NCBI RefSeq assembly: GCF_023699475.1
Contig: NZ_JALXFV010000008.1
Span: forward strand, 227,442 to 282,984
Source of the DNA: Halomarina rubra
GTDB lineage: Archaea > Halobacteriota > Halobacteria > Halobacteriales > Haloarculaceae
Length of the DNA: 55,543 nt
Direction of reading: 5' to 3'
Part shown: positions 1 through 55,543 of the stretch, in pieces
Layout: each line of letters begins with the position of its first letter
How positions within the stretch are numbered: position 1 is the stretch's first letter
Made by a program: the position numbers and the translations under genes
Notes under the pieces: model-generated
Database searches by the model: none
Told to the model about the DNA's origin: nothing
The model's input: the letters and a program-made list of their open reading frames with translations, nothing else

Positions 1-1101
1 GACCACGTCGAGTCCCTCGGCCTGCGAGGGGAGTTTCGTCCCGCCGCCGACCGTCCCGAGTTCGAGCGAGGCGAGCGTGACGCTCGCGTACAGCGACTCG
101 TTCCCCTCGTCGTCGGTCCGGACGTCGGCGGTCGTAATGACGTTCGACCCCTCGACGACCTGCGCGGGGTCCTGACCGGTCGCGAGGAACGCCGCGGCGA
201 CGACGTTGGCGGCCTGCGCGTTGAACCCGAGCGACCCGGCCTTCGCCGACCCGACGTGGTTCTTCCGGGTGTTGGCCTCCGCGATGGCCGCCGGCGTGGT
301 CTTGAGGACCGCCTCGACGGTCTCGGCGGGAATCTCGACATCCGCCGACACCGTCCGGCCGCGCCCCTCGACGGCGTTGATGGCGGCGGGTTTCTTGTCC
401 GTACAGAGGTTTCCGGACAGCGCGACGAGCGAGGCGGGCGTCTCCGCCTCGACGACCTCACACGCCTCCTGCGTGCCGATGGTCGCCATGTTCATCCCCA
501 TCGCGTCCTTCGAGTCGAAACCGAACCGGAGGAAGACGTTGTCGCCGACGACGTACGGCGTGACCTCGACGACCTCGCCGTGGCTCGTGGTGGACTCGGC
601 GGCCGCGCGAAGCGTCTCCTCGTTCTCGCGAACCCACGAGACGACCTCGCTGGCCTCGGCCACGTCCGCGACCCGGAAGACGGGCGCACGGGTCATCTTC
701 GACTTGAGGACGCGGGCGGTCGCCCCGCCGCTCTCGCGAATCGTCGCACAGCCGCGGTTGACCGAGGCGAGCAAGGCCCCTTCGGTGGTCGCCAGCGGCA
801 GGTAGTGCTCGTCGGTCGCCGCCTCGCCGTCGAGATGGACGGGGCCGACGACGCCGACCGGAACCTGCACCGCGCCGGTCATGTTCTCGATGTTCGTTCC
901 GCTGGCGTCGGCGGCATCGAACGAGTAGTCGCCGACCGTCGAGAGCGTCGCGTCCGTCTCGCGTTCGAGCAGGAGGCGACGGGCCATCGCCGCGGTGTCG
1001 GCGTCGGTGTGCTCTTCGAGTTCGTACAGTCGGAGTTCGCCCTCCTGGACGCGGGTCGCGAGCGTCGCCGCGAGTTCCTCGTCGGCGTCGGCAGCGGTCA
1101 T
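1..1101 (-). CDS. hmgA: Hydroxymethylglutaryl-CoA reductase (HMG-CoA reductase), C-terminus cut by the window edge
   Basis: Reduces HMG-CoA to mevalonate with NADPH, the committed step of the mevalonate pathway for archaeal isoprenoid lipids. An open frame runs from the ATG at 1101 to the window edge (367 codons). The family is about 400 residues long, so only about 35 residues should be missing. Visible class I signatures are IENMTGAVQVPVGVVGPV near residue 71 (the catalytic Glu is in ENMTG), a catalytic-Lys motif DKKPAAIN, the MGMNMATIG substrate-binding motif, and GTVGGGT near the visible end. A weak TATA-like CCTTAGC lies 23-29 nt upstream on the minus strand, which suggests a leaderless transcript. 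This enzyme is the target of statins and mevinolin in haloarchaea (known for the family). Confidence 0.96.
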   Translation of the reverse strand, partial: MTAADADEELAATLATRVQEGELRLYELEEHTDADTAAMARRLLLERETDATLSTVGDYSFDAADASGTNIENMTGAVQVPVGVVGPVHLDGEAATDEHYLPLATTEGALLASVNRGCATIRESGGATARVLKSKMTRAPVFRVADVAEASEVVSWVRENEETLRAAAESTTSHGEVVEVTPYVVGDNVFLRFGFDSKDAMGMNMATIGTQEACEVVEAETPASLVALSGNLCTDKKPAAINAVEGRGRTVSADVEIPAETVEAVLKTTPAAIAEANTRKNHVGSAKAGSLGFNAQAANVVAAAFLATGQDPAQVVEGSNVITTADVRTDDEGNESLYASVTLASLELGTVGGGTKLPSQAEGLDVV

Positions 1102-1239
1102 ACGCGGGCGTCGGCCGGGGGGACGCTAAGGATTCGGATTCCGGGCAGGGGTTCGTCGGTACCGTTCTACGAGACTCTTGGTCTGCGACCACCTCGAACC
1201 ACGCGCGTCTACTGATTCGCCACCTACCGCGGGCGGACT

Positions 1240-1271
1240 GAAAGCCCCGAGTCGTGAGTCTCGGGGCTTTC
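1240..1271 (-). terminator. Perfect 12-bp hairpin, probable terminator of the GNAT gene
   Basis: GAAAGCCCCGAG at 1240-1251 pairs perfectly with CTCGGGGCTTTC at 1260-1271 across an 8-nt loop. It lies 46 nt beyond the GNAT stop and 138 nt before the hmgA start, both on the minus strand. The strand-symmetric stem ends in T-rich sequence on the minus strand. Terminator is an inference. It could also be a remnant hairpin of a mobile-element end, but no transposase is nearby. Confidence 0.5.
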
Positions 1272-1317
1272 GAGGTGTTCGCAACGCTACCGTTCTCCGG
1301 ACAGATACACCCACCTT

Positions 1318-1845
1318 CTAGCGCCACTCGCGGGCCAGCAACCCGAACCGGTGGACGTCACAGAACTCGCCGTTGGCGAAGCGCTCCTCGCGGTGGACGC
1401 CCTCCTCGGTGAACCCGAGCGACCGGACGAGCGCCATCGACGCCTCGTTGAACGAGAAGACGTTCGCCGCGACCTTGTGGTAGCCGTGCTGGTCGAACGC
1501 CCACTCGAACAGCAGTTCGCTGGCGGCGCGTGCGTACCCTCGACCCTGCGCCTCGGGGGTTATCCAGACGCCGTAGGTGGCGACGGTGCCCTGGAACCCC
1601 TCCTCGCGGAGCGTGACGAGGCCGACGTAGCCGCCCTCGGCGTGGACGACGAACGCGGTGTTGTCGTCGTTGCCGAGCCACTCGACGAACTCGTCGACGG
1701 CGTCGGCGTCGGTGGGACCGGTCGGGCCGCCACCGGGGATGCGGACGTCGGGGTGGTTCATGTCGCGGGCGATGGCGTCGTGGTCCTCCTCGGCGACGGG
1801 TCGCAGGTCGACGCGACCGTCGCTGGCGAACAGCGGGCCGGGCAT
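1318..1845 (-). CDS. GNAT-family N-acetyltransferase (RimJ/RimL-like)
   Basis: Predicted acetyl-CoA-dependent N-acetyltransferase of 175 residues, the normal length for the RimJ/RimL/Acetyltransf_3 group. The N-terminal part has VDLRPVAEEDHDAIARD. The acetyl-CoA pyrophosphate loop is visible as ITPEAQGRGYARAA (the Q/RxxGxG/A motif), followed by the conserved NVFSFNEASMALVRSLGF block typical of RimJ-like enzymes. The substrate (ribosomal protein N-terminus, amine or antibiotic) cannot be read from the sequence. I chose the ATG at 1845 because the frame upstream of it (to 1905) looks like non-coding leader and runs into the FNT promoter region. The hairpin at 1240-1271 probably ends its transcript. 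Confidence 0.85.
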   Translation of the reverse strand: MPGPLFASDGRVDLRPVAEEDHDAIARDMNHPDVRIPGGGPTGPTDADAVDEFVEWLGNDDNTAFVVHAEGGYVGLVTLREEGFQGTVATYGVWITPEAQGRGYARAASELLFEWAFDQHGYHKVAANVFSFNEASMALVRSLGFTEEGVHREERFANGEFCDVHRFGLLAREWR

Positions 1846-1949
1846 GGGTCGAGGTTCGACCGAACGGGTGATGAACGGTTCGGCGACTCGCGGCCGCACG
1901 GGCAAGAACAGGGTTCATACCCTGCCCCCGAGTAGACGACGGAAACCGG

Positions 1950-2825
1950 ATGTCAGACCAGGACCCCCCGCCCGACAACAAGCGCCACGCCTCGGCGACG
2001 GACGCCCGGAAGTTCGTGGGCGTGTTCGAACAGCAGGTCGAGAGCGCCGTCCGCGAGATGCGGCGCTCGACGCCGGCGCTCGCGTTCTCGGGAATCACGG
2101 CGGGGCTGGGAGTCAGCTTCGGTGCGCTGTTCATGGCGATGACGCTGACCTACAGCGGCGGGTTCGACTCGAAACTCGTCCAGCAGTTCGCGCTGGCGAA
2201 CGCCTCCGCCGTCGGGTTCGTCGTCGTCATGCTCGGCCAGACGGAGCTGTTCACCGCCCACACGACGATGGCGTGGCTACCGGTGTTCTCGGGGGACGCC
2301 GCGCTCTCGGACCTCGGGCGACTGTGGGGCGTCGTCTACGTCGCGAACCTCGTGGGCTGTGGCGCGTTCGCGGCGCTGGTCGCGGTGCTCGGCCCCGCGA
2401 TGGGCATCGTCGACCCGAGCGCGTTCGGGACGATGGCCGAGGCGCTGGTGCCGTACCCGTGGTGGACCGTCGTCCTGAGCGGCGTGGTCGCCGGGTGGCT
2501 GATGGGGCTGGTGACGTGGCTCGCGTCGGCGAGTCGCGACACCGTCGGCGAGGTGCTCGTCGTCTGGATCGTCACCGCCGGCATCGGCTTCGGCCCGTTC
2601 CACCACGCGCTGTTGGGGACGACCGAAGTGCTCGGCGCGCTGTTGCTCGGTCAGGGCGTGACGGTGCTCGACTTCGGCCACTTCCTCCTGTGGACGACGG
2701 TGGGGAACGTCCTCGGCGGGACGGTGTTCGTCGCCCTGCTCAACTACGGGCAGATCGCGTTCGGCGACACTCCCGAGGACGTCGACGTCGCACCCACCGA
2801 GGATACCGACGGAACCGAGGTCTGA
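1950..2825 (+). CDS. Formate/nitrite transporter (FNT) family membrane protein, YfdC-like
   Basis: Integral membrane channel of the FNT family, which moves small monovalent anions such as formate or nitrite; the real substrate here is unknown. It has 291 residues, including a charged cytosolic N-terminus (about 1-45) and a short acidic C-tail (about 273-291). About six hydrophobic segments lie between, including the FNT-like stretch QTELFTAHTTMAWLPVF near residue 97. Its length and the long N-terminal helix resemble the YfdC subgroup more than classic FocA. A TATA-like GTTCATACC sits about 30 nt upstream of the ATG. It is transcribed divergently from the GNAT gene. Confidence 0.85.
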   Translation: MSDQDPPPDNKRHASATDARKFVGVFEQQVESAVREMRRSTPALAFSGITAGLGVSFGALFMAMTLTYSGGFDSKLVQQFALANASAVGFVVVMLGQTELFTAHTTMAWLPVFSGDAALSDLGRLWGVVYVANLVGCGAFAALVAVLGPAMGIVDPSAFGTMAEALVPYPWWTVVLSGVVAGWLMGLVTWLASASRDTVGEVLVVWIVTAGIGFGPFHHALLGTTEVLGALLLGQGVTVLDFGHFLLWTTVGNVLGGTVFVALLNYGQIAFGDTPEDVDVAPTEDTDGTEV

Positions 2826-2882
2826 GTCGGTCGCCGCGACCGGAGCGGCTACGCTTTTGTCGCCTCCCCGCGCCCACCCGGT

Positions 2883-4505
2883 ATGACCGCACCCGCGGAC
2901 CTCGTCGTGACGAACGCCGAGGTCCACACGCTCGCGTCGCCCGACGAGACCCATGAGGCGCTCGCGGTTCGCGACGGCGAGGTCGTCCGCGTCGGCGACG
3001 CCTACGAGATGCAGTTCCTCGTCGGGGCCGACACCGAGGTGCTCGACTGCGAGGGCCGCGTCGTCCTCCCGGGGTTCGTCGACGCCCACACCCACCTCCC
3101 GATGGTGGGCCGTCGTCTCGTCCACGCCGACCTCTCGACGGCCGACTCGCCCGCCGACGCCGTCGACCTGCTCGCCGAACGGGCCGCCGAGACCGACGAC
3201 TCGGCCGACGACGACACCCCCGAAAGGGTGACCGACGACCCGGCCACCGAGTGGGTCCAGGGGTTCGGCTACGACGAGAGCGTCTGGGCGGAGTCGCGCT
3301 ACCTCACCCGCGCGGACCTCGACGCGGTGAGCGAGACCCGTCCCGTCGTCGCCTTCCGCGAGGACATGCACACGGCGGGGCTGAACTCCGTCGCGCTCGA
3401 CCGACTGGCCGAGTCGATGCCCGAGGCCGACGTCCAGCGCGAAGGTGGCGACCCGACGGGCGTCGTCGTCGAGGAGGCCGTCGACGCGGTCTGGGACACT
3501 GTCGACCCGGACGTCGGCGAGATGCGGTCGCTCGTCCGGGCGGCCCGTGACTTCGCGCACGCCCACGGCGTAACGGGAGTCCACGACATGGTCCGTAACA
3601 GCGAGGCCCCGCGCGTCTACCGGGAACTCGACGCCGCCGGCGACCTGGACCTCCGGGTCCGCGTCAACTACTGGACCGACCACCTCGACTCGCTCGTCGA
3701 CCTCGGGGCGCGGACGAACCACGGCAGCGAGTTCGTCCGGACGGGCGGCGTCAAGAGCTTCACCGACGGCAGTTTCGGCGGCCGGACCGCGAAGCTCTCG
3801 GAACCGTACGCCGACGCGCCCGAGCGTGAGGGCGACGACCCGAGTGACGCCGCGGACGCGACCGGCCAGTGGGTCGTCACCCCCGACGAACTGGAGGCGT
3901 ACGTCGAGCGGGCCGACGCCGCCGACCTGCAGTTCACCGCCCACGCCATCGGTGACGAGGCGATTCGGGCGGTGCTCGACGCGTACGCCGGCACGTCGGC
4001 CCCGGCGGAACTGCGCCACCGCGTCGAGCACGCCGAACTGCTCAGCGACGACCTGATAGCGCGGTTCGCGGAACTGGGCGTCGTCGCGTCGGTCCAGCCG
4101 AACTTCCTGAAGTGGGCGCGCGAGGGCGGCCTCTACGACGAGCGCCTCGGCGTCGACCGGGCGCGCTCGACCAACCGCTACCGCGACCTGCTCGACGCGG
4201 GCGTCCCCCTCGCGTTCGGGAGTGACTGCATGCCGCTCGGCCCGCTGTTCGGTGTCCAGCAGGCCGTCACCGCACCCGCGGACGGCCAGCGCCTCTCCGT
4301 CACCGAGGCGCTCCGAGCCTACACCAGCGGCGCGGCGTACGCCGGGTTCGACGAGGACCGTCTCGGCACCCTGACCGTCGGCAAGCGAGCGGACCTCGTC
4401 GTCCTCGACGAGTCGCCGTGGACGGTCGCTCCCGAGGCTATCGGCGACGTTTCGGTCACCCACACCGTCGTCGACGGCCGCGTCGTCGCGCGGTTCGAGG
4501 ACTGA
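2883..4505 (+). CDS. Amidohydrolase family 3 protein, YtcJ-like
   Basis: Metal-dependent hydrolase of the amidohydrolase superfamily (540 residues, normal for the YtcJ/amidohydro_3 group). The first metal motif is VDAHTHLP near residue 63. It is followed by the family-typical VKSFTDGSFGGRTA block, metal-site histidines in FTAHAIGDEAI and RHRVEHAEL, and the late Asp in FGSDCMPLGP. The C-terminus ADLVVLDESPW closes the composite beta-sandwich that begins at the N-terminus. The substrate is unknown; relatives are deposited as N-substituted formamide deformylases or exoenzyme regulators with little proof. It is probably intracellular because no signal peptide is seen. A TATA-like CTTTTGTC lies about 30 nt upstream. 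Confidence 0.9.
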   Translation: MTAPADLVVTNAEVHTLASPDETHEALAVRDGEVVRVGDAYEMQFLVGADTEVLDCEGRVVLPGFVDAHTHLPMVGRRLVHADLSTADSPADAVDLLAERAAETDDSADDDTPERVTDDPATEWVQGFGYDESVWAESRYLTRADLDAVSETRPVVAFREDMHTAGLNSVALDRLAESMPEADVQREGGDPTGVVVEEAVDAVWDTVDPDVGEMRSLVRAARDFAHAHGVTGVHDMVRNSEAPRVYRELDAAGDLDLRVRVNYWTDHLDSLVDLGARTNHGSEFVRTGGVKSFTDGSFGGRTAKLSEPYADAPEREGDDPSDAADATGQWVVTPDELEAYVERADAADLQFTAHAIGDEAIRAVLDAYAGTSAPAELRHRVEHAELLSDDLIARFAELGVVASVQPNFLKWAREGGLYDERLGVDRARSTNRYRDLLDAGVPLAFGSDCMPLGPLFGVQQAVTAPADGQRLSVTEALRAYTSGAAYAGFDEDRLGTLTVGKRADLVVLDESPWTVAPEAIGDVSVTHTVVDGRVVARFED

Positions 4506-4568
4506 CCGCGACGAACCCTCCCGGAACGGGACCGGTCCGTGAAATTGTCCGTTTCTCGTGAGTCGGCG

Positions 4569-4579
4569 GCCATAACTAT
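4569..4579 (+). promoter_or_regulatory. TATA-like box of the cupredoxin gene
   Basis: The A/T-rich CCATAACTATC stands out in GC-rich surroundings about 31-41 nt upstream of the ATG at 4610. Spacing fits an archaeal TATA box with a very short leader. Confidence 0.45.
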
Positions 4580-4609
4580 CAGACGGCAGTCAGAACTGTC
4601 TCGCCGCAC

Positions 4610-5521
4610 ATGAGGCCTATCGAAGTGGACGAGGAGAAGGTCGGGCGGGACGGCCCGGCGGACGACTGGAGCGTCCAGCGCCGACGGCTCTTACAGGCGG
4701 CCGGTGCCGCCGCGGCGCTCACCGCGCTCGGTGGGACCGCGAGCGCGGCCGGCGGAGACGACGAGAAGGAGGGGAAGGGCTACGGAAAGGGTGGGAAGTA
4801 CGGTCGTCCTCGGCGCGGGAAACGCGCCATCGACCCGAACCTCGGCTACGTCGCGCTGACGCCCGACGAGCGACTCCCCGTCGAACCGGACCACGAGGTC
4901 CAGATTCTCATCAATCCGCCGAGCGACCCGGAGAACCCGATTCCGGAGTTCTACTACCAGCCGACCGGACTCGCCGTGGACGTCGGCGACGTCGTCGCGT
5001 TCCGGTACGTGACACCAGGGCACACGGTGTCGTCGTACCACCCGTACGCGGGCCGCCAACTGCGCGTCCCCGAACGCGAGGACGGGGGACTCGCGTTCTT
5101 CTCGTCGCCGTACCTCGGGGCAGGGGCGACGTGGCTGTACTGCTTCGACCGGCCGGGGGTCTACGACTACTACTGCGCACCGCACGAGATATTCGGCCAC
5201 GTCGGGCGCATCGTCGTGGGCGAGGCGACCGAGACGCCGCCCGTCCCGGACCCGTGTGCACCCCCCGAACCGCCCGAACCACCGGAGACGGAGGAGGGGA
5301 CCACCGAGAACGGTGAGGGTGGCGACGACGGCGACGGTGGTGCGGGTGGCGAACCCGAACTCCGGCCGCCGGCGTTCACCGCCGCGATCGTCCTTCGCGA
5401 CGAGGCGCTCGACCCGCAGAACATCGTCGACGAGGGCGCGGTGCTGTGGGAGGACGTCGCTCCCGAGAACAAGCAACTGTTCGTCCAGGTGGTCCCGCCG
5501 GAGGTCTGTTCGGTCGAGTGA
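4610..5521 (+). CDS. Tat-exported cupredoxin (halocyanin/plastocyanin-like) protein with atypical axial ligand
   Basis: Predicted extracellular or membrane-associated type-1 copper protein, 303 residues. Residues 23-47 form a twin-arginine signal (QRRRLLQAAGAAAALTALGG). Residues 48-72 are Gly/Lys-rich. The cupredoxin domain spans about 85-205: His138 (PGHTV), then Cys189 and His192 in YYCAPHEIFGHVGRIVVG. In halocyanins the next ligand is Met in C-x2-H-x4-M; here that position is His197. An extra Cys178 lies close by. The C-terminal part (about 210-255) is a Pro/Glu/Gly-rich linker followed by about 50 residues that may fold separately. It could be an electron carrier or a copper-binding structural protein. 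No cognate oxidase is adjacent. Confidence 0.82.
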   Translation: MRPIEVDEEKVGRDGPADDWSVQRRRLLQAAGAAAALTALGGTASAAGGDDEKEGKGYGKGGKYGRPRRGKRAIDPNLGYVALTPDERLPVEPDHEVQILINPPSDPENPIPEFYYQPTGLAVDVGDVVAFRYVTPGHTVSSYHPYAGRQLRVPEREDGGLAFFSSPYLGAGATWLYCFDRPGVYDYYCAPHEIFGHVGRIVVGEATETPPVPDPCAPPEPPEPPETEEGTTENGEGGDDGDGGAGGEPELRPPAFTAAIVLRDEALDPQNIVDEGAVLWEDVAPENKQLFVQVVPPEVCSVE

Positions 5522-5583
5522 GACTCCCGACACGTCCCAGGAATCGCCACAACGACTAACAGGTCGCTGAACCGACCCGAAGC

Positions 5584-5757
5584 ATGGTCTCGCTCCAGAT
5601 CGGTTCGGTGTTCGTCCTCGTCTTCCTCGCGCTGGCGGTGCTCGCACCCGTCGCCCTCTACGCGCTCGTCCGCTCCGAACACGACCAGCGGTCGGCGATG
5701 TCCCGGAGCGACGGCGAACGTGTCGCTCGACGGGACTCACGGGACGAACGTCGCTGA
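5584..5757 (+). CDS. Small single-span membrane protein (57 aa)
   Basis: A 58-codon frame (ATG 5584, TGA 5755-5757) encodes one hydrophobic helix (about residues 5-28: IGSVFVLVFLALAVLAPVAL) followed by a charged, Arg/Asp/Ser-rich tail rich in RR and RD pairs. It begins 62 nt after the cupredoxin stop. Function unknown. The clean helix-plus-polar-tail organisation and haloarchaeal codon use support a real gene, but no family was recognised. Confidence 0.6.
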   Translation: MVSLQIGSVFVLVFLALAVLAPVALYALVRSEHDQRSAMSRSDGERVARRDSRDERR

Positions 5758-5865
5758 AGCGTTACTCTCTCGTCCCCCTACCGACGATTCCGACGTCGTT
5801 TAGCGACGCGTGTCTTCTATCGCCTTTCGTTCGTGTCCCACTCGTTAGAGCACTACTCTGAAGAA

Positions 5866-5876
5866 AAAATTTATTC
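5866..5876 (+). promoter_or_regulatory. TATA box of the nadABC operon
   Basis: AAAAATTTATT is among the most A/T-rich spots in the window and lies 40-50 nt upstream of the nadA ATG. This leaves room for a short leader that carries a GAGGAG Shine-Dalgarno sequence at 5904-5909, six nt before the ATG. So nadA appears to be translated from a leadered mRNA, unlike many neighbours. Confidence 0.65.
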
Positions 5877-5915
5877 ACTAGGCGGATTTGGTGTGTTTTC
5901 AACGAGGAGTACCAG

Positions 5916-7046
5916 ATGCCGAAGATGGAAACTGCGGGCTTCGAGACGGACCTCAGCCTGTTCAAATACGACAGCCTCGAACAGCTACCGGCCGCCTACC
6001 GCGGGTTGACCGAGGACGAACGGACCGAGCGCATCGCCGCCGCGCGCGAGACGCTGGGCGACGACGTGGTCGTGCTGGGCCACAACTACCAGCGCCGCGA
6101 ACTCGTGGAGGCCGCCGACTTCGTCGGCGACTCCTACCAGTTGAGCGTCGAGGCGGCGAACGCCGACGCGAAGTACGTCGTCTTCTGCGGGGTGACGTTC
6201 ATGGCCGAGTCGGCGGACGTCATCACCGACGACGACCAGACCGTCATCCTGCCGTCGATGGAGGCGTCGTGCCCGATGGCCGGGATGGCCGAGGCGTTGC
6301 AGGTCGACTCGGCGTGGGAAGCCATCGAGGCCGCGACGGGCGATCGCACCGTGATCCCCATCACGTACATGAACAGCTACGCCGACCTGAAGGCGTTCTG
6401 CGCCGAGCAGGGGGGACTGGTCTGTACCTCCTCGAACGCCGCCGACGCGTTCGAGTGGGCGTTCGAGCGCGGCGACGTCGTGCTGTTCCTCCCCGACAAA
6501 CACCTCGGGGAGAACACCGCCTACGACATGGGCATCGCCGACCGTACGGTCGAGTGGGACCCGTGGGCCCCCGACCACGACGCCGACGCCGTCGCGGACG
6601 CCGACGTGGTGCTCTGGGACGGCTACTGCCAGGTCCACGAACGGTTCCGCGTCGAGCACGTCGAGCAGGTCCGGGGCGAGCACTCCGAGGCGAACGTCGT
6701 CGTCCACCCCGAGTGTCGCCGCGAGGTGTGTGCCGCGGCGGACGTCGTCGGGTCGACGGCGACCATCTGCGAGACCGTCGCCGCGGCCGATCCCGGCGAG
6801 ACGTGGGCCATCGGCACCGAGATTCACCTCGCGCGCCACCTCGCGCGCTGGCACCCCGAGGTGAACGTCGTACCGCTGTGTGGCGACGCCTGCATGGACT
6901 GCAACGCGATGCGCCAGGTCGACCCCAACTACCTGACGTGGGTGCTCGAAGAGCTCGCCGCGGGTCGAGAGCGCAACGTCGTCGAAGTCGCGCCCGACGA
7001 GAAGCGCCTGGCGAAGCTCGCGCTCGACCGCATGCTGGAGGTCTGA
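5916..7046 (+). CDS. nadA: Quinolinate synthase NadA
   Basis: Condenses iminoaspartate with dihydroxyacetone phosphate to quinolinate, step 2 of de novo NAD synthesis; it carries an oxygen-sensitive [4Fe-4S] cluster. It has 376 residues. The visible motifs are LGHNYQRRELVEAADFVGDS, FCGVTFMAESADV (first cluster Cys), LPSMEASCPMAGMAE, HPECRREVC (second Cys region) and CGDACMDCNAMRQVDPN near the C-terminus (third Cys). I chose the ATG at 5916 because a GAGGAG Shine-Dalgarno lies just upstream and the A-rich TATA box lies at 5866-5876. It is the first gene of nadA-nadB-nadC, with only one base before nadB. Confidence 0.97.
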   Translation: MPKMETAGFETDLSLFKYDSLEQLPAAYRGLTEDERTERIAAARETLGDDVVVLGHNYQRRELVEAADFVGDSYQLSVEAANADAKYVVFCGVTFMAESADVITDDDQTVILPSMEASCPMAGMAEALQVDSAWEAIEAATGDRTVIPITYMNSYADLKAFCAEQGGLVCTSSNAADAFEWAFERGDVVLFLPDKHLGENTAYDMGIADRTVEWDPWAPDHDADAVADADVVLWDGYCQVHERFRVEHVEQVRGEHSEANVVVHPECRREVCAAADVVGSTATICETVAAADPGETWAIGTEIHLARHLARWHPEVNVVPLCGDACMDCNAMRQVDPNYLTWVLEELAAGRERNVVEVAPDEKRLAKLALDRMLEV

Positions 7047-7047
7047 G

Positions 7048-8610
7048 ATGCGGCAGATGGAGACCGACGTCCTCGTCGTCGGCAGCGGTATCGCGGGCTG
7101 TTCGGCCGCGCTCGCCGCCGCACGCGCGGGCGCGTCCGTGACCGTCGCGACGAAGGCGACCGCCCCCGAGGAGAGTGCCTCGTGGTGGGCGCAGGGCGGT
7201 ATCGCCGTGACCGGCGACGACCCCGAGACGTTCGTCGAGGACATCGTCGCCGCCAGCGACGGGGCGGCCGACCGGGCGGCGGTCGAGTCGCTCGTCGCCG
7301 ACGCCCGTGGGGTGGTCGAGGACGTATTGATTCGGACGCTCGACGTGCCATTCGACACGTCCGAGGGGCGCGAGACGGGGCGAACCGTCACGGGTCCCGA
7401 CACCGACGGCTCCGCCACCGCGACGACTACCGACGACTACCACCTCACGCGGGAGGCGGCCCACTCCGAGCGACGCATCCTCCACGTCGACGCCTCGACC
7501 GGGAGACACCTCCTCGGACCGTTCCTCGCTCACCTCGACGAGCGCGACGACGTGACGCTCCAGGCGGACACGATGGCGCTCGACCTCCTCACCGCCGAGG
7601 GCCGCGTCCACGGCGCGTTGCTCGAACGCGACGGCGACCTCGCACACTGCTTCGCGGGGGCGACCGTGCTCGCGACCGGCGGCATCGGGGCGTGTTACGG
7701 CCGCTCGACGAACCCCGACGCGGCGACCGGCGACGGCGTAGCGATGGCCGCGCTCGCGGGCGCGGAGACGCGAGACCTGGAGTACGTCCAGTTCCACCCG
7801 ACGGCGTACGCCGGTGAGGGGAGCGAGGACACGTTCCTCCTCAGCGAGGCCGTCCGTGGTGAGGGTGCCGTCCTCCGGAACGCCCGCGACGAGCGGTTCA
7901 TGCCCGACTACCACGCCGACGCCGACCTCGCGCCGCGTGACGTCGTCGCCCGCGCCGTCGCCACCGAACGCGAGCGGACCGGCGACGTTCGCCTCGACGT
8001 GAGCGACCTCGACTTCGACGAGGAGTTCCCGGACCTCGCGGCGCTCTGTGAGGAGCACGACGTCGACTGGGCAGACGGGATTCCGGTCGGTCCCGTCGAG
8101 CACTTCCTCTGTGGCGGGGTCGCCGTCGACCACGAGGGGCGAACGAGTCTCGACCGCCTGTTTGCGGTCGGCGAGTGCGCCCGGACGGGCGTCCACGGCG
8201 CGAACAGACTCGCCTCGACGAGCCTCCTCGAAGGGCTCGTCTGGGGGTTGCGCGCCGGTGAGGCGGCGACGGGACACGACCCCGAACCGGTCGACGCGCC
8301 GCTGCCCGACGACAGCGACCCCGCCCTGCCGCCGGGGTTCTGTACGGACAAGCGCCGCCGTCTCCAGCGCGTGATGGACGAACACGTCGGTCTCGAACGC
8401 GACGCCGACGGACTTCGCCGTGCTCGTGGTGCGCTCCGTCGCCTGAAAGGTGAGGTCGACGCTTACACCCGCACTCGAACTGCACGCGACCTCTACGAAC
8501 TCCGGAACGCGTCCGTTACGGGGTTGCTCGTCGCCCGAGCGGCCGCCGAGAACACCGAGTCGCGAGGCTGTCACTACCTGACGACCGCCCCCGAGGTCGA
8601 TGCTGACTGA
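7048..8610 (+). CDS. nadB: L-aspartate oxidase NadB
   Basis: FAD enzyme that oxidises L-aspartate to iminoaspartate, the substrate of NadA. It has 520 residues, typical for the family. The N-terminal dinucleotide fold is VVGSGIAGCSAALAAARAGA (residues about 10-29). SASWWAQGGIAV is the conserved succinate-dehydrogenase-like loop, and EYVQFHPTAY and LSEAVRGEGAVL carry active-site residues. HFLCGGVAVDHEGRTSLDRL and GECARTGVHGANRLASTSLL form the second FAD region. It starts one base after nadA and overlaps nadC by 11 nt, so the three genes should be co-translated. Co-location supports NadB over the homologous fumarate reductase or SDH flavoprotein. Confidence 0.97.
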   Translation: MRQMETDVLVVGSGIAGCSAALAAARAGASVTVATKATAPEESASWWAQGGIAVTGDDPETFVEDIVAASDGAADRAAVESLVADARGVVEDVLIRTLDVPFDTSEGRETGRTVTGPDTDGSATATTTDDYHLTREAAHSERRILHVDASTGRHLLGPFLAHLDERDDVTLQADTMALDLLTAEGRVHGALLERDGDLAHCFAGATVLATGGIGACYGRSTNPDAATGDGVAMAALAGAETRDLEYVQFHPTAYAGEGSEDTFLLSEAVRGEGAVLRNARDERFMPDYHADADLAPRDVVARAVATERERTGDVRLDVSDLDFDEEFPDLAALCEEHDVDWADGIPVGPVEHFLCGGVAVDHEGRTSLDRLFAVGECARTGVHGANRLASTSLLEGLVWGLRAGEAATGHDPEPVDAPLPDDSDPALPPGFCTDKRRRLQRVMDEHVGLERDADGLRRARGALRRLKGEVDAYTRTRTARDLYELRNASVTGLLVARAAAENTESRGCHYLTTAPEVDAD

Positions 8611-9412
8611 CGCACAGGTCGAGTCGTGGCTGGTCGAGGACCTCGGCCACCACGACGTGACCAACCAGGTGCCCGGCGAGACGACCGGTCGCCTCGTCGC
8701 GAAGGAGGCGGGCGTCGTCGCGGGACTCGACGCCGCCGAGCGCGTGTTCGACTACCTCGACATCGGGTTCGAGACGCTCGTGGTGGACGGCGAACGTGTC
8801 GATGGTGGGGACAGCGTGTTCCGTGTCGAAGGGCCAGCGCGCGAGATACTCCGCGGCGAGCGCGTGGCGGTCAACGTCGTCGGCCACGCCTCGGGCGTCG
8901 CCACCCGGACTCGCCAGGCCGTCGACGCGGCCCGCGAAGTCAGCGACACGGTTCGCATCGCCTGCACCCGCAAGACGACGCCCGGACTCCGCGGTATCGA
9001 GAAGCGTGCCGTCGTCGCCGGCGGCGGCGACACCCACCGCCTGGACCTCTCGCACATGGTGATGGTGAAGGACAACCACGTCGCCGAGATGGGGCTAGAG
9101 GGTGCTGTCGACCACTTCCGAGAGCGCGTCTCGTTCACGACGAAAGTGGAGGTAGAGGTCGAGCGCCCCGACGACGCCCCCCGGGCGGCCGAGGCCGGCG
9201 CGGACGTCGTCCTGCTCGACAACCTCCCACCCGAGGCGGTCGAACGCGGCGTCGAGGCGCTCCCCGAAGGCGTGCTGGCCGAGGCCTCGGGCGGCATCAC
9301 GCTCGCGGACGTCCCCGCCTACGCGTCGACGGGCGTCGACGTGATCTCGATGGGGTCGCTGACCCACAGCGCGCCCGCACTCGACTTCTCGTTCCGGACC
9401 GGCGGGGTCTGA
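8600..9412 (+). CDS. nadC: Nicotinate-nucleotide pyrophosphorylase (quinolinate phosphoribosyltransferase) NadC
   Basis: Converts quinolinate and PRPP to nicotinate mononucleotide, CO2 and PPi, completing the three-gene pathway. It has 270 residues, a normal length. Signature motifs are EDLGHHDVTN at the start, ACTRKTTPGLRGIEKRAV (PRPP/quinolinate Lys and Arg), HRLDLSHMVMVKDNH (active-site Lys) and VEVERPDDAPRAAEAGADVV with VLLDNLPPE. EASGGITLADVPAYASTGVD forms the phosphate-binding end. Its start overlaps the last 11 nt of nadB. It converges on gpmI with only 24 nt between stops. Confidence 0.97.
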   Translation: MLTDAQVESWLVEDLGHHDVTNQVPGETTGRLVAKEAGVVAGLDAAERVFDYLDIGFETLVVDGERVDGGDSVFRVEGPAREILRGERVAVNVVGHASGVATRTRQAVDAAREVSDTVRIACTRKTTPGLRGIEKRAVVAGGGDTHRLDLSHMVMVKDNHVAEMGLEGAVDHFRERVSFTTKVEVEVERPDDAPRAAEAGADVVLLDNLPPEAVERGVEALPEGVLAEASGGITLADVPAYASTGVDVISMGSLTHSAPALDFSFRTGGV

Positions 9413-9436
9413 CGGCTCCCTCGGAACGCTCCGTCC

Positions 9437-10984
9437 TCACTCCAGCAGCGACTTTCCGGTCATCGACGCAGGCTGGTCGACAGCCATCAGTTCGAGCAGC
9501 GTCGGCGAGAGTGCGGCGAGACCGGCGTCCTCGCGAAGCGAGTAGCCGCCGTCGCTCGGTTCGCCCGCGTCGTTGGGCGTGAGGAGGACGACCGGGACCG
9601 GGTTGAGCGTGTGGGCGGTGTGGGGGTCCTCGGGGGTGCCCATGTCGTCGGCGTTGCCGTGGTCGGCGGTGAGAATCACGTTCGCGCCGGCGGCGAGCAG
9701 CGCGGGGACGAGACGACCGACCTGTTCGTCGACGGCTTCGCAGGCCGCCGTCGCGGCGTCGAAGTCGCCGGTGTGGCCCACCATGTCAGCGTTCGCGTAG
9801 TTGAGCACGAGCAGGTCGGGGTCCGACTCCTCGACCATCGCCAGCGCGGCGTCGGTGACCTCGGGAGCGCTCATCGCCGGCGTCTCCTCGTAGGTGGGGA
9901 CGTCGGGACTCGGGACGATGTCGCGCACCTCGCCGTCGAACTCCACCTCGCGCCCGCCGTTGAGGAAGTAGGTGACGTGAGCGTACTTCTCCGTCTCGGC
10001 GAGGCGACCCTGCGTCCAGCCCCGGTTCGCGACCACCTCTCCCAGCGTGTCCTCGGGTTGGCGCGGCGGGAAGGCGACCGGCAGGTCGAACGTCTCGTCG
10101 TACTCCGTCATCGTCACCAGTCGCGTCTCGGGGGGGTCGGTGTCGAACGACCACTCTGGACGGACGTCCGCGAGCATGCGCACGAGTTGACGAGCGCGGT
10201 CGGCCCGGAAGTTGACGAAGACGACTGCATCGCCCGATTCGAGGACAGGACCGTCCTCCACGAGCGTCGGTTCGACGAACTCGTCGGTGTCGCCACGCTC
10301 GTAGGACGCTTCGACGGCGGCGACGGCGCTGTCGGCCTCGTGTGGGGCCTCGCGCCCGACGATGGCGTCGTACGCGCGCTTCGTCCGCTCCCAGTTCTGG
10401 TCGCGGTCCATCGCGTAGTACCGGCCCGTGACGGTCGCGACGTGACCGGTCCCGGCGTCCTCGGCGACGGTTTCGAGTTCTCGCAGGTAGCCTGCGCCAC
10501 CCTTCGGGGCGGTGTCTCGCCCGTCGGTGAACGCGTGGGTGACGGCCTCCACGCCGGCGTCCGCTGCGGCCCGAAGTAGCGCGTGGAGGTGCGTCTGCAT
10601 CGAGTGGACACCGCCGTCGCTGACGAGCCCCACGAAGTGGACGCGGCCGTCGTGGTCGCGGGCGTAGTCGAACGCGCTGGCGATGGTCTCGTTCGCGCCG
10701 AGTCCGTCCCCCGCGACGGCCGCGTCGATTCGCGTCGCGTCCTGCTCGACGACCCGCCCCGCACCGATGGTGAGATGGCCGACCTCGCTGTTCCCCATCT
10801 GTCCCTCGGGGAGGCCGACCCACTCGCCGTGGGTTTCGAGCGTGCCGAACGCGCCGCGTTCGCGGTAGTCGTCGACGGTCGGCGTGTCGGCGGCGGCGAC
10901 GGCGTCCCGGCCGCCGTCGTCGGGGCCGCGTTCGTCTCCCGTGCCGAGTCCCCAGCCGTCGAGGATGACGAGGGCTGCTCTCAT
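9437..10984 (-). CDS. gpmI: 2,3-bisphosphoglycerate-independent phosphoglycerate mutase
   Basis: Interconverts 3- and 2-phosphoglycerate with two Mn2+ ions. It has 515 residues from the ATG at 10984; bacterial-type GpmI is about 510. The alkaline-phosphatase-fold metal motif ALVILDGWG opens the protein, followed by the phospho-Ser motif PEGQMGNSEVGHLTIGAGR. The phosphotransferase domain includes HAFTDGRDTAPKGG and VTGRYYAMDRDQNWERTKRA. The second metal cluster is NYANADMVGHTGD, then ILTADHGNADDM. An upstream ATG at 11002 would add six residues (MESTHP); the start at 10984 fits the family better. The gene converges on nadC. Confidence 0.96.
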   Translation of the reverse strand: MRAALVILDGWGLGTGDERGPDDGGRDAVAAADTPTVDDYRERGAFGTLETHGEWVGLPEGQMGNSEVGHLTIGAGRVVEQDATRIDAAVAGDGLGANETIASAFDYARDHDGRVHFVGLVSDGGVHSMQTHLHALLRAAADAGVEAVTHAFTDGRDTAPKGGAGYLRELETVAEDAGTGHVATVTGRYYAMDRDQNWERTKRAYDAIVGREAPHEADSAVAAVEASYERGDTDEFVEPTLVEDGPVLESGDAVVFVNFRADRARQLVRMLADVRPEWSFDTDPPETRLVTMTEYDETFDLPVAFPPRQPEDTLGEVVANRGWTQGRLAETEKYAHVTYFLNGGREVEFDGEVRDIVPSPDVPTYEETPAMSAPEVTDAALAMVEESDPDLLVLNYANADMVGHTGDFDAATAACEAVDEQVGRLVPALLAAGANVILTADHGNADDMGTPEDPHTAHTLNPVPVVLLTPNDAGEPSDGGYSLREDAGLAALSPTLLELMAVDQPASMTGKSLLE

Positions 10985-11060
10985 TGGGTGAGTGGACTCC
11001 ACGGGTGGTAAAGAGCGTTCGGAGGTCGCTCCTGCTGCGGGACCGGTCGCCCGGCCACCG

Positions 11061-11621
11061 TCACTCGTCGGCGTGTCGTACCTCGTAGGTCAGCACCGCG
11101 AACTCGTCGCCCTGTGGTTCCGCACTCACCAGTTTCAGCGGTGGGTCGGTGATTCGCCGCGGGAGCAGTGGTGCCCCCGACCCGAGCGTGACGGGCGCGA
11201 CGGTGAGCAGCACCTCGTCGAGCAGGCCCTCGTCGTGGAACTGACCGACGAGGTCACCGCCACCGACGAGCCAGACGTTCTCGCCTCTGGCGGCCGCGAC
11301 CATTTCCGCGTGGACCGGGGCGACGTCGCCCTCTACGAAGGTGACGTCCGCGCCCTCGACGACCGGTAGCGCTCGGGTGGTGAACACCCACGTCGGAACC
11401 TCGTACGGCCACTCCCCCGGGTTCTCCCGAAGCTGCTCGTGGTCGACGACCCACTCGTAGGTCGTCGATCCCATCGCCAGGGCACCGACCTGGTCGAAGA
11501 ACTCTGCGTAGCCGTCGGCGGCCTCCTCGCCGTCACCGAACTGGAACAGCCAGTCGAGGGAGTGCTCCTCGTCGGCGATGTAGCCGTCGATGCTCGTCGC
11601 CGTGTAGTACTGGGTCGTCAT
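11061..11621 (-). CDS. Dihydrofolate reductase-like (RibD C-terminal domain) protein
   Basis: A protein of 186 residues with the RibD_C/DHFR fold. TTQYYTATSIDGYIADEEHS is the characteristic start (strand plus SxDGxxA), followed by ALAMGSTTYEW (NADPH-binding region), VFTTRALP, and NVWLVGGGDLVGQFHDEGLLDE (GGG-binding motif). TVAPVTLGSGAPLLP and YEVRHADE end the fold. Probably an NAD(P)H-dependent reductase with an unknown pterin or flavin-precursor substrate. True haloarchaeal DHFR (folA) is a different gene, so the label should stay general. The start is the ATG at 11621; the frame continues upstream but reads like intergenic sequence. Confidence 0.85.
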   Translation of the reverse strand: MTTQYYTATSIDGYIADEEHSLDWLFQFGDGEEAADGYAEFFDQVGALAMGSTTYEWVVDHEQLRENPGEWPYEVPTWVFTTRALPVVEGADVTFVEGDVAPVHAEMVAAARGENVWLVGGGDLVGQFHDEGLLDEVLLTVAPVTLGSGAPLLPRRITDPPLKLVSAEPQGDEFAVLTYEVRHADE

Positions 11622-11701
11622 CTGCGCTCTCACCGTTCGGGACGCGTCTCGACCGAATAAGGCTGCGTACCGGGGCCCCGAACGCAGTCGTGGTCGGACG
11701 T

Positions 11702-12013
11702 TCAGCGCTCCTTTCTCGCCTCGTGGCCGAGGTGTCGCTCGACGGCGTCGACCTTCTCGCTGGCGCGCTGGTCGCTTGTGCGCTTGTCGTCCACCTTCAG
11801 GAACGTGCTCACCCGGTCGCCGTCGACGGCGGTGTGGGCGGCCTTCACCGCGTCGAGCAGTTCGTCGATGCTGTCGGCTTCGATGGTGGTCCCCATCGGC
11901 GTCGTCTCGTAGGCGACGTCGAAGTCGTCGAGCGCGGCGACGGCCTTCGCCACCTCCTCGCCCATCGACTGTTCGGTGACCGGCGCGACGCTGAGGAATC
12001 CGATGACGGTCAT
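11702..12013 (-). CDS. MTH1187/YkoF-family thiamine-binding protein (DUF77)
   Basis: A small protein (103 residues) of the DUF77/MTH1187 family; some members bind thiamine or its precursors. It starts MTVIGFLSVAPVTEQSMGEE, and YETTPMGTTIEADSIDELL and DRVSTFLKVDDKR are the family's recognisable blocks. The ferredoxin-like fold oligomerises. The C-terminal tail is Lys/Arg/Glu-rich. I chose the ATG at 12013, since the frame upstream is Pro-rich non-coding sequence. It is transcribed divergently from the YihY-type gene. Confidence 0.86.
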   Translation of the reverse strand: MTVIGFLSVAPVTEQSMGEEVAKAVAALDDFDVAYETTPMGTTIEADSIDELLDAVKAAHTAVDGDRVSTFLKVDDKRTSDQRASEKVDAVERHLGHEARKER

Positions 12014-12136
12014 GGTCGGTCCGGGGTTCGAGGGGCCGGGTCGAAAGCGTGGCGGTGGCACGTGCCTGGCGGCCGGCCACGTTCCGTTCGCCGCGGGGGC
12101 CTGCGGTTATTTGCTGGCCGGTTGCGTCGGGGGCGT

Positions 12137-13210
12137 ATGGGCGGCGTCTCAGAGACAATCGAGCGACACGAGGGGCGACTGGCACGGACCGAGGAGGTGC
12201 TCCGGGCCATCGTGCGCGAGGCGCGCGCGGAGAAACTCACGTTCATGGCCGGCTCTATCGCCTACCACGCGTTCGTCTCGCTCCTTCCGGCGCTCGTGTT
12301 GCTCGTCGCCGTCTCCTCGACGATCGGGCTCTCGCTCCAGCGGGGCGTCGAGTCGCTCACCAAGGCGTTGCTGACCGAGGACGTCTCGAAACTCCTGCTC
12401 GAAGAGATCTCGGCCTCGAACCAGTCTGCAGGGCTCTCGTTGATCGGACTCGCGGTGTTGCTGTGGGGGAGCCTGCGCATCTTCCGGGGGTTGGACACCG
12501 CGTTCTCGGACATCTACGAGTCCGAGGCCGCCAACACGTTCGCCGACCAGTTGACCGACGGCGCGCTCGTCCTCGGGACGTTCGCGGCGGCTATCGTCGC
12601 CGCCATCTACGTCGGGACGCGCTTTCCCATCACCGGGAGCGGCCCCGCCGTCGCCCTCGTCGGCGGCGTCGTCACCGTCGGCTTCCTCACCGTCGCGTTC
12701 CTGCCGATGTACTACGTCTTCCCCGACGCCGACGTGAGTGTCGCCGAGGTGCTTCCGGGCGTCGTCGTCGCCTCAATCGGCCTGACGCTGTTCGCCACGC
12801 TGTTCAAGCTGTACGTCTCGGTGTCCGGAAAGGGTGACACCCAGAGCCTCGTCGCCGTCGTCGTCCTCCTGTTGACGTGGCTCTACTTCAGCAGCCTCGT
12901 GCTCCTGCTCGGCGTCGCGGTCAACGCCGTCCTGTCGAACCGCTCGCGGGACGTGAGCATCGACCCCGTCATCGGCGGCGTTCCACGCGGTGAGCGTCGA
13001 AAGCTCGCCACCCGGGAGGAGCTCGTCGCGGAGCTGGAGGAGTTGGCGAACAAGCTCGACGCCGACCCCGAGTCGTTCGTCGCCTACGTCGACGACGAGG
13101 AGGTGTCGCTCCACCCGCCACAGGCCATCACCGTCGACTCGGACCCGGACTTCGGATTCGGCGACGGTTCGGTCGCACTGGAGTTGCGCTGGACGCCTCG
13201 GGAGGAGTAG
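12137..13210 (+). CDS. YihY/BrkB-family inner membrane protein
   Basis: Predicted polytopic membrane protein of 357 residues, formerly called ribonuclease BN-like or virulence factor BrkB, with no proven function. The family start FMAGSIAYHAFVSLLPALVL follows a cytosolic helix (about residues 1-35). SLRIFRGLDTAFSDIYESE is a conserved cytosolic loop, and six transmembrane segments follow through about residue 270. The last about 85 residues are a soluble acidic extension (EELVAELEELANKLDADPES onward), as in many haloarchaeal members. I chose the ATG at 12137 because the family's N-terminal helix begins there. The stop codon is followed by the repetitive spacer at 13200-13408. Confidence 0.88.
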   Translation: MGGVSETIERHEGRLARTEEVLRAIVREARAEKLTFMAGSIAYHAFVSLLPALVLLVAVSSTIGLSLQRGVESLTKALLTEDVSKLLLEEISASNQSAGLSLIGLAVLLWGSLRIFRGLDTAFSDIYESEAANTFADQLTDGALVLGTFAAAIVAAIYVGTRFPITGSGPAVALVGGVVTVGFLTVAFLPMYYVFPDADVSVAEVLPGVVVASIGLTLFATLFKLYVSVSGKGDTQSLVAVVVLLLTWLYFSSLVLLLGVAVNAVLSNRSRDVSIDPVIGGVPRGERRKLATREELVAELEELANKLDADPESFVAYVDDEEVSLHPPQAITVDSDPDFGFGDGSVALELRWTPREE

Positions 13211-13408
13211 GGAGGTTCGGAGTGAGCGGAGCGAGCGAGAACCGCGAACGGAACGGCGAACGAAGTGTGCCGTGAAGGAGTAGCGAGGCGCGAGCGCTAG
13301 CGAGGGCCTCGAAAACCGAACTGGGGGGTGCGGGACCTCCGGTCTCGTAGGAAGCCGACGGCGAGCCCACCGGCGACGGAGCGACCCGTGAGGAGTAGCG
13401 TGGTTCGG
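13200..13408. repeat. Spacer with three imperfect copies of a GAGGAGTAG-centred motif
   Basis: Three related blocks occur: 13200-13220, 13272-13288 and 13388-13408. The first and last agree at 18 of 21 positions (GxGAGGAGTAGxGxGGTTCGG). The first copy contains the stop codon of the YihY gene. Between them lie purine-rich GAGCGGAGCGAGCGAG (about 13225-13240) and GCGAGGCGCGAGCGCTAGCG. No open frame of interest lies in the spacer. It separates two converging genes. Confidence 0.6.
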
Positions 13409-13418
13409 CGTAGCCGCC

Positions 13419-14375
13419 CTACCGGAACATACCGGCGGTCTGAGTGACCGTGTCGACGCCCTTCGAGGCGACGTGGCGGCCCGCGGTCCTCAGGAACGAC
13501 CGCGGGTTCTCCGCGAACCTGACGAGGTAGGAGTCGTAGCCGTACTCGTCTGCAGCTTCGCCGGGGGGAATCGTCTGGTTCGTGTCGAAGCAGTACACCG
13601 GCTTTCCGGCCTCCCGTGCGATGACGACCGCCTGCTGTTCGGAGCTCTCGATGAAGATGTCCGCACCCACCCGGTCGTACACCTCCGCTTTGTACTCGCC
13701 GTGGCCTCCCTGCTCGTCTCTGGCCGCCTTGTTCGGGAGGTCCCACATCACGAGTTCGTCGTACTCGACGCCGTGCTCGGCCAGCCACTGCTCGGTCTCC
13801 GGGCGGTACTGCTCCAGCCGGCAGGTGACGAGCCACCCGACGCGCTCGTCGGGAATCAGCCGTGGCTCGACGCTTCGGAGGAACTCCCGGTAGCGCGGTC
13901 CGTCGTCGTTCTCCTCGGGCGTCGGGTCGCGACACAACACGCCGTCGATGTCGACGCAGGCGTTCCCGAGTCGCGTCGGGTGGAGCGCCCGCCACTCGAA
14001 CGCACACGGCGTGGCGATTCGGTCGACCCAGAGGTCGGGGAGGGTCTCGACCCCGTCGCCGACGTAGACGGCACCCGTCAGCACCTCGACACCGTCGTCC
14101 TCGGTGACGGGCGACTCCGGGACGCCGTCGAGGAGCGCGTCGGTGAGCGCCAGCACTGTCGCACCCGACTCGACGCTTCCCGTCCGGAGCGTCCCGTCGT
14201 CGAGACGCAACACGGGCCGGCCCGTCGTCTGGTGCAGCAGGTCGGCGGCGAGGACACCGCCACGCGAGATACCGACCACCGCATCGACGTCGCGCGGTAG
14301 GTCCCACGCCATCCGACGCACGTCTGCGTTCAGGTCCGCGACGCTCCGATAGTCCATCGTCCACTCACTCGACAT
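13419..14375 (-). CDS. Phosphoribosyltransferase-like domain fused to a HAD-like hydrolase domain
   Basis: A two-domain protein of 318 residues. Residues about 8-125 resemble a type-I phosphoribosyltransferase: DAVVGISRGGVLAADLLHQ is the pyrophosphate loop, but the usual PRPP loop VDDvxxTG appears as VLALTDALLDG, with one Asp lost. Residues about 138-300 are HAD-like: CVDIDGVLCRDP (nucleophile pair D142/D144), WLVTCRLEQYRPETEQWL (motif II region), then Lys229 and ADIFIESS. The start is the ATG at 14375. The plus-strand gene ends just upstream of the spacer, so the two converge. Related proteins are usually named orotate phosphoribosyltransferase-like or capsule/HAD proteins; I infer a salvage or sugar-phosphate role but cannot name a substrate. 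Confidence 0.75.
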   Translation of the reverse strand: MSSEWTMDYRSVADLNADVRRMAWDLPRDVDAVVGISRGGVLAADLLHQTTGRPVLRLDDGTLRTGSVESGATVLALTDALLDGVPESPVTEDDGVEVLTGAVYVGDGVETLPDLWVDRIATPCAFEWRALHPTRLGNACVDIDGVLCRDPTPEENDDGPRYREFLRSVEPRLIPDERVGWLVTCRLEQYRPETEQWLAEHGVEYDELVMWDLPNKAARDEQGGHGEYKAEVYDRVGADIFIESSEQQAVVIAREAGKPVYCFDTNQTIPPGEAADEYGYDSYLVRFAENPRSFLRTAGRHVASKGVDTVTQTAGMFR

Positions 14376-14684
14376 CGTCCCTCATAAATTCACCGTCCAG
14401 AGAATGAATAAGGTTCGTGAACGGATATGTGACAAACTGTGACGTAGGGAGGCCGCAGTACGGTGGTTCCACTCGACACGACTGTTCTGTGAGTGGGACG
14501 TTACTGGATTTCGTCAGTACGGACGGCCGGCCGACTCGTCGGGCGGTCGGGGGGAGCAGTGACACCGTTGCAGGGTGCTACTGAGTGGGGCCACCGAGAC
14601 GCGTCGACCGGGAGTCGACCGACGGTCGCTCGTTCGTGTTCGCTCCTCGTACCGGGTCCGAGCACCGAACTCGTGACAGAGCGT
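14376..14684. other. Gene-poor interval upstream of the PRTase-HAD gene
   Basis: This interval holds the promoter region of the minus-strand fusion gene (A/T-rich near 14385-14430) and then GC-rich sequence with only short competing frames on both strands. None has a family-like sequence, so I see no gene in it. Small RNAs cannot be excluded by eye. Confidence 0.5.
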
Positions 14685-14706
14685 GCGCCGAGATGAGACT
14701 CGGCGC
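14685..14706 (-). terminator. Hairpin downstream of tRNA-Gly
   Basis: GCGCCGAG at 14685-14692 and CTCGGCGC at 14699-14706 form a perfect 8-bp stem with a 6-nt loop. It begins 18 nt past the 3' end of the minus-strand tRNA-Gly gene, a sensible place for a 3' trailer or terminator structure. Confidence 0.45.
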
Positions 14707-14724
14707 GGAGTGTCACGACAAAGA

Positions 14725-14795
14725 TGCACTGACTGGGATTTGAACCCAGGTTGTGACCATGGCAAGGTCACGTGATACCACTACACTATCAGTGC
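14725..14795 (-). tRNA. tRNA-Gly (anticodon GCC)
   Basis: On the minus strand the 71-nt sequence folds as a full cloverleaf. Acceptor GCACTGA/TCAGTGC has 7 pairs. The D-stem GTG/CAC carries loop TAGTGGTAT. Anticodon stem TGACC/GGTCA carries loop TTGCCAT, giving anticodon GCC. T-stem CTGGG/CCCAG carries TTCAAAT. The discriminator is A and CCA is not encoded. GCC decodes the glycine codon GGC, the dominant Gly codon in this GC-rich genome. A TATA-like box is at 14825-14834. Confidence 0.97.
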
Positions 14796-14824
14796 TTGTC
14801 TGCATCCATTTCTGGGGGAGGGTA

Positions 14825-14834
14825 GAATAAAAAC
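14825..14834 (-). promoter_or_regulatory. TATA-like box of tRNA-Gly
   Basis: On the minus strand this reads GTTTTTATTC, 30-39 nt upstream of the tRNA 5' end. It is a strong A/T-rich signal within GC-rich DNA and fits an archaeal stable-RNA promoter. Confidence 0.6.
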
Positions 14835-14931
14835 CCACCGAAGTGACCCGCCCAGTGACTACCGCTCTCATGTGACTCTCTCCCACCGAAAACCGTCGTG
14901 CGGGAGCCTCACAGGGCCGTAGGGAAACGCT

Positions 14932-14942
14932 ACCCTTTTAGG
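14932..14942 (+). promoter_or_regulatory. TATA-like box of the ribosomal superoperon
   Basis: ACCCTTTTAGG is the clearest A/T-rich element before the SPOUT methyltransferase start at 14997. Transcription starting about 25 nt downstream would leave a leader of about 30-35 nt. I see no comparable promoter between this point and uL15, so it may drive the 22-plus-gene operon; internal promoters cannot be excluded by eye. Confidence 0.5.
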
Positions 14943-14996
14943 ACCGCAATGGATACGAGTGCAATAGTCTCGTGTACAGCGAGGAAGCGCATCGGC

Positions 14997-15893
14997 ATGA
15001 CACGCACCGTACTCGTGCCGTCGTCGCTGGTTCGAGAGTCCCGTGACAAACGGGAGGCGACCCGAAAGCTCGGGTACGTCGCCCGTGCGGCCACGGTCTT
15101 TCGAATCGACCGCCTGCTCGTCTATCCGGACCCGGATGGCGAGCGGCGTTGGGACGACGGGTTCGTTCGCACCGTGCTGGCCTACGCGGCCACACCCCCG
15201 TACCTCCGAAAGGAGGCGTGGGGACGGCGGGACGAACTGGAGTGCGTCGGCGTGCTGCCGCCGCTCCGCGCTGTCGCGCAGACCGGCTCCGAATCTGACG
15301 GTTCGGGGTCGTTAAGACAAGGAATCGTGACCGAGGTCGGACCTGACGGGCGCGTTCGGGTCAATTGCGGACTGCAACACCCAGTCTCCCTCGTCGTACC
15401 GCCACAGATGGCGGTCGAAGAGGGGGAACGCGTGACCATCAGGGTCTCTTCGCGACGGCCGCTCCGGGCCCGCATCGTCGACGAGCCTCTCACAGGGCTC
15501 TCGGTGTGGGGCGAGGAGCTGGACACGGCACTGTCCCGGGACGACGCCGGCGTTACAATCGCCGCGTCGCGCCACGGGGAGGAACTCGACGTCGCACGGC
15601 TGGGCGAACTCGCCCCACGTGTGCGCGACGGGTTCACCGTAGTGTTCGGCTCACCGGAACGCGGCCTCCCGGAGATTCTTGGTGTCCACCCGCCGCGGGT
15701 GGACCCACGCGACGAGCAGTGGTCGCCCGAAAGCGACCACGAGTCCCCGGGGGACGACCCCGACGGGACGCGGTCTCACGAACCGGCAGCCCGGTTCGAC
15801 CTCTGGTTGAACACGGTTCCGCACCAGGGCAGCGAGGTGGTCCGAACGGAGGAGGCTCTGTTCGCCACGCTCGCCTGCCTCAACCTGAGGTAA
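14997..15893 (+). CDS. SPOUT-class RNA methyltransferase (DUF171/COG2106), predicted rRNA uridine methyltransferase
   Basis: A 298-residue member of the COG2106/DUF171 SPOUT family, usually annotated as putative RNA uridine-N3 methyltransferase. It opens with TVLVPSSLVRESRDKREATR and RAATVFRIDRLLVYPD. An inserted beta-barrel domain lies at about 95-170 (RQGIVTEVGPDGRVRVNCGL). The trefoil-knot SAM motif is FTVVFGSPERGLPEIL. The C-terminus LNTVPHQGSEVVRTEEALFA is the typical knot end. I chose the ATG at 14997 since it matches the family start; the earlier in-frame codons fall before the expected transcript start. The stop is 4 nt before uL3, so it probably modifies rRNA and is co-expressed with the ribosomal genes. 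Confidence 0.88.
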   Translation: MTRTVLVPSSLVRESRDKREATRKLGYVARAATVFRIDRLLVYPDPDGERRWDDGFVRTVLAYAATPPYLRKEAWGRRDELECVGVLPPLRAVAQTGSESDGSGSLRQGIVTEVGPDGRVRVNCGLQHPVSLVVPPQMAVEEGERVTIRVSSRRPLRARIVDEPLTGLSVWGEELDTALSRDDAGVTIAASRHGEELDVARLGELAPRVRDGFTVVFGSPERGLPEILGVHPPRVDPRDEQWSPESDHESPGDDPDGTRSHEPAARFDLWLNTVPHQGSEVVRTEEALFATLACLNLR

Positions 15894-15897
15894 ACAA

Positions 15898-16899
15898 ATG
15901 CCACAACCAAGCAGACCACGCAAAGGCTCGATGGGCTTCGGCCCGCGTGTCCGTGCGTCCAGCGAGGTGCCGCGTCTCAAGACGTGGCCCGAGGACGACG
16001 GACAGCCTGGGCTTCAGGGCTTCGCCGGCTACAAGGCCGGCATGTCCCACGTCGTGATGGTCAACGACGAACCCAACTCCCCCCGAGAGGGGCAGGAGCA
16101 GACCGTCCCCGTGACGGTCGTCGAGACGCCGCCCATGCGCGCGGTGGCGCTCCGAGCCTACGAGGACACGCCGTACGGCCTGCGACCGATGACGGAGGTC
16201 TGGACCGACGAGTTCCACGAGGACCTCGCGCGGACCATCGACCTCCCCGAATCCGCAGGTCAGGAACAGCTCATTCACGACGCGCTCGAATCCGGCGACC
16301 TGGGCGACGTGCGTCTCATCACGCACACCGTCCCCTCCGCCACGAGCGTGCCGAAGAAGAAACCCGACGTGATGGAGACGCGAGTCGGCGGTGGCTCGCT
16401 GGGCGAGCGCGTGGAGTTCGCACTCGACCTCATCGCCGATGGCGGCGAGCACTCGGTCTCGGACGTGTTCCGAGCCGGTGAGTTCACCGACATCGCCGGT
16501 GTCACGAAGGGCAAGGGCACCCAGGGCCCGGTCAAGCGCTGGGGCGTCCAGAAGCGCAAGGGGAAACACGCACGTCAGGGGTGGCGCCGTCGTATCGGCA
16601 ACCTCGGTCCGTGGAACCCCTCGCGTGTGCGCTCGACGGTCCCCCAGCAGGGGCAGACCGGCTACCACCAGCGCACCGAACTGAACAAGCGTCTCATCGC
16701 CCTCGGCGACGAGGACGTCACCCCGGAGGGTGGCTTCGTCAACTACGGCGAGGTCGACGGCGAGTACGCACTCGTCAAGGGGTCGGTTCCGGGTCCCAAC
16801 AAGCGTCTCGTGCGCTTCCGCCCGGCCGTCCGCCCGTCCGAGAAACCGCGCCTCGACCCCGAGGTGCGCTACGTCTCCACGGAGAGTAACCAAGGATGA
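15898..16899 (+). CDS. rpl3: Large-subunit ribosomal protein uL3
   Basis: Binds 23S rRNA near the peptidyl-transferase centre. It has 333 residues, the archaeal/eukaryal length rather than the about 210 of bacteria. PQPSRPRKGSMGFGPR is a typical haloarchaeal N-terminus. The central extension that reaches the rRNA core is GVTKGKGTQGPVKRWGVQKR with HARQGWRRRIGNLGPWNPSR. Its stop overlaps the uL4 start by 4 nt (ATGA). Confidence 0.98.
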   Translation: MPQPSRPRKGSMGFGPRVRASSEVPRLKTWPEDDGQPGLQGFAGYKAGMSHVVMVNDEPNSPREGQEQTVPVTVVETPPMRAVALRAYEDTPYGLRPMTEVWTDEFHEDLARTIDLPESAGQEQLIHDALESGDLGDVRLITHTVPSATSVPKKKPDVMETRVGGGSLGERVEFALDLIADGGEHSVSDVFRAGEFTDIAGVTKGKGTQGPVKRWGVQKRKGKHARQGWRRRIGNLGPWNPSRVRSTVPQQGQTGYHQRTELNKRLIALGDEDVTPEGGFVNYGEVDGEYALVKGSVPGPNKRLVRFRPAVRPSEKPRLDPEVRYVSTESNQG

Positions 16900-17636
16900 C
16901 ACGAGTGTACGACCTGGAGGGCGAGGAAGCGGGGGAGGTCGACCTCCCCGAGGTCTTCGAGACGGTCTACCGTCCGGACCTCATCCAGCGCAGCGTCCGC
17001 GCCGCCCAGGCCAACCGCAAGCAGGACTACGGTGCCGACCCCCTCGCGGGGATGCGCACCCCGGCCGAATCGTTCGGTAGCGGTCGCGGCATGGCCCACG
17101 TCCCCCGGCAGAACGGACAGGGTCGCCGCGTCCCGCAGACGGTCGGTGGCCGCAAGGCTCACCCGCCGAAGGCGGAGAAGGACCGCACCGAGAAGGTGAA
17201 CAAGAAGGAGCGACAGCTCGCCGTCCGCTCGGCGCTCGCCGCCACGACGGACTCCGAACTCGTGACCGAACGCGGTCACCAGTTCGACGCTGACTCGCTC
17301 CCGCTCGTCGTCGAAGACGAGTTCGAAGACCTCGTGAAGACGAAGGAGGTCGTCGCGCTGCTGGAGTCGCTCGGCGTCTACGCCGACGTCCAGCGCGCGG
17401 ACGAGGGCAAGAAGGTCAAAGGCGGGCGCGGGACGACCCGTGGCCGCAAGTACCGCCGCCCGAGTTCCATCCTCTTCGTCACGACCGGCGAGCCGTCGAA
17501 GGCCGCCCGCAACCTCGCGGGCGTCACGGTCGCCACCGCACGGGAGGTCAACGCGGAGGACCTCGCCCCCGGTGGTCAGGCCGGTCGCCTGACGGTGTTC
17601 ACGGAGTCCGCGATCGAGGAGGTAGCTGACCGATGA
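16896..17636 (+). CDS. rpl4: Large-subunit ribosomal protein uL4
   Basis: Protein of 246 residues lining the exit tunnel. The tunnel loop GSGRGMAHVPRQNGQGRRVP and VGGRKAHPPKAEKD are clear, as is NKKERQLAVRSALAATTD. The C-terminal globular part ends [17 protein letters not shown]. It overlaps uL3 and uL23 by 4 nt each. Confidence 0.98.
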   Translation: MTRVYDLEGEEAGEVDLPEVFETVYRPDLIQRSVRAAQANRKQDYGADPLAGMRTPAESFGSGRGMAHVPRQNGQGRRVPQTVGGRKAHPPKAEKDRTEKVNKKERQLAVRSALAATTDSELVTERGHQFDADSLPLVVEDEFEDLVKTKEVVALLESLGVYADVQRADEGKKVKGGRGTTRGRKYRRPSSILFVTTGEPSKAARNLAGVTVATAREVNAEDLAPGGQAGRLTVFTESAIEEVADR

Positions 17637-17884
17637 GCATCATCAAGTACCCGAACGTCACGGAGAAGGCCATGAACGACATGGACTTCGAGAACAAGCT
17701 CCAGTTCGTCGTCGACGCCGACGCCACGAAGCCGGAGATCCGTGACGCACTGGAAGCACAGTTCGACGTCTCCATCGACAGCGTGAACACGCAGGTCACG
17801 CCGAAAGGGAACAAGAAGGCCACCGTGCGTCTGTCCGACGACGACGACGCACAGGAGGTCGCCTCGCGTATCGGGGTGTTCTGA
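17633..17884 (+). CDS. rpl23: Large-subunit ribosomal protein uL23
   Basis: An 83-residue tunnel-exit protein and docking site for SRP and Sec61/Sec[17 protein letters not shown] at the start and [20 protein letters not shown] follow the family pattern. [18 protein letters not shown] is the rRNA-binding loop. It overlaps uL4 by 4 nt and stops one base before uL2. Confidence 0.97.
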
Positions 17885-17885
17885 G

Positions 17886-18620
17886 ATGGGACGACGAATC
17901 CAGGGCCAGCGACGTGGCCGCGGGACGCCGACGTTCCGTGCACCGAGCCACCGCTACAAGGCCAACCTCGACCACCGAACCGTCGAGACGGACGTCGTGA
18001 GCGGCGAGGTCGTGGGCATCGAACACGACCCCGCACGCAGCGCGCCCGTCGCGGCCGTCGAGTTCGAGGACGGCGACCAGCGCCTCGTCCTCGCACCCGA
18101 GGGAATCGCGGTCGGCGACGGCATCCAGGTGGGTGTCTCCGCCGAGATCGCGCCCGGGAACACGCTCCCGCTGCGCGAGATTCCGGAAGGTGTCCCGGTG
18201 TGTAACGTCGAGCGACAGGCCGGCGACGGTGGGAAGTTCGCGCGTTCGTCCGGTGTGAGCGCGACGCTGCTCACCCACGACCGCAAGGCCGCCATCGTAC
18301 AGCTACCGAGCGGCGAGATCCGCCGCCTCAGCCCGGACTGCCGGGCGACTATCGGCGTCGTCGCCGGTGGGGGACGGACGGAGAAGCCGTTCGTCAAAGC
18401 CGGGAACAAACACCACAAGATGCGTGCCCGCGGGACGAAGTGGCCGCGCGTGCGTGGTGTGGCGATGAACGCCGTCGACCACCCGTTCGGTGGTGGCGGC
18501 CGCCAGCACCCCGGTCGACCGAAGAGCGTCTCCCGCGACGCGCCGCCGGGCCGGAAGGTCGGTGACATCGCGTCCCGCCGGACGGGCCGTGGCGGCAAAG
18601 GAGGGCGAGACAAGAAATGA
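17886..18620 (+). CDS. rpl2: Large-subunit ribosomal protein uL2
   Basis: A 244-residue protein central to subunit association and to the peptidyl-transferase centre. [20 protein letters not shown] opens the protein. The conserved loop carrying the key His is [20 protein letters not shown] near residue 195, and the basic tail ends in [14 protein letters not shown]. It overlaps uS19 by 4 nt. Confidence 0.98.
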
Positions 18621-19045
18621 GCACGGACTACCAGCTCGGCCGCGACAAGGACGAAGAGTTCACCTACCGCGGCCACACACTGGAGGAGCTCCGAGAGATG
18701 GACCTCGAGGAGTTCGCGGAACTGCTGCCCGCACGCAAGCGGCGAAGTATCGAGCGCGGCCTGACCGAGGAGCAGCAGAAGCTGCTCGAGAAGGCCGACA
18801 AGCGCGACGCCGAGACGTCGGCGAACAACCCGCTGCGAACGCACCTGCGCGACATGCCCGTCGTGCCCGCGTTCGTCGGCAAGACGTTCGCCGTCTACAG
18901 CGGCCAGGAGTTCGAGCGCGTCGACGTAGAGCCCGAGATGCTCGGGCACTACCTCGGCGAGTTCGTCCTCACGCGCTCGTCGGTCACGCACGGCCAGGCG
19001 GGTATCGGGGCGACGCGCTCTTCGAAGTTCGTCCCCCTCAAGTGA
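18617..19045 (+). CDS. rps19: Small-subunit ribosomal protein uS19
   Basis: A 142-residue archaeal S19 with an N-terminal extension before the universal core. The core is visible as [20 protein letters not shown], then [20 protein letters not shown] and the end [12 protein letters not shown]. It lies in the 30S head and contacts the A-site finger. Its stop is 2 nt before uL22. Confidence 0.98.
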
Positions 19046-19047
19046 CA

Positions 19048-19509
19048 ATGGGAATCAGCTACAGCGTCGACGCGGACCCGGAGACCACGGCGAAAGCCAT
19101 GCTCCGAGAGCGTCACATGTCCCACAAGCACAGCAAAGAGATCGCGCGCGCCATCAAGGGCGAGACCGCCGGCGACGCCGTCGAGTACCTCGAAGCGGTA
19201 CTCGCGGGCGAGCGCTCGGTCCCGTTCAAGTCCCACAACTCCGGCGTCGGACACCGCTCCGACATCGAGGGCTGGGACGCCGGCCGATACCCTGAGAAGG
19301 CGACCGAGGCGTTCCTCGACCTACTCGAGAACGTCGTCGGCAACGCCGACCATCAGGGCTTCGACGGTGAGAGCATGCGCATCATGCACGTCGCCGCCCA
19401 CAAGGTCGGCGAGTCCCCGGGGCGCAAGCCTCGCGCGTTCGGTCGTGCCACCGCGTGGAACACCCCACAGGTGGACGTCGAACTCATCCTCGAAGAGGTG
19501 GATAACTGA
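19048..19509 (+). CDS. rpl22: Large-subunit ribosomal protein uL22
   Basis: A 153-residue exit-tunnel protein. I placed the start at ATG 19048 because the archaeal N-terminus [17 protein letters not shown] begins there, although the frame is open far upstream. [20 protein letters not shown] matches archaeal L22/eukaryal L17. The tunnel hairpin is [20 protein letters not shown]. Its TGA overlaps the uS3 ATG by one base. Confidence 0.97.
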
Positions 19510-20555
19510 TGGCAGACGAACACGAATTCATCGAGAGCGGGCTGCAGCGCACCCAGATCGACGAGTTCTTCGGTGAAGAACTCGCTCGCGCCGGCTACGG
19601 CGGCATGGAGGTCGCACAGACCCCCATGGGCGTCCAGATCGTCCTTCGGGCCGAGAAGCCCGGGATGGTCATCGGCAAGGGCGGGAAGAACATCCGCAAG
19701 ATCACGTCGGAGCTGGAGACGCGCTTCGACCTCGACGACCCGCAGATCGACGTGCAGGAGGTCGACGAACCCGACCTCAACGCACAGATCGTCGCGGACC
19801 GTCTCGCGAACGCGCTCGAACGCGGCTGGTACTTCCGGAAGGCCGGCCACACCACCATCGACCGCATCATGGACGCCGGGGCACTCGGTGCCGAGATCGT
19901 CCTCAGCGGGAAGGTGACGGGCGCACGCTCGCGCGTCGAGAAGTTCAACCGCGGCTACATCAAGCACAACGGCGAACCCGCCGAGTCCATCGTGGACGAG
20001 GGGCAGGGCGTCGCCGTGATGAAGCTCGGGACCATCGGTGTGACGGTCAAGATCATCCCGCCCGGAGCCCAGCTCCCCGACGACTTCCAGGTCGCCGAGG
20101 ACGCGGACGTCTCCGAGTTCGTCGTCGAACCCGAGGAGGACGAGGGCGTCGAGGAACTGCTCGACCGTGACCCCGACGAGGTCGCCGACGCGGGCACCGA
20201 GCCCGTCACCGACTCCGAGGCGGACGACGGCAGCCAGCCGACCGCCGACGAGGAGGTCGTCGAGGAGGAGGTCCTCGACGAGGAACAGGAGATCGCCACG
20301 CCGGAAGACGGCGACATCGAAGAGGAGCTCGACGACCTCGAGGAGGCCGTCGAGGGCGAACTCTCCGAAGAGTCCGAAGCCGAAGCGGAGGACCTGCTCG
20401 ACGAGATGGAAGAGCAAGACACCGCCGAGGCCGACGTCGAAGAGACCGTCGAGGGTGAGGACGCGGACGCCGGCGGTGCCGACGAGGCATCCGACGCGCC
20501 CGCGACCGAAGACGACGAGGCCGCTGCCTCGGAAGACGAGGAGGGCGAGAACTGA
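19509..20555 (+). CDS. rps3: Small-subunit ribosomal protein uS3 with a long acidic tail
   Basis: A 348-residue mRNA-entry protein. The type-II KH domain carries [19 protein letters not shown] (residues about 54-72), followed by [20 protein letters not shown] and the C-terminal S3 core up to about residue 200. Residues about 200-348 are almost entirely Glu/Asp/Ala/Ser and appear disordered. Such tails occur in haloarchaea, but this one is long. It overlaps uL22 and uL29 by one base each. Confidence 0.97.
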
Positions 20556-20767
20556 TGGCCATCCTCTACACCGAAGAGATCCGCGACATGACGCCTGCCG
20601 AACGGCAGTCGGAACTCGAGGAGCTCGAGACGGAACTGCTCAACGCCAACGCCGTGCAGGCCGCCGGTGGCGCACCGGAGAACCCCGGTCGCGTCAGCGA
20701 GCTGCGCCGCACCATCGCTCGGATCAAGACGATCCAGAGCGAGGAAGGCGACGAGGAGGCCGAATAG
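20555..20767 (+). CDS. rpl29: Large-subunit ribosomal protein uL29
   Basis: A 70-residue two-helix coiled protein at the tunnel exit. [20 protein letters not shown] and [18 protein letters not shown] follow the L29 pattern. The Glu-rich end is haloarchaeal. It is adjacent to rnp1 with no gap. Confidence 0.96.
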
Positions 20768-21070
20768 ATGTTGACCGCCGAGACCCTGCCACGCCACGAA
20801 CTCGTCGGCTTGCATGTGCGAGTCGCCGACTCGTCGGACCCGACTCTCGTCGGGTGTGAAGGGACGGTCGTCTCCGAGACGACCAACACCCTCCTGCTCA
20901 GCGCCGGGTCTCGGTCCGTGCGGGTGCCGAAGGCGGTCGCGACGTTCGAGTTCCGCCTGGACGCCGAGTGTTCGGAGGACGCCTCCGAGTACGTCGTCGT
21001 CGAGGGTGAGCGACTCGTCGCGCGACCGGCCCGACGCACCGAACGCACAGGTGATTCACGATGGCAATAG
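20768..21070 (+). CDS. rnp1: RNase P protein component 1 (Rpp29/Pop4 homologue)
   Basis: A protein subunit of archaeal ribonuclease P that processes tRNA 5' ends. It has 100 residues of Sm-like beta-barrel fold: [50 protein letters not shown] and [18 protein letters not shown]. Its place between uL29 and uS17 is the standard archaeal position. It overlaps uS17 by 10 nt. No SUI1/eIF1 gene sits in this operon. Confidence 0.94.
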
Positions 21071-21489
21071 GACTGAACGTACCAGAGCCCGAGGAGACCT
21101 GCTCCGACCCGAACTGCCCGTTCCACGGCGAACTGTCCGTGCGCGGTCAGACGATCGAAGCAGAGGTCGCCTCCACGGCGATGGACAAGACCGTCGTCGT
21201 CGAGCGAGAGTACGACGTGCGCGTGCCCAAGTACGACCGGTACATGAAGCGCCGGTCGCGCATCCCGGCACACCACCCCGCATGTCTCGACCTCTCGTCC
21301 GGCGACATCGTACGTATCGCAGAGACTCGACCGCTGTCGAAGACGAAATCCCACGTCGTTGTGGAGATCGTCGAGGTGGCCGAGGAGTCGGGTGGCATCA
21401 CCGCCCCCGCGACCGAAAGCGCCGAGGACACCACCGGTGACGTCACCGAGGGTGCGTCGGCAGACCGCTCGCCCGAGGGTGAGAACTGA
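21061..21489 (+). CDS. rps17: Small-subunit ribosomal protein uS17
   Basis: A 142-residue archaeal S17. The N-terminal [17 protein letters not shown] includes two Cys and a His that may bind zinc. The OB-fold core [20 protein letters not shown] and [19 protein letters not shown] with [19 protein letters not shown] is clear. An acidic tail of about 35 residues follows. Its stop overlaps uL14 by one base. Confidence 0.97.
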
Positions 21490-21887
21490 TGCAGGCGCTC
21501 AACGCCGACGTGACGCAGGGCCTGGAGAAGGGCTCGCTCGTCACGTGCGCCGACAACACCGGCGCGCGCGAACTGAAGATCATCAGCGTCTCGGGCTACC
21601 ACGGCACGAAGAACCGCCACCCCAAGGCCGGCGTCGGTGACAAGGTCACCGTCTCGGTCACGAAGGGGACGCCGGAGATGCGCCGTCAGGTGCTCGAAGC
21701 CGTCGTCGTCCGCCAGCGCAAGTCCATCCGTCGTCCCGACGGCGTCCGCGTCAAGTTCGAAGACAACGCGGCCGTCATCGTCGACGAGAACGAGGACCCG
21801 CGCGGGACCGAGATCAAGGGCCCGATCGCTCAGGAGGTCGGCGAGCGGTTCGGCAGCATCGCCAGCACGGCGACCATGATGTACTAA
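21489..21887 (+). CDS. rpl14: Large-subunit ribosomal protein uL14
   Basis: A 132-residue interface protein. [20 protein letters not shown] is the universal L14 signature. [20 protein letters not shown] and [20 protein letters not shown] complete the barrel. It ends [10 protein letters not shown]. The stop is 2 nt before uL24. Confidence 0.98.
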
Positions 21888-21889
21888 CG

Positions 21890-22246
21890 ATGACGAAACA
21901 ACCACGCAAACAACGCAACCGACGTGCGAACGCGCCGCTCCACGAGCGCCAGAAGCAGGTTCGCGCGACGCTGGCTGCCGGACTCCGCGACGAGTACGGC
22001 CAGCGCTCGGTCCGCGTCAACGCCGGGGACACCGTCGAGGTGCTCCGTGGCGACGACGCCGGCACCGAGGGCGAGGTCCAGAAGGTGGACCTCGCGGACG
22101 CGACCATCCACGTCGAGGGCGTCACGATCCAGAAGGCCGACGGGGAGGACGTTCCCCGCGCGCTGGACGCCTCGAACGTCCGTGTCACGGACCTCGACCT
22201 CGAGGACGACCAGCGCGAGGCACGACTAGAGGGTGATGACGAATGA
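21890..22246 (+). CDS. rpl24: Large-subunit ribosomal protein uL24
   Basis: A 118-residue assembly-initiator protein. The start [20 protein letters not shown] is followed by a KOW motif, [20 protein letters not shown]. The acidic end overlaps eS4 by 4 nt. Confidence 0.97.
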
Positions 22247-23022
22247 GTGACCACCAGAAGCGACTGTCGGCACCGACGTCGTGGCCGGTCGCACGCAAGA
22301 CGAAGAAGTACACCGTCAAGGCGGGCGCAGGCCCCCACGGTCAGGATGGCGTTCCGCTGCTCATCCTGCTTCGTGACGTGCTCGGCTACGTCGACTCGAA
22401 GAAGGAAGCACGCTACGCGCTCGAACAGGGCAGCGTCGTCGTCAACGGGCAGGCTGCCCGCGACGAGCGCCGTCCCATCGGGATGTTCGACATCCTCGGC
22501 TTCGTCGAGCGCGAGGAGTTCTACCGCGTGTTCCCCGACGAGGGCGGTCGGCTCGCGCTGACCCCCATCGACGCGGACAGCGCCGACTCGAAGCTCGGGA
22601 AGGTCGTCGGCAAGCAGACCGTCGCCGGCGGTCAGACCCAGCTGACGCTCCACGACGGACAGACGCTGCTCACCGAGGACGCGGACATCGGCGGCAGCGA
22701 CTCCGTCGTCGTCGACAACGACGACAACAGCGTCGTCGCGCACTTCCCCTACGAGGAGGGTGCGCTCGTGACGGCCGTTCGCGGCCAGCACGCCGGCGAG
22801 ATCGGCGAGATCGACGAGATCAGCGTCACCGCGGGCTCGGGGCCCAACAACGTCGTCGTCGCGCAGGACGGCGAGGTCGCCTTCGAGACCATCGAGGACT
22901 ACGTCGTCGTCATCGACGAGAACTTCGTCGGCGAGGACGGCGGTGTCGAAGACGCGACCGAGGAAGCGTCCTCGGACGTCGAGGCCGACACCAGTCAGGA
23001 CGACGAGGTGACCGACGAATGA
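22243..23022 (+). CDS. rps4e: Small-subunit ribosomal protein eS4
   Basis: An archaeal/eukaryal-specific 30S protein of 259 residues. The S4-type RNA-binding domain is [20 protein letters not shown]; a KOW-like segment is [20 protein letters not shown]. The last about 30 residues form an acidic tail. Its presence here is diagnostic of archaea. It overlaps uL24 and uL5 by 4 nt each. Confidence 0.97.
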
Positions 23023-23534
23023 GCCAGAGCGAACTCCACGAGATGCGCTCGCCGACCGTCGAGAAGGTCGTCGTCCACATGGGCATCGGTGAGGGTGGGC
23101 AGCCGCTCGCCAACGCCGAGGAGATCCTCGAGGAGGTCACGGGGCAGACGCCCGTCCGGACCGTCGCCAAGCGCACGGTGCCGGAGTTCAACATCCGCGA
23201 GGGCGACCCCATCGGTGCGAAGGTCACCCTCCGTGGCGACCTCGCCGCCGAGTTCCTCGACACCGCGCTCCCCCTGGTCGACCTGAGCGGCAACCAGTTC
23301 GACCAGACCGGGAACTTCAGCTTCGGTGTCGACGAACACACCGAGTTCCCGAGTCAGGAGTACGACCCGAACATCGGTATCTACGGGCTGGACGTGACGG
23401 TCAACCTCGTCCGCCCCGGCTACCGCGTGCGCAAGCGCGACGTGGCCAACCAGCAGATTCCGTCGCGACACCGCCTGACCGTCGAGGACTCGATGCGGTT
23501 CCTCGAGGCGGAGTTCGACGTGGAGGTGAACTGA
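23019..23534 (+). CDS. rpl5: Large-subunit ribosomal protein uL5
   Basis: A 171-residue 5S rRNA-binding protein. [20 protein letters not shown] and [20 protein letters not shown] are typical, followed by [20 protein letters not shown]. The stop is one base before uS14. Confidence 0.97.
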
Positions 23535-23535
23535 G

Positions 23536-23712
23536 ATGAGTGAAAGCGAAACAGAAGAGACGGGTGAGCACGCCGCCAAGCGCACGGGTCAGCTCGAGTC
23601 GTGCCAGCGCTGTGGCCGCAACCAGGGTCTCGTCGGGAAGTACGACATCTGGCTCTGCCGCCAGTGCTTCCGCGAGATCGCCCGCTCCATGGGATTCAAG
23701 AAGTACAGCTAA
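23536..23712 (+). CDS. rps14: Small-subunit ribosomal protein uS14 (zinc-binding type)
   Basis: A 58-residue protein with a complete zinc ribbon: [20 protein letters not shown] then [17 protein letters not shown], so CxxC-x(13-15)-CxxC. The short Glu-rich start ([10 protein letters not shown]) is haloarchaeal. TAA at 23710-23712 overlaps the uS8 ATG in the string TAATG. This gene is easily missed because of its size. Confidence 0.97.
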
Positions 23713-24104
23713 TGACGGGGAACGATCCACTGGCCGCTGCGCTGTCGGAGCTCAACAACGCCGAAAGCGTCGGCCATCTCGAACAGACCGTCCAGCCCGC
23801 CTCGAACATCATCGGCTCGACCCTCGAAGTCTTCTACGACCGAGGGTACGTCGGCGGCTTCCAGTTCGTCGACGACGGCAAAGCCGGACGTTTCGAGGTC
23901 GAACTGAAAGGTGCCATCAACGAGTGTGGTCCCGTGAAGCCGCGCTACTCGGCGACCGCCGACGGCTACGAGAAGTGGGAGAAGCGATTCCTCCCCGCTC
24001 GTGACTACGGGACGCTCATCGTCTCCACTTCGGAGGGCATCATGAGCCACTACGAGGCCCGCGAACAGGGCATCGGTGGCCAAGTAATCGCCTACGTGTA
24101 CTGA
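23712..24104 (+). CDS. rps8: Small-subunit ribosomal protein uS8
   Basis: A 130-residue 16S rRNA-binding protein. I chose the ATG at 23712, which overlaps the uS14 stop; the frame is open further upstream only as a shadow of uS14. NDPLAAALSELNNAESVGHL is the start, and RDYGTLIVSTSEGIMSHYEA with REQGIGGQVIAYVY is the C-terminal signature. Confidence 0.97.
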   Translation: MTGNDPLAAALSELNNAESVGHLEQTVQPASNIIGSTLEVFYDRGYVGGFQFVDDGKAGRFEVELKGAINECGPVKPRYSATADGYEKWEKRFLPARDYGTLIVSTSEGIMSHYEAREQGIGGQVIAYVY

Positions 24105-24105
24105 T

Positions 24106-24681
24106 ATGCGAGTTGAAATCGAACTTCCGGACGACGTGGACGCCTCACTCGACCACCTCGACCTCACCGTAGAGGGCGAGAACGGGTCGGTGACGCGTAA
24201 GCTGTGGTTCCCGGACGTGGCGGTCTCCGTCGAGGAGGTCACCATCGAAGGCGGTGAGGACGAAGACGACCGCGAGGTCGAGGCCGTCGTCATCGAGAGC
24301 GCCGACGCCGACCGCAAGACGGCGGCGACCATCGGCACCTTCGAGAGCCACGTACGGAACATGGTGCACGGAGTGACCACCGGGTGGGAGTACCAGATGG
24401 AGGTCTTCTACTCTCACTTCCCGATGCAGGTCGACGTCGAGGGCGACGAAGTCGTCATCGCGAACTTCCTCGGGGAGAAGTCACCCCGTCGCACGCCCAT
24501 CCGCGGCGACACACAGGTACAGGTCGACGGTGAGGAACTGGTCCTCAGCGGCCCCGACATCGAGGCCGTTGGCCAGACCGCCGCCGACATCGAACAGCTC
24601 ACGCGCGTGACCGACAAGGACACCCGCGTGTTCCAGGACGGCGTGTACATCACGCAGAAACCCTCCCGAGGTGAGGCCTGA
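24106..24681 (+). CDS. rpl6: Large-subunit ribosomal protein uL6
   Basis: A 191-residue protein near the sarcin-ricin loop, with two repeated domains. [20 protein letters not shown] marks the domain junction. [20 protein letters not shown] and [20 protein letters not shown] follow. An acidic insert (about residues 50-60) is haloarchaeal. Its TGA overlaps the eL32 ATG. Confidence 0.97.
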
Positions 24682-25619
24682 TGGCAACTCCAGAGACGCT
24701 CGAAGACATCGACGGTGTCGGCGACGCGAAAGCCGAATCGCTCCGTGAGGCTGGCTTCGAGTCCGTCGAGGACGTGCAGGCCGCCACCGCGGAGGAACTG
24801 ACCGAAGTCGAAGGCATCAGCGAGTCGCTCGCAGAGCGCATCCTCGCCGACGTCTCCGGCGTCGAGGAGGAACTCGACGACGACGAGACCGTCGAAGTCG
24901 ACGACGAGGCTCCCGAAGGCCCCTCGGACATCGAGGACATCTCCGGTGTCGGCCCGAGCAAGGCGGACGCGCTCCGCGAGGCCGGCTACGAGACCGTCGA
25001 CGACGTCCGTGGCGCGAGCCAGTCGGACCTCGCCGAAGTCGAGGGCATCGGCAACGCGCTCGCTGCCCGTATCAAGGCCGACGTCGGTGGACTCGAAATC
25101 CGCGAGGAAGACGAGACCGAGGCCGAGGTCGAAGACGAGGGCGAACCCGAGGAACCCGCCGAGGACGTGGAGACGGAACTCCAGGCCCGCGGGCTCACCG
25201 AGAAGACGCCCGAGCTCTCCGACGAAGAAGAGCGACTCCTGACCCAGCGGAAACGCGAGGGCAAGCCCGCGTTCCGCCGCCAGGACTACCACAAGAAGAA
25301 GCGCACGCCCGAGTCGTGGCGACGCCCACGCGGCGGCCTGTCGAAACAGCGCCGCGGTCAGAAGGGGAAGGGCCCGAAGGTCCACTCCGGCTACCGAACG
25401 CCGAAGTCGGTCCGCGGACTCCACCCCAGCGGCTTCGAGGAGGTCCACGTCGAGAACGTGGACGACCTCGAGGGTGTCGACGGCGACACCCAGGCCGTGC
25501 GCATCGCCTCCACCGTCGGCGCTCGCAAGCGCGAGCGCATCGAGGAGGAGGCCGAGGACGCCGAGATTCGCGTCCTCAACCCGACGTACGTCGAAGTCGA
25601 GGTGAACTCCAATGAGTGA
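24681..25619 (+). CDS. rpl32e: Large-subunit ribosomal protein eL32 with two N-terminal helix-hairpin-helix repeats
   Basis: Archaeal/eukaryal 50S protein, 312 residues. The conserved eL32 core starts near residue 180: [62 protein letters not shown] and [20 protein letters not shown]. Before it lie two tandem copies of a helix-hairpin-helix unit, residues about 8-58 ([20 protein letters not shown]) and about 84-135 ([20 protein letters not shown]), each ending in LADV/KADV, joined by acidic linkers. From memory, haloarchaeal eL32 of about 240 residues carries one such unit. It overlaps eL19 by 8 nt. Confidence 0.96.
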
Positions 25620-26058
25620 CCTGAGCACCCAGAAGCGTCTGGCTGCCGACGAGCTCGAGGTCGGGAAGAACCGTATCTGGTTCGACCCCGACGCCAACGC
25701 GGACATCGCCGACGCAATCACCCGCGAGGACATCCGCGAGCTCATCGCGGACGGCAGCATCGACGTGAAACGAGAGGCGCGTGGCAACTCCCGCGGCCGT
25801 GCCCGGAAGCGCAACGAGAAGCGCGCGTACGGTCACCGCAAGGGCCCCGGTACCCGCAAGGGTCGCAAGGGCGCTCGTGACGGGAAGAAAGACCAGTGGA
25901 TGCGACGCATCCGCGCACAGCGTCGTCGCCTGCGCGAACTCCGCGACGAGGAGGAGCGACTCGACAGCTCCGAGTACCGCGAAGTGTACGGTATGGCCTC
26001 GGGTGGAGAGTTCGACAGTGTGAACGACCTCGAACGATACGTGGAGAACAACTACTGA
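25612..26058 (+). CDS. rpl19e: Large-subunit ribosomal protein eL19
   Basis: A 148-residue archaeal/eukaryal protein. [20 protein letters not shown] and [20 protein letters not shown] are the conserved globular start. The basic helix [20 protein letters not shown] and [20 protein letters not shown] crosses to the 30S subunit. Its stop is one base before uL18. Confidence 0.97.
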
Positions 26059-26059
26059 C

Positions 26060-26614
26060 ATGGCAACCGGACCACGATACAAAGTGCCCATGCGGCGACG
26101 CCGCGAGGCACGTACGGACTACCATCAGCGGTTGCGCCTGTTGAAATCCGGTCGAGCACGCCTCGTTGCTCGCTCGAGCAACAAGCACATCAGGGCGCAG
26201 CTGGTGACGACTGGTGATCAGGGGGATCGAACGTTGGCCGCCGCACACTCGGCGGACCTCGAAGAGTACGGCTGGGAGGCACCGACGGGCAACCTGCCCG
26301 CCGCCTACCTCACCGGCTTCCTCGCGGGCAAGCGTGCGCTCGCCGAGGGCGTCGAGGACGCGGTCCTCGACATCGGGCTGAACACGGCGACGCCGGGCAG
26401 TAAGGTGTTCGCCGTCCAGGAGGGCGCGATCGACGCCGGCCTCCAGGTTCCGCACAACGACGACGTGTTCGCCGAGTGGGAACGGACCCGCGGCGACCAC
26501 ATCGCCGAGTACGCGGAGCAGCTCGACGAACCGCTCTACAGCGGAGAGTTCGATGCGACCGACCTACCAGATCACTTCGATGACGTACGAGAACGCATGG
26601 AGGACGAACTATGA
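26060..26614 (+). CDS. rpl18: Large-subunit ribosomal protein uL18
   Basis: A 184-residue 5S rRNA-binding protein of the archaeal L18/eukaryal L5 type. [20 protein letters not shown] is the N-terminal signature, and [20 protein letters not shown] and [20 protein letters not shown] follow. Its end overlaps uS5 by 4 nt. Confidence 0.97.
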
Positions 26615-27243
26615 GTAACGGCTGGGAACCGAAGACGCGACTCGGTCAGCAGGTGCTCGACGGCGACATCACGTCGATGAGAGCGGCCCTCGACTCGGGG
26701 CTCCCGCTCCGCGAGGCGGAGGTCGTCGACCGACTGCTGCCGGACCTCGAGGACAACGTCCTCGACATCAACATGGTCCAGCGCATGACCGACTCCGGGC
26801 GCCGTGTGAAGTTCCGGTGTTCGGTCGTCGTGGGCAACCGCGACGGCTTCGTCGGCTACGCCGAGGGACGTGACGACCAGGTCGGTGGCGCTATCCAGAA
26901 GGCCATCGGCATCGCGAAGCTGAACATCATCGACGTCTCGCGTGGCTGTGGCTCGTGGGAGTGTGGCTGTGGGCGACCCCACACCGTCGCGCTCCGTACC
27001 ACGGGCAAGGCCGGCAGCGTCGAGGTCGAACTCCAGCCCGCACCGCGCGGTCTGGGGCTGGCGGGCGGGGAGACCGTCCGCTCGGTGCTCGAACTCGCCG
27101 GTATCGAGGACATCTGGACCCGCTCGTCGGGCCAGACGCGCACCACGGTCAACTTCGCGAAGGCGACGTTCAACGCGCTCCGGAACACGGCCGAAGCCCG
27201 TGTCCCCCAGCGCGCCGCCGAGAAGCGTGAGGTGATCGAATGA
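26611..27243 (+). CDS. rps5: Small-subunit ribosomal protein uS5
   Basis: A 210-residue 30S protein. The dsRNA-binding-like S5 domain is [20 protein letters not shown] with [20 protein letters not shown]. It carries the archaeal loop [16 protein letters not shown], four cysteines in tight spacing that could bind metal. The C-terminal domain is [20 protein letters not shown]. It overlaps uL30 by 4 nt. Confidence 0.97.
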
Positions 27244-27704
27244 GGGCGCTCGTGCAGGTCCGCGGCGAGGTCGACATGAGCTACCGGGTGCAGGACACCA
27301 TCGACATGCTCAACCTCGGGCGTGTCAACCACTGCGTGTTCGTCCCCGACACCGACACCTACCGCGGGATGGTCACGAAGGTCAACGACTGGGTCGCCCA
27401 CGGCGAGCCCAGCCAGGACGTCGTGGCGAAACTCATCGGGACGCGCGCCGAGCCCGCCGAGGGCGACGACGACATCACCGACGAGTGGGTGGCGGACAAC
27501 ACCGACTACGACAGTATCGACGCGCTGGCAGCGGCGCTCGTGGACGAGGAGACGACACTGCGAAAGCAGGGTCTCTCGCCCACGCTTCGCCTACATCCGC
27601 CGCGTGGCGGGCACGACGGCATCAAGCACCCCACGAAGGAGGGTGGCCAGCTCGGCAAGCACACGACCGAGGAGATCGACTCTCTCCTCACCCAGATGCG
27701 ATGA
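27240..27704 (+). CDS. rpl30: Large-subunit ribosomal protein uL30 (archaeal type)
   Basis: A 154-residue archaeal-length L30, longer than the about 60-residue bacterial form. [20 protein letters not shown] and [20 protein letters not shown] are the family signature. The C-terminal part ends [20 protein letters not shown] and [14 protein letters not shown]. It overlaps uL15 by 4 nt. Confidence 0.97.
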
Positions 27705-28198
27705 CGAGCAAGAAACGACGACAGCGTGGCTCGCGCACGCACGGCGGCGGTACGCACAAGAACCGGCGTGGTGCCGGTCACCGTGGTGGCCGTGGTCGCG
27801 CCGGTCGCGCCAAACACGAGTTCCACAACTACGAACCGCTGGGCAAACACGGGTTCGACCGCCCGGAGAAGGCAAAGGAGACGGTCGCGACCATCTCCCT
27901 GCAGAAGCTCGACGAGGACATCGCGGTGTACGCCGCCGAGGGCCTCGCCGAGGAGTCCGGTGACGGCTACGAGCTCGACGCTCGCGACATCGTCGACCCC
28001 GCCGCGGAGGTCGACTACGTGAAGGTGCTCGGTGCGAACCAGCTCCACAGCACGCTCACCATCACGGCCGACGCGTTCTCCGAGAGCGCCGTCGAACTCG
28101 TCGAGTCCGAAGGTGGCGAGGTCGTCCTCACCGAGCGCGGTGAGGAGCGACTCGCTGCGATGGAAGACGACGAAGCCGAAGACGACGACGAGCAGTAA
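27701..28198 (+). CDS. rpl15: Large-subunit ribosomal protein uL15
   Basis: A 165-residue protein. I chose the ATG at 27701 (overlapping the uL30 TGA) because the basic Gly-rich start [20 protein letters not shown] begins there. GAGHRGGRGRAGRAKHEFHN follows and YVKVLGANQLHSTLTITADA is the C-terminal signature. The acidic tail ends EDDDEQ. It is the last ribosomal gene of the operon; 213 nt then separate it from secY. Confidence 0.97.
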   Translation: MTSKKRRQRGSRTHGGGTHKNRRGAGHRGGRGRAGRAKHEFHNYEPLGKHGFDRPEKAKETVATISLQKLDEDIAVYAAEGLAEESGDGYELDARDIVDPAAEVDYVKVLGANQLHSTLTITADAFSESAVELVESEGGEVVLTERGEERLAAMEDDEAEDDDEQ

Positions 28199-28411
28199 GT
28201 CGGCGTCCGCTCGATTCGACTCGCTTTCTTCAGCCGCTCCCCGCAGAGCGCCAGCGCCGGCGTGACGGCCGGGGCGGACACCGTACGCCGACTGATACGT
28301 CCTCGCACACCCGACAGTCCAGATACGCCCGACGGCGACCGAATTTCGCCCCCGAAGGCTAGGAAACGAGTCGAAGGACATACATGGGCCCGAAGGTAAG
28401 CCTGCGTCAGA

Positions 28412-29890
28412 ATGAGTTGGAAGGAGACCGCCGCACCCGTACTCACGCGGATGCCCACCGTGGCCCGACCGGAGGGCCACGTCCCGTTCAGGAGGAAGCT
28501 CACCTGGACGGCCGGCGTCCTCGTGCTCTACTTCTTCCTGACCAACGTGCTCATCTTCGGGCTCGCAGGGACAGGGAGTGACGCATTCGGGCAGTTCAGA
28601 ACAATCCTCGCGGGAGGACAGGGGAGTATCCTCCAGTTGGGTATCGGCCCCATCGTCACCGCGAGCATCGTCCTGCAGTTGCTCGGTGGTGCGAACCTCC
28701 TCGGACTCGACACCAGCGACCCGCGCGACCAGGCGCTGTATCAGGGCCTCCAGAAGCTCCTGGTCGTCGTGATGATCTTCCTGACGGGCATCCCGCTGGT
28801 GTTCCTCGGGAACTTCCTGCCCGCGAGCGGTCAGATAGCGAGCAGTCTCGGTGTCTCGACGTTCGCGATGCAGTGTCTCATCTTCACGCAGATCGCCATC
28901 GGCGGTCTCCTCATCCTGTTCATGGACGAGGTCATCTCGAAGTGGGGGGTCGGCTCCGGTGTCGGCCTGTTCATCGTCGCCGGCGTGAGCCAGCGTCTCG
29001 TCGGTGGGTTCATCGGGTGGTCGGGCCTGACGAACCAGACCGGCTTCTTCGAGGCGTGGTTCAACATCATCACCGGCGGCGTCGAGACGCCACCGCTGTT
29101 CTCCGCCGACGGCATCCAGTTCCTGCTGGGGTCGGGTGGGGGCCAGCTACTCGCACTCGTCACGACGCTGCTCATCTTCGGCATCGTCGTCTACGCGGAG
29201 TCCGTCCGCGTCGAGATTCCGCTGAGCCACGCGAAGGTTCGCGGTGCTCGGGGTCGATTCCCCGTGAAGCTCATCTACGCGAGCGTTCTGCCGATGATTC
29301 TCGTCCGCGCGCTGCAGGCGAACATCCAGTTCCTCGGGCGCATCCTCCGCTCTCAGCTCGGTGAGGGGATGCCCGACTGGCTGGGCGTCTACCAGCAGAC
29401 CCAACAGGGGTTCGTCCCCACGGGTGGGCTGTTCTACTACTTCGCGCCCATCTACACGCCACAGGACTGGGTCAACGCCCTCGGGACGAACACGCTCGAC
29501 ATCCTCATCCGCATCGGCGTCGACCTGACGTTCATGGTCATCGGCGGAGCCATCTTCGCGGTGTTCTGGGTCGAGACCTCCGGCATGGGTCCCGACGCCA
29601 CCGCCAAGCAGATTCAGAACTCCGGGATGCAGATTCCCGGCTTCCGGAAGAGCCCGAAGGTCATGGAGAAGGTGCTCGCCCGCTACATCCCACAGGTGAC
29701 GGTCATCGGTGGGGCGCTCGTCGGCCTGCTCGCCGTCGCAGCGAACATGCTCGGCACCATCGGGACCGTCTCCGGGACGGGCCTGCTGCTGACGGTCTCC
29801 ATCACGTACAAGCTGTACGAGGAGATCGCCGAAGAGCAGCTCATGGAGATGCACCCCATGATGCGACAGGTGTTCGGAAGCGCCGACTGA
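28412..29890 (+). CDS. secY: Preprotein translocase subunit SecY (Sec61-alpha homologue)
   Basis: A ten-span channel subunit, 492 residues. It starts MSWKETAAPVLTRMPTVARP, and the first transmembrane helix with plug region follows (FRRKLTWTAGVLVLYFFLTN). TASIVLQLLGGANLLGLDTS, RVEIPLSHAKVRGARGRFPV and the C-terminal SGTGLLLTVSITYKLYEEIA are SecY signatures. It probably has its own promoter in the 213-nt gap (A/T-rich near 28374-28384), though read-through from the ribosomal operon is possible. Downstream hairpin at 29934-29957. In many archaea adk follows; here it lies about 15.5 kb away. Confidence 0.97.
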   Translation: MSWKETAAPVLTRMPTVARPEGHVPFRRKLTWTAGVLVLYFFLTNVLIFGLAGTGSDAFGQFRTILAGGQGSILQLGIGPIVTASIVLQLLGGANLLGLDTSDPRDQALYQGLQKLLVVVMIFLTGIPLVFLGNFLPASGQIASSLGVSTFAMQCLIFTQIAIGGLLILFMDEVISKWGVGSGVGLFIVAGVSQRLVGGFIGWSGLTNQTGFFEAWFNIITGGVETPPLFSADGIQFLLGSGGGQLLALVTTLLIFGIVVYAESVRVEIPLSHAKVRGARGRFPVKLIYASVLPMILVRALQANIQFLGRILRSQLGEGMPDWLGVYQQTQQGFVPTGGLFYYFAPIYTPQDWVNALGTNTLDILIRIGVDLTFMVIGGAIFAVFWVETSGMGPDATAKQIQNSGMQIPGFRKSPKVMEKVLARYIPQVTVIGGALVGLLAVAANMLGTIGTVSGTGLLLTVSITYKLYEEIAEEQLMEMHPMMRQVFGSAD

Positions 29891-29933
29891 CCGCCGGGAC
29901 ACCGCTGCTCACTTTCGGTACCGTCGACCGCCC

Positions 29934-29957
29934 GAGAGTCACGACACCGTGACTCTC
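29934..29957 (+). terminator. Hairpin downstream of secY
   Basis: GAGAGTCAC at 29934-29942 pairs perfectly with GTGACTCTC at 29949-29957 around a 6-nt loop, and ACGTTTG follows. It is 43 nt after the secY stop and ends just before the next gene's promoter, so it is a reasonable terminator. Confidence 0.5.
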
Positions 29958-29981
29958 ACGTTTGTATCAAAGTTCGGACAG

Positions 29982-29989
29982 GTTTATCC
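29982..29989 (+). promoter_or_regulatory. TATA-like box of the 30014 gene
   Basis: GTTTATCC lies 25-32 nt upstream of the ATG at 30014, so the transcript is predicted to be leaderless. Confidence 0.5.
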
Positions 29990-30013
29990 TCCGGTTCGTG
30001 GTACGGTGTGGCG

Positions 30014-30559
30014 ATGGCAACGACCCTCGCGACCGTCGAGAAGGTCGGCTACGTGCTCTGGGGCGCGGTCCTCGCACTCGGTGTCGTCGTCGGACTGAGC
30101 CTCGTCGGCGGGAGCGCCACCGACAGCGGCGGACACGACGCCGTCCGGGCGGGGCCGGCCACGCCGACCGACGGTCAGACCGACGCGGCGGCGGTCGTCG
30201 AGGAACGTCGGGGGGTGCCGGTCTCGCTGGACCTCGACCGTGACGGCCCGGCGGTCGACGTCGGTCTCGACCTGTCCGGCGTCGGCGTCGACGTCGAGAA
30301 CGCCGGCCACCCGAGCGAGCGCCAGTCCGTCGAACTCCGCTCGGACGCCCTCGAAGGCGAGACGGCCGAGAGCGCCGGCGTCGGTCTGTGCGCGCTCGGT
30401 CTCGGTGAGGAGAACCCCTCCGGGGTCCGCGTCGCCGTCGACGGGGAGTCCGGGTCGGTCGTGGCGGACATCGACCCCCCGCCCGACACCACTCGAGAGT
30501 CGACCGCCGAGTCGGCACGAGACGTCGTCGAACGCTGTTCGCGTACCGAGCGTTCCTGA
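30014..30559 (+). CDS. Uncharacterised membrane-anchored protein
   Basis: A 181-residue protein that I do not recognise. One hydrophobic segment (about residues 9-34, KVGYVLWGAVLALGVVVGLS) is followed by a Gly/Asp/Ala-rich exterior domain with a VSLDLDRDGPAVDVGLDLSG beta-rich block, a single Cys near residue 125, and a second Cys near the C-terminus. It could be a signal-anchored surface protein. The ATG at 30014 was preferred to the in-frame GTG two codons upstream because of the TATA spacing. Confidence 0.6.
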   Translation: MATTLATVEKVGYVLWGAVLALGVVVGLSLVGGSATDSGGHDAVRAGPATPTDGQTDAAAVVEERRGVPVSLDLDRDGPAVDVGLDLSGVGVDVENAGHPSERQSVELRSDALEGETAESAGVGLCALGLGEENPSGVRVAVDGESGSVVADIDPPPDTTRESTAESARDVVERCSRTERS

Positions 30560-30797
30560 CCGGCACACGACGTGCGTCCCCGACGGCGAACTCACGCGCT
30601 CGTCTGTGAGTGGCCTGTTCGTCGTGGTCCGGGACGTCGTGGCCCGGCTATCGGCACCTCCGTAATTCGGGTATCGGTACTGTCCCGGAAACCTATCACG
30701 TTCACGACAGGCTTACCCGGCGAGCGAGCGGACTGGGGGGTATGAGCCGGGGGTGCCAGGAAGCGACGTCGCCAGCAGGTAGCGGGTGTGGTCGCCG

Positions 30798-32066
30798 GTG
30801 AGCGTCGACCTCGGGCGGTCGTCGGTCGACCGACAGCGACTCACGCTGTGGGCGCTCGCCTTCGCGTTGCTCGTCGTGCTGGCGTTCGTCGCCTGGTCGT
30901 ACGTCGGCACGCTCGTCTTCGGTCTGTTCGTCTACTACGCGACCCGACCCGTCATGGAGCGAGTCGCGGGGCGGGTCGCCTCCCGGACGCTCGCGGCGGC
31001 GGTCGCGCTGCTCGCGTTCGTCGTCCCCGCACTGCTGTTGTTCGCGTACGCCATCGCCGTCGCTCTCACGGAGGTGGCAGCGTTCGTGACCTCAGAGGAG
31101 GTGGGCGAGACGCTCGCCGTCCTCGAACCGTACCTGCCGCTGTCTGCGCTGGCGGGCGGACTCGACAGTCTCGTCCGAGTGGTCGTCGCCGACCCCGCCC
31201 GCCTCCAGGCGTTGACGACCGACGAGACGTTCCTCGCGGTCGTCGAGGCGACGCTCGGGTCGGTCGGCTTCCTCGGCAGCGCCGGCCTCCACGCGTTCAT
31301 CGTGCTCGTCGTCTCGTTCTACCTGCTTCGCGACGACTACCGCATCGTCGCGTGGGCGCGCTCGACGTTCCTCCGGCAGGGGAGCGTCGCCGAACGCTAC
31401 TTCGTCGTCGTCGACGAGGACCTCCGCAGCGTCTACTTCGGGAACATCGTCAACGCCGCGGTGACCGGCTTGCTCGCCGGGGTGGTGTTCAACCTGCTCA
31501 ACCTCGTCGCCCCCGCGGTCGTCGCCGTCCCCCAACCGACGCTGGTCGGACTGCTCGTGGGGGTCGCCAGTCTCGTCCCCGTCGTCGGCATCAAACTCGT
31601 CTGGGTGCCGGTGGCGCTCGTCCTCGCGGCCGTCGCCGTCCTCGAAGACCCGACGACCCTCTGGTTCGTCGCGCTGTTCGCCGTCGTCTCCGTCGTCGTC
31701 GTCGACTGGATACCCGACCAGGTGCTCCGCCCGTTCGTCAGCGGCCGGAACGTCCACGTCGGGGCCATCATGCTCGCGTACATCTTCGGGCCGCTGCTCT
31801 GGGGGTGGTACGGCATCTTCCTCGGCCCGCTGGTGCTCGTCCTCGGCTTCGAGTTCGGCCGCGTGGTCGCGCCGTGGCTGGCCGACCCGCGCTGGACCGA
31901 GTTCCAGGTCGGCGACGCCACGACCGCGCCGGACGCCGACACTCCGACCGTCCCGGACGCCGACTCGGCTACCGACCGAGACGCGACCGAGGAGTCGCGC
32001 GCGGCCGACGACGCGGGACCCACACCCGACGACGCGCTCGGGAGAGACCCGACGACGGAAGACTGA
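30798..32066 (+). CDS. AI-2E (PerM) family transporter
   Basis: Polytopic protein of 422 residues of the AI-2E exporter/PerM family; some relatives are Na+/H+ antiporters, and the substrate here is unknown. Start chosen at GTG 30798 (VSVDLGRSSVDRQRLTLWAL); the GTG at 30786 is an alternative that adds four residues. About eight hydrophobic spans are visible. The family block near VSFYLLRDDYRIVAWARSTF is followed by YFGNIVNAAVTGLLAGVVFN and AIMLAYIFGPLLWGWYGIFL. The last about 70 residues are an acidic Asp/Thr/Ala-rich tail. The SHOCT-domain gene follows 66 nt later. Confidence 0.85.
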   Translation: MSVDLGRSSVDRQRLTLWALAFALLVVLAFVAWSYVGTLVFGLFVYYATRPVMERVAGRVASRTLAAAVALLAFVVPALLLFAYAIAVALTEVAAFVTSEEVGETLAVLEPYLPLSALAGGLDSLVRVVVADPARLQALTTDETFLAVVEATLGSVGFLGSAGLHAFIVLVVSFYLLRDDYRIVAWARSTFLRQGSVAERYFVVVDEDLRSVYFGNIVNAAVTGLLAGVVFNLLNLVAPAVVAVPQPTLVGLLVGVASLVPVVGIKLVWVPVALVLAAVAVLEDPTTLWFVALFAVVSVVVVDWIPDQVLRPFVSGRNVHVGAIMLAYIFGPLLWGWYGIFLGPLVLVLGFEFGRVVAPWLADPRWTEFQVGDATTAPDADTPTVPDADSATDRDATEESRAADDAGPTPDDALGRDPTTED

Positions 32067-32132
32067 CCCACCGGTCTCGGTGCCGGGCGACGCTGCCGCA
32101 GGATACATGGCTTCGAGGCTGGTAGGGCGGGT

Positions 32133-32612
32133 ATGCTCGGAGTGTTGCTCGTCGCACTGGTCGTGCTGACGTGTCTGCTGGTCGCGGTCGTCGCCGCGGG
32201 CGCGCTGACCGCGCTGGCGACGCTCTCGGCCCCGCTGTCGGTGTTCCTCTCCGCGGTCGTCCCGTACGTCGCGGGCGCGGCGATACTGGGCGTGCTCGAA
32301 GTGGTCGTCGTGGTCGCCATCGCGTGGACGCTCGTCAAGCGCGCGGACTTCGACGTGCGTGGGAGTCGCCTCGAATCGCTCGCCGACCACGCCGAACGCC
32401 GCAGCGACCTCGCGCGGTCGCTGGGGCTGCAGTCGATAGTCGAGCGCTCCCCTGAACGCAAACGCGAGGACGCGCTCGACACCCTCAAACGCCGCTACGC
32501 GGACGGCGAGATAGACGACCGGGAGTTCGAGCGACGGCTGGGTCGACTGCTCGACGACGAGGACGTCGACAGCGTCCGTGCACGTCGCGAGCGGGCGAAG
32601 CTCAGGGAATGA
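32133..32612 (+). CDS. Membrane protein with C-terminal SHOCT domain
   Basis: A 159-residue protein. Residues 1-26 and about 35-72 are strongly hydrophobic (two or three spans). A charged helical region (about 75-110) follows. A SHOCT domain ends it: REDALDTLKRRYADGEIDDR, then EFERRLGRLL. SHOCT domains are short helical modules with proposed oligomerisation or membrane-stress roles, not proven here. It is in line with the upstream AI-2E transporter. Confidence 0.8.
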   Translation: MLGVLLVALVVLTCLLVAVVAAGALTALATLSAPLSVFLSAVVPYVAGAAILGVLEVVVVVAIAWTLVKRADFDVRGSRLESLADHAERRSDLARSLGLQSIVERSPERKREDALDTLKRRYADGEIDDREFERRLGRLLDDEDVDSVRARRERAKLRE

Positions 32613-32666
32613 CGAACGGCGAGGAGGAGAACGAGCGAGCGCGAACAACGACTGCCGCTGCGCGTC

Positions 32667-34004
32667 TCAGGCGTACCGCGAGGCGAGTTCCGTCGGCGTG
32701 ACGACCTGCAGGTCGCCGTTCTGCTGGAGCTCCTTCGTCCGTGCGACGAGCGCCTCGAACGCCGCTGGGTCGTCGATGTGGCGCGGCGTGAAGAACAGCA
32801 CCGCGGTCTGCTTGTGGGTCGCGGCGGCCTCGACGCACTCCGTGGCCCACTCCAGGTCGTCGGCGTCTATCGAGAGCACCGTCCGGGTGTCGGTGAGCTG
32901 GTCGTTGGTCCCCATCGACCCGCCGACGCCGACGAACGTCAGGTCGAACGATTCGTCCGCGTAGCCGAGCGTCTCGGCGGTGTAGTCACCGCGCGGCGGT
33001 CGGAACACGTTCGTCGCGCCGTCGAACCCGCGTTTCTCGAGTTGCGTCGTCGCTCCGGCGAGGGCGTCCTGCTCGCCCTGAATCTCGGTCAGACGCTTCG
33101 CTCCGAGCGTCGTCACGCCCATGTCCCAGCCGTCGGCGACCATCTCCTGGTAGTCGGAGATGGTCGGGTCGCTGGAGTGACCAAGCTTGTCGGGAGCGGC
33201 GAAGACGCCGCCGGCGAACCCTGCTTCCTTCATCGCGGGGTAGACGACGTCGACGTTGTTCTCGTGGGTCCCCTCCAGCGCGAACACGACCGTCCCCGTC
33301 TCGGGTTTCGGGTGGGTCCGGAGGTCGCTGGCGACGAACGTCGTCGAGTTACCGTCCCGGGCGTAGTGGTCGATGCGGATGTGGGTCAACTGCGAGAGGT
33401 CGATGGTGTCGGTGCTCTTCGCACCGGGGTCGATGCGGAGCCACTCGCCCGCGGCCTCCGACGGAATCTCGTCGCTGTGTTTCTCCTCGTTGCCGTTGAT
33501 GTCCTTGAGGTAGATTGCGATCTCGGCGCTGGAGACGGTCGTCTCCTCGAGTTTCACCGCCATCGAGAGCGTCTTGTTGGAGAAGTCCTGGGCCTGCCAG
33601 TACTTGCGTTCGACGCGGACGAGGCCGCCGTCGTCGGTCTCCATCCGGACGCCGGGGGTCCCCATGAACCCCTCGCCCTCGACGAGCGTCGCCGACCCGT
33701 TTCTCACCGACCACTGGTCGTCGAACATCGCGAAGTTGTCGTACAGGTCGCCCTGGTTGGCCATCCACGCCGGTGGGCCTTGGTCGGCCGGTGTCCCGGT
33801 GTCGGTCCCGTTCGGCGAGTCGGTGGGGGTGGCGTCGGTGGTGTCGTTCGGTGTCCCCGCGGGCGTGGCAGTCGGCGTGCCGGGGGTTCCGGTGTCGGTA
33901 CCGTTGGAGGGGCCGGTGCTGTCGGAACAGCCAGCGAGGCCCACGAAGGCGGCACCGACGGTTCCGAGGAAGGCGCGTCGGCGGACGGTATCGTTGGGTG
34001 CCAT
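32667..34004 (-). CDS. Polysaccharide-deacetylase-like lipoprotein with altered catalytic residues
   Basis: A 445-residue exported protein. Residues 1-26 are a Tat-type lipoprotein signal: VRRRAFLGTVGAAF then VGLAGC, with the lipobox Cys at 26. A Thr/Gly/Pro/Asp-rich linker follows (about 27-75). A beta-rich region lies at about 78-215 (carbohydrate-module-like). A NodB-like fold lies at about 230-445: VVFALEGTHENNVDVVYPAM, VADGWDMGVTTLGAKRL, FRPPRGDYTAETLGYADESF and AVLFFTPRHIDDPAAFEALV. In active deacetylases the first motif is TFDDG and the HxxxH motif follows; here they read ALEGTH and DMGVTT. Start: ATG 34004 rather than GTG 34013. Confidence 0.75.
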   Translation of the reverse strand: MAPNDTVRRRAFLGTVGAAFVGLAGCSDSTGPSNGTDTGTPGTPTATPAGTPNDTTDATPTDSPNGTDTGTPADQGPPAWMANQGDLYDNFAMFDDQWSVRNGSATLVEGEGFMGTPGVRMETDDGGLVRVERKYWQAQDFSNKTLSMAVKLEETTVSSAEIAIYLKDINGNEEKHSDEIPSEAAGEWLRIDPGAKSTDTIDLSQLTHIRIDHYARDGNSTTFVASDLRTHPKPETGTVVFALEGTHENNVDVVYPAMKEAGFAGGVFAAPDKLGHSSDPTISDYQEMVADGWDMGVTTLGAKRLTEIQGEQDALAGATTQLEKRGFDGATNVFRPPRGDYTAETLGYADESFDLTFVGVGGSMGTNDQLTDTRTVLSIDADDLEWATECVEAAATHKQTAVLFFTPRHIDDPAAFEALVARTKELQQNGDLQVVTPTELASRYA

Positions 34005-34261
34005 GGTCGTCACGCAGCATACAGACTCTACGGTCTTGGTAAGAACCTCACTAAGTCTGAGTACCCGTCGTCCGTGACTGTTCGTCGGGCGCGCGCGTCC
34101 CTCGTCGGCCGCGGCGTCGCGTCTGGCGCGGAAGGCCTCGCAGACGGGAGAATTCGACCCGTTAACGGGACGTTAGGTGGTGCCTCCGGAGCGGTCTCAC
34201 GGGTGATACTGTCGGGGCGGCGGCGATAGGACGGGCCGAGAGGGGGTCGTCTCGCGGGTGG

Positions 34262-34615
34262 TCACTGCGTCTCGGTCGCCGACTGACCGGGGTCCTCGTG
34301 GGTAGCCGCCGTCGGCTGCTGGAGGAGCCGTCGTCGCTTGGCGTAGGCGTGGAGGAAGCCGAGGGACACCAGACAGTACGCCGCCAGCAACGTCAGGACG
34401 AGGCCGGCCAGACCGATGGTCTGGTCGAGGACGGAGGGGACGCCGACGACGACGGACCCGCCCAGCGCCAGCAGGACGGCGGGTACCCCCACTGTCGTGT
34501 ACGCGATGGCCGTCGCGCGCGTCATCTGGCGCTGACCGCAGTCCGGGCAGTTCGACGCCTCGGCAGTTATCTCGACCCCACACGAGACACAGGGCAGTTC
34601 GCTCACATAGGACAT
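34262..34615 (-). CDS. Small zinc-ribbon membrane protein
   Basis: A 117-residue protein. A zinc ribbon is at residues about 8-28: LPCVSCGVEITAEASNCPDCG (CxxC and CxxC). It is followed by two or three hydrophobic spans (about 35-55 and 65-90) and a basic then polar tail. Function unknown; zinc-ribbon plus transmembrane proteins are common and usually uncharacterised in haloarchaea. The start is the ATG at 34615. The next gene lies on the same strand, about 150 nt further upstream. Confidence 0.75.
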   Translation of the reverse strand: MSYVSELPCVSCGVEITAEASNCPDCGQRQMTRATAIAYTTVGVPAVLLALGGSVVVGVPSVLDQTIGLAGLVLTLLAAYCLVSLGFLHAYAKRRRLLQQPTAATHEDPGQSATETQ

Positions 34616-34766
34616 ACTGCTGTCTACCGTATTGAGTGTTCGGGAACTGGAGATGAGTCTGACGCCCGTCTGCCGGTGGGCGTCCGTCGTCGACCGCACC
34701 GCTCGCTGGTGCGGTACGGTCGGTGTCGGACGAGAGGAGAGACCGGACGGCGCGGTCGGAGGGCCG

Positions 34767-36998
34767 TCAGCCGAACAGTCGTTCTCGCAGCGTGCGCTCG
34801 CGGCGCTGTTCGGCGAGCAACACCGAGCACTCCACGTCGTCGACGACCTCCATGACGAGCGACCCGGAGACGAGACGCCGCAGGAGGCCGCGTTCGGTCG
34901 CACCGACAACGAGCATCGTCGCGTCGTCGGCGGCGCGCTCGATGCTCGCCTCGACGTCACCCGTCTCGACCCGGAGCGTCGCGTCGGAGAGGCCGCGCTC
35001 GGCGGCCCACGACTCGAGGAACTCCCGGCCGACGCGCTCGCTGTCGTTGACGTTGAGCAGTGTCACCTCGCTGCCGTACTGTTCGCGGAGCAACAGCGCG
35101 ATGCGTGCCGAGAGGTCCGAGTCCGGCCCGCCCGCCGTCGGGACGAGGATACGGTCGGGGTCGAACCCGCGGTCTTTGAGTACGAGGAAGTCACACGGGA
35201 CGTCCTGCGTGAGGTCGTCGAACGCTCCCTCCGCACGGCCGGGCGAACCGTGGTCCGGCCCCCAGCCCATCACGACGAGGTCGGCGTTGTACATCTTCGC
35301 CGCGTCGAACACCTCCTCGAAGCCGCGGTGGGAGATGACGGTGTGGGTCTCGACGGGGACGCCGAACGTCTCGGCGTCCTCCCGGGCGTGTTCGAGCAGT
35401 TCGACCGACCCGGCGTCGATGTCCTCGACGTGGTCCGCACCGTACTGCAGGGCGGTCTGGTCGGGGACGGTGACGATGTGCGTCGCGACGACGGTTCCCC
35501 CGCGCTGTTTGGCGATTGCGCTGGCGAGCGTCACCAGGTCCGTCTCGCTGGAGGGGTTCGCCAGCGGCACCATCACGCGGAACTCCCCGCCGTCCGGCTG
35601 GGCGACGTTGGCGACGTCGACGGCGGCGTTCGGCATCTGTTCGGGTTGGGAGAGCACCCAGTCGGAGAGCGCCCCGCGCTGGTCGGTCCGCGACCGAGCG
35701 TAGAAGACGTACCAGAGCGCGGCGAAGACGACGAACCCGCCGCCGATGGCGATGACCTCCGGGTTGATGAACACGATGAGCGCGATGGAACTCAGCGCCC
35801 CGAGGACGGGTGTTATCGGGTAGAGCGGGACGGTGTACGACGGGTCGTACTCCACCACGTCCGACTCGCGGAACACGATGAGCGCGACGTTCAACAGCGC
35901 GTAGATGACGAGGTGGAGGATGCTCCCGAGCGTCGAGAGCAACTCGACGCTCCCGAGTGCGATGAACAGCAGGATGAACCCGCCCGTGATGCCGATGGCC
36001 TTGTACGGCGTCCCGAACCGGGGGTGGACCTCGTTGATGTCGGGCGTGACGATGCGGTCACGGCCCATCGCGAAGTTGATGCGCGAGGAGGCGAGGATGG
36101 AGGCGTTCGCGCTGGAGGCGGTCGCCAGCAGCCCTCCGGCGAGCATCGCGATGGCCCCGACCGGCCCGATGATGAGCCGGGCCACCTCGACGACGGCGAT
36201 CTTGTCCTCGCTCAGGCCGGCGATGAACCCCTGTTCGACCGACGCGCTCATCACGACGAGGACGAGCGCGTAGATGACCGTCACGATGACGACGCTCCCG
36301 ATGACGGCGCGCGGGAGGTTCTTCCCCGGTTCCTGTATCTCCTCGGCGACACTCGTTATCTGGACGAACCCGAGGTACGAGACGAAGATGAGCCCCGTCG
36401 TCGTCAACATCGCGCTGTAGCCCTTCGACGCCGGCAGGTTCGCGGGGTCCGACTGGAGCGACCCGATGACCGTGAACACGGCGAGGATGGCCACCAGAAT
36501 CACGACGATGACGTTCTGGAGCTTCCCGGTCTCCTTCGCGCCGACGTAGTTGATGAGGATGAAGAACGCCGCCCCCGCGAGTGCGATGAGTTGCACGTAC
36601 GAGAGGCTCAGCGGGCCGGCACCGACCGACCCGGAGACGCCGAAGATCGCGCGGATGTACTCGCCGAACCCGATCATGTAGAACGCGCTGGCGAAGGCGA
36701 GCCCCATCCAGTTGGCCCAGCCGGCGATGGACCCGAACAGCGGGCCGAGCGCCTGATTGACGTAGTAGTACGCGCCACCGGACTTCGGCATCGCCGTCCC
36801 GAGTTCGGACGCCGAGAACGCAGTCAACAGCGCGATCACACCGCCGACGAGGAACGAGACGACGGCGAACGACCCGGCGTCGGAGATGGCGGTCTGTGGC
36901 AGGACGAAGATGCCCGCGCCGATCATCGTCCCGACGCCGATGGTCAGCGCCGCGAGCGGGCCGAGGTCCTTCGCGAGTTCCTGATCACCGCCGCTCAT
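34767..36998 (-). CDS. APC-family amino-acid permease fused to two universal-stress-protein domains
   Basis: A 743-residue fusion. Residues about 10-440 are a 12-span amino acid-polyamine-cation permease: LGPLAALTIGVGTMIGAGIF is the APC start, with KSGGAYYYVNQALGPLFGSI and FVSYLGFVQITSVAEEIQEP. Residues about 460-600 (FRVMVPLANPSSETDLVTLA, then NADLVVMGWGPDHGSPG) and 615-740 (RILVPTAGGPDSDLSARIAL, then DATMLVVGATERGLLRRLVS) are Usp domains with ATP-type GxxGxxG-like loops. A Shine-Dalgarno GGAGGTG lies before ATG 36998. The neighbouring gene is a lone Usp protein. The substrate is not readable; the arrangement suggests nucleotide- or stress-gated transport. Confidence 0.9.
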   Translation of the reverse strand: MSGGDQELAKDLGPLAALTIGVGTMIGAGIFVLPQTAISDAGSFAVVSFLVGGVIALLTAFSASELGTAMPKSGGAYYYVNQALGPLFGSIAGWANWMGLAFASAFYMIGFGEYIRAIFGVSGSVGAGPLSLSYVQLIALAGAAFFILINYVGAKETGKLQNVIVVILVAILAVFTVIGSLQSDPANLPASKGYSAMLTTTGLIFVSYLGFVQITSVAEEIQEPGKNLPRAVIGSVVIVTVIYALVLVVMSASVEQGFIAGLSEDKIAVVEVARLIIGPVGAIAMLAGGLLATASSANASILASSRINFAMGRDRIVTPDINEVHPRFGTPYKAIGITGGFILLFIALGSVELLSTLGSILHLVIYALLNVALIVFRESDVVEYDPSYTVPLYPITPVLGALSSIALIVFINPEVIAIGGGFVVFAALWYVFYARSRTDQRGALSDWVLSQPEQMPNAAVDVANVAQPDGGEFRVMVPLANPSSETDLVTLASAIAKQRGGTVVATHIVTVPDQTALQYGADHVEDIDAGSVELLEHAREDAETFGVPVETHTVISHRGFEEVFDAAKMYNADLVVMGWGPDHGSPGRAEGAFDDLTQDVPCDFLVLKDRGFDPDRILVPTAGGPDSDLSARIALLLREQYGSEVTLLNVNDSERVGREFLESWAAERGLSDATLRVETGDVEASIERAADDATMLVVGATERGLLRRLVSGSLVMEVVDDVECSVLLAEQRRERTLRERLFG

Positions 36999-37036
36999 GC
37001 GACACCTCCGGGGGCGGTCGCGAACCGAGCGTGTCC

Positions 37037-37447
37037 TCACGCATCCGTCTCACCGGGCAACGCGACGACGGGCAGGTCGCCTTCCGTGACGAGGTCGAGC
37101 GTCCGGTCGCCCGAGAGCAACTGGACGAACCGCGACCCGCCACGAGGACGGAACGCGACGGCGCTCGCGTCGAGGTCGCGGGCGGCCTCGAACACCGCGT
37201 CGACGACGTCGCTCCCGTAGCGGACCTCGGTGTCGGCGTCGGGGAACGTCTCGCGGAACGCCGCGAACGCCTTCTCGGCCTCCTCCTCGCTCTGCTCGAC
37301 CGGCGTCTTGTCGGGGACGCCACCGCCCTTCTCGACGACGTGGACGACCGTCACCCGCTCGGGGGCGTAGCGGTCGAGCACCCGAGCGGTGGCGCGGGCG
37401 TCGTCCGCGTTCGCGACGGGGACGAGCGCGTGAACGAGGAGACTCAT
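37037..37447 (-). CDS. Universal stress protein (UspA) domain protein
   Basis: A 136-residue single-domain Usp. [20 protein letters not shown] opens the fold. The helix-strand motif [20 protein letters not shown] is followed by a Glu-rich helix and [20 protein letters not shown], where the ATP-loop region (usually G-x2-G-x9-G-S/T) is partly conserved. It starts at ATG 37447 and stops 38 nt before the permease-Usp gene on the same strand, so they are probably co-transcribed. Confidence 0.88.
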
Positions 37448-37591
37448 GGCTCTCCTCGGGGAGTCGTGTCCGTGTTCATGTCCGGAAACTCGCCCGCAAC
37501 CGCTAAAACGGTTGGTGATTCCCCGCCCGGGCGATGAAAACCGATATAGACCGGTGGGGTCTGCTTGGGGTATGACTGCGGAGGGTTCCCC

Positions 37592-38923
37592 GTGCGAGTG
37601 ATCGTCGTCGGTGCGGGCGAGGTCGGGTCGAGTATCGCCGCCAGCCTCTGTCAGAGCCACGAGGTGGTGGTCGTCGACATCGACCCCGACCGCGTCAGCG
37701 AACTCACCTACGAACTCGACGTGCTCGCCATCGAGGGCGACGGCGGCGACCGCTCGACGCTCGTCGAGGCCGGAATCGCCGACACCGACCTCGTCATCGC
37801 CAGCACGGACGACGACGAGACGAACATCGTCACCTGCGGCACCGCCGACACGCTCGGCGACGCGTTCGTCATCTGCCGGGTGAAAGACACCCAGTACCTC
37901 GACACCTGGCGCAGCGCCGAGGGCGCGTTCGGCATCGACTTCATGGTCTGTACGGTGTTGTTGACCGCCGAGAGCATCGTCCGACTCATCGGTCTCCCGG
38001 CGGCGCAGGACGTCGACACGTTCGCCGGCGGCGCGGTCCGGATGGCCCAGTTCGAGGTGCCCGCCGACAGCCCCGTCGCCGACCAGACCGTCGCCGAGGC
38101 AGACCGCTGGGACTCGCTGACGTTCGCGGCCATCGTCCGCGACGAGGAGTTCGTCATCCCGGACGGCGACACCTGCATCCGCGCGGACGACGAGGTCATC
38201 GTCATCGGCTCGCCCGACTGCGTCCGGGAGTTCGCCGCCGACCTCTCGCCGAGTTCGGCGGGCCCCGACGACATCGTCATCGTCGGTGGCAGCGAGGTCG
38301 GGTTCCAGACCGCCCGCCTGCTCGAAGAGCGCGGGTTCCGCCCTCGACTCATCGAGCGAGACCCCGACCGCGCGCGCCAACTCGCCGAGGACCTCCCGAA
38401 GACGACGGTGATGGAGTCCGACGCGACCGACCGCTCGTTCCTCGAACGCGAGCACGTCGGGGACGCCGACGTCGTCGTCACGGCGCTCGACAACGACGAG
38501 AAGAACCTGCTCGCCTCGCTGCTCGCCAAACGTCTCGGTGCCCAACGAACCGTCTCGCTGACCGAGACGGGCGCGTACGTCGAACTGTTCGAGGAGGTGG
38601 GCGTCGACGTCGCGGTCAACCCTCGCGAGACCGTCGCCGAGGAGATCACCCGGTTCACCCGCGAGCAGCGCGCCGAGAACGTCGCCATCATCGAGGACGA
38701 CCGCGCGGAGGTGCTCGAACTCACCGTCGCCGGCGACAGTTCGCTGGCCGGTCGCCCCATCCGCGAGAGCGTTCCGGACCTCCCCGCGGGGACGGTCATC
38801 GGCGCGATAACGCGCGACGGCAGCCTCGTCACCCCGCGCGGGGAGACGGTCATCGAGGTCGGCGACCACGTCGTGCTGTTCGTCAACACCGAAGACATCG
38901 ACGCCGTCGCCGCGAAGGTGTGA
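37592..38923 (+). CDS. trkA: Trk potassium uptake system protein TrkA
   Basis: A 443-residue cytosolic NAD(H)-binding regulatory subunit of Trk-type K+ uptake. It has the duplicated RCK arrangement: RCK-N1 begins [17 protein letters not shown] (residues 3-19), a TrkA-C domain follows near 140-220, RCK-N2 is [20 protein letters not shown] near 230, and TrkA-C2 ends about residue 440. I chose GTG 37592 because [12 protein letters not shown] starts the fold there; upstream codons are not conserved-looking. It lies 21 nt upstream of the first trkH. Confidence 0.95.
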
Positions 38924-38944
38924 GGCGGTGAGGGGAGGTCGCCG

Positions 38945-40438
38945 GTGAGGCGCGTCCGCGTCGACTGGCGAACGAGCGCCAGCATCCTCGGGACCGTCCT
39001 GAAACTGCTCGCCATCCCCGTCGCCGCGATGGGCCTGCTCGCCGTCGGCTACCGCGAACCGGTCGTCCCCTTCCTCGTTCCGTTCGTCGTGACGCTCGCG
39101 GTGGGCCTCTCGCTCGAACGGTTCGAACGCGGCGACCCCGGCCCCCGCGAGGCGTTCTTGCTCGTCGCGAGCGCGTGGCTCGCCGTGGCGCTCGTCGGTA
39201 CGCTCCCGTTCGTCCTCGCTGGGAACGGCACGCTCGCCGACCCGGTGAACGCGCTGTTCGAGTCGATGAGCGGCATCACCACGACCGGCGCGACGGTCAT
39301 CGACGACTTCGCCGTCCACGGGCGGGCCGTCCTGATGTGGCGACAGGTGCTCCAGTGGCTCGGCGGACTGGGTATCCTCGTCCTCGCGGTGGGGTTGCTC
39401 TCCGAACTGTCGATGAGCGGCGCGCAGTTGATGGAGACCGAGACGCGGACCCAGGACGTGACGAAGCTGACGCCCAGAATCGAGGGGACCGCCCGACTGC
39501 TCGGCGGACTGTACGTCGGCCTGACCGCGCTGATGGTGTTCGTCCTCCTCGCGTTGCGGGCGGCGGGTGTCGCCCCCGAGATGGACCTCTACAACGCGGT
39601 CGCCCACGCGCTGACGACGGTCGCGACCGCGGGGTTCTCCCCGGAGGCCGAGAGCGTCGGCGCGTTCTCGCCCGTCGTGCAGTGGGTCGTCGTCGCGTTC
39701 ATGTTCGTCGGGGCGACGAACTTCGTCGTCCTCTATCACCTCTCGCGGGGGGACACCACGCGTCTACGCGACAGCGAGGAGTTCCGCGTCTACCTCGGCG
39801 TCGTCCTCGGGGCGGTGGTCGTCGTCGGGACGATGCTCTTCCTCGACGGGGAGTACCCGCTGGGCGAGGAACTGCTCCGGGCGACGGTGTTCCAGGTCAC
39901 CTCCATCGTGACGACGACGGGGTACGCGACGGTCGACTTCGACCTCTGGTCGGCGGGGCCGCGCCACGTCCTCTTTCTGGGGATGTTCGTCGGTGGGATG
40001 GCGGGGTCGACGACCTGTTCCATCAAGACGCTGCGGTGGCTGGTCGTCGGCAAGACGTTCCGCCGGGACCTGTTCACGGCCGTCCACCCCCAGGCCATCC
40101 GCCCGGTCAGGCTCTCGGGACGGGCCATCGACGAGGGGACGGTCCGGGACGTCTACACCTACACCCTCGTCAGCGTCGTCATCTTCGGGCTGTTGACGGT
40201 GTTCGTCGTCGTCGACGCCGCCCGCGCGGGCGTCGAGGTGACTGAGTTCGGCGCGATGGGCGCGGCCGCCTCGACGTTCCTCAACATCGGGCCGGCGTTC
40301 GGCTTCGCCGGCCCCTACGGCAGCTACGAGCCGTTTCCGGACTCGACGAAGCTCGTCATGGTCGCGATGATGTGGGTCGGGCGCATCGAGATATTCCCCG
40401 TGTTGACGCTGCTGACCCGCTCGTTCTGGCGGTCGTGA
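38945..40438 (+). CDS. trkH: Trk potassium uptake protein TrkH, copy 1
   Basis: A 497-residue K+ channel-like subunit with four pore repeats. The repeats are visible as [59 protein letters not shown], and [20 protein letters not shown], each with the selectivity Gly. GTG 38945 starts [20 protein letters not shown]. It follows trkA directly, so the pair forms the functional K+ uptake unit. Na+ coupling or selectivity cannot be read from sequence. Confidence 0.93.
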
Positions 40439-40537
40439 GACCGCCACCCGACCGCGCAGTCGGTCGCTGCCGGTCCGAAGGCGGTGGATTCATGTCTCGT
40501 CCGTCGGACGCTCGGGTGTGACACAGGAGGGTCGTCG

Positions 40538-42073
40538 ATGAGCAGGAGTCGGCTCCGCGTCGAGTGGCGGGCGAGCGTGAGTCTCGTCGGCACCGTCCTC
40601 CGCTACCTCTCGGTCCCGTTGGCGTTCCCGCTCGCGGTGGCGCTGGTCTACCAGCGCGACGTGCTGGTGTTCGTCGCGACTATCGTGTTGGTCGTCGGTC
40701 TCGGCTTCGCCCTCGAAGGGCTGGACCCCGACCCGGACCTCGGCCCTCGCGAGGGGTTCCTGATGGTCGCGTTGACCTGGTTGGCCGTCGCGCTCGTCGG
40801 GACGATACCCTATCTCGTCGCGGGCGACGGCACGGTCGCCCAGCCGGTGAACGCGCTGTTCGAGTCGATGAGCGGCTTCACGACCACGGGCGCGACGGTG
40901 ATGGGTGACATCTCGTTCGACACGCACTCGCGGGCCATCATGATGTGGCGACAGCTCACCCAGTGGCTCGGTGGCATGGGTATCGTCGTCCTCGCGGTCG
41001 CTATCCTGCCGGAACTGTCCGTCGGTGGCGCGCAGTTGATGGACGCCGAAGCGCCCGGGCCGGGCATCGAGAAGCTCACCCCGCGCATCGCGGAGACGGC
41101 ACGCGTCCTCTGGCTAGCGTACGTCGGCATCACCGCTCTCGAAGTGGTGTTGCTGTACGGTCTCAACGTCGCCGGGATGGCCCCCAACATGACGTTCTAC
41201 AACGCGGTCGCCCACGGCCTGACGACGATGCCGACCGGTGGGTTCTCCCCGGAGGCCGACAGCATCGGTGCGTTCTCCGCAGCGGTCCAGTGGGTCGTCG
41301 TCCCGTTCATGGTCGTCGCGGGGACGAACTTCGCGCTCGTCTGGCGGGCGGTCAACGGTTCGCCGGGGCGGCTGGCGCGGGACACCGAGTTCCGGGCGTA
41401 CCTCGGCGTCATGGGCGTCGTCACGGCCCTCCTCGCGGGGTTGCTGTTCACGAACGGGGCGACCGGCCTCGACGTCGGGGCCTTCGTCCCCGGCGACGTC
41501 GAGGAGGCCCTCAGGCACGCGACGTTCCAGGTCGTCTCGCTGGTGACGACGACGGGGTACGCCACCAGCGACTTCGCCGGGTGGAGCGAGGCGTCGAAGT
41601 ACGTCCTGCTGTTCACCATGTTCGTCGGTGGCTCGGGCGGGTCGACCGGTGGTGCGGTGAAGATAATCCGCTGGGTCGTCGTCGTCAAGGCCATCCGTCG
41701 GGAGCTGTTCACCACGGTCCACCCCGAGGCGGTGTCGCCGGTCAGACTCGCGGGTCGGGTCGTCGACGAGCGCGCCATCCGAGGCATCTTCGCGTTCACG
41801 CTGCTGTACTTCGTCCTCTTCTTCGTCGGGACGGTGTTCGTCGTCGTCGACGCCGGTCGCACGGGGTACAGCATCGACGTGCTGGAGGCGATGAGCGCGA
41901 CGGCCTCCACGCTCGGGAACGTCGGGCCGGGCTTCGGCTCGCTCGGCCCGTTCGGGAGCTACCTGGAGTTCTCACCGGTCTCGAAGCTGTTCATGGTGTT
42001 CCTCATGTGGGTCGGCCGGCTCGAAGTCCTGCCCGTCCTCGTCCTGTTCACGGGCGCGTACTGGCGGTCGTAG
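40538..42073 (+). CDS. trkH: Trk potassium uptake protein TrkH, copy 2
   Basis: A 511-residue paralogue of the previous gene. The four pore repeats are [60 protein letters not shown] and ASTLGNVGPGFGSLGPFGSY. I chose ATG 40538 because the conserved start SRSRLRVEWRASVSLVGTVL begins there. It lies 99 nt after copy 1 and is closer in sequence to copy 3 than to copy 1 (shared MSGFTTTG and TMPTGGFSPEA motifs). Confidence 0.93.
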   Translation: MSRSRLRVEWRASVSLVGTVLRYLSVPLAFPLAVALVYQRDVLVFVATIVLVVGLGFALEGLDPDPDLGPREGFLMVALTWLAVALVGTIPYLVAGDGTVAQPVNALFESMSGFTTTGATVMGDISFDTHSRAIMMWRQLTQWLGGMGIVVLAVAILPELSVGGAQLMDAEAPGPGIEKLTPRIAETARVLWLAYVGITALEVVLLYGLNVAGMAPNMTFYNAVAHGLTTMPTGGFSPEADSIGAFSAAVQWVVVPFMVVAGTNFALVWRAVNGSPGRLARDTEFRAYLGVMGVVTALLAGLLFTNGATGLDVGAFVPGDVEEALRHATFQVVSLVTTTGYATSDFAGWSEASKYVLLFTMFVGGSGGSTGGAVKIIRWVVVVKAIRRELFTTVHPEAVSPVRLAGRVVDERAIRGIFAFTLLYFVLFFVGTVFVVVDAGRTGYSIDVLEAMSATASTLGNVGPGFGSLGPFGSYLEFSPVSKLFMVFLMWVGRLEVLPVLVLFTGAYWRS

Positions 42074-42478
42074 GGGGCCACGTCGACGAGTCGAGTTCGC
42101 ACTGCCCGCGGGCTGGAATCGACCTGACCACTCCTATGTCGGCGTCATGACAGTAACGCCGACGTTGATATCAGCGCCGGAGAGGAGTAATAATGCTTAT
42201 CTGGGGTCGGGTCGCAGCTGGTGGTGGACACACCCGTCACGTCTGAAGGTGGATGAGTTCGGGACGACGGTGGAAGCGTCCTCGAACGCGTTCGTGACCG
42301 GTGAGTCCCTCCACGCGACGGTCGACGTGCCTCTGACAACCCGTTTACCATCGCGTGGCTGTTCTTTCGTCGAGGAACCGCGACCACGAGCGACGCGTCG
42401 CGGAGTCGTGTCCTCTCGAACTCCTCGGTCCCCTCGCTCGACGTGACCGTTATGACGTCGCGGCCGGTAGCGCTGTGC
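42074..42478. other. Gene-free interval between trkH copy 2 and the 42479 gene
   Basis: An interval of about 400 nt. It begins with GC-rich sequence, then an A/T-rich patch near 42165-42205 (GAGTAATAATGCTTATC) that could hold a promoter, and a hairpin at 42138-42163. A 99-codon frame at 42147-42446 looks non-coding: it is Arg/Thr/Ser-rich, without a fold or domain. I see no other gene. Confidence 0.6.
42138..42163 (+). terminator. Hairpin downstream of trkH copy 2
   Basis: GTCGGCGT at 42138-42145 and ACGCCGAC at 42156-42163 form a perfect 8-bp stem around a 10-nt loop that contains TCATGACAG. It lies 65 nt after the stop of trkH copy 2. It could end transcription or be an operator. Confidence 0.4.
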
Positions 42479-42802
42479 ATGTCCCGACAGACGCTCACTG
42501 CCCTCTCCCAGCGCGACGAGGCGTTCTGGGTCGGTCTCGGATGCCTGCTCCTCGGGTCGGCCCTCGCCAGCGGCGCGACCCCCGACGCCGTCACCGGCGT
42601 CCAGCGGCTCGGGTCGGTGCTCGCCGCGTTCGGTACTCTCGTCATCGTGGTCCGAATCGCCGTCGCGGTGTTCCGTCTCTTCCGGACGACGGCCGCAGCG
42701 GGACGACTCGGCTACGCAGAAGGACTCGCGGCCGACGGCCGGGAGGCCGACGACGAGTCGCCGGACGGGACCAGCGACGAGTCCACGACGCTCGTCGAGT
42801 GA
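42479..42802 (+). CDS. Small membrane protein, uncharacterised
   Basis: A 107-residue protein, starting MSRQTLTALSQRDEAFWVGL at ATG 42479. Two hydrophobic segments (about 17-35 and 50-70) are followed by a polar acidic tail. Not recognised. It sits between trkH copies 2 and 3 and converges on copy 3 with a 6-nt gap. Its FWVG-LL-AL start resembles loosely that of the 45175 gene, which may be coincidence. Confidence 0.55.
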   Translation: MSRQTLTALSQRDEAFWVGLGCLLLGSALASGATPDAVTGVQRLGSVLAAFGTLVIVVRIAVAVFRLFRTTAAAGRLGYAEGLAADGREADDESPDGTSDESTTLVE

Positions 42803-42808
42803 GTCGCC

Positions 42809-44371
42809 TCACCGACGCCAGTACGACGGTGTGAGGACGACGAGCACCGAGAGGATCTCCAGGCGACCGATCCACATCAGGAACACCATGTAGAGCTTCG
42901 AGAGGTCCGAGAACGGCTCGAAACTGTTCATCGGCCCGACGACGCCCACTCCGGGGCCGACGTTGCCGAGGGTGGCGATGGCGGCGCTGATGGCCTCCAG
43001 CGCGCTGAGGTCGAGTCCCGCGACCCGGAAGCTGTCGACGTACAGCACCACCGTCGAGAACGCGAACAGCGTCAGGAAGAACAGGACGAACACGAAGATG
43101 CTCCGGATGGTGTCGTCCTCGGCGACGCGGCCACCGTAGCGGACCGGGTTGACCGCCTCGGGGTGGACCGTCGTGAACAGTTCGTGGGTCATCGCCCGGC
43201 GGACGACCGCCCAGCGGACGATCTTGATGGACCCCGCGGCCGACCCCGCCGAGCCGCCGAGGAACATCGCGAGCAGGAGCACGACCTGCGCGGACTCCCC
43301 CCAGGTGTTGAAGTCCATGCTGGCGTAGCCGGTCGTCGTCACGACGGCGGCGGTCTGGAACGCCGCCTGCCGGAGCGTCGGTTCGAGGTTGCCCGGAATC
43401 GTCGCGACGTTCTCGGGCACGTTCGCGAGACCCAGCCCCGTGAACAGCAGACCGCCGAGCATCGCGGTCACCGCAACCATCGCGAACAGGTACGACCGGA
43501 ACTCGACGTTCTCGAACAGGCGGTTCGGTTCGCCGCGCAGTGCGTACCAGAACAACGCGAAGTTCGTCCCCGCGACGACCATGAACCCGACGATGGCCCA
43601 CTGGACCGCGGGAACGAACGCCTCGACGCTCCGCGCTTCGGGGGAGAACCCGCCGGTCGGCATCGTCGTCAGCGCGTGGGCGACCGCGTTGTAGAACGTC
43701 ATGTTCTCGGCGACCCCCGTCACCTGCAACGCGTAGAACACGATGCAGGCGAGGACGGTGAACCCGATGTAGATACCCCACAGCGCGCGGGCGGTGTCCT
43801 GGATTCGCGGCGTCAGTTTCTCAATCGAGAGCCCCGGCGACTCCTCGCTGATGACCTGTGCTCCCCCGACGGACAGCTCCGGCAGGATAGCGACCATCAA
43901 CACCAGGATACCCATGCCACCGAGCCACTGGGTGAGCTGTCGCCACATCATGATGGCTCGCGAGTGCGTGTCGAACGAGATGTCGCCGAGGACGGTCGAC
44001 CCGGTCGTCGTGAAGCCGCTCATCGACTCGAACAGTGCGTTCACCGGTTGGGCGACCGTGCCGTCGCCCGCGACGAGGTACGGCACCGTCCCGACGATGG
44101 GGACGACCAGCCACGTGAGGCTGACGAGCAAGAACGCCTCCCGGTGGCCGAGGTCCGGGTTGGGGTCGAGGCGTTCGAGCGCGAGGCCGAGACCGAGCAT
44201 GACGGCGATGGCCGCGAGGAACGGCAGGAGGTTCTCGTCGTAGTAGAGCGCGACCACTAGCGGCAACAGCGGCGTCACCGCGAGGTACTTCAGGATTCGC
44301 CCGAGATAGCCGAGGCTCGTCCGGTAGTCGACGACTGTCCGTCTCCCGTTCGACCGGCCGTTACCGACCAT
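42809..44371 (-). CDS. trkH: Trk potassium uptake protein TrkH, copy 3
   Basis: A third TrkH of 520 residues, on the opposite strand. The four pore repeats are MSGFTTTGSTVLGDISFDTH, ALTTMPTGGFSPEARSVEAF, VTTTGYASMDFNTWGESAQ and AIATLGNVGPGVGVVGPMNS. The start was taken as ATG 44371 (VGNGRSNGRRTVVDYRTSLG), as codons upstream are Arg/Pro-rich without family resemblance. No dedicated trkA is adjacent, so it may share the TrkA at 37592, or form a TrkH-only system with a TrkA elsewhere. Confidence 0.92.
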   Translation of the reverse strand: MVGNGRSNGRRTVVDYRTSLGYLGRILKYLAVTPLLPLVVALYYDENLLPFLAAIAVMLGLGLALERLDPNPDLGHREAFLLVSLTWLVVPIVGTVPYLVAGDGTVAQPVNALFESMSGFTTTGSTVLGDISFDTHSRAIMMWRQLTQWLGGMGILVLMVAILPELSVGGAQVISEESPGLSIEKLTPRIQDTARALWGIYIGFTVLACIVFYALQVTGVAENMTFYNAVAHALTTMPTGGFSPEARSVEAFVPAVQWAIVGFMVVAGTNFALFWYALRGEPNRLFENVEFRSYLFAMVAVTAMLGGLLFTGLGLANVPENVATIPGNLEPTLRQAAFQTAAVVTTTGYASMDFNTWGESAQVVLLLAMFLGGSAGSAAGSIKIVRWAVVRRAMTHELFTTVHPEAVNPVRYGGRVAEDDTIRSIFVFVLFFLTLFAFSTVVLYVDSFRVAGLDLSALEAISAAIATLGNVGPGVGVVGPMNSFEPFSDLSKLYMVFLMWIGRLEILSVLVVLTPSYWRR

Positions 44372-44497
44372 CGGGGTCCTCTCGGGCCGCCAGGGGTGCG
44401 GGGGCGGGCGGTCGGCCGTCCGACGAGTCGCTCTGCATCGGCGGGACGGACGCAGAGTCAGCACAAAAGCACGGGGATATCGGCCGACCTCGTCGCC

Positions 44498-44854
44498 TCA
44501 CCGCTCGACGCGGAGTTCGAACCCCTCGGCCGCCTCGAACACCTCACGGAACACCGATTCGAGGAAGTCTGCGAGGTGTTTCGGGTCCGCGATGGCCGAG
44601 AGCACGACGACGTCCTCGGGCGCTTTCCGCGTCTCCGGCTGTTTGACCTTGAACACCGGGTACTCGCCGAGCAGTTCGTCGAGGCGCTCGCGCTCGGTAG
44701 GCGAACACGACAGCGTCACCGTCCGGTCGGCGTAGGTCAGTCGCGTCTCCTGGGCGACGAACGCGACGCCGTCGCCGCCGCTGGTCCGTTCGGCCGTGAT
44801 GGCCCGGACGAACGCGACGAGGCGGTCACGGGGCGTGTCGGCAGTGTCGGTCAC
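44498..44854 (-). CDS. Conserved-looking haloarchaeal protein of unknown function
   Basis: A 118-residue soluble acidic protein, MTDTADTPRDRLVAFVRAIT at the start. It has a mixed alpha/beta pattern with LVAFVRAITAERTSGGDGVAF and LLGEYPVFKVKQPETRK. I do not recognise the family. Upstream is another small gene on the same strand (44900-45175), 45 nt away. Confidence 0.65.
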   Translation of the reverse strand: MTDTADTPRDRLVAFVRAITAERTSGGDGVAFVAQETRLTYADRTVTLSCSPTERERLDELLGEYPVFKVKQPETRKAPEDVVVLSAIADPKHLADFLESVFREVFEAAEGFELRVER

Positions 44855-44899
44855 GTGTGGGGAGGTTGCGCGGGGAGGGTGTTAAACGGCGCGTGCTCG

Positions 44900-45175
44900 C
44901 TATCCGGCACCGACGAGCGCGTCGACGGCGTAGCCGACGAGGACGACGGCGGTCACACCCAGCACCGCGGCGGCCGCCCGCGACGGTTCGGTCGGTCCCC
45001 GCGGGTCGTTGACCAGGACGAGCGCGACGCCCCCCGACAGCGCCATCCCGACCCCTGCCCCACCGAGCAGTACCGCCAGTACCGTCGCTTCGGTCACCAC
45101 CGACGGCAGCGAGAGCGCCGCCAACAGGACACCACACCCGGTGAACCCGACCCAGAAACTGCGTTCGAAGTTCAT
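44900..45175 (-). CDS. Small membrane protein, uncharacterised
   Basis: A 91-residue, strongly hydrophobic protein, start MNFERSFWVGFTGCGVLLAA at ATG 45175. Three hydrophobic segments (about 6-22, 28-50, 70-88) with a single Asp-Pro-Arg loop near 57. No family recognised. The upstream 150 nt contains an A/T-rich stretch, probably its promoter on the minus strand, divergent to adk. Confidence 0.6.
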   Translation of the reverse strand: MNFERSFWVGFTGCGVLLAALSLPSVVTEATVLAVLLGGAGVGMALSGGVALVLVNDPRGPTEPSRAAAAVLGVTAVVLVGYAVDALVGAG

Positions 45176-45324
45176 GGAAGCAGATATTACTGGGAGACGA
45201 TAGTTGTTCACCGTTTGCACGTCACACCCCTGTGGCTAATTTTACCGGACGTGGCGGCGAGGCAGGCGATGGCGTCGTGTGACCGGGTCGTCCATGCTGG
45301 CAGGACGTGGCGGTTCCTACAAGC

Positions 45325-45333
45325 CTTTTAGGG
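45325..45333 (+). promoter_or_regulatory. TATA-like box of adk
   Basis: CTTTTAGGG ends 20 nt before the adk ATG at 45353, so it lies 20-28 nt upstream. The predicted transcript is leaderless. The same CTTTTAGG core appears in the ribosomal operon promoter at 14932-14942. Confidence 0.5.
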
Positions 45334-45352
45334 AGGCCGGTGTGGGGCCGGT

Positions 45353-45982
45353 ATGAGCAATCCACGAATCCTGCTGATCGGACCACCGGGTGCGGGCAAG
45401 GGCACGCAGAGCAAGCGCATCGTCGAGACGTACGGCGTCGAGCACATCACGACGGGCGACGCGTTGCGCGCGAACAAGGACATGGAGACGGAGTTCGGCA
45501 AGCCCCGCGAGTACATGGACAAGGGCGAACTCGTCCCGGACCCCGTCGTCAACGAAATCGTCGTCGCGGCGCTCGAAGACGCCGAGGGGTTCGTCCTCGA
45601 CGGCTACCCGCGTAACGAGGCGCAGGCGGAGTACCTCGACGACCAGACCGACCTCGACATCGTCGCGCTGCTCGACGTCGGGCGCGACGAGCTCGTCAAG
45701 CGCCTGACCGGGCGACGCGTCGACCCCGAGACGGGCGAGAACTACCACGTCGAGTACGACATGCCGACCGACGAGGCCGTCCGCGACCGCCTCGAACAGC
45801 GCGACGACGACACCGAGGAGGTCGTCGTCGACCGCCTGGACGTCTACGACGAGAACACGAAGCCGCTCATCGAGTTCTACGAGGGTCGCGACCTGCTGAC
45901 GCGCGTCGACGGCGATCAGACGCCCGACGAGGTGTGGCACGACCTCCGCCTCGCCATCGAGGACGCGCTGGTCGACGAGTGA
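45353..45982 (+). CDS. adk: Adenylate kinase
   Basis: A 209-residue bacterial-style adenylate kinase (AMP + ATP to 2 ADP). The P-loop is LIGPPGAGKGTQSKRIVETY. The AMP-binding region is EHITTGDALRANKDM and VLDGYPRNEAQAEYLDDQTD. The LID segment is short (RRVDPETGENYHVEYDMPTD), without zinc Cys residues. It is the first gene of the adk-DUF106-cmk-cbf5 block often placed after secY in archaea. Confidence 0.95.
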   Translation: MSNPRILLIGPPGAGKGTQSKRIVETYGVEHITTGDALRANKDMETEFGKPREYMDKGELVPDPVVNEIVVAALEDAEGFVLDGYPRNEAQAEYLDDQTDLDIVALLDVGRDELVKRLTGRRVDPETGENYHVEYDMPTDEAVRDRLEQRDDDTEEVVVDRLDVYDENTKPLIEFYEGRDLLTRVDGDQTPDEVWHDLRLAIEDALVDE

Positions 45983-46068
45983 GGCGTTCGGCGACGCCGG
46001 TATCGACCGGACCGGTCGTCGAGCGCACGTCACAGGGTTGATAACGACGCTGTTCCTACCCTCTCTAA

Positions 46069-46971
46069 ATGGCACGAGTGACGCAGAAAGTCCGGGACCT
46101 CACCCGCGAGGACCCCGGGATGCGTCGTGCACTCGAAGTCGTACTCGACCAGGCCCAATCCAACGGTGGGACGGTCGAGTGGGCGGACGTGGACGACGAC
46201 CTGTCGAGCGGCCAGTGGGGCCGGCTCATCGAGAAGGGTATCCTCAAGAGCACCGACGGTGACGGTTTCCGGGTTCGCGACCCCGACGGCGTCGAACAGG
46301 CGTTGAACGGTGACGACGCCTCCGAGGCGGCGGCAGCGAGCACCGACGCCGACGACGAGGACACGGGCTGGACGACGTACGACAAGCTCGCCGGCCTGGC
46401 CGCGCTGGGGCTGTTCCTCGGCTACCAGGTCTCGCCCATCCGCAACGCGGTCGGCGGGACGCTTGACGTCGTGTTGGGGCCGCTGAACGCGACGCTCCCG
46501 TTCTACGCCGTCGTCCTCATCCTGGCGATGGTCACCGGTCTCTACTCGACGCTGCTGCAGGCGAACCTGATGGACACCGAGAAGATGGGCGAGTACCAGG
46601 AGCGGATGCAGGAGATCCAGGAACGGTACAAGGACGCCAAGGACCGCGGCGACGACGACGCCGTCGACCGCATCAACGACGAGCGCATGGAGGCGATGGG
46701 CGACCAGATGGGGATGATGAAGATGCAGTTCCGCCCGATGGTCTGGATCATGCTCATCACCATCCCCGTGTTCCTCTGGCTCTACTGGGAGGTCCTCACG
46801 CAGGGCCAGGAGCTCGGGACGGTGACGATGCCGCTGGTCGGTCAGACCGACTGGGAGAGCCTGACGTTCGTCTTCCCGGCGTGGATCCTCTGGTACTTCG
46901 TCTGCTCGATGGGGTTCGGTCAGATTCTCCGGAAGGCGCTGAACATCAGCACCTCCCCGTCCTCCTCGTAA
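46069..46971 (+). CDS. DUF106 membrane protein (EMC3/TMCO1-, Oxa1-like), with N-terminal winged-helix-like region
   Basis: A 300-residue membrane protein of the DUF106 family, the archaeal member of the Oxa1/YidC/Get1/EMC3 insertase superfamily; predicted to insert proteins into the membrane. Residues 1-82 resemble a winged helix (GTVEWADVDDDLSSGQWGRL, EKGILKSTDGDGFRVRDPDG). An acidic linker (about 83-103) precedes three or more hydrophobic spans (about 105-125, 142-162, 225-250, 270-285). Between spans is the family's Met/Lys-rich coiled coil (NLMDTEKMGEYQERMQEIQE, then MMKMQFRPMVWIMLITIPVF). It lies between adk and cmk, the conserved archaeal location. Confidence 0.9.
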   Translation: MARVTQKVRDLTREDPGMRRALEVVLDQAQSNGGTVEWADVDDDLSSGQWGRLIEKGILKSTDGDGFRVRDPDGVEQALNGDDASEAAAASTDADDEDTGWTTYDKLAGLAALGLFLGYQVSPIRNAVGGTLDVVLGPLNATLPFYAVVLILAMVTGLYSTLLQANLMDTEKMGEYQERMQEIQERYKDAKDRGDDDAVDRINDERMEAMGDQMGMMKMQFRPMVWIMLITIPVFLWLYWEVLTQGQELGTVTMPLVGQTDWESLTFVFPAWILWYFVCSMGFGQILRKALNISTSPSSS

Positions 46972-47033
46972 GCACGGCACACGGGGGTGTCGGCCGGCGA
47001 CACGGCCTCGACCGTCGTCGCGGACGACAACCG

Positions 47034-47040
47034 TTTTATC
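47034..47040 (+). promoter_or_regulatory. TATA-like box of cmk
   Basis: TTTTATC ends about 21 nt before the ATG at 47062, so cmk probably has its own leaderless promoter despite lying only 90 nt after the DUF106 gene. Confidence 0.5.
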
Positions 47041-47061
47041 GTCCTCGGTCTCAGTGAGGAC

Positions 47062-47640
47062 ATGTTGATAACCATCTCCGGACCTGCCGGAGGCGGCAAG
47101 AGCACCGCCGCGGCCGCGCTCGCGGACCGACTCTCCTACGACCACATCAGCGGCGGCGACATCTTCCGGTCGCTGGCGGCCGACCGCGACATGACGCCCC
47201 TGGAGTTCAACAAACTCGCCGAGGAGGACGACCAGATCGACCGCGACCTCGACCGACGCCTCCGGTCCATCGCCCGCGACCGCGACGACGTGGTCCTCGA
47301 ATCGCGTCTCGCGGGGTGGATGGCCGGCGACTACGCCGACTTCCGCCTGTGGCTCGACGCGCCGCTGTCGATTCGCGCCGCTCGCATCGCCGACCGCGAG
47401 GAGAAGTCCGTCGACGTAGCCCGCGAGGAGACGGAAGGCCGCGCCGCGAGCGAGGCGCTGCGCTACCACGAGTACTACGGCATCGACATCGAGGACCGCT
47501 CCATCTACGACCTCGCGCTCAACACCGCCCGCCTCGGTCCCGAGGGGATGGTCGAGACGCTCGTCACCGCCATCGAATCGTACGACCCCGAGGCCGACGA
47601 GGGGAAGATTCCCGTCGAAGGCGTCCGCTACGAGTTCTGA
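47062..47640 (+). CDS. cmk: Cytidylate kinase (archaeal short type)
   Basis: A 192-residue (d)CMP kinase of the archaeal type-2 family. The P-loop is [20 protein letters not shown] (residues 1-20). [20 protein letters not shown] is the NMP-binding region, and [20 protein letters not shown] follows. [20 protein letters not shown] is a family signature. I took ATG 47062 as the start; the upstream in-frame codons lie before the TATA-like box. It stops one base before cbf5. Confidence 0.96.
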
Positions 47641-47641
47641 G

Positions 47642-48550
47642 ATGCGCGGCCCGCCCGACGACCGGTCGCTCGACGAACTGTTGAGCTTCGGCGTCGTCAA
47701 CCTCGACAAACCGCCGGGACCGTCCTCGCATCAGGTCGCCGCGTGGCTGCGCGACGTCGCCGGCCAGGACCGTGCGGCCCACGCGGGGACGCTCGATCCC
47801 AAGGTCACCGGCTGTCTCCCCGTGTTGCTGGGGGACGCCACCCGCGCCGCACAGGTGTTCGACACGGTTCCGAAACGCTACATCGCCGTACTGGAGCTGC
47901 ACAAGCCCGCGCCCGCCGGCTTCGACGCCGTCGTCTCGGAGTTCGAAGGCCCCATCCTCCAGAAGCCACCGCGAAAGAGCGCGGTGAGCCGCCGGGTCCG
48001 GACTCGGACCATCCACGACCTGACCGTCCTCGAACGCGAGGACCGTCGGGCACTCCTGCGAATCGACTGCGAGAGCGGGACGTACGTCCGGAAGCTCTGT
48101 CACGACCTCGGACTGGCGCTCGGGACGGGCGCGAACATGGGCGCGCTCCGGCGGGCGGGGACCGGTCCGTTCGACGACAGCACGCTGGCGACGCTCCACG
48201 ACGTGACCGACGCGCTCGCGTTCGCGCGCGAGGACGGCGACGAGAGATTGCTTCGAGAGGTCGTCCAGCCAGCCGAACGCGCGTTCGTCCACCTCCCGCG
48301 GGTCACCATCGCCGAGAGCGCGGCCGAACAGGTGGCACACGGCGCGTCGGTGTACGCCCCGGGCGTGTTCGACTGGGACACCGCCGAGGAGCCGGGTCCC
48401 TGGAGCGACGCGCCCGAGGACCGAATCGCCGAGGGGGAACTGGTCGCCTGCTACACGCCCGACGGCGCGGCCGTCTGTCTCGGAACGTGGGTCGGTGACC
48501 CCGAGGCCGACTCGGGTACGGTCGTCTCGCTCGAACGCGTGCTCGTCTGA
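47642..48550 (+). CDS. truB: tRNA/rRNA pseudouridine synthase Cbf5 (TruB family)
   Basis: A 302-residue catalytic subunit of H/ACA RNPs, also able to make U55 in tRNA. The TruB start LLSFGVVNLDKPPGPSSHQV is followed by the catalytic motif AAHAGTLDPKVTGCLPVLLG, with the nucleophile Asp52. RKSAVSRRVRTRTIHDL and CESGTYVRKLCHDLG complete the active site. A PUA domain ends the protein (LPRVTIAESAAEQVAHGASV, ELVACYTPDGAAVCLGTWVG). Its start is one base after cmk. The absence of rpl14e/rpl34e in this block is, as far as I know, normal for haloarchaea. Confidence 0.95.
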   Translation: MRGPPDDRSLDELLSFGVVNLDKPPGPSSHQVAAWLRDVAGQDRAAHAGTLDPKVTGCLPVLLGDATRAAQVFDTVPKRYIAVLELHKPAPAGFDAVVSEFEGPILQKPPRKSAVSRRVRTRTIHDLTVLEREDRRALLRIDCESGTYVRKLCHDLGLALGTGANMGALRRAGTGPFDDSTLATLHDVTDALAFAREDGDERLLREVVQPAERAFVHLPRVTIAESAAEQVAHGASVYAPGVFDWDTAEEPGPWSDAPEDRIAEGELVACYTPDGAAVCLGTWVGDPEADSGTVVSLERVLV

Positions 48551-48614
48551 GACCGAACCGCGACGGCGACCACCGGAGCGGGGCACTTTTCCCGCCCGCT
48601 CGCGCCCGTCCCGC

Positions 48615-49715
48615 ATGAACGACGTCATCGAACTGGGCACCGCGAGCGCCGCTCCCGGCGAACGCGCGCGTGGCTACTGGACGGTCACCGACCTCCCGAC
48701 GGGGACGCCCGAACGCCTCCCGGTCGTGCTCGTCAACGGGGCGGGAGACGGGCCGACCGTCTGGGTCACCGCCGGTATCCATGGGGACGAGGTGACGGCG
48801 CTCGCCACCGCACAGGACGCGGTGGCCGCACTCGACCCCGAGACGCTCACTGGCGCGGTGGTGTGTCTCCCCTCGCTCAACCCCGCCGGGCTCCGGCGGA
48901 CGACCCGGACGTCGTACTACCACGACGACGACCCGAATCGGTACTTCCCGGACGGGGAGCACGACTCGTCGCGCCCGCCGCGCGTCCAGGAACTCGTCGA
49001 CCGACGGATCTTCGAGGCGTTCACGGGTACGAGCGAGGCACCACGTGCCGACCTCCTGCTCGACCTCCACACCGCGCAGGTCGGGTCGATGCCGTTCACC
49101 ATCCGCGACCGGGTGCTGTACGGGTCGGTCCGCGAGCGAGACGAAGCCGAGGAACTCGCCGCCGACCTCGACCGCCTCTGTGCAGCCGTGGGTCTCCCGA
49201 TCGTCACCGAGTACGAGGCCGAGGAGTACACCGAACAGAACCTCCAGCGGTCGACCGCGGGCGCGGCACTCAACGAGGCGGGCATCCCCGCGTGCACGGT
49301 CGAACTCGGGAGTCACGGGGTCGTCGAGGAGGACCACCGCGCGGCCGGCGTCGCGGGCGTCTGTCGCGCGCTCGCGGCGTGGGGGCTGCTCGACACGGCC
49401 CCGGACGCCGTCGAGGCGGCCGACCCCGGCGTCGACGCACCGGTCTCGTTCCCCGTCCGGCGGTACGTCGGCCCGCACACCGACACCGCCGGCGTCGTCC
49501 GCCACCACGTCGAGGCGAGCGACACCGTCGAGGAGGGCGACGTCGTCGCCGACGTGGTCGCACCCACCGGCGAGCACCTCACGACCGTCGAGAGCGACGC
49601 CGACGGCTACGTCCTCGGGCGGTGTCACGGCGTCGCGGTCTACGAGAACGACCCGGTCGCGAGCCTCGCGGTCCGTGACGACGGCGACCTCGTGGTCCCA
49701 CGAGAGGGGGAGTGA
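48615..49715 (+). CDS. Succinylglutamate desuccinylase/aspartoacylase family protein
   Basis: A 366-residue zinc carboxypeptidase-fold hydrolase. Zn ligands are visible: VTAGIHGDEVTALATAQDAV (His56, Glu59) and LLLDLHTAQVGSMPFTIRD (the second His). SLNPAGLRRTTRTSYYHDDD and ACTVELGSHGVVEEDHRAAG carry substrate-binding and catalytic-Glu regions. The C-terminal lipoyl-like barrel is VEEGDVVADVVAPTGEHLTT. The start is ATG 48615. Substrate unknown; the family includes succinylglutamate desuccinylase, aspartoacylase and ectoine-related deacetylases (DoeB), but no ectoine genes are adjacent. Confidence 0.88.
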   Translation: MNDVIELGTASAAPGERARGYWTVTDLPTGTPERLPVVLVNGAGDGPTVWVTAGIHGDEVTALATAQDAVAALDPETLTGAVVCLPSLNPAGLRRTTRTSYYHDDDPNRYFPDGEHDSSRPPRVQELVDRRIFEAFTGTSEAPRADLLLDLHTAQVGSMPFTIRDRVLYGSVRERDEAEELAADLDRLCAAVGLPIVTEYEAEEYTEQNLQRSTAGAALNEAGIPACTVELGSHGVVEEDHRAAGVAGVCRALAAWGLLDTAPDAVEAADPGVDAPVSFPVRRYVGPHTDTAGVVRHHVEASDTVEEGDVVADVVAPTGEHLTTVESDADGYVLGRCHGVAVYENDPVASLAVRDDGDLVVPREGE

Positions 49716-49777
49716 CTCGGACTCGGGGTGTCGAGCCACCCCCTGTCTCGGCGTGTCGCGGGCACCGACGAAGCGAA

Positions 49778-49788
49778 GCGCTTAATCG
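49778..49788 (+). promoter_or_regulatory. TATA-like box of tRNA-Pro
   Basis: GCGCTTAATCG, with TTAA 28-31 nt upstream of the tRNA start at 49813, is the expected spacing for a stable-RNA promoter. Confidence 0.5.
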
Positions 49789-49812
49789 TCGGTCTCTCAT
49801 CGGTGAAAACAC

Positions 49813-49885
49813 GGGGCCGTGGGGTAGCCTGGTATCCTCGGCGGATGGGGTCCGTCGGACCTGAGTTCGAATCTCAGCGGTCCCA
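49813..49885 (+). tRNA. tRNA-Pro (anticodon GGG)
   Basis: A 73-nt cloverleaf. Acceptor GGGGCCG pairs with CGGTCCC (one G-U pair). Anticodon stem GGCGG/CCGTC (one G-U) carries loop ATGGGGT, so the anticodon is GGG. T-stem CTGAG/CTCAG carries TTCGAAT. The discriminator is A; CCA is not encoded. GGG reads proline CCC and CCU codons. Confidence 0.96.
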
Positions 49886-49982
49886 TACTTCTGTCGCGAA
49901 CAAACTCCCGAGCGTCGCGTGTGTCTGTTTCGAGCGACGACGGCTGACAGAGTAGAGTGGCGAGCAGCGTGTTCGCCCGTCG

Positions 49983-51269
49983 TCAGTCGTCCACTGCCGC
50001 CTGACCGCCGGCCGGTCGGTCGTCTTTGATGCTGTTGATCTCGTAGCGCAGGAACACCGCACAGAGCAGGCCGACGACGAGCGCGCCCGCGACGACGTAG
50101 AACGAGAGCTGGTAGCTCCCCGTGCGCTCGACGATCTGGGCGACGAGCGTGGGGCCGGCGACGCCCGCCAGCGCCCACGCGGTCAGCGAGTAGCCGTGGA
50201 TGGCTCCGAGCTCCTTCGTCCCGAACAGGTCACCGAGGTACGCGGGGAGGCAGGCGAACCCGCCGCCGTAGCAGGTGACGATGAGGAACATCAGCGCCGA
50301 GAACAGCCAGACGTTGGTGATACTCGGCATGAGCGCGAACGCGAGTATCTGGATGCCGAAGAACGTCCCGTACGTGGCGGTCCGGCCGAGGTAGTCCGAG
50401 GCGCTCGCCCAGACGATGCGTCCCGCGCCGTTGAACAGACCGATGACGCCGACGATAGAGGCTGCCAGCGCCGCGTCCGCGCCGGTTATCTCCTGGGTCA
50501 TGTTCGAGGCGACCGACAGCAGCATGATGCCCGCCGAGACGTTGATGAACATGATGAGCCAGACGACCCAGAACCGCTTGGTGCGAAGCGCCTCCCGCGC
50601 TTCGAGCTGGGCGAGGTCCGTCGACACCGAGACGCCCTTCTCGTTGGTCTCTATCTTGTCGGGGTCCATCCCCGCCGGTGCCCAGTCGGCGGGCGGTTTC
50701 TTGATGTACAGCGACCCCGCGGCCATCGCGAGGAAGTACGTCACCCCGAGGACGTAGAAGTTCGTGGCGACGCCGACGGTGTTCATCAGGTAGTTCGCGA
50801 CGGGGCTGGTGATGAGCGCGCCCGCGCCGAAGCCCATCACGGCCATCCCGGTCGCCATCCCGCGGCGGTCGGGGAACCACTCCACGAGCGTCGAGACCGG
50901 GGCGATGTAGCCCAACCCCAACCCGGCCCCGGCGACGACGCCGTAGGTGAGCAGGAAGCCGGTGTAGCTCCCGGCATCGACGGTGACGCCCGTCAGCACC
51001 GTGCCACCGCCGAACAGGACGGCGGCGGCGAGGCCGGCCGTCCGCGGACCGTACCGCTCGACGTAGGTTCCGAGGAACGCCGCCGACACCCCGAGGACGA
51101 AGATGGCGACGGTGAACCCGAGGGTCACGTCGCCGATGCTCCACCCGTTGAGCTCCTGGAGCGGGTTCTGGTAGACGCTGTACGCGTAGATGGAGCCGAT
51201 GGAGAGGTGGATAGACACCGCAGAGAGCGCGATGAGCCACCGATTTCGGTCCGCTTCGGTCTGTGCCAT
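49983..51269 (-). CDS. MFS transporter of the OxlT (oxalate/formate antiporter)-like family
   Basis: A 428-residue, 12-span major facilitator. It starts AQTEADRNRWLIALSAVSIH and LSIGSIYAYSVYQNPLQELN, typical of the OxlT/monocarboxylate group. The MFS loop LGTYVERYGPRTAGLAAAVL, VEWFPDRRGMATGMAVMGFG and the second-half SDYLGRTATYGTFFG are clear. A 30-residue cytosolic loop (about 200-235) divides the halves. Substrate uncertain: oxalate/formate or another carboxylate; the adjacent 2-hydroxyacid (lut) genes make lactate or glycolate plausible by inference. The start is ATG 51269. TGACAGT repeats lie upstream. Confidence 0.85.
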   Translation of the reverse strand: MAQTEADRNRWLIALSAVSIHLSIGSIYAYSVYQNPLQELNGWSIGDVTLGFTVAIFVLGVSAAFLGTYVERYGPRTAGLAAAVLFGGGTVLTGVTVDAGSYTGFLLTYGVVAGAGLGLGYIAPVSTLVEWFPDRRGMATGMAVMGFGAGALITSPVANYLMNTVGVATNFYVLGVTYFLAMAAGSLYIKKPPADWAPAGMDPDKIETNEKGVSVSTDLAQLEAREALRTKRFWVVWLIMFINVSAGIMLLSVASNMTQEITGADAALAASIVGVIGLFNGAGRIVWASASDYLGRTATYGTFFGIQILAFALMPSITNVWLFSALMFLIVTCYGGGFACLPAYLGDLFGTKELGAIHGYSLTAWALAGVAGPTLVAQIVERTGSYQLSFYVVAGALVVGLLCAVFLRYEINSIKDDRPAGGQAAVDD

Positions 51270-51384
51270 CGTCACACCCACTCGCGGACGAGGGTAATGG
51301 GTTGGCGTGCCGTGACAGTGTTTCCGCTATCTCGGTCAACCGGCAGGCGAGGTGGACGACGCGCAGACGTGACCCTGATTTCGC

Positions 51385-51416
51385 CGATGACTGTCATCGA
51401 ATCGTGACAGTTATCG
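51385..51416. promoter_or_regulatory. Imperfect palindrome with TGACAGT half-sites upstream of the MFS gene
   Basis: CGATGACTGTCA at 51385-51396 faces TGACAGTTATCG at 51405-51416, one mismatch in 12, across an 8-nt spacer. A third TGACAGT is at 51313-51319, about 45-50 nt upstream of the MFS start (51269). The distances suit an operator for a dimeric helix-turn-helix regulator. No regulator gene is adjacent. Confidence 0.45.
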
Positions 51417-51544
51417 GTGGTCGGTCGCGAACAGCAGAGTGCAGGCCAGCGGAGCCGTCGGTTGTCTGTGTGCCATACGCATTCGTTCGACTCCCGCTGG
51501 CCGGTTCTCACGGTGCTACCAGGGAGCGACGCCGCTCCACCGGA

Positions 51545-52576
51545 TCAGCGGTCGAGGGTGACCATCACCTTCACCACGTCGGGGGCCGTCGCTCGCTGGA
51601 ACGCACCGTCGACGTCGTCGAGCGAGTGCTCGGCGTCGACCAGTCCCGCGACGTCGACGGCACCTTGGGCGAGCAGGTCGACGGCGGCGGGGTAGGTGTT
51701 CGCGTAGCGAAACGAGCCGTGGACGTCGAGTTCGCCGTCGACGATATCCAGAACGTCGATGGGGACCTCAGCCTCCGGTGCGAGGCCGACGAACACGACT
51801 GTTCCGCCGCGGCGCACGCCGTCCAGGGCGCTCTGGATGGACGCCGTCGCACCGGACGCTTCGACGACGACGTCGACGCCTACGCCGTCGGTGTGTTCGT
51901 CGACGACCGCCCCGAGGTCCACTTCGGTGACGTCGACGGCCTGGTCCGCGCCGCGGCGCTCGGCGCGCGCGACCTTCTCGGGGACGACGTCGGTGACGAG
52001 GACGGTGGTCGCCCCCGCCACGCGGGCAGCGTCGGCGGCGAGCAGGCCGATGGGGCCCGCACCGGTCACGAGGACGCTGTCGCCCGGAGCGACGCCACCG
52101 CGGCGACAGGCGTGGATGCCGACACTGAGCGGTTCGCAGAGCGCCCCCTCGCCCAGCGAGACGGAGTCGGGGAGTTCGTAGACGAAGTCGGCGGGCCACG
52201 CGACGTACTCGACGAACGCGCCGTCGTGGGGCGGCGTCGCCATGAACGTCACGTCGGGACAGAGGTGGTAGGAACCGCGCTTGCAGTGAGGACAGCGACG
52301 ACACGGGACGCCCGGTTCGAGCGTGACCCGCGCCCCCGGTTCGAGCGAGTCGACGGCCTCCCCGACCGCGACGACCTCGCCCGCGCTCTCGTGGCCCAGC
52401 ACCAGCGGGTCCTCGACGACGTAGTCACCGATGCGTCCGTGTTCGTAGTAGTGGACGTCGGAGCCACAGACGCCGACGCGTCGAATCCGCACGAGCACCT
52501 CGTCGGGTGCGGGGTCGGGCCGCGCTCGCTCTCGGAGTTCGAACTCGCCCGGGTCGGTCAGGACGGCGGCGCGCAT
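51545..52576 (-). CDS. Zinc-dependent medium-chain alcohol/polyol dehydrogenase
   Basis: A 343-residue MDR enzyme. The catalytic zinc set is Cys37 (RVGVCGSDVHYYEHG) and His62-Glu63 (LGHESAGEVVAVG). The structural zinc Cys92, 95, 98 and 106 lie in PGVPCRRCPHCKRGSYHLCP. The NAD(P) fold has VLVTGAGPIGLLAADAARVA. The Ser-Asp-Val-His-Tyr-Tyr segment is typical of sorbitol/xylitol or L-threonine dehydrogenase-like polyol dehydrogenases. The start is ATG 52576; the frame upstream reads through the divergent lutC promoter. Substrate unproven. Confidence 0.9.
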   Translation of the reverse strand: MRAAVLTDPGEFELRERARPDPAPDEVLVRIRRVGVCGSDVHYYEHGRIGDYVVEDPLVLGHESAGEVVAVGEAVDSLEPGARVTLEPGVPCRRCPHCKRGSYHLCPDVTFMATPPHDGAFVEYVAWPADFVYELPDSVSLGEGALCEPLSVGIHACRRGGVAPGDSVLVTGAGPIGLLAADAARVAGATTVLVTDVVPEKVARAERRGADQAVDVTEVDLGAVVDEHTDGVGVDVVVEASGATASIQSALDGVRRGGTVVFVGLAPEAEVPIDVLDIVDGELDVHGSFRYANTYPAAVDLLAQGAVDVAGLVDAEHSLDDVDGAFQRATAPDVVKVMVTLDR

Positions 52577-52662
52577 ACCGGGGACGCGCCGAGCACGGAC
52601 AAAAGCGTGCCGTCGCTCGCGGCGAGCATAGCGATTTGAGGACGGGGCCTGAACGGAGTCGT

Positions 52663-53175
52663 ATGTCGACCACGCCACGCTCGACGCTCGACCGGTTCGT
52701 CGAGCGCCTCGACCGACTCGACGTGACCCACACGGTCACCGACCGGGACGGCGTCACCGCGGCCGTCGACGCCGTCTGTGAACCGCCCGCGGTCGGCGTC
52801 CCGTTGCCCGACGGTCTCGGGACGCTCCCCGCGTCGGTCGCGACCGACGTCGCCCCGAGCGCACTCGGCGCGGCGACGACGGGTGTCACCCCGGCGACAC
52901 TCGGCGTCGCCGACTACGGGAGCGTCGTCCTCTCGACGACGCCCGACGGCGTCGAGCCGACGAGCCTCTTCCCCGACCTCCACGTCGCAGTCCTCCCGAC
53001 GGGGGCCGTCGTTCCGGACATGGCGACGGCGCTCGGGCGACTCGGCGAGCGAATCCGCACGGACGGCGGGAGCCACGTCCTCGCGACCGGGCCGAGCGCC
53101 ACCGCGGACATGGGGGCGCTGGTGACGGGTGCGCACGGACCGAGTCGCGTCCACGTCGTCCTGGTCGAGCCATGA
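52663..53175 (+). CDS. lutC: LUD-domain protein LutC
   Basis: A 170-residue LUD (lactate utilisation) domain protein, part of the LutABC 2-hydroxyacid (lactate) oxidation system. The start STTPRSTLDRFVERLDRLDV is followed by GVTPATLGVADYGSVVLSTT and TGAVVPDMATALGRLGERIR. The conserved end TGPSATADMGALVTGAHGPS matches the family GxSxTADIE pattern. Its end overlaps the next gene by 4 nt, so the two are translated together. It is divergent from the zinc dehydrogenase, with 86 nt between starts. Confidence 0.9.
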   Translation: MSTTPRSTLDRFVERLDRLDVTHTVTDRDGVTAAVDAVCEPPAVGVPLPDGLGTLPASVATDVAPSALGAATTGVTPATLGVADYGSVVLSTTPDGVEPTSLFPDLHVAVLPTGAVVPDMATALGRLGERIRTDGGSHVLATGPSATADMGALVTGAHGPSRVHVVLVEP

Positions 53176-55370
53176 GCGGCGACGCTCGCTCGGCGAAGGC
53201 CGAGCACATCCGCCGCATCCTGGCGACCGAGGGGCCGGCCGTCGAGGCGAACACGCAGGGGTTCAACCGGGGTCGCTACGAGTCGGTCGCCGACCTCGAC
53301 GACTACGAGGCGCTCAAACGCGAGGCTCGCCGAATCAAGGAGGACGCCATCGAACGCCTCCCCGAACTGCTCGACGAGCTGCGAGCGGCCGTCGAGGCCA
53401 ACGGCGGCACCGTGTACGTCGCCGCCGACGCCGCGGACGCGACACGCTACGTCCGGGACGTCGTCCGCGACGTGGAGGGCGAGCGGGTCGTGAAGTCGAA
53501 GTCGATGACCACCGAGGAGGTCGAGTTGAACGACGCGCTCGCCGCCGACGGCGTCGACGTCGTCGAGACCGACCTCGGCGAGTGGGTGTTGCAGGTCGCC
53601 GACGAGACGCCCTCCCACATCGTCGCCCCGGCCATCCACAAGTCACGCGAGGACATCGCGGCGCTGTTCACCGCGGCGTTCGACCCCGAGGAACCGCTGG
53701 AGACGGCCGCGGACCTGACGGCGTTCGCCCGCGAGCGACTGGCCGAGCGTATCGAAGCCGCCGACGTCGGCGTGACGGGCGCGAACTTCCTCACCGCCGA
53801 CACGGGGACGATGGCGCTGGTCACCAGCGAGGGCAACGCCCGCAAGACCGTGACGGCGACGGACACCCACGTCGCCGTCGCGGGCGTCGAGAAGGTCATT
53901 CCGTCTGTCGAGGACCTCGCGCCGTTCCTCGAACTCGTCGGCCGGTCGGGGACGGGCCAGGACATCACCAGCTACGTCTCGCTGTTGACGCCTCCCGTCG
54001 ACTCGCCGACGCTGAACTTCGAGCGTGACGAGACGGGGCCACCCGACGACCGCGCGTTCCACCTCGTGCTGGTCGACAACGGCCGCCTCGCGATGCGCGA
54101 GGACGACGACCTGCGCGAGACGCTGTACTGCATCCGGTGTTCGGCGTGTGCCAACTCCTGTGCGAACTTCCAGCAGGTCGGCGGCCACGTCTTCGGCGGC
54201 GAGACCTACTCCGGGGGCATCGCGACCGGGTGGGAGGCGGGCGTCGAGGGTCTCGACACCGCCGCCGAGTTCAACGACCTCTGTACCGGCTGTACCCGCT
54301 GTGTGAACGCCTGTCCGGTCGGCATCGACATCCCGTGGATCAACACGGTCGTCCGCGACCGCATCAACCACGCCGACGACGCTCGGTTCGACTTCCTCGT
54401 CGACGGTCTCACCCCCGACGCCGAACCTGCCGGCATGGACGTCCAGAAACGGCTGTTCGGGAACTTCGGGACGCTCGCCCGCCTCGGGAGCGCGACCGCC
54501 CCGGTCTCGAACTGGCTGGCCGGGACGGGCGTCGCGCGCCGAGCGATGGAGCGATTCGCGGGCGTCGACCGTCGCCGCGAACTGCCGACGTTCGAGTGCG
54601 AGACGTTCCAGCAGTGGGCCGCCGACCGCCCGACGGTCCGAGACGCCGACCGGGAGGTCGTCCTGTTCCCGGACGTCTACACCGACCACGTCCACACGGC
54701 GCGTGGGAAGGCCGCCGTCCGCGTCCTCGAAGCGCTCGGCGTGGGCGTCACCGTCGCGTCGGTGACCGACAGCGGCCGCGCACCGCTCTCGCAGGGGATG
54801 GTCGACACCGCCCGCGAGGCCGCCGAGACCGTCGCCGAATCGCTGGTGCCGGAGGTCGCGGCCGGCCGCGACGTGGTCGTCGTCGAACCGAGCGACCACG
54901 CGATGTTCCAGACCGACTACGAGCGTCTGCTCGACGACCGGTACGAGATGCTCGCCGACGGGAGCTACGACCTGTTCGAGTACGTCTACGGCCTGCTCGC
55001 CAACGGGGCGGCCCCCGACACGCTCCACCTCGGAGACGGTGAGCGCGTCGCGTACCACGCACACTGCCAGCAACGCACCCTCGGCGTCGACCGCTACACG
55101 ACGGCCGTCCTGTCGGACCTGGGCTACGACGTCGTCACCTCCGAGGTGGAGTGCTGTGGCATGGCCGGCAGTTTCGGCTACAAACGCGAGTACTACGACG
55201 TGAGCGTGGCCGTCGGCGCGGACCTCGTCGACCAGTTCACCGCCGCGGATGCCGCCGACCGCACCGTCGTCGCCAGCGGGACGTCGTGTCTCGACCAACT
55301 CGACGACCTGCTCGGTCGCTCGTCTCGCCACCCCGCGGAACTCCTCGACCCGGCGCGGCGGGACGACTGA
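53172..55370 (+). CDS. Fused LutB-LutA-type lactate-utilisation iron-sulfur protein
   Basis: A 732-residue fusion. Residues about 60-300 are a LUD domain (VKSKSMTTEEVELNDALAAD, GVTGANFLTADTGTMALVTS). Two [4Fe-4S] motifs follow: CIRCSACANSCANF near 320 and CTGCTRCVNACPVGIDIPW near 370. The C-terminal third is a LutA/GlcF-like cysteine-rich (CCG) module: AHCQQRTLGVDR near 630, VECCGMAGSFGYKREYYDVS near 660 and SGTSCLDQLDDLL near 705. In Bacillus-type systems LutA and LutB are separate proteins. It probably passes electrons from a 2-hydroxyacid to the membrane chain. No FAD-binding (GlcD/DLD-like) gene is in this window. Confidence 0.9.
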   Translation: MSGDARSAKAEHIRRILATEGPAVEANTQGFNRGRYESVADLDDYEALKREARRIKEDAIERLPELLDELRAAVEANGGTVYVAADAADATRYVRDVVRDVEGERVVKSKSMTTEEVELNDALAADGVDVVETDLGEWVLQVADETPSHIVAPAIHKSREDIAALFTAAFDPEEPLETAADLTAFARERLAERIEAADVGVTGANFLTADTGTMALVTSEGNARKTVTATDTHVAVAGVEKVIPSVEDLAPFLELVGRSGTGQDITSYVSLLTPPVDSPTLNFERDETGPPDDRAFHLVLVDNGRLAMREDDDLRETLYCIRCSACANSCANFQQVGGHVFGGETYSGGIATGWEAGVEGLDTAAEFNDLCTGCTRCVNACPVGIDIPWINTVVRDRINHADDARFDFLVDGLTPDAEPAGMDVQKRLFGNFGTLARLGSATAPVSNWLAGTGVARRAMERFAGVDRRRELPTFECETFQQWAADRPTVRDADREVVLFPDVYTDHVHTARGKAAVRVLEALGVGVTVASVTDSGRAPLSQGMVDTAREAAETVAESLVPEVAAGRDVVVVEPSDHAMFQTDYERLLDDRYEMLADGSYDLFEYVYGLLANGAAPDTLHLGDGERVAYHAHCQQRTLGVDRYTTAVLSDLGYDVVTSEVECCGMAGSFGYKREYYDVSVAVGADLVDQFTAADAADRTVVASGTSCLDQLDDLLGRSSRHPAELLDPARRDD

Positions 55371-55478
55371 GGCCGGCGGGTCGGTCGAGGAGCGTCGCCA
55401 CGCGGGACCGTCGTGCCGAAACCCGTCACCGCTCCCGGACCCGTCAGTACGTTTATCGGACCGCTCCCGGAACGTCCA

Positions 55479-55543
55479 CGCGACGAGTCGCCCTCCCGGC
55501 CGTCGTCGCGCTCGTCGTCCTCGCCGGCTGTCTCGGCGTCGGC
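55479..55543 (+). CDS. Start of a predicted lipoprotein, cut by the window edge, with no normal start codon seen
   Basis: In the frame ending at 55543 the sequence reads RRVALPAVVALVVLAGCLGVG. This is a classic lipoprotein signal: basic start, hydrophobic core and LAGC lipobox. No ATG, GTG or TTG occurs in this frame upstream to 55371. The codon before RRV at 55478-55480 is ACG, and a TATA-like GTTTATC at 55451-55457 lies about 21-27 nt upstream, just where a leaderless start would be. A sequence error, ACG start, or an alternative frame are all possible. Confidence 0.4.

Follow-up and report, generated by a model that had tools for sequence, protein, structure and literature searches.

The cupredoxin locus and the layout of its product

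The window, i.e., the whole 55,543-nucleotide stretch of DNA analyzed here, encodes a cupredoxin of 303 amino acids downstream of an amidohydrolase gene. The features of this locus are the following (window coordinates, with the basis of each assignment in brackets):

1950-2825: formate/nitrite transporter family protein (PF01226), second gene before the cupredoxin gene (Pfam)
2883..4505, + strand: amidohydrolase (PF07969), upstream (Pfam; neighbor comparison)
4610..5521, + strand: cupredoxin gene, 303 aa, ATG start, TGA stop (open reading frame; PF00127 above cut-off)
4667..4750, + strand: Tat-like signal region, residues about 20-47 (aligned members; weak TAT_signal match)
4886..5224, + strand: cupredoxin domain, residues 93-205 (structure model and fold comparison)
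5021..5023, + strand: His138, expected copper ligand, kept in 147 of 149 family sequences (alignment)
5039..5041, + strand: His144, in a family-specific insertion after His138, kept in 143 of 149 (alignment)
5141..5143, + strand: Cys178, Arg in both closest orthologs (sequence, ortholog alignment)
5171..5173, + strand: Tyr188 (TAC), directly preceding the copper Cys (20 of the 24 axial-His proteins have His here; the window protein is among the other four)
5174..5176, + strand: Cys189, expected copper ligand, in 149 of 149, the rows having been chosen by a Cys here (alignment)
5183..5185, + strand: His192, expected copper ligand, in 149 of 149 (alignment)
5198..5200, + strand: His197 (CAC), axial position, Met in 124 of 149 (alignment)
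5234..5359, + strand: low-complexity Pro/Glu/Gly linker, residues 209-250 (sequence; pLDDT drop in the model)
5255..5257, + strand: Cys216, likely disulfide partner of Cys300 (co-occurrence in 86 rows)
5375..5473, + strand: conserved helical tail, residues 256-288 (its first helices correspond to those at the C-terminus of pseudoazurin)
5507..5509, + strand: Cys300 (sequence, co-occurrence)

Two orthologs from the same genus, one of them from Halomarina oriensis, are 66 and 73% identical to the window protein and share its histidine at the axial copper position (CGPHEVFGH and CAPHEIFGH). A further relative from the same genus, in the MAG QS_5_70_17 (L004/L046), has the usual methionine. The amidohydrolase gene is found upstream in all four loci. 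The transporter gene is upstream in the window and in both His-type orthologs, and the MAG contig of the Met-type relative ends short of its position. Downstream, nadABC is present in the window and in H. oriensis, with no match in the stretch examined for the other ortholog. A short open reading frame between the cupredoxin gene and nadA (5585-5758) encodes a hydrophobic stretch and has no Pfam match.

The original prediction described an exported cupredoxin, and a Tat-like signal region and a cupredoxin domain were both found in the protein. The TAT_signal match is below its cut-off (14.9 vs. 22.7 bits), the pair R24-R25 is invariant in the 15 family members aligned, and a lipobox Cys is absent from the signal region of the window copy. 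Judging from its Tat-like signal, the protein is probably exported.

The part behind the low-complexity linker had been proposed to be a separate, novel C-terminal domain. It is instead a short helical tail, whose first helices lie inside the range aligned with the C-terminal helices of pseudoazurin, and we rejected the proposal. Equivalents of Cys216 and Cys300 tend to occur together: among 86 rows, 17 have both, 66 have neither, two have only one, and one has no recognized tail. This pattern fits a disulfide, which is likely to link the two residues in the window protein. An extra cysteine, Cys178, had also been counted as a novelty, and was dropped as a feature because both closest orthologs have an Arg at this position. 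Longer versions of the protein exist. A long extra C-terminal region, missing in the window copy, is present in L003 (1483-3066) and in L004 (1453-3039); in L003 its end is a CHRD domain according to Pfam, and L004 looks similar by eye. The H. oriensis ortholog carries a C-terminal CHRD domain (Pfam, E 1.3e-24), and the window copy is without it. The Pfam scan found no CHRD match in the other His-type ortholog, though it is longer too.

Fold and copper-site residues

The protein matches the Copper-bind family PF00127 above the gathering cut-off (27.8 vs. 21.2 bits). It had been expected to be of the halocyanin type. The cupredoxin part of this assignment stands, but the match to the halocyanin model TIGR03102 is below the curated cut-off (28.4 vs. 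93.8 bits, E 1.3e-6), so that we do not retain the halocyanin label, and the nearest solved fold is that of pseudoazurin. The pseudoazurin model TIGR02375 is also below its curated cut-off (27.7 vs. 109.85 bits). The five NCBIfam matches at E up to 1 do not include a nitrosocyanin model, if the library has one.

We modeled residues 71-303 with AlphaFold, using 41 aligned rows. The mean pLDDT is 91.3 and the pTM 0.86; pLDDT reaches 97-98 for residues 181-200 and drops to 61-70 at model residues 161-180, which are residues 231-250 of the protein, in the linker. A model of this sort contains no metal. The best Foldseek matches of the model are pseudoazurins (E about 1e-8), and the purple cupredoxin 5fc9 is also among the fold matches. 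VIA-align superposed model and pseudoazurin over 121 residues (Z 14.7, rmsd 2.5, model range 23-202), and both hallmarks of the pseudoazurin fold, the beta barrel and the C-terminal helices, are present in the predicted structure. When the family profile was compared with PDB sequences, pseudoazurin also came first (4e-16). The model of a relative, L055, which has a His at position 188, has a pLDDT of 86.4 and matches pseudoazurin at Z 15.4.

The window protein carries the motifs GHTVSSYH and FDRPGVYDYYCAPHEIFGHVGRIVVG, and its copper loop reads YYCAPHEIFGHVGR. In the translation, H138, C178, C189, H192, and H197 all lie where the original prediction had placed them. The central point of that prediction, a histidine in place of the axial methionine with the other three ligand residues kept, is borne out by the profile alignment with PDB sequences, in which H138, C189, H192, and H197 stand opposite the His, Cys, His, and Met of the pseudoazurin copper motif (residues that we take to be 40, 78, 81, and 86). 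Hence, the two His and one Cys of a type 1 copper site are present, the usual axial Met is absent, and the geometry of the site, which we read from the alignment, would place His197 at the axial position. Around these residues, R152 is kept in 146 of the 149 family sequences and G196 in all of them. A sequencing slip at residue 197 is very unlikely, since both same-genus orthologs share the His, all three bases must change to turn Met (ATG) into His (CAY), and all 24 His-type genes use the codon CAC.

Spread and history of the axial histidine

Among the genomes searched, 54 of 59 match the window protein at E up to 0.001, and a scan of named genomes gave 42 loci. From 169 distinct aligned rows we kept the 149 that cover at least 120 of 191 positions and have a Cys at position 189. 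The axial residue of these 149 distinct sequences is Met in 124, His in 24, and Thr in one; these numbers cover sequences gathered among the matches listed and, as weaker and unlisted matches are left out, 24 in 149 is not a figure for all haloarchaea. The axial His is thus not confined to the window protein, being common to 24 family sequences. Its named bearers are Halomarina, Natronorubrum (two), Natronolimnohabitans, Natronosalvus, Natronobiforma, Salinadaptatus, Halopiger, Halobium, Halogranum, Halorussus (two), and a Natronomonas MAG. The single Thr-type sequence, L138, has a disturbed copper loop, with Gly before the Cys and no Pro. Four Met-type members with Trp before the Cys are found in bacterial MAGs of Trueperaceae (L081-L084), perhaps through transfer between domains. 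A Halostella protein (L070:5548-6765) has, by eye, an additional N-terminal cupredoxin-like stretch before the family domain.

The genome of the window has 16 Copper-bind matches. A motif search read seven of them as the Cys-x2-His type, six with Met and only the window protein with His; the others are unread or of another type. Outside the family, a halocyanin-like protein also has an axial His (L036, YFCEPHRGQGHLG), and it and a second haloarchaeal cupredoxin, L044, have Gly-His after C-x2-H (FCEPHRGQGH; FCIPHEMDGHGAVRMDG). The axial His may occur in further cupredoxin types. The pattern [FY]-C-x-P-H-x3-G-H, which misses proteins with His at position 188, matched 14 of 391 genomes of the class, to be read against 15 matches of the reversed pattern (a count by eye); five of these 14 loci read as cupredoxins (L034, L035, L036, L037, and L044). 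The pattern C-x-P-H-E-x2-G-H matched seven of 294 genomes of the phylum. The two non-haloarchaeal matches (L266 and L267) were discarded as short frames that are not cupredoxin-like, and viral contigs gave 34 pattern stretches with no relative among them.

To place the His-type proteins, we built a tree of 89 rows from which columns 188 and 197 were left out. The axial His corresponds to three changes on this tree, two of which are forced by starred branches, and the Halomarina trio is separated from the other His types by a 98/94 branch. A single clade of all 24 His sequences is rejected (AU test, p 0.0008). For the 21 His sequences from outside Halomarina, a grouping chosen once the tree was known, the test does not reject a single clade (p 0.073). 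As the 24 proteins are not a single clade, the axial His must have been gained or lost repeatedly, and the data support two or three such events, with either direction possible on the tree. The two non-Halomarina His clades share a genomic neighborhood, which weakens the case for their independence. The recurrence of the axial His in separate lineages suggests that it is a useful state.

Around the 24 His loci, two neighbors named by eye are frequent, a helicase-like gene (14 loci) and a second, Cys-rich gene (12 loci). A gene that looks ferredoxin-like by eye lies downstream on the other strand in eight of the 24, all in one clade (e.g., L055:8420-9052), and is a candidate for electron transfer in that clade. 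No clear partner or functional link was seen among the neighboring genes read by eye.

Position 188, directly before the copper Cys, differs between the two groups: it is His in 20 of the 24 axial-His proteins and in none of the 124 axial-Met ones. Its codon is TAC in the window and, in the 20 His188 genes, CAC in 19 and CAT in one; the step from TAC to CAC is a single base change. When we compared the 20 double-His with 61 Met rows, no other column tracked the swap fully; the next best, which lie in the tail and linker, reach a divergence of 0.72 of 1. The full separation at columns 188 and 197 is by construction, as these columns defined the two groups. The covariation of the two positions lies beyond a statistical test, since there are only two to three independent pairs, with which a sign test cannot reach significance.

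Proposed copper site and comparison with known systems

From sequence and model together, we regard it as moderately probable that the window protein is a natural Cys-His3 cupredoxin with a pseudoazurin fold, acting as a one-electron carrier with a tuned potential. In such a protein, copper would be held by His138, Cys189, and His192, with His197 replacing the weak axial Met. The stronger axial nitrogen donor would render the oxidized site tetragonal and green, probably of type 1.5, instead of blue, and would favor Cu(II) modestly; protonation of the imidazole could perhaps make the site pH-sensitive. The carrier would most likely work outside the cell membrane, its potential tuned and not radically altered. 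We infer all of these properties, i.e., copper binding, ligation by His197, color, potential, partner, and role, from the letters of the sequence and what can be predicted from them.

Knowledge of axial-ligand tuning in the sources cited comes mainly from engineered mutants. A Leu-to-His change in the M. thermophila laccase gives a green tetragonal T1 site, lowers the potential by 30 mV, and reduces kcat tenfold, and bilirubin oxidase loses its copper when Met is changed to His (both PMC4323517). The Thermus laccase M460H has 371 vs. 357 mV and a 400-fold lower efficiency (PMC6487685). In azurin, the potential falls by 50-120 mV with an axial Asp or Glu and rises by 100-140 mV with bulky hydrophobic residues (PMC12071310); the variant M121H is termed type 1.5 in the title of a cited paper. 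The strong redox shift foreseen by the original prediction is therefore uncertain: an axial change can matter, as with Asp or Glu in azurin, but the shifts given for the axial-His laccases are small. Considering these reported potentials, a prediction of color and pH response is on safer ground than one of how large the shift would be.

It is also conceivable, though we think it unlikely, that His197 sits in the axial pocket without ligating, so that the protein would be a plain electron carrier with a normal blue His2Cys copper whose axial ligand is weak or missing. Axial residues of cupredoxins vary, the fold matches include the purple cupredoxin 5fc9, and the engineered M460H hardly moved the potential; against this, His is an excellent copper ligand that recurs at the axial position in separate clades, and the green color of the axial-His laccase (PMC4323517) indicates that it ligates there.

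A distinctly unlikely reading is that the Cys-His3 set binds zinc or a different metal, or takes up only Cu(I), to store or deliver it, and that the protein is no electron carrier. CysHis3 is a common zinc ligand set, which counts for this reading. The copper loss of the bilirubin oxidase mutant points the same way, since it implies that copper might be bound poorly at a Cys-His3 site, or a different metal favored. Against this reading stand the retained copper-site residues and cupredoxin fold, and the fact that most relatives are of the Met type with a normal copper motif.

The His at position 188 raises the question of a second site. We find it highly doubtful that His188-Cys189 and H144 form, in the sister clades, a second, NirK-like half site with a His-Cys bridge to the copper, which the window protein would lack: where nitrite reductase has a His directly before the copper Cys, it has Tyr188. 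The distribution of His188 speaks for such a site, and so does a whole-family profile alignment in which His144 and position 188 face the two second-copper histidines of haloarchaeal NirK, taking our assumed assignment of each NirK His to its copper. But that alignment is weak (probability 5%), the NirK spacing is off by one residue, and a profile of His188 proteins only (probability 3%) sets His188-Cys189 opposite His-Cys without setting His144 opposite the NirK histidine. Besides being weak, the NirK comparison is thus inconsistent on His144. Moreover, Met-type proteins, which lack His188, conserve His144 as well, the independent pairs are as few as stated above, and no third ligand was identified. 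The broader scenario would be that a natural haloarchaeal Cys-His3 centre, green or red, evolved more than once and, in most of these proteins, gained with His188 and H144 a second metal or proton-coupled site, NirK-like and with a His-Cys bridge, on the way to a redox enzyme. This is a long shot. If true, a simple electron carrier would have been rebuilt towards a redox enzyme, and the window protein, with its axial His and still with Tyr188, would represent the one-step form. Finally, an assembly error or a neutral one-off can be set aside as having a negligible chance, since the 24 His sequences are distinct, come from several genera, and include both close orthologs.

The Cys-His3 carrier thus remains our preferred reading. 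The recurrence of the swap in distinct lineages suggests that the window protein belongs to a naturally evolved, unusual type of copper site. Our search of the open-access literature, with most subscription journals outside its scope, met no account of such a cupredoxin with a natural axial His. A family with mostly Met and some His, including relatives beside the same upstream gene, amounts to a natural experiment, and matched His/Met pairs allow the comparison of color, potential, pH response, and electron transfer.

Among known systems, pseudoazurin (PDB 1zia and 2jkw, Z 14.6 and 14.7) shares the fold, including the C-terminal helices in the aligned range, the His, Cys, and His ligand positions, and the spacing C-x2-H-x4-X; the window protein differs from it by the axial His for Met, a six-residue insertion with His144, and the low-complexity linker before the helices. 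Halocyanin is likewise a haloarchaeal cupredoxin and its model matches weakly, but the score is under the cut-off and the window protein has the axial His. The Met-type haloarchaeal members of the family (e.g., L004/L046) have the same cupredoxin domain, linker, tail, and upstream amidohydrolase, and differ by the axial Met and a C-terminal region longer than that of the window protein. Nitrosocyanin is also a cupredoxin with a strong non-Met ligand set; its spacing is presumably C-x2-H-x4-H, with a Glu that we take to replace the first His ligand. Its ligand set is His2CysGlu (PMC9241007), and a 2014 source called it the only type 2 (red) cupredoxin with a detailed characterization (PMC4059628). 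In contrast to this set, the window protein keeps the first His (His138), hence the predicted Cys-His3. This expected set is that of the engineered axial-His sites, i.e., azurin M121H, the Thermus laccase M460H, and the M. thermophila Leu-to-His laccase. These are man-made, whereas the axial His of the window family is natural and recurrent.
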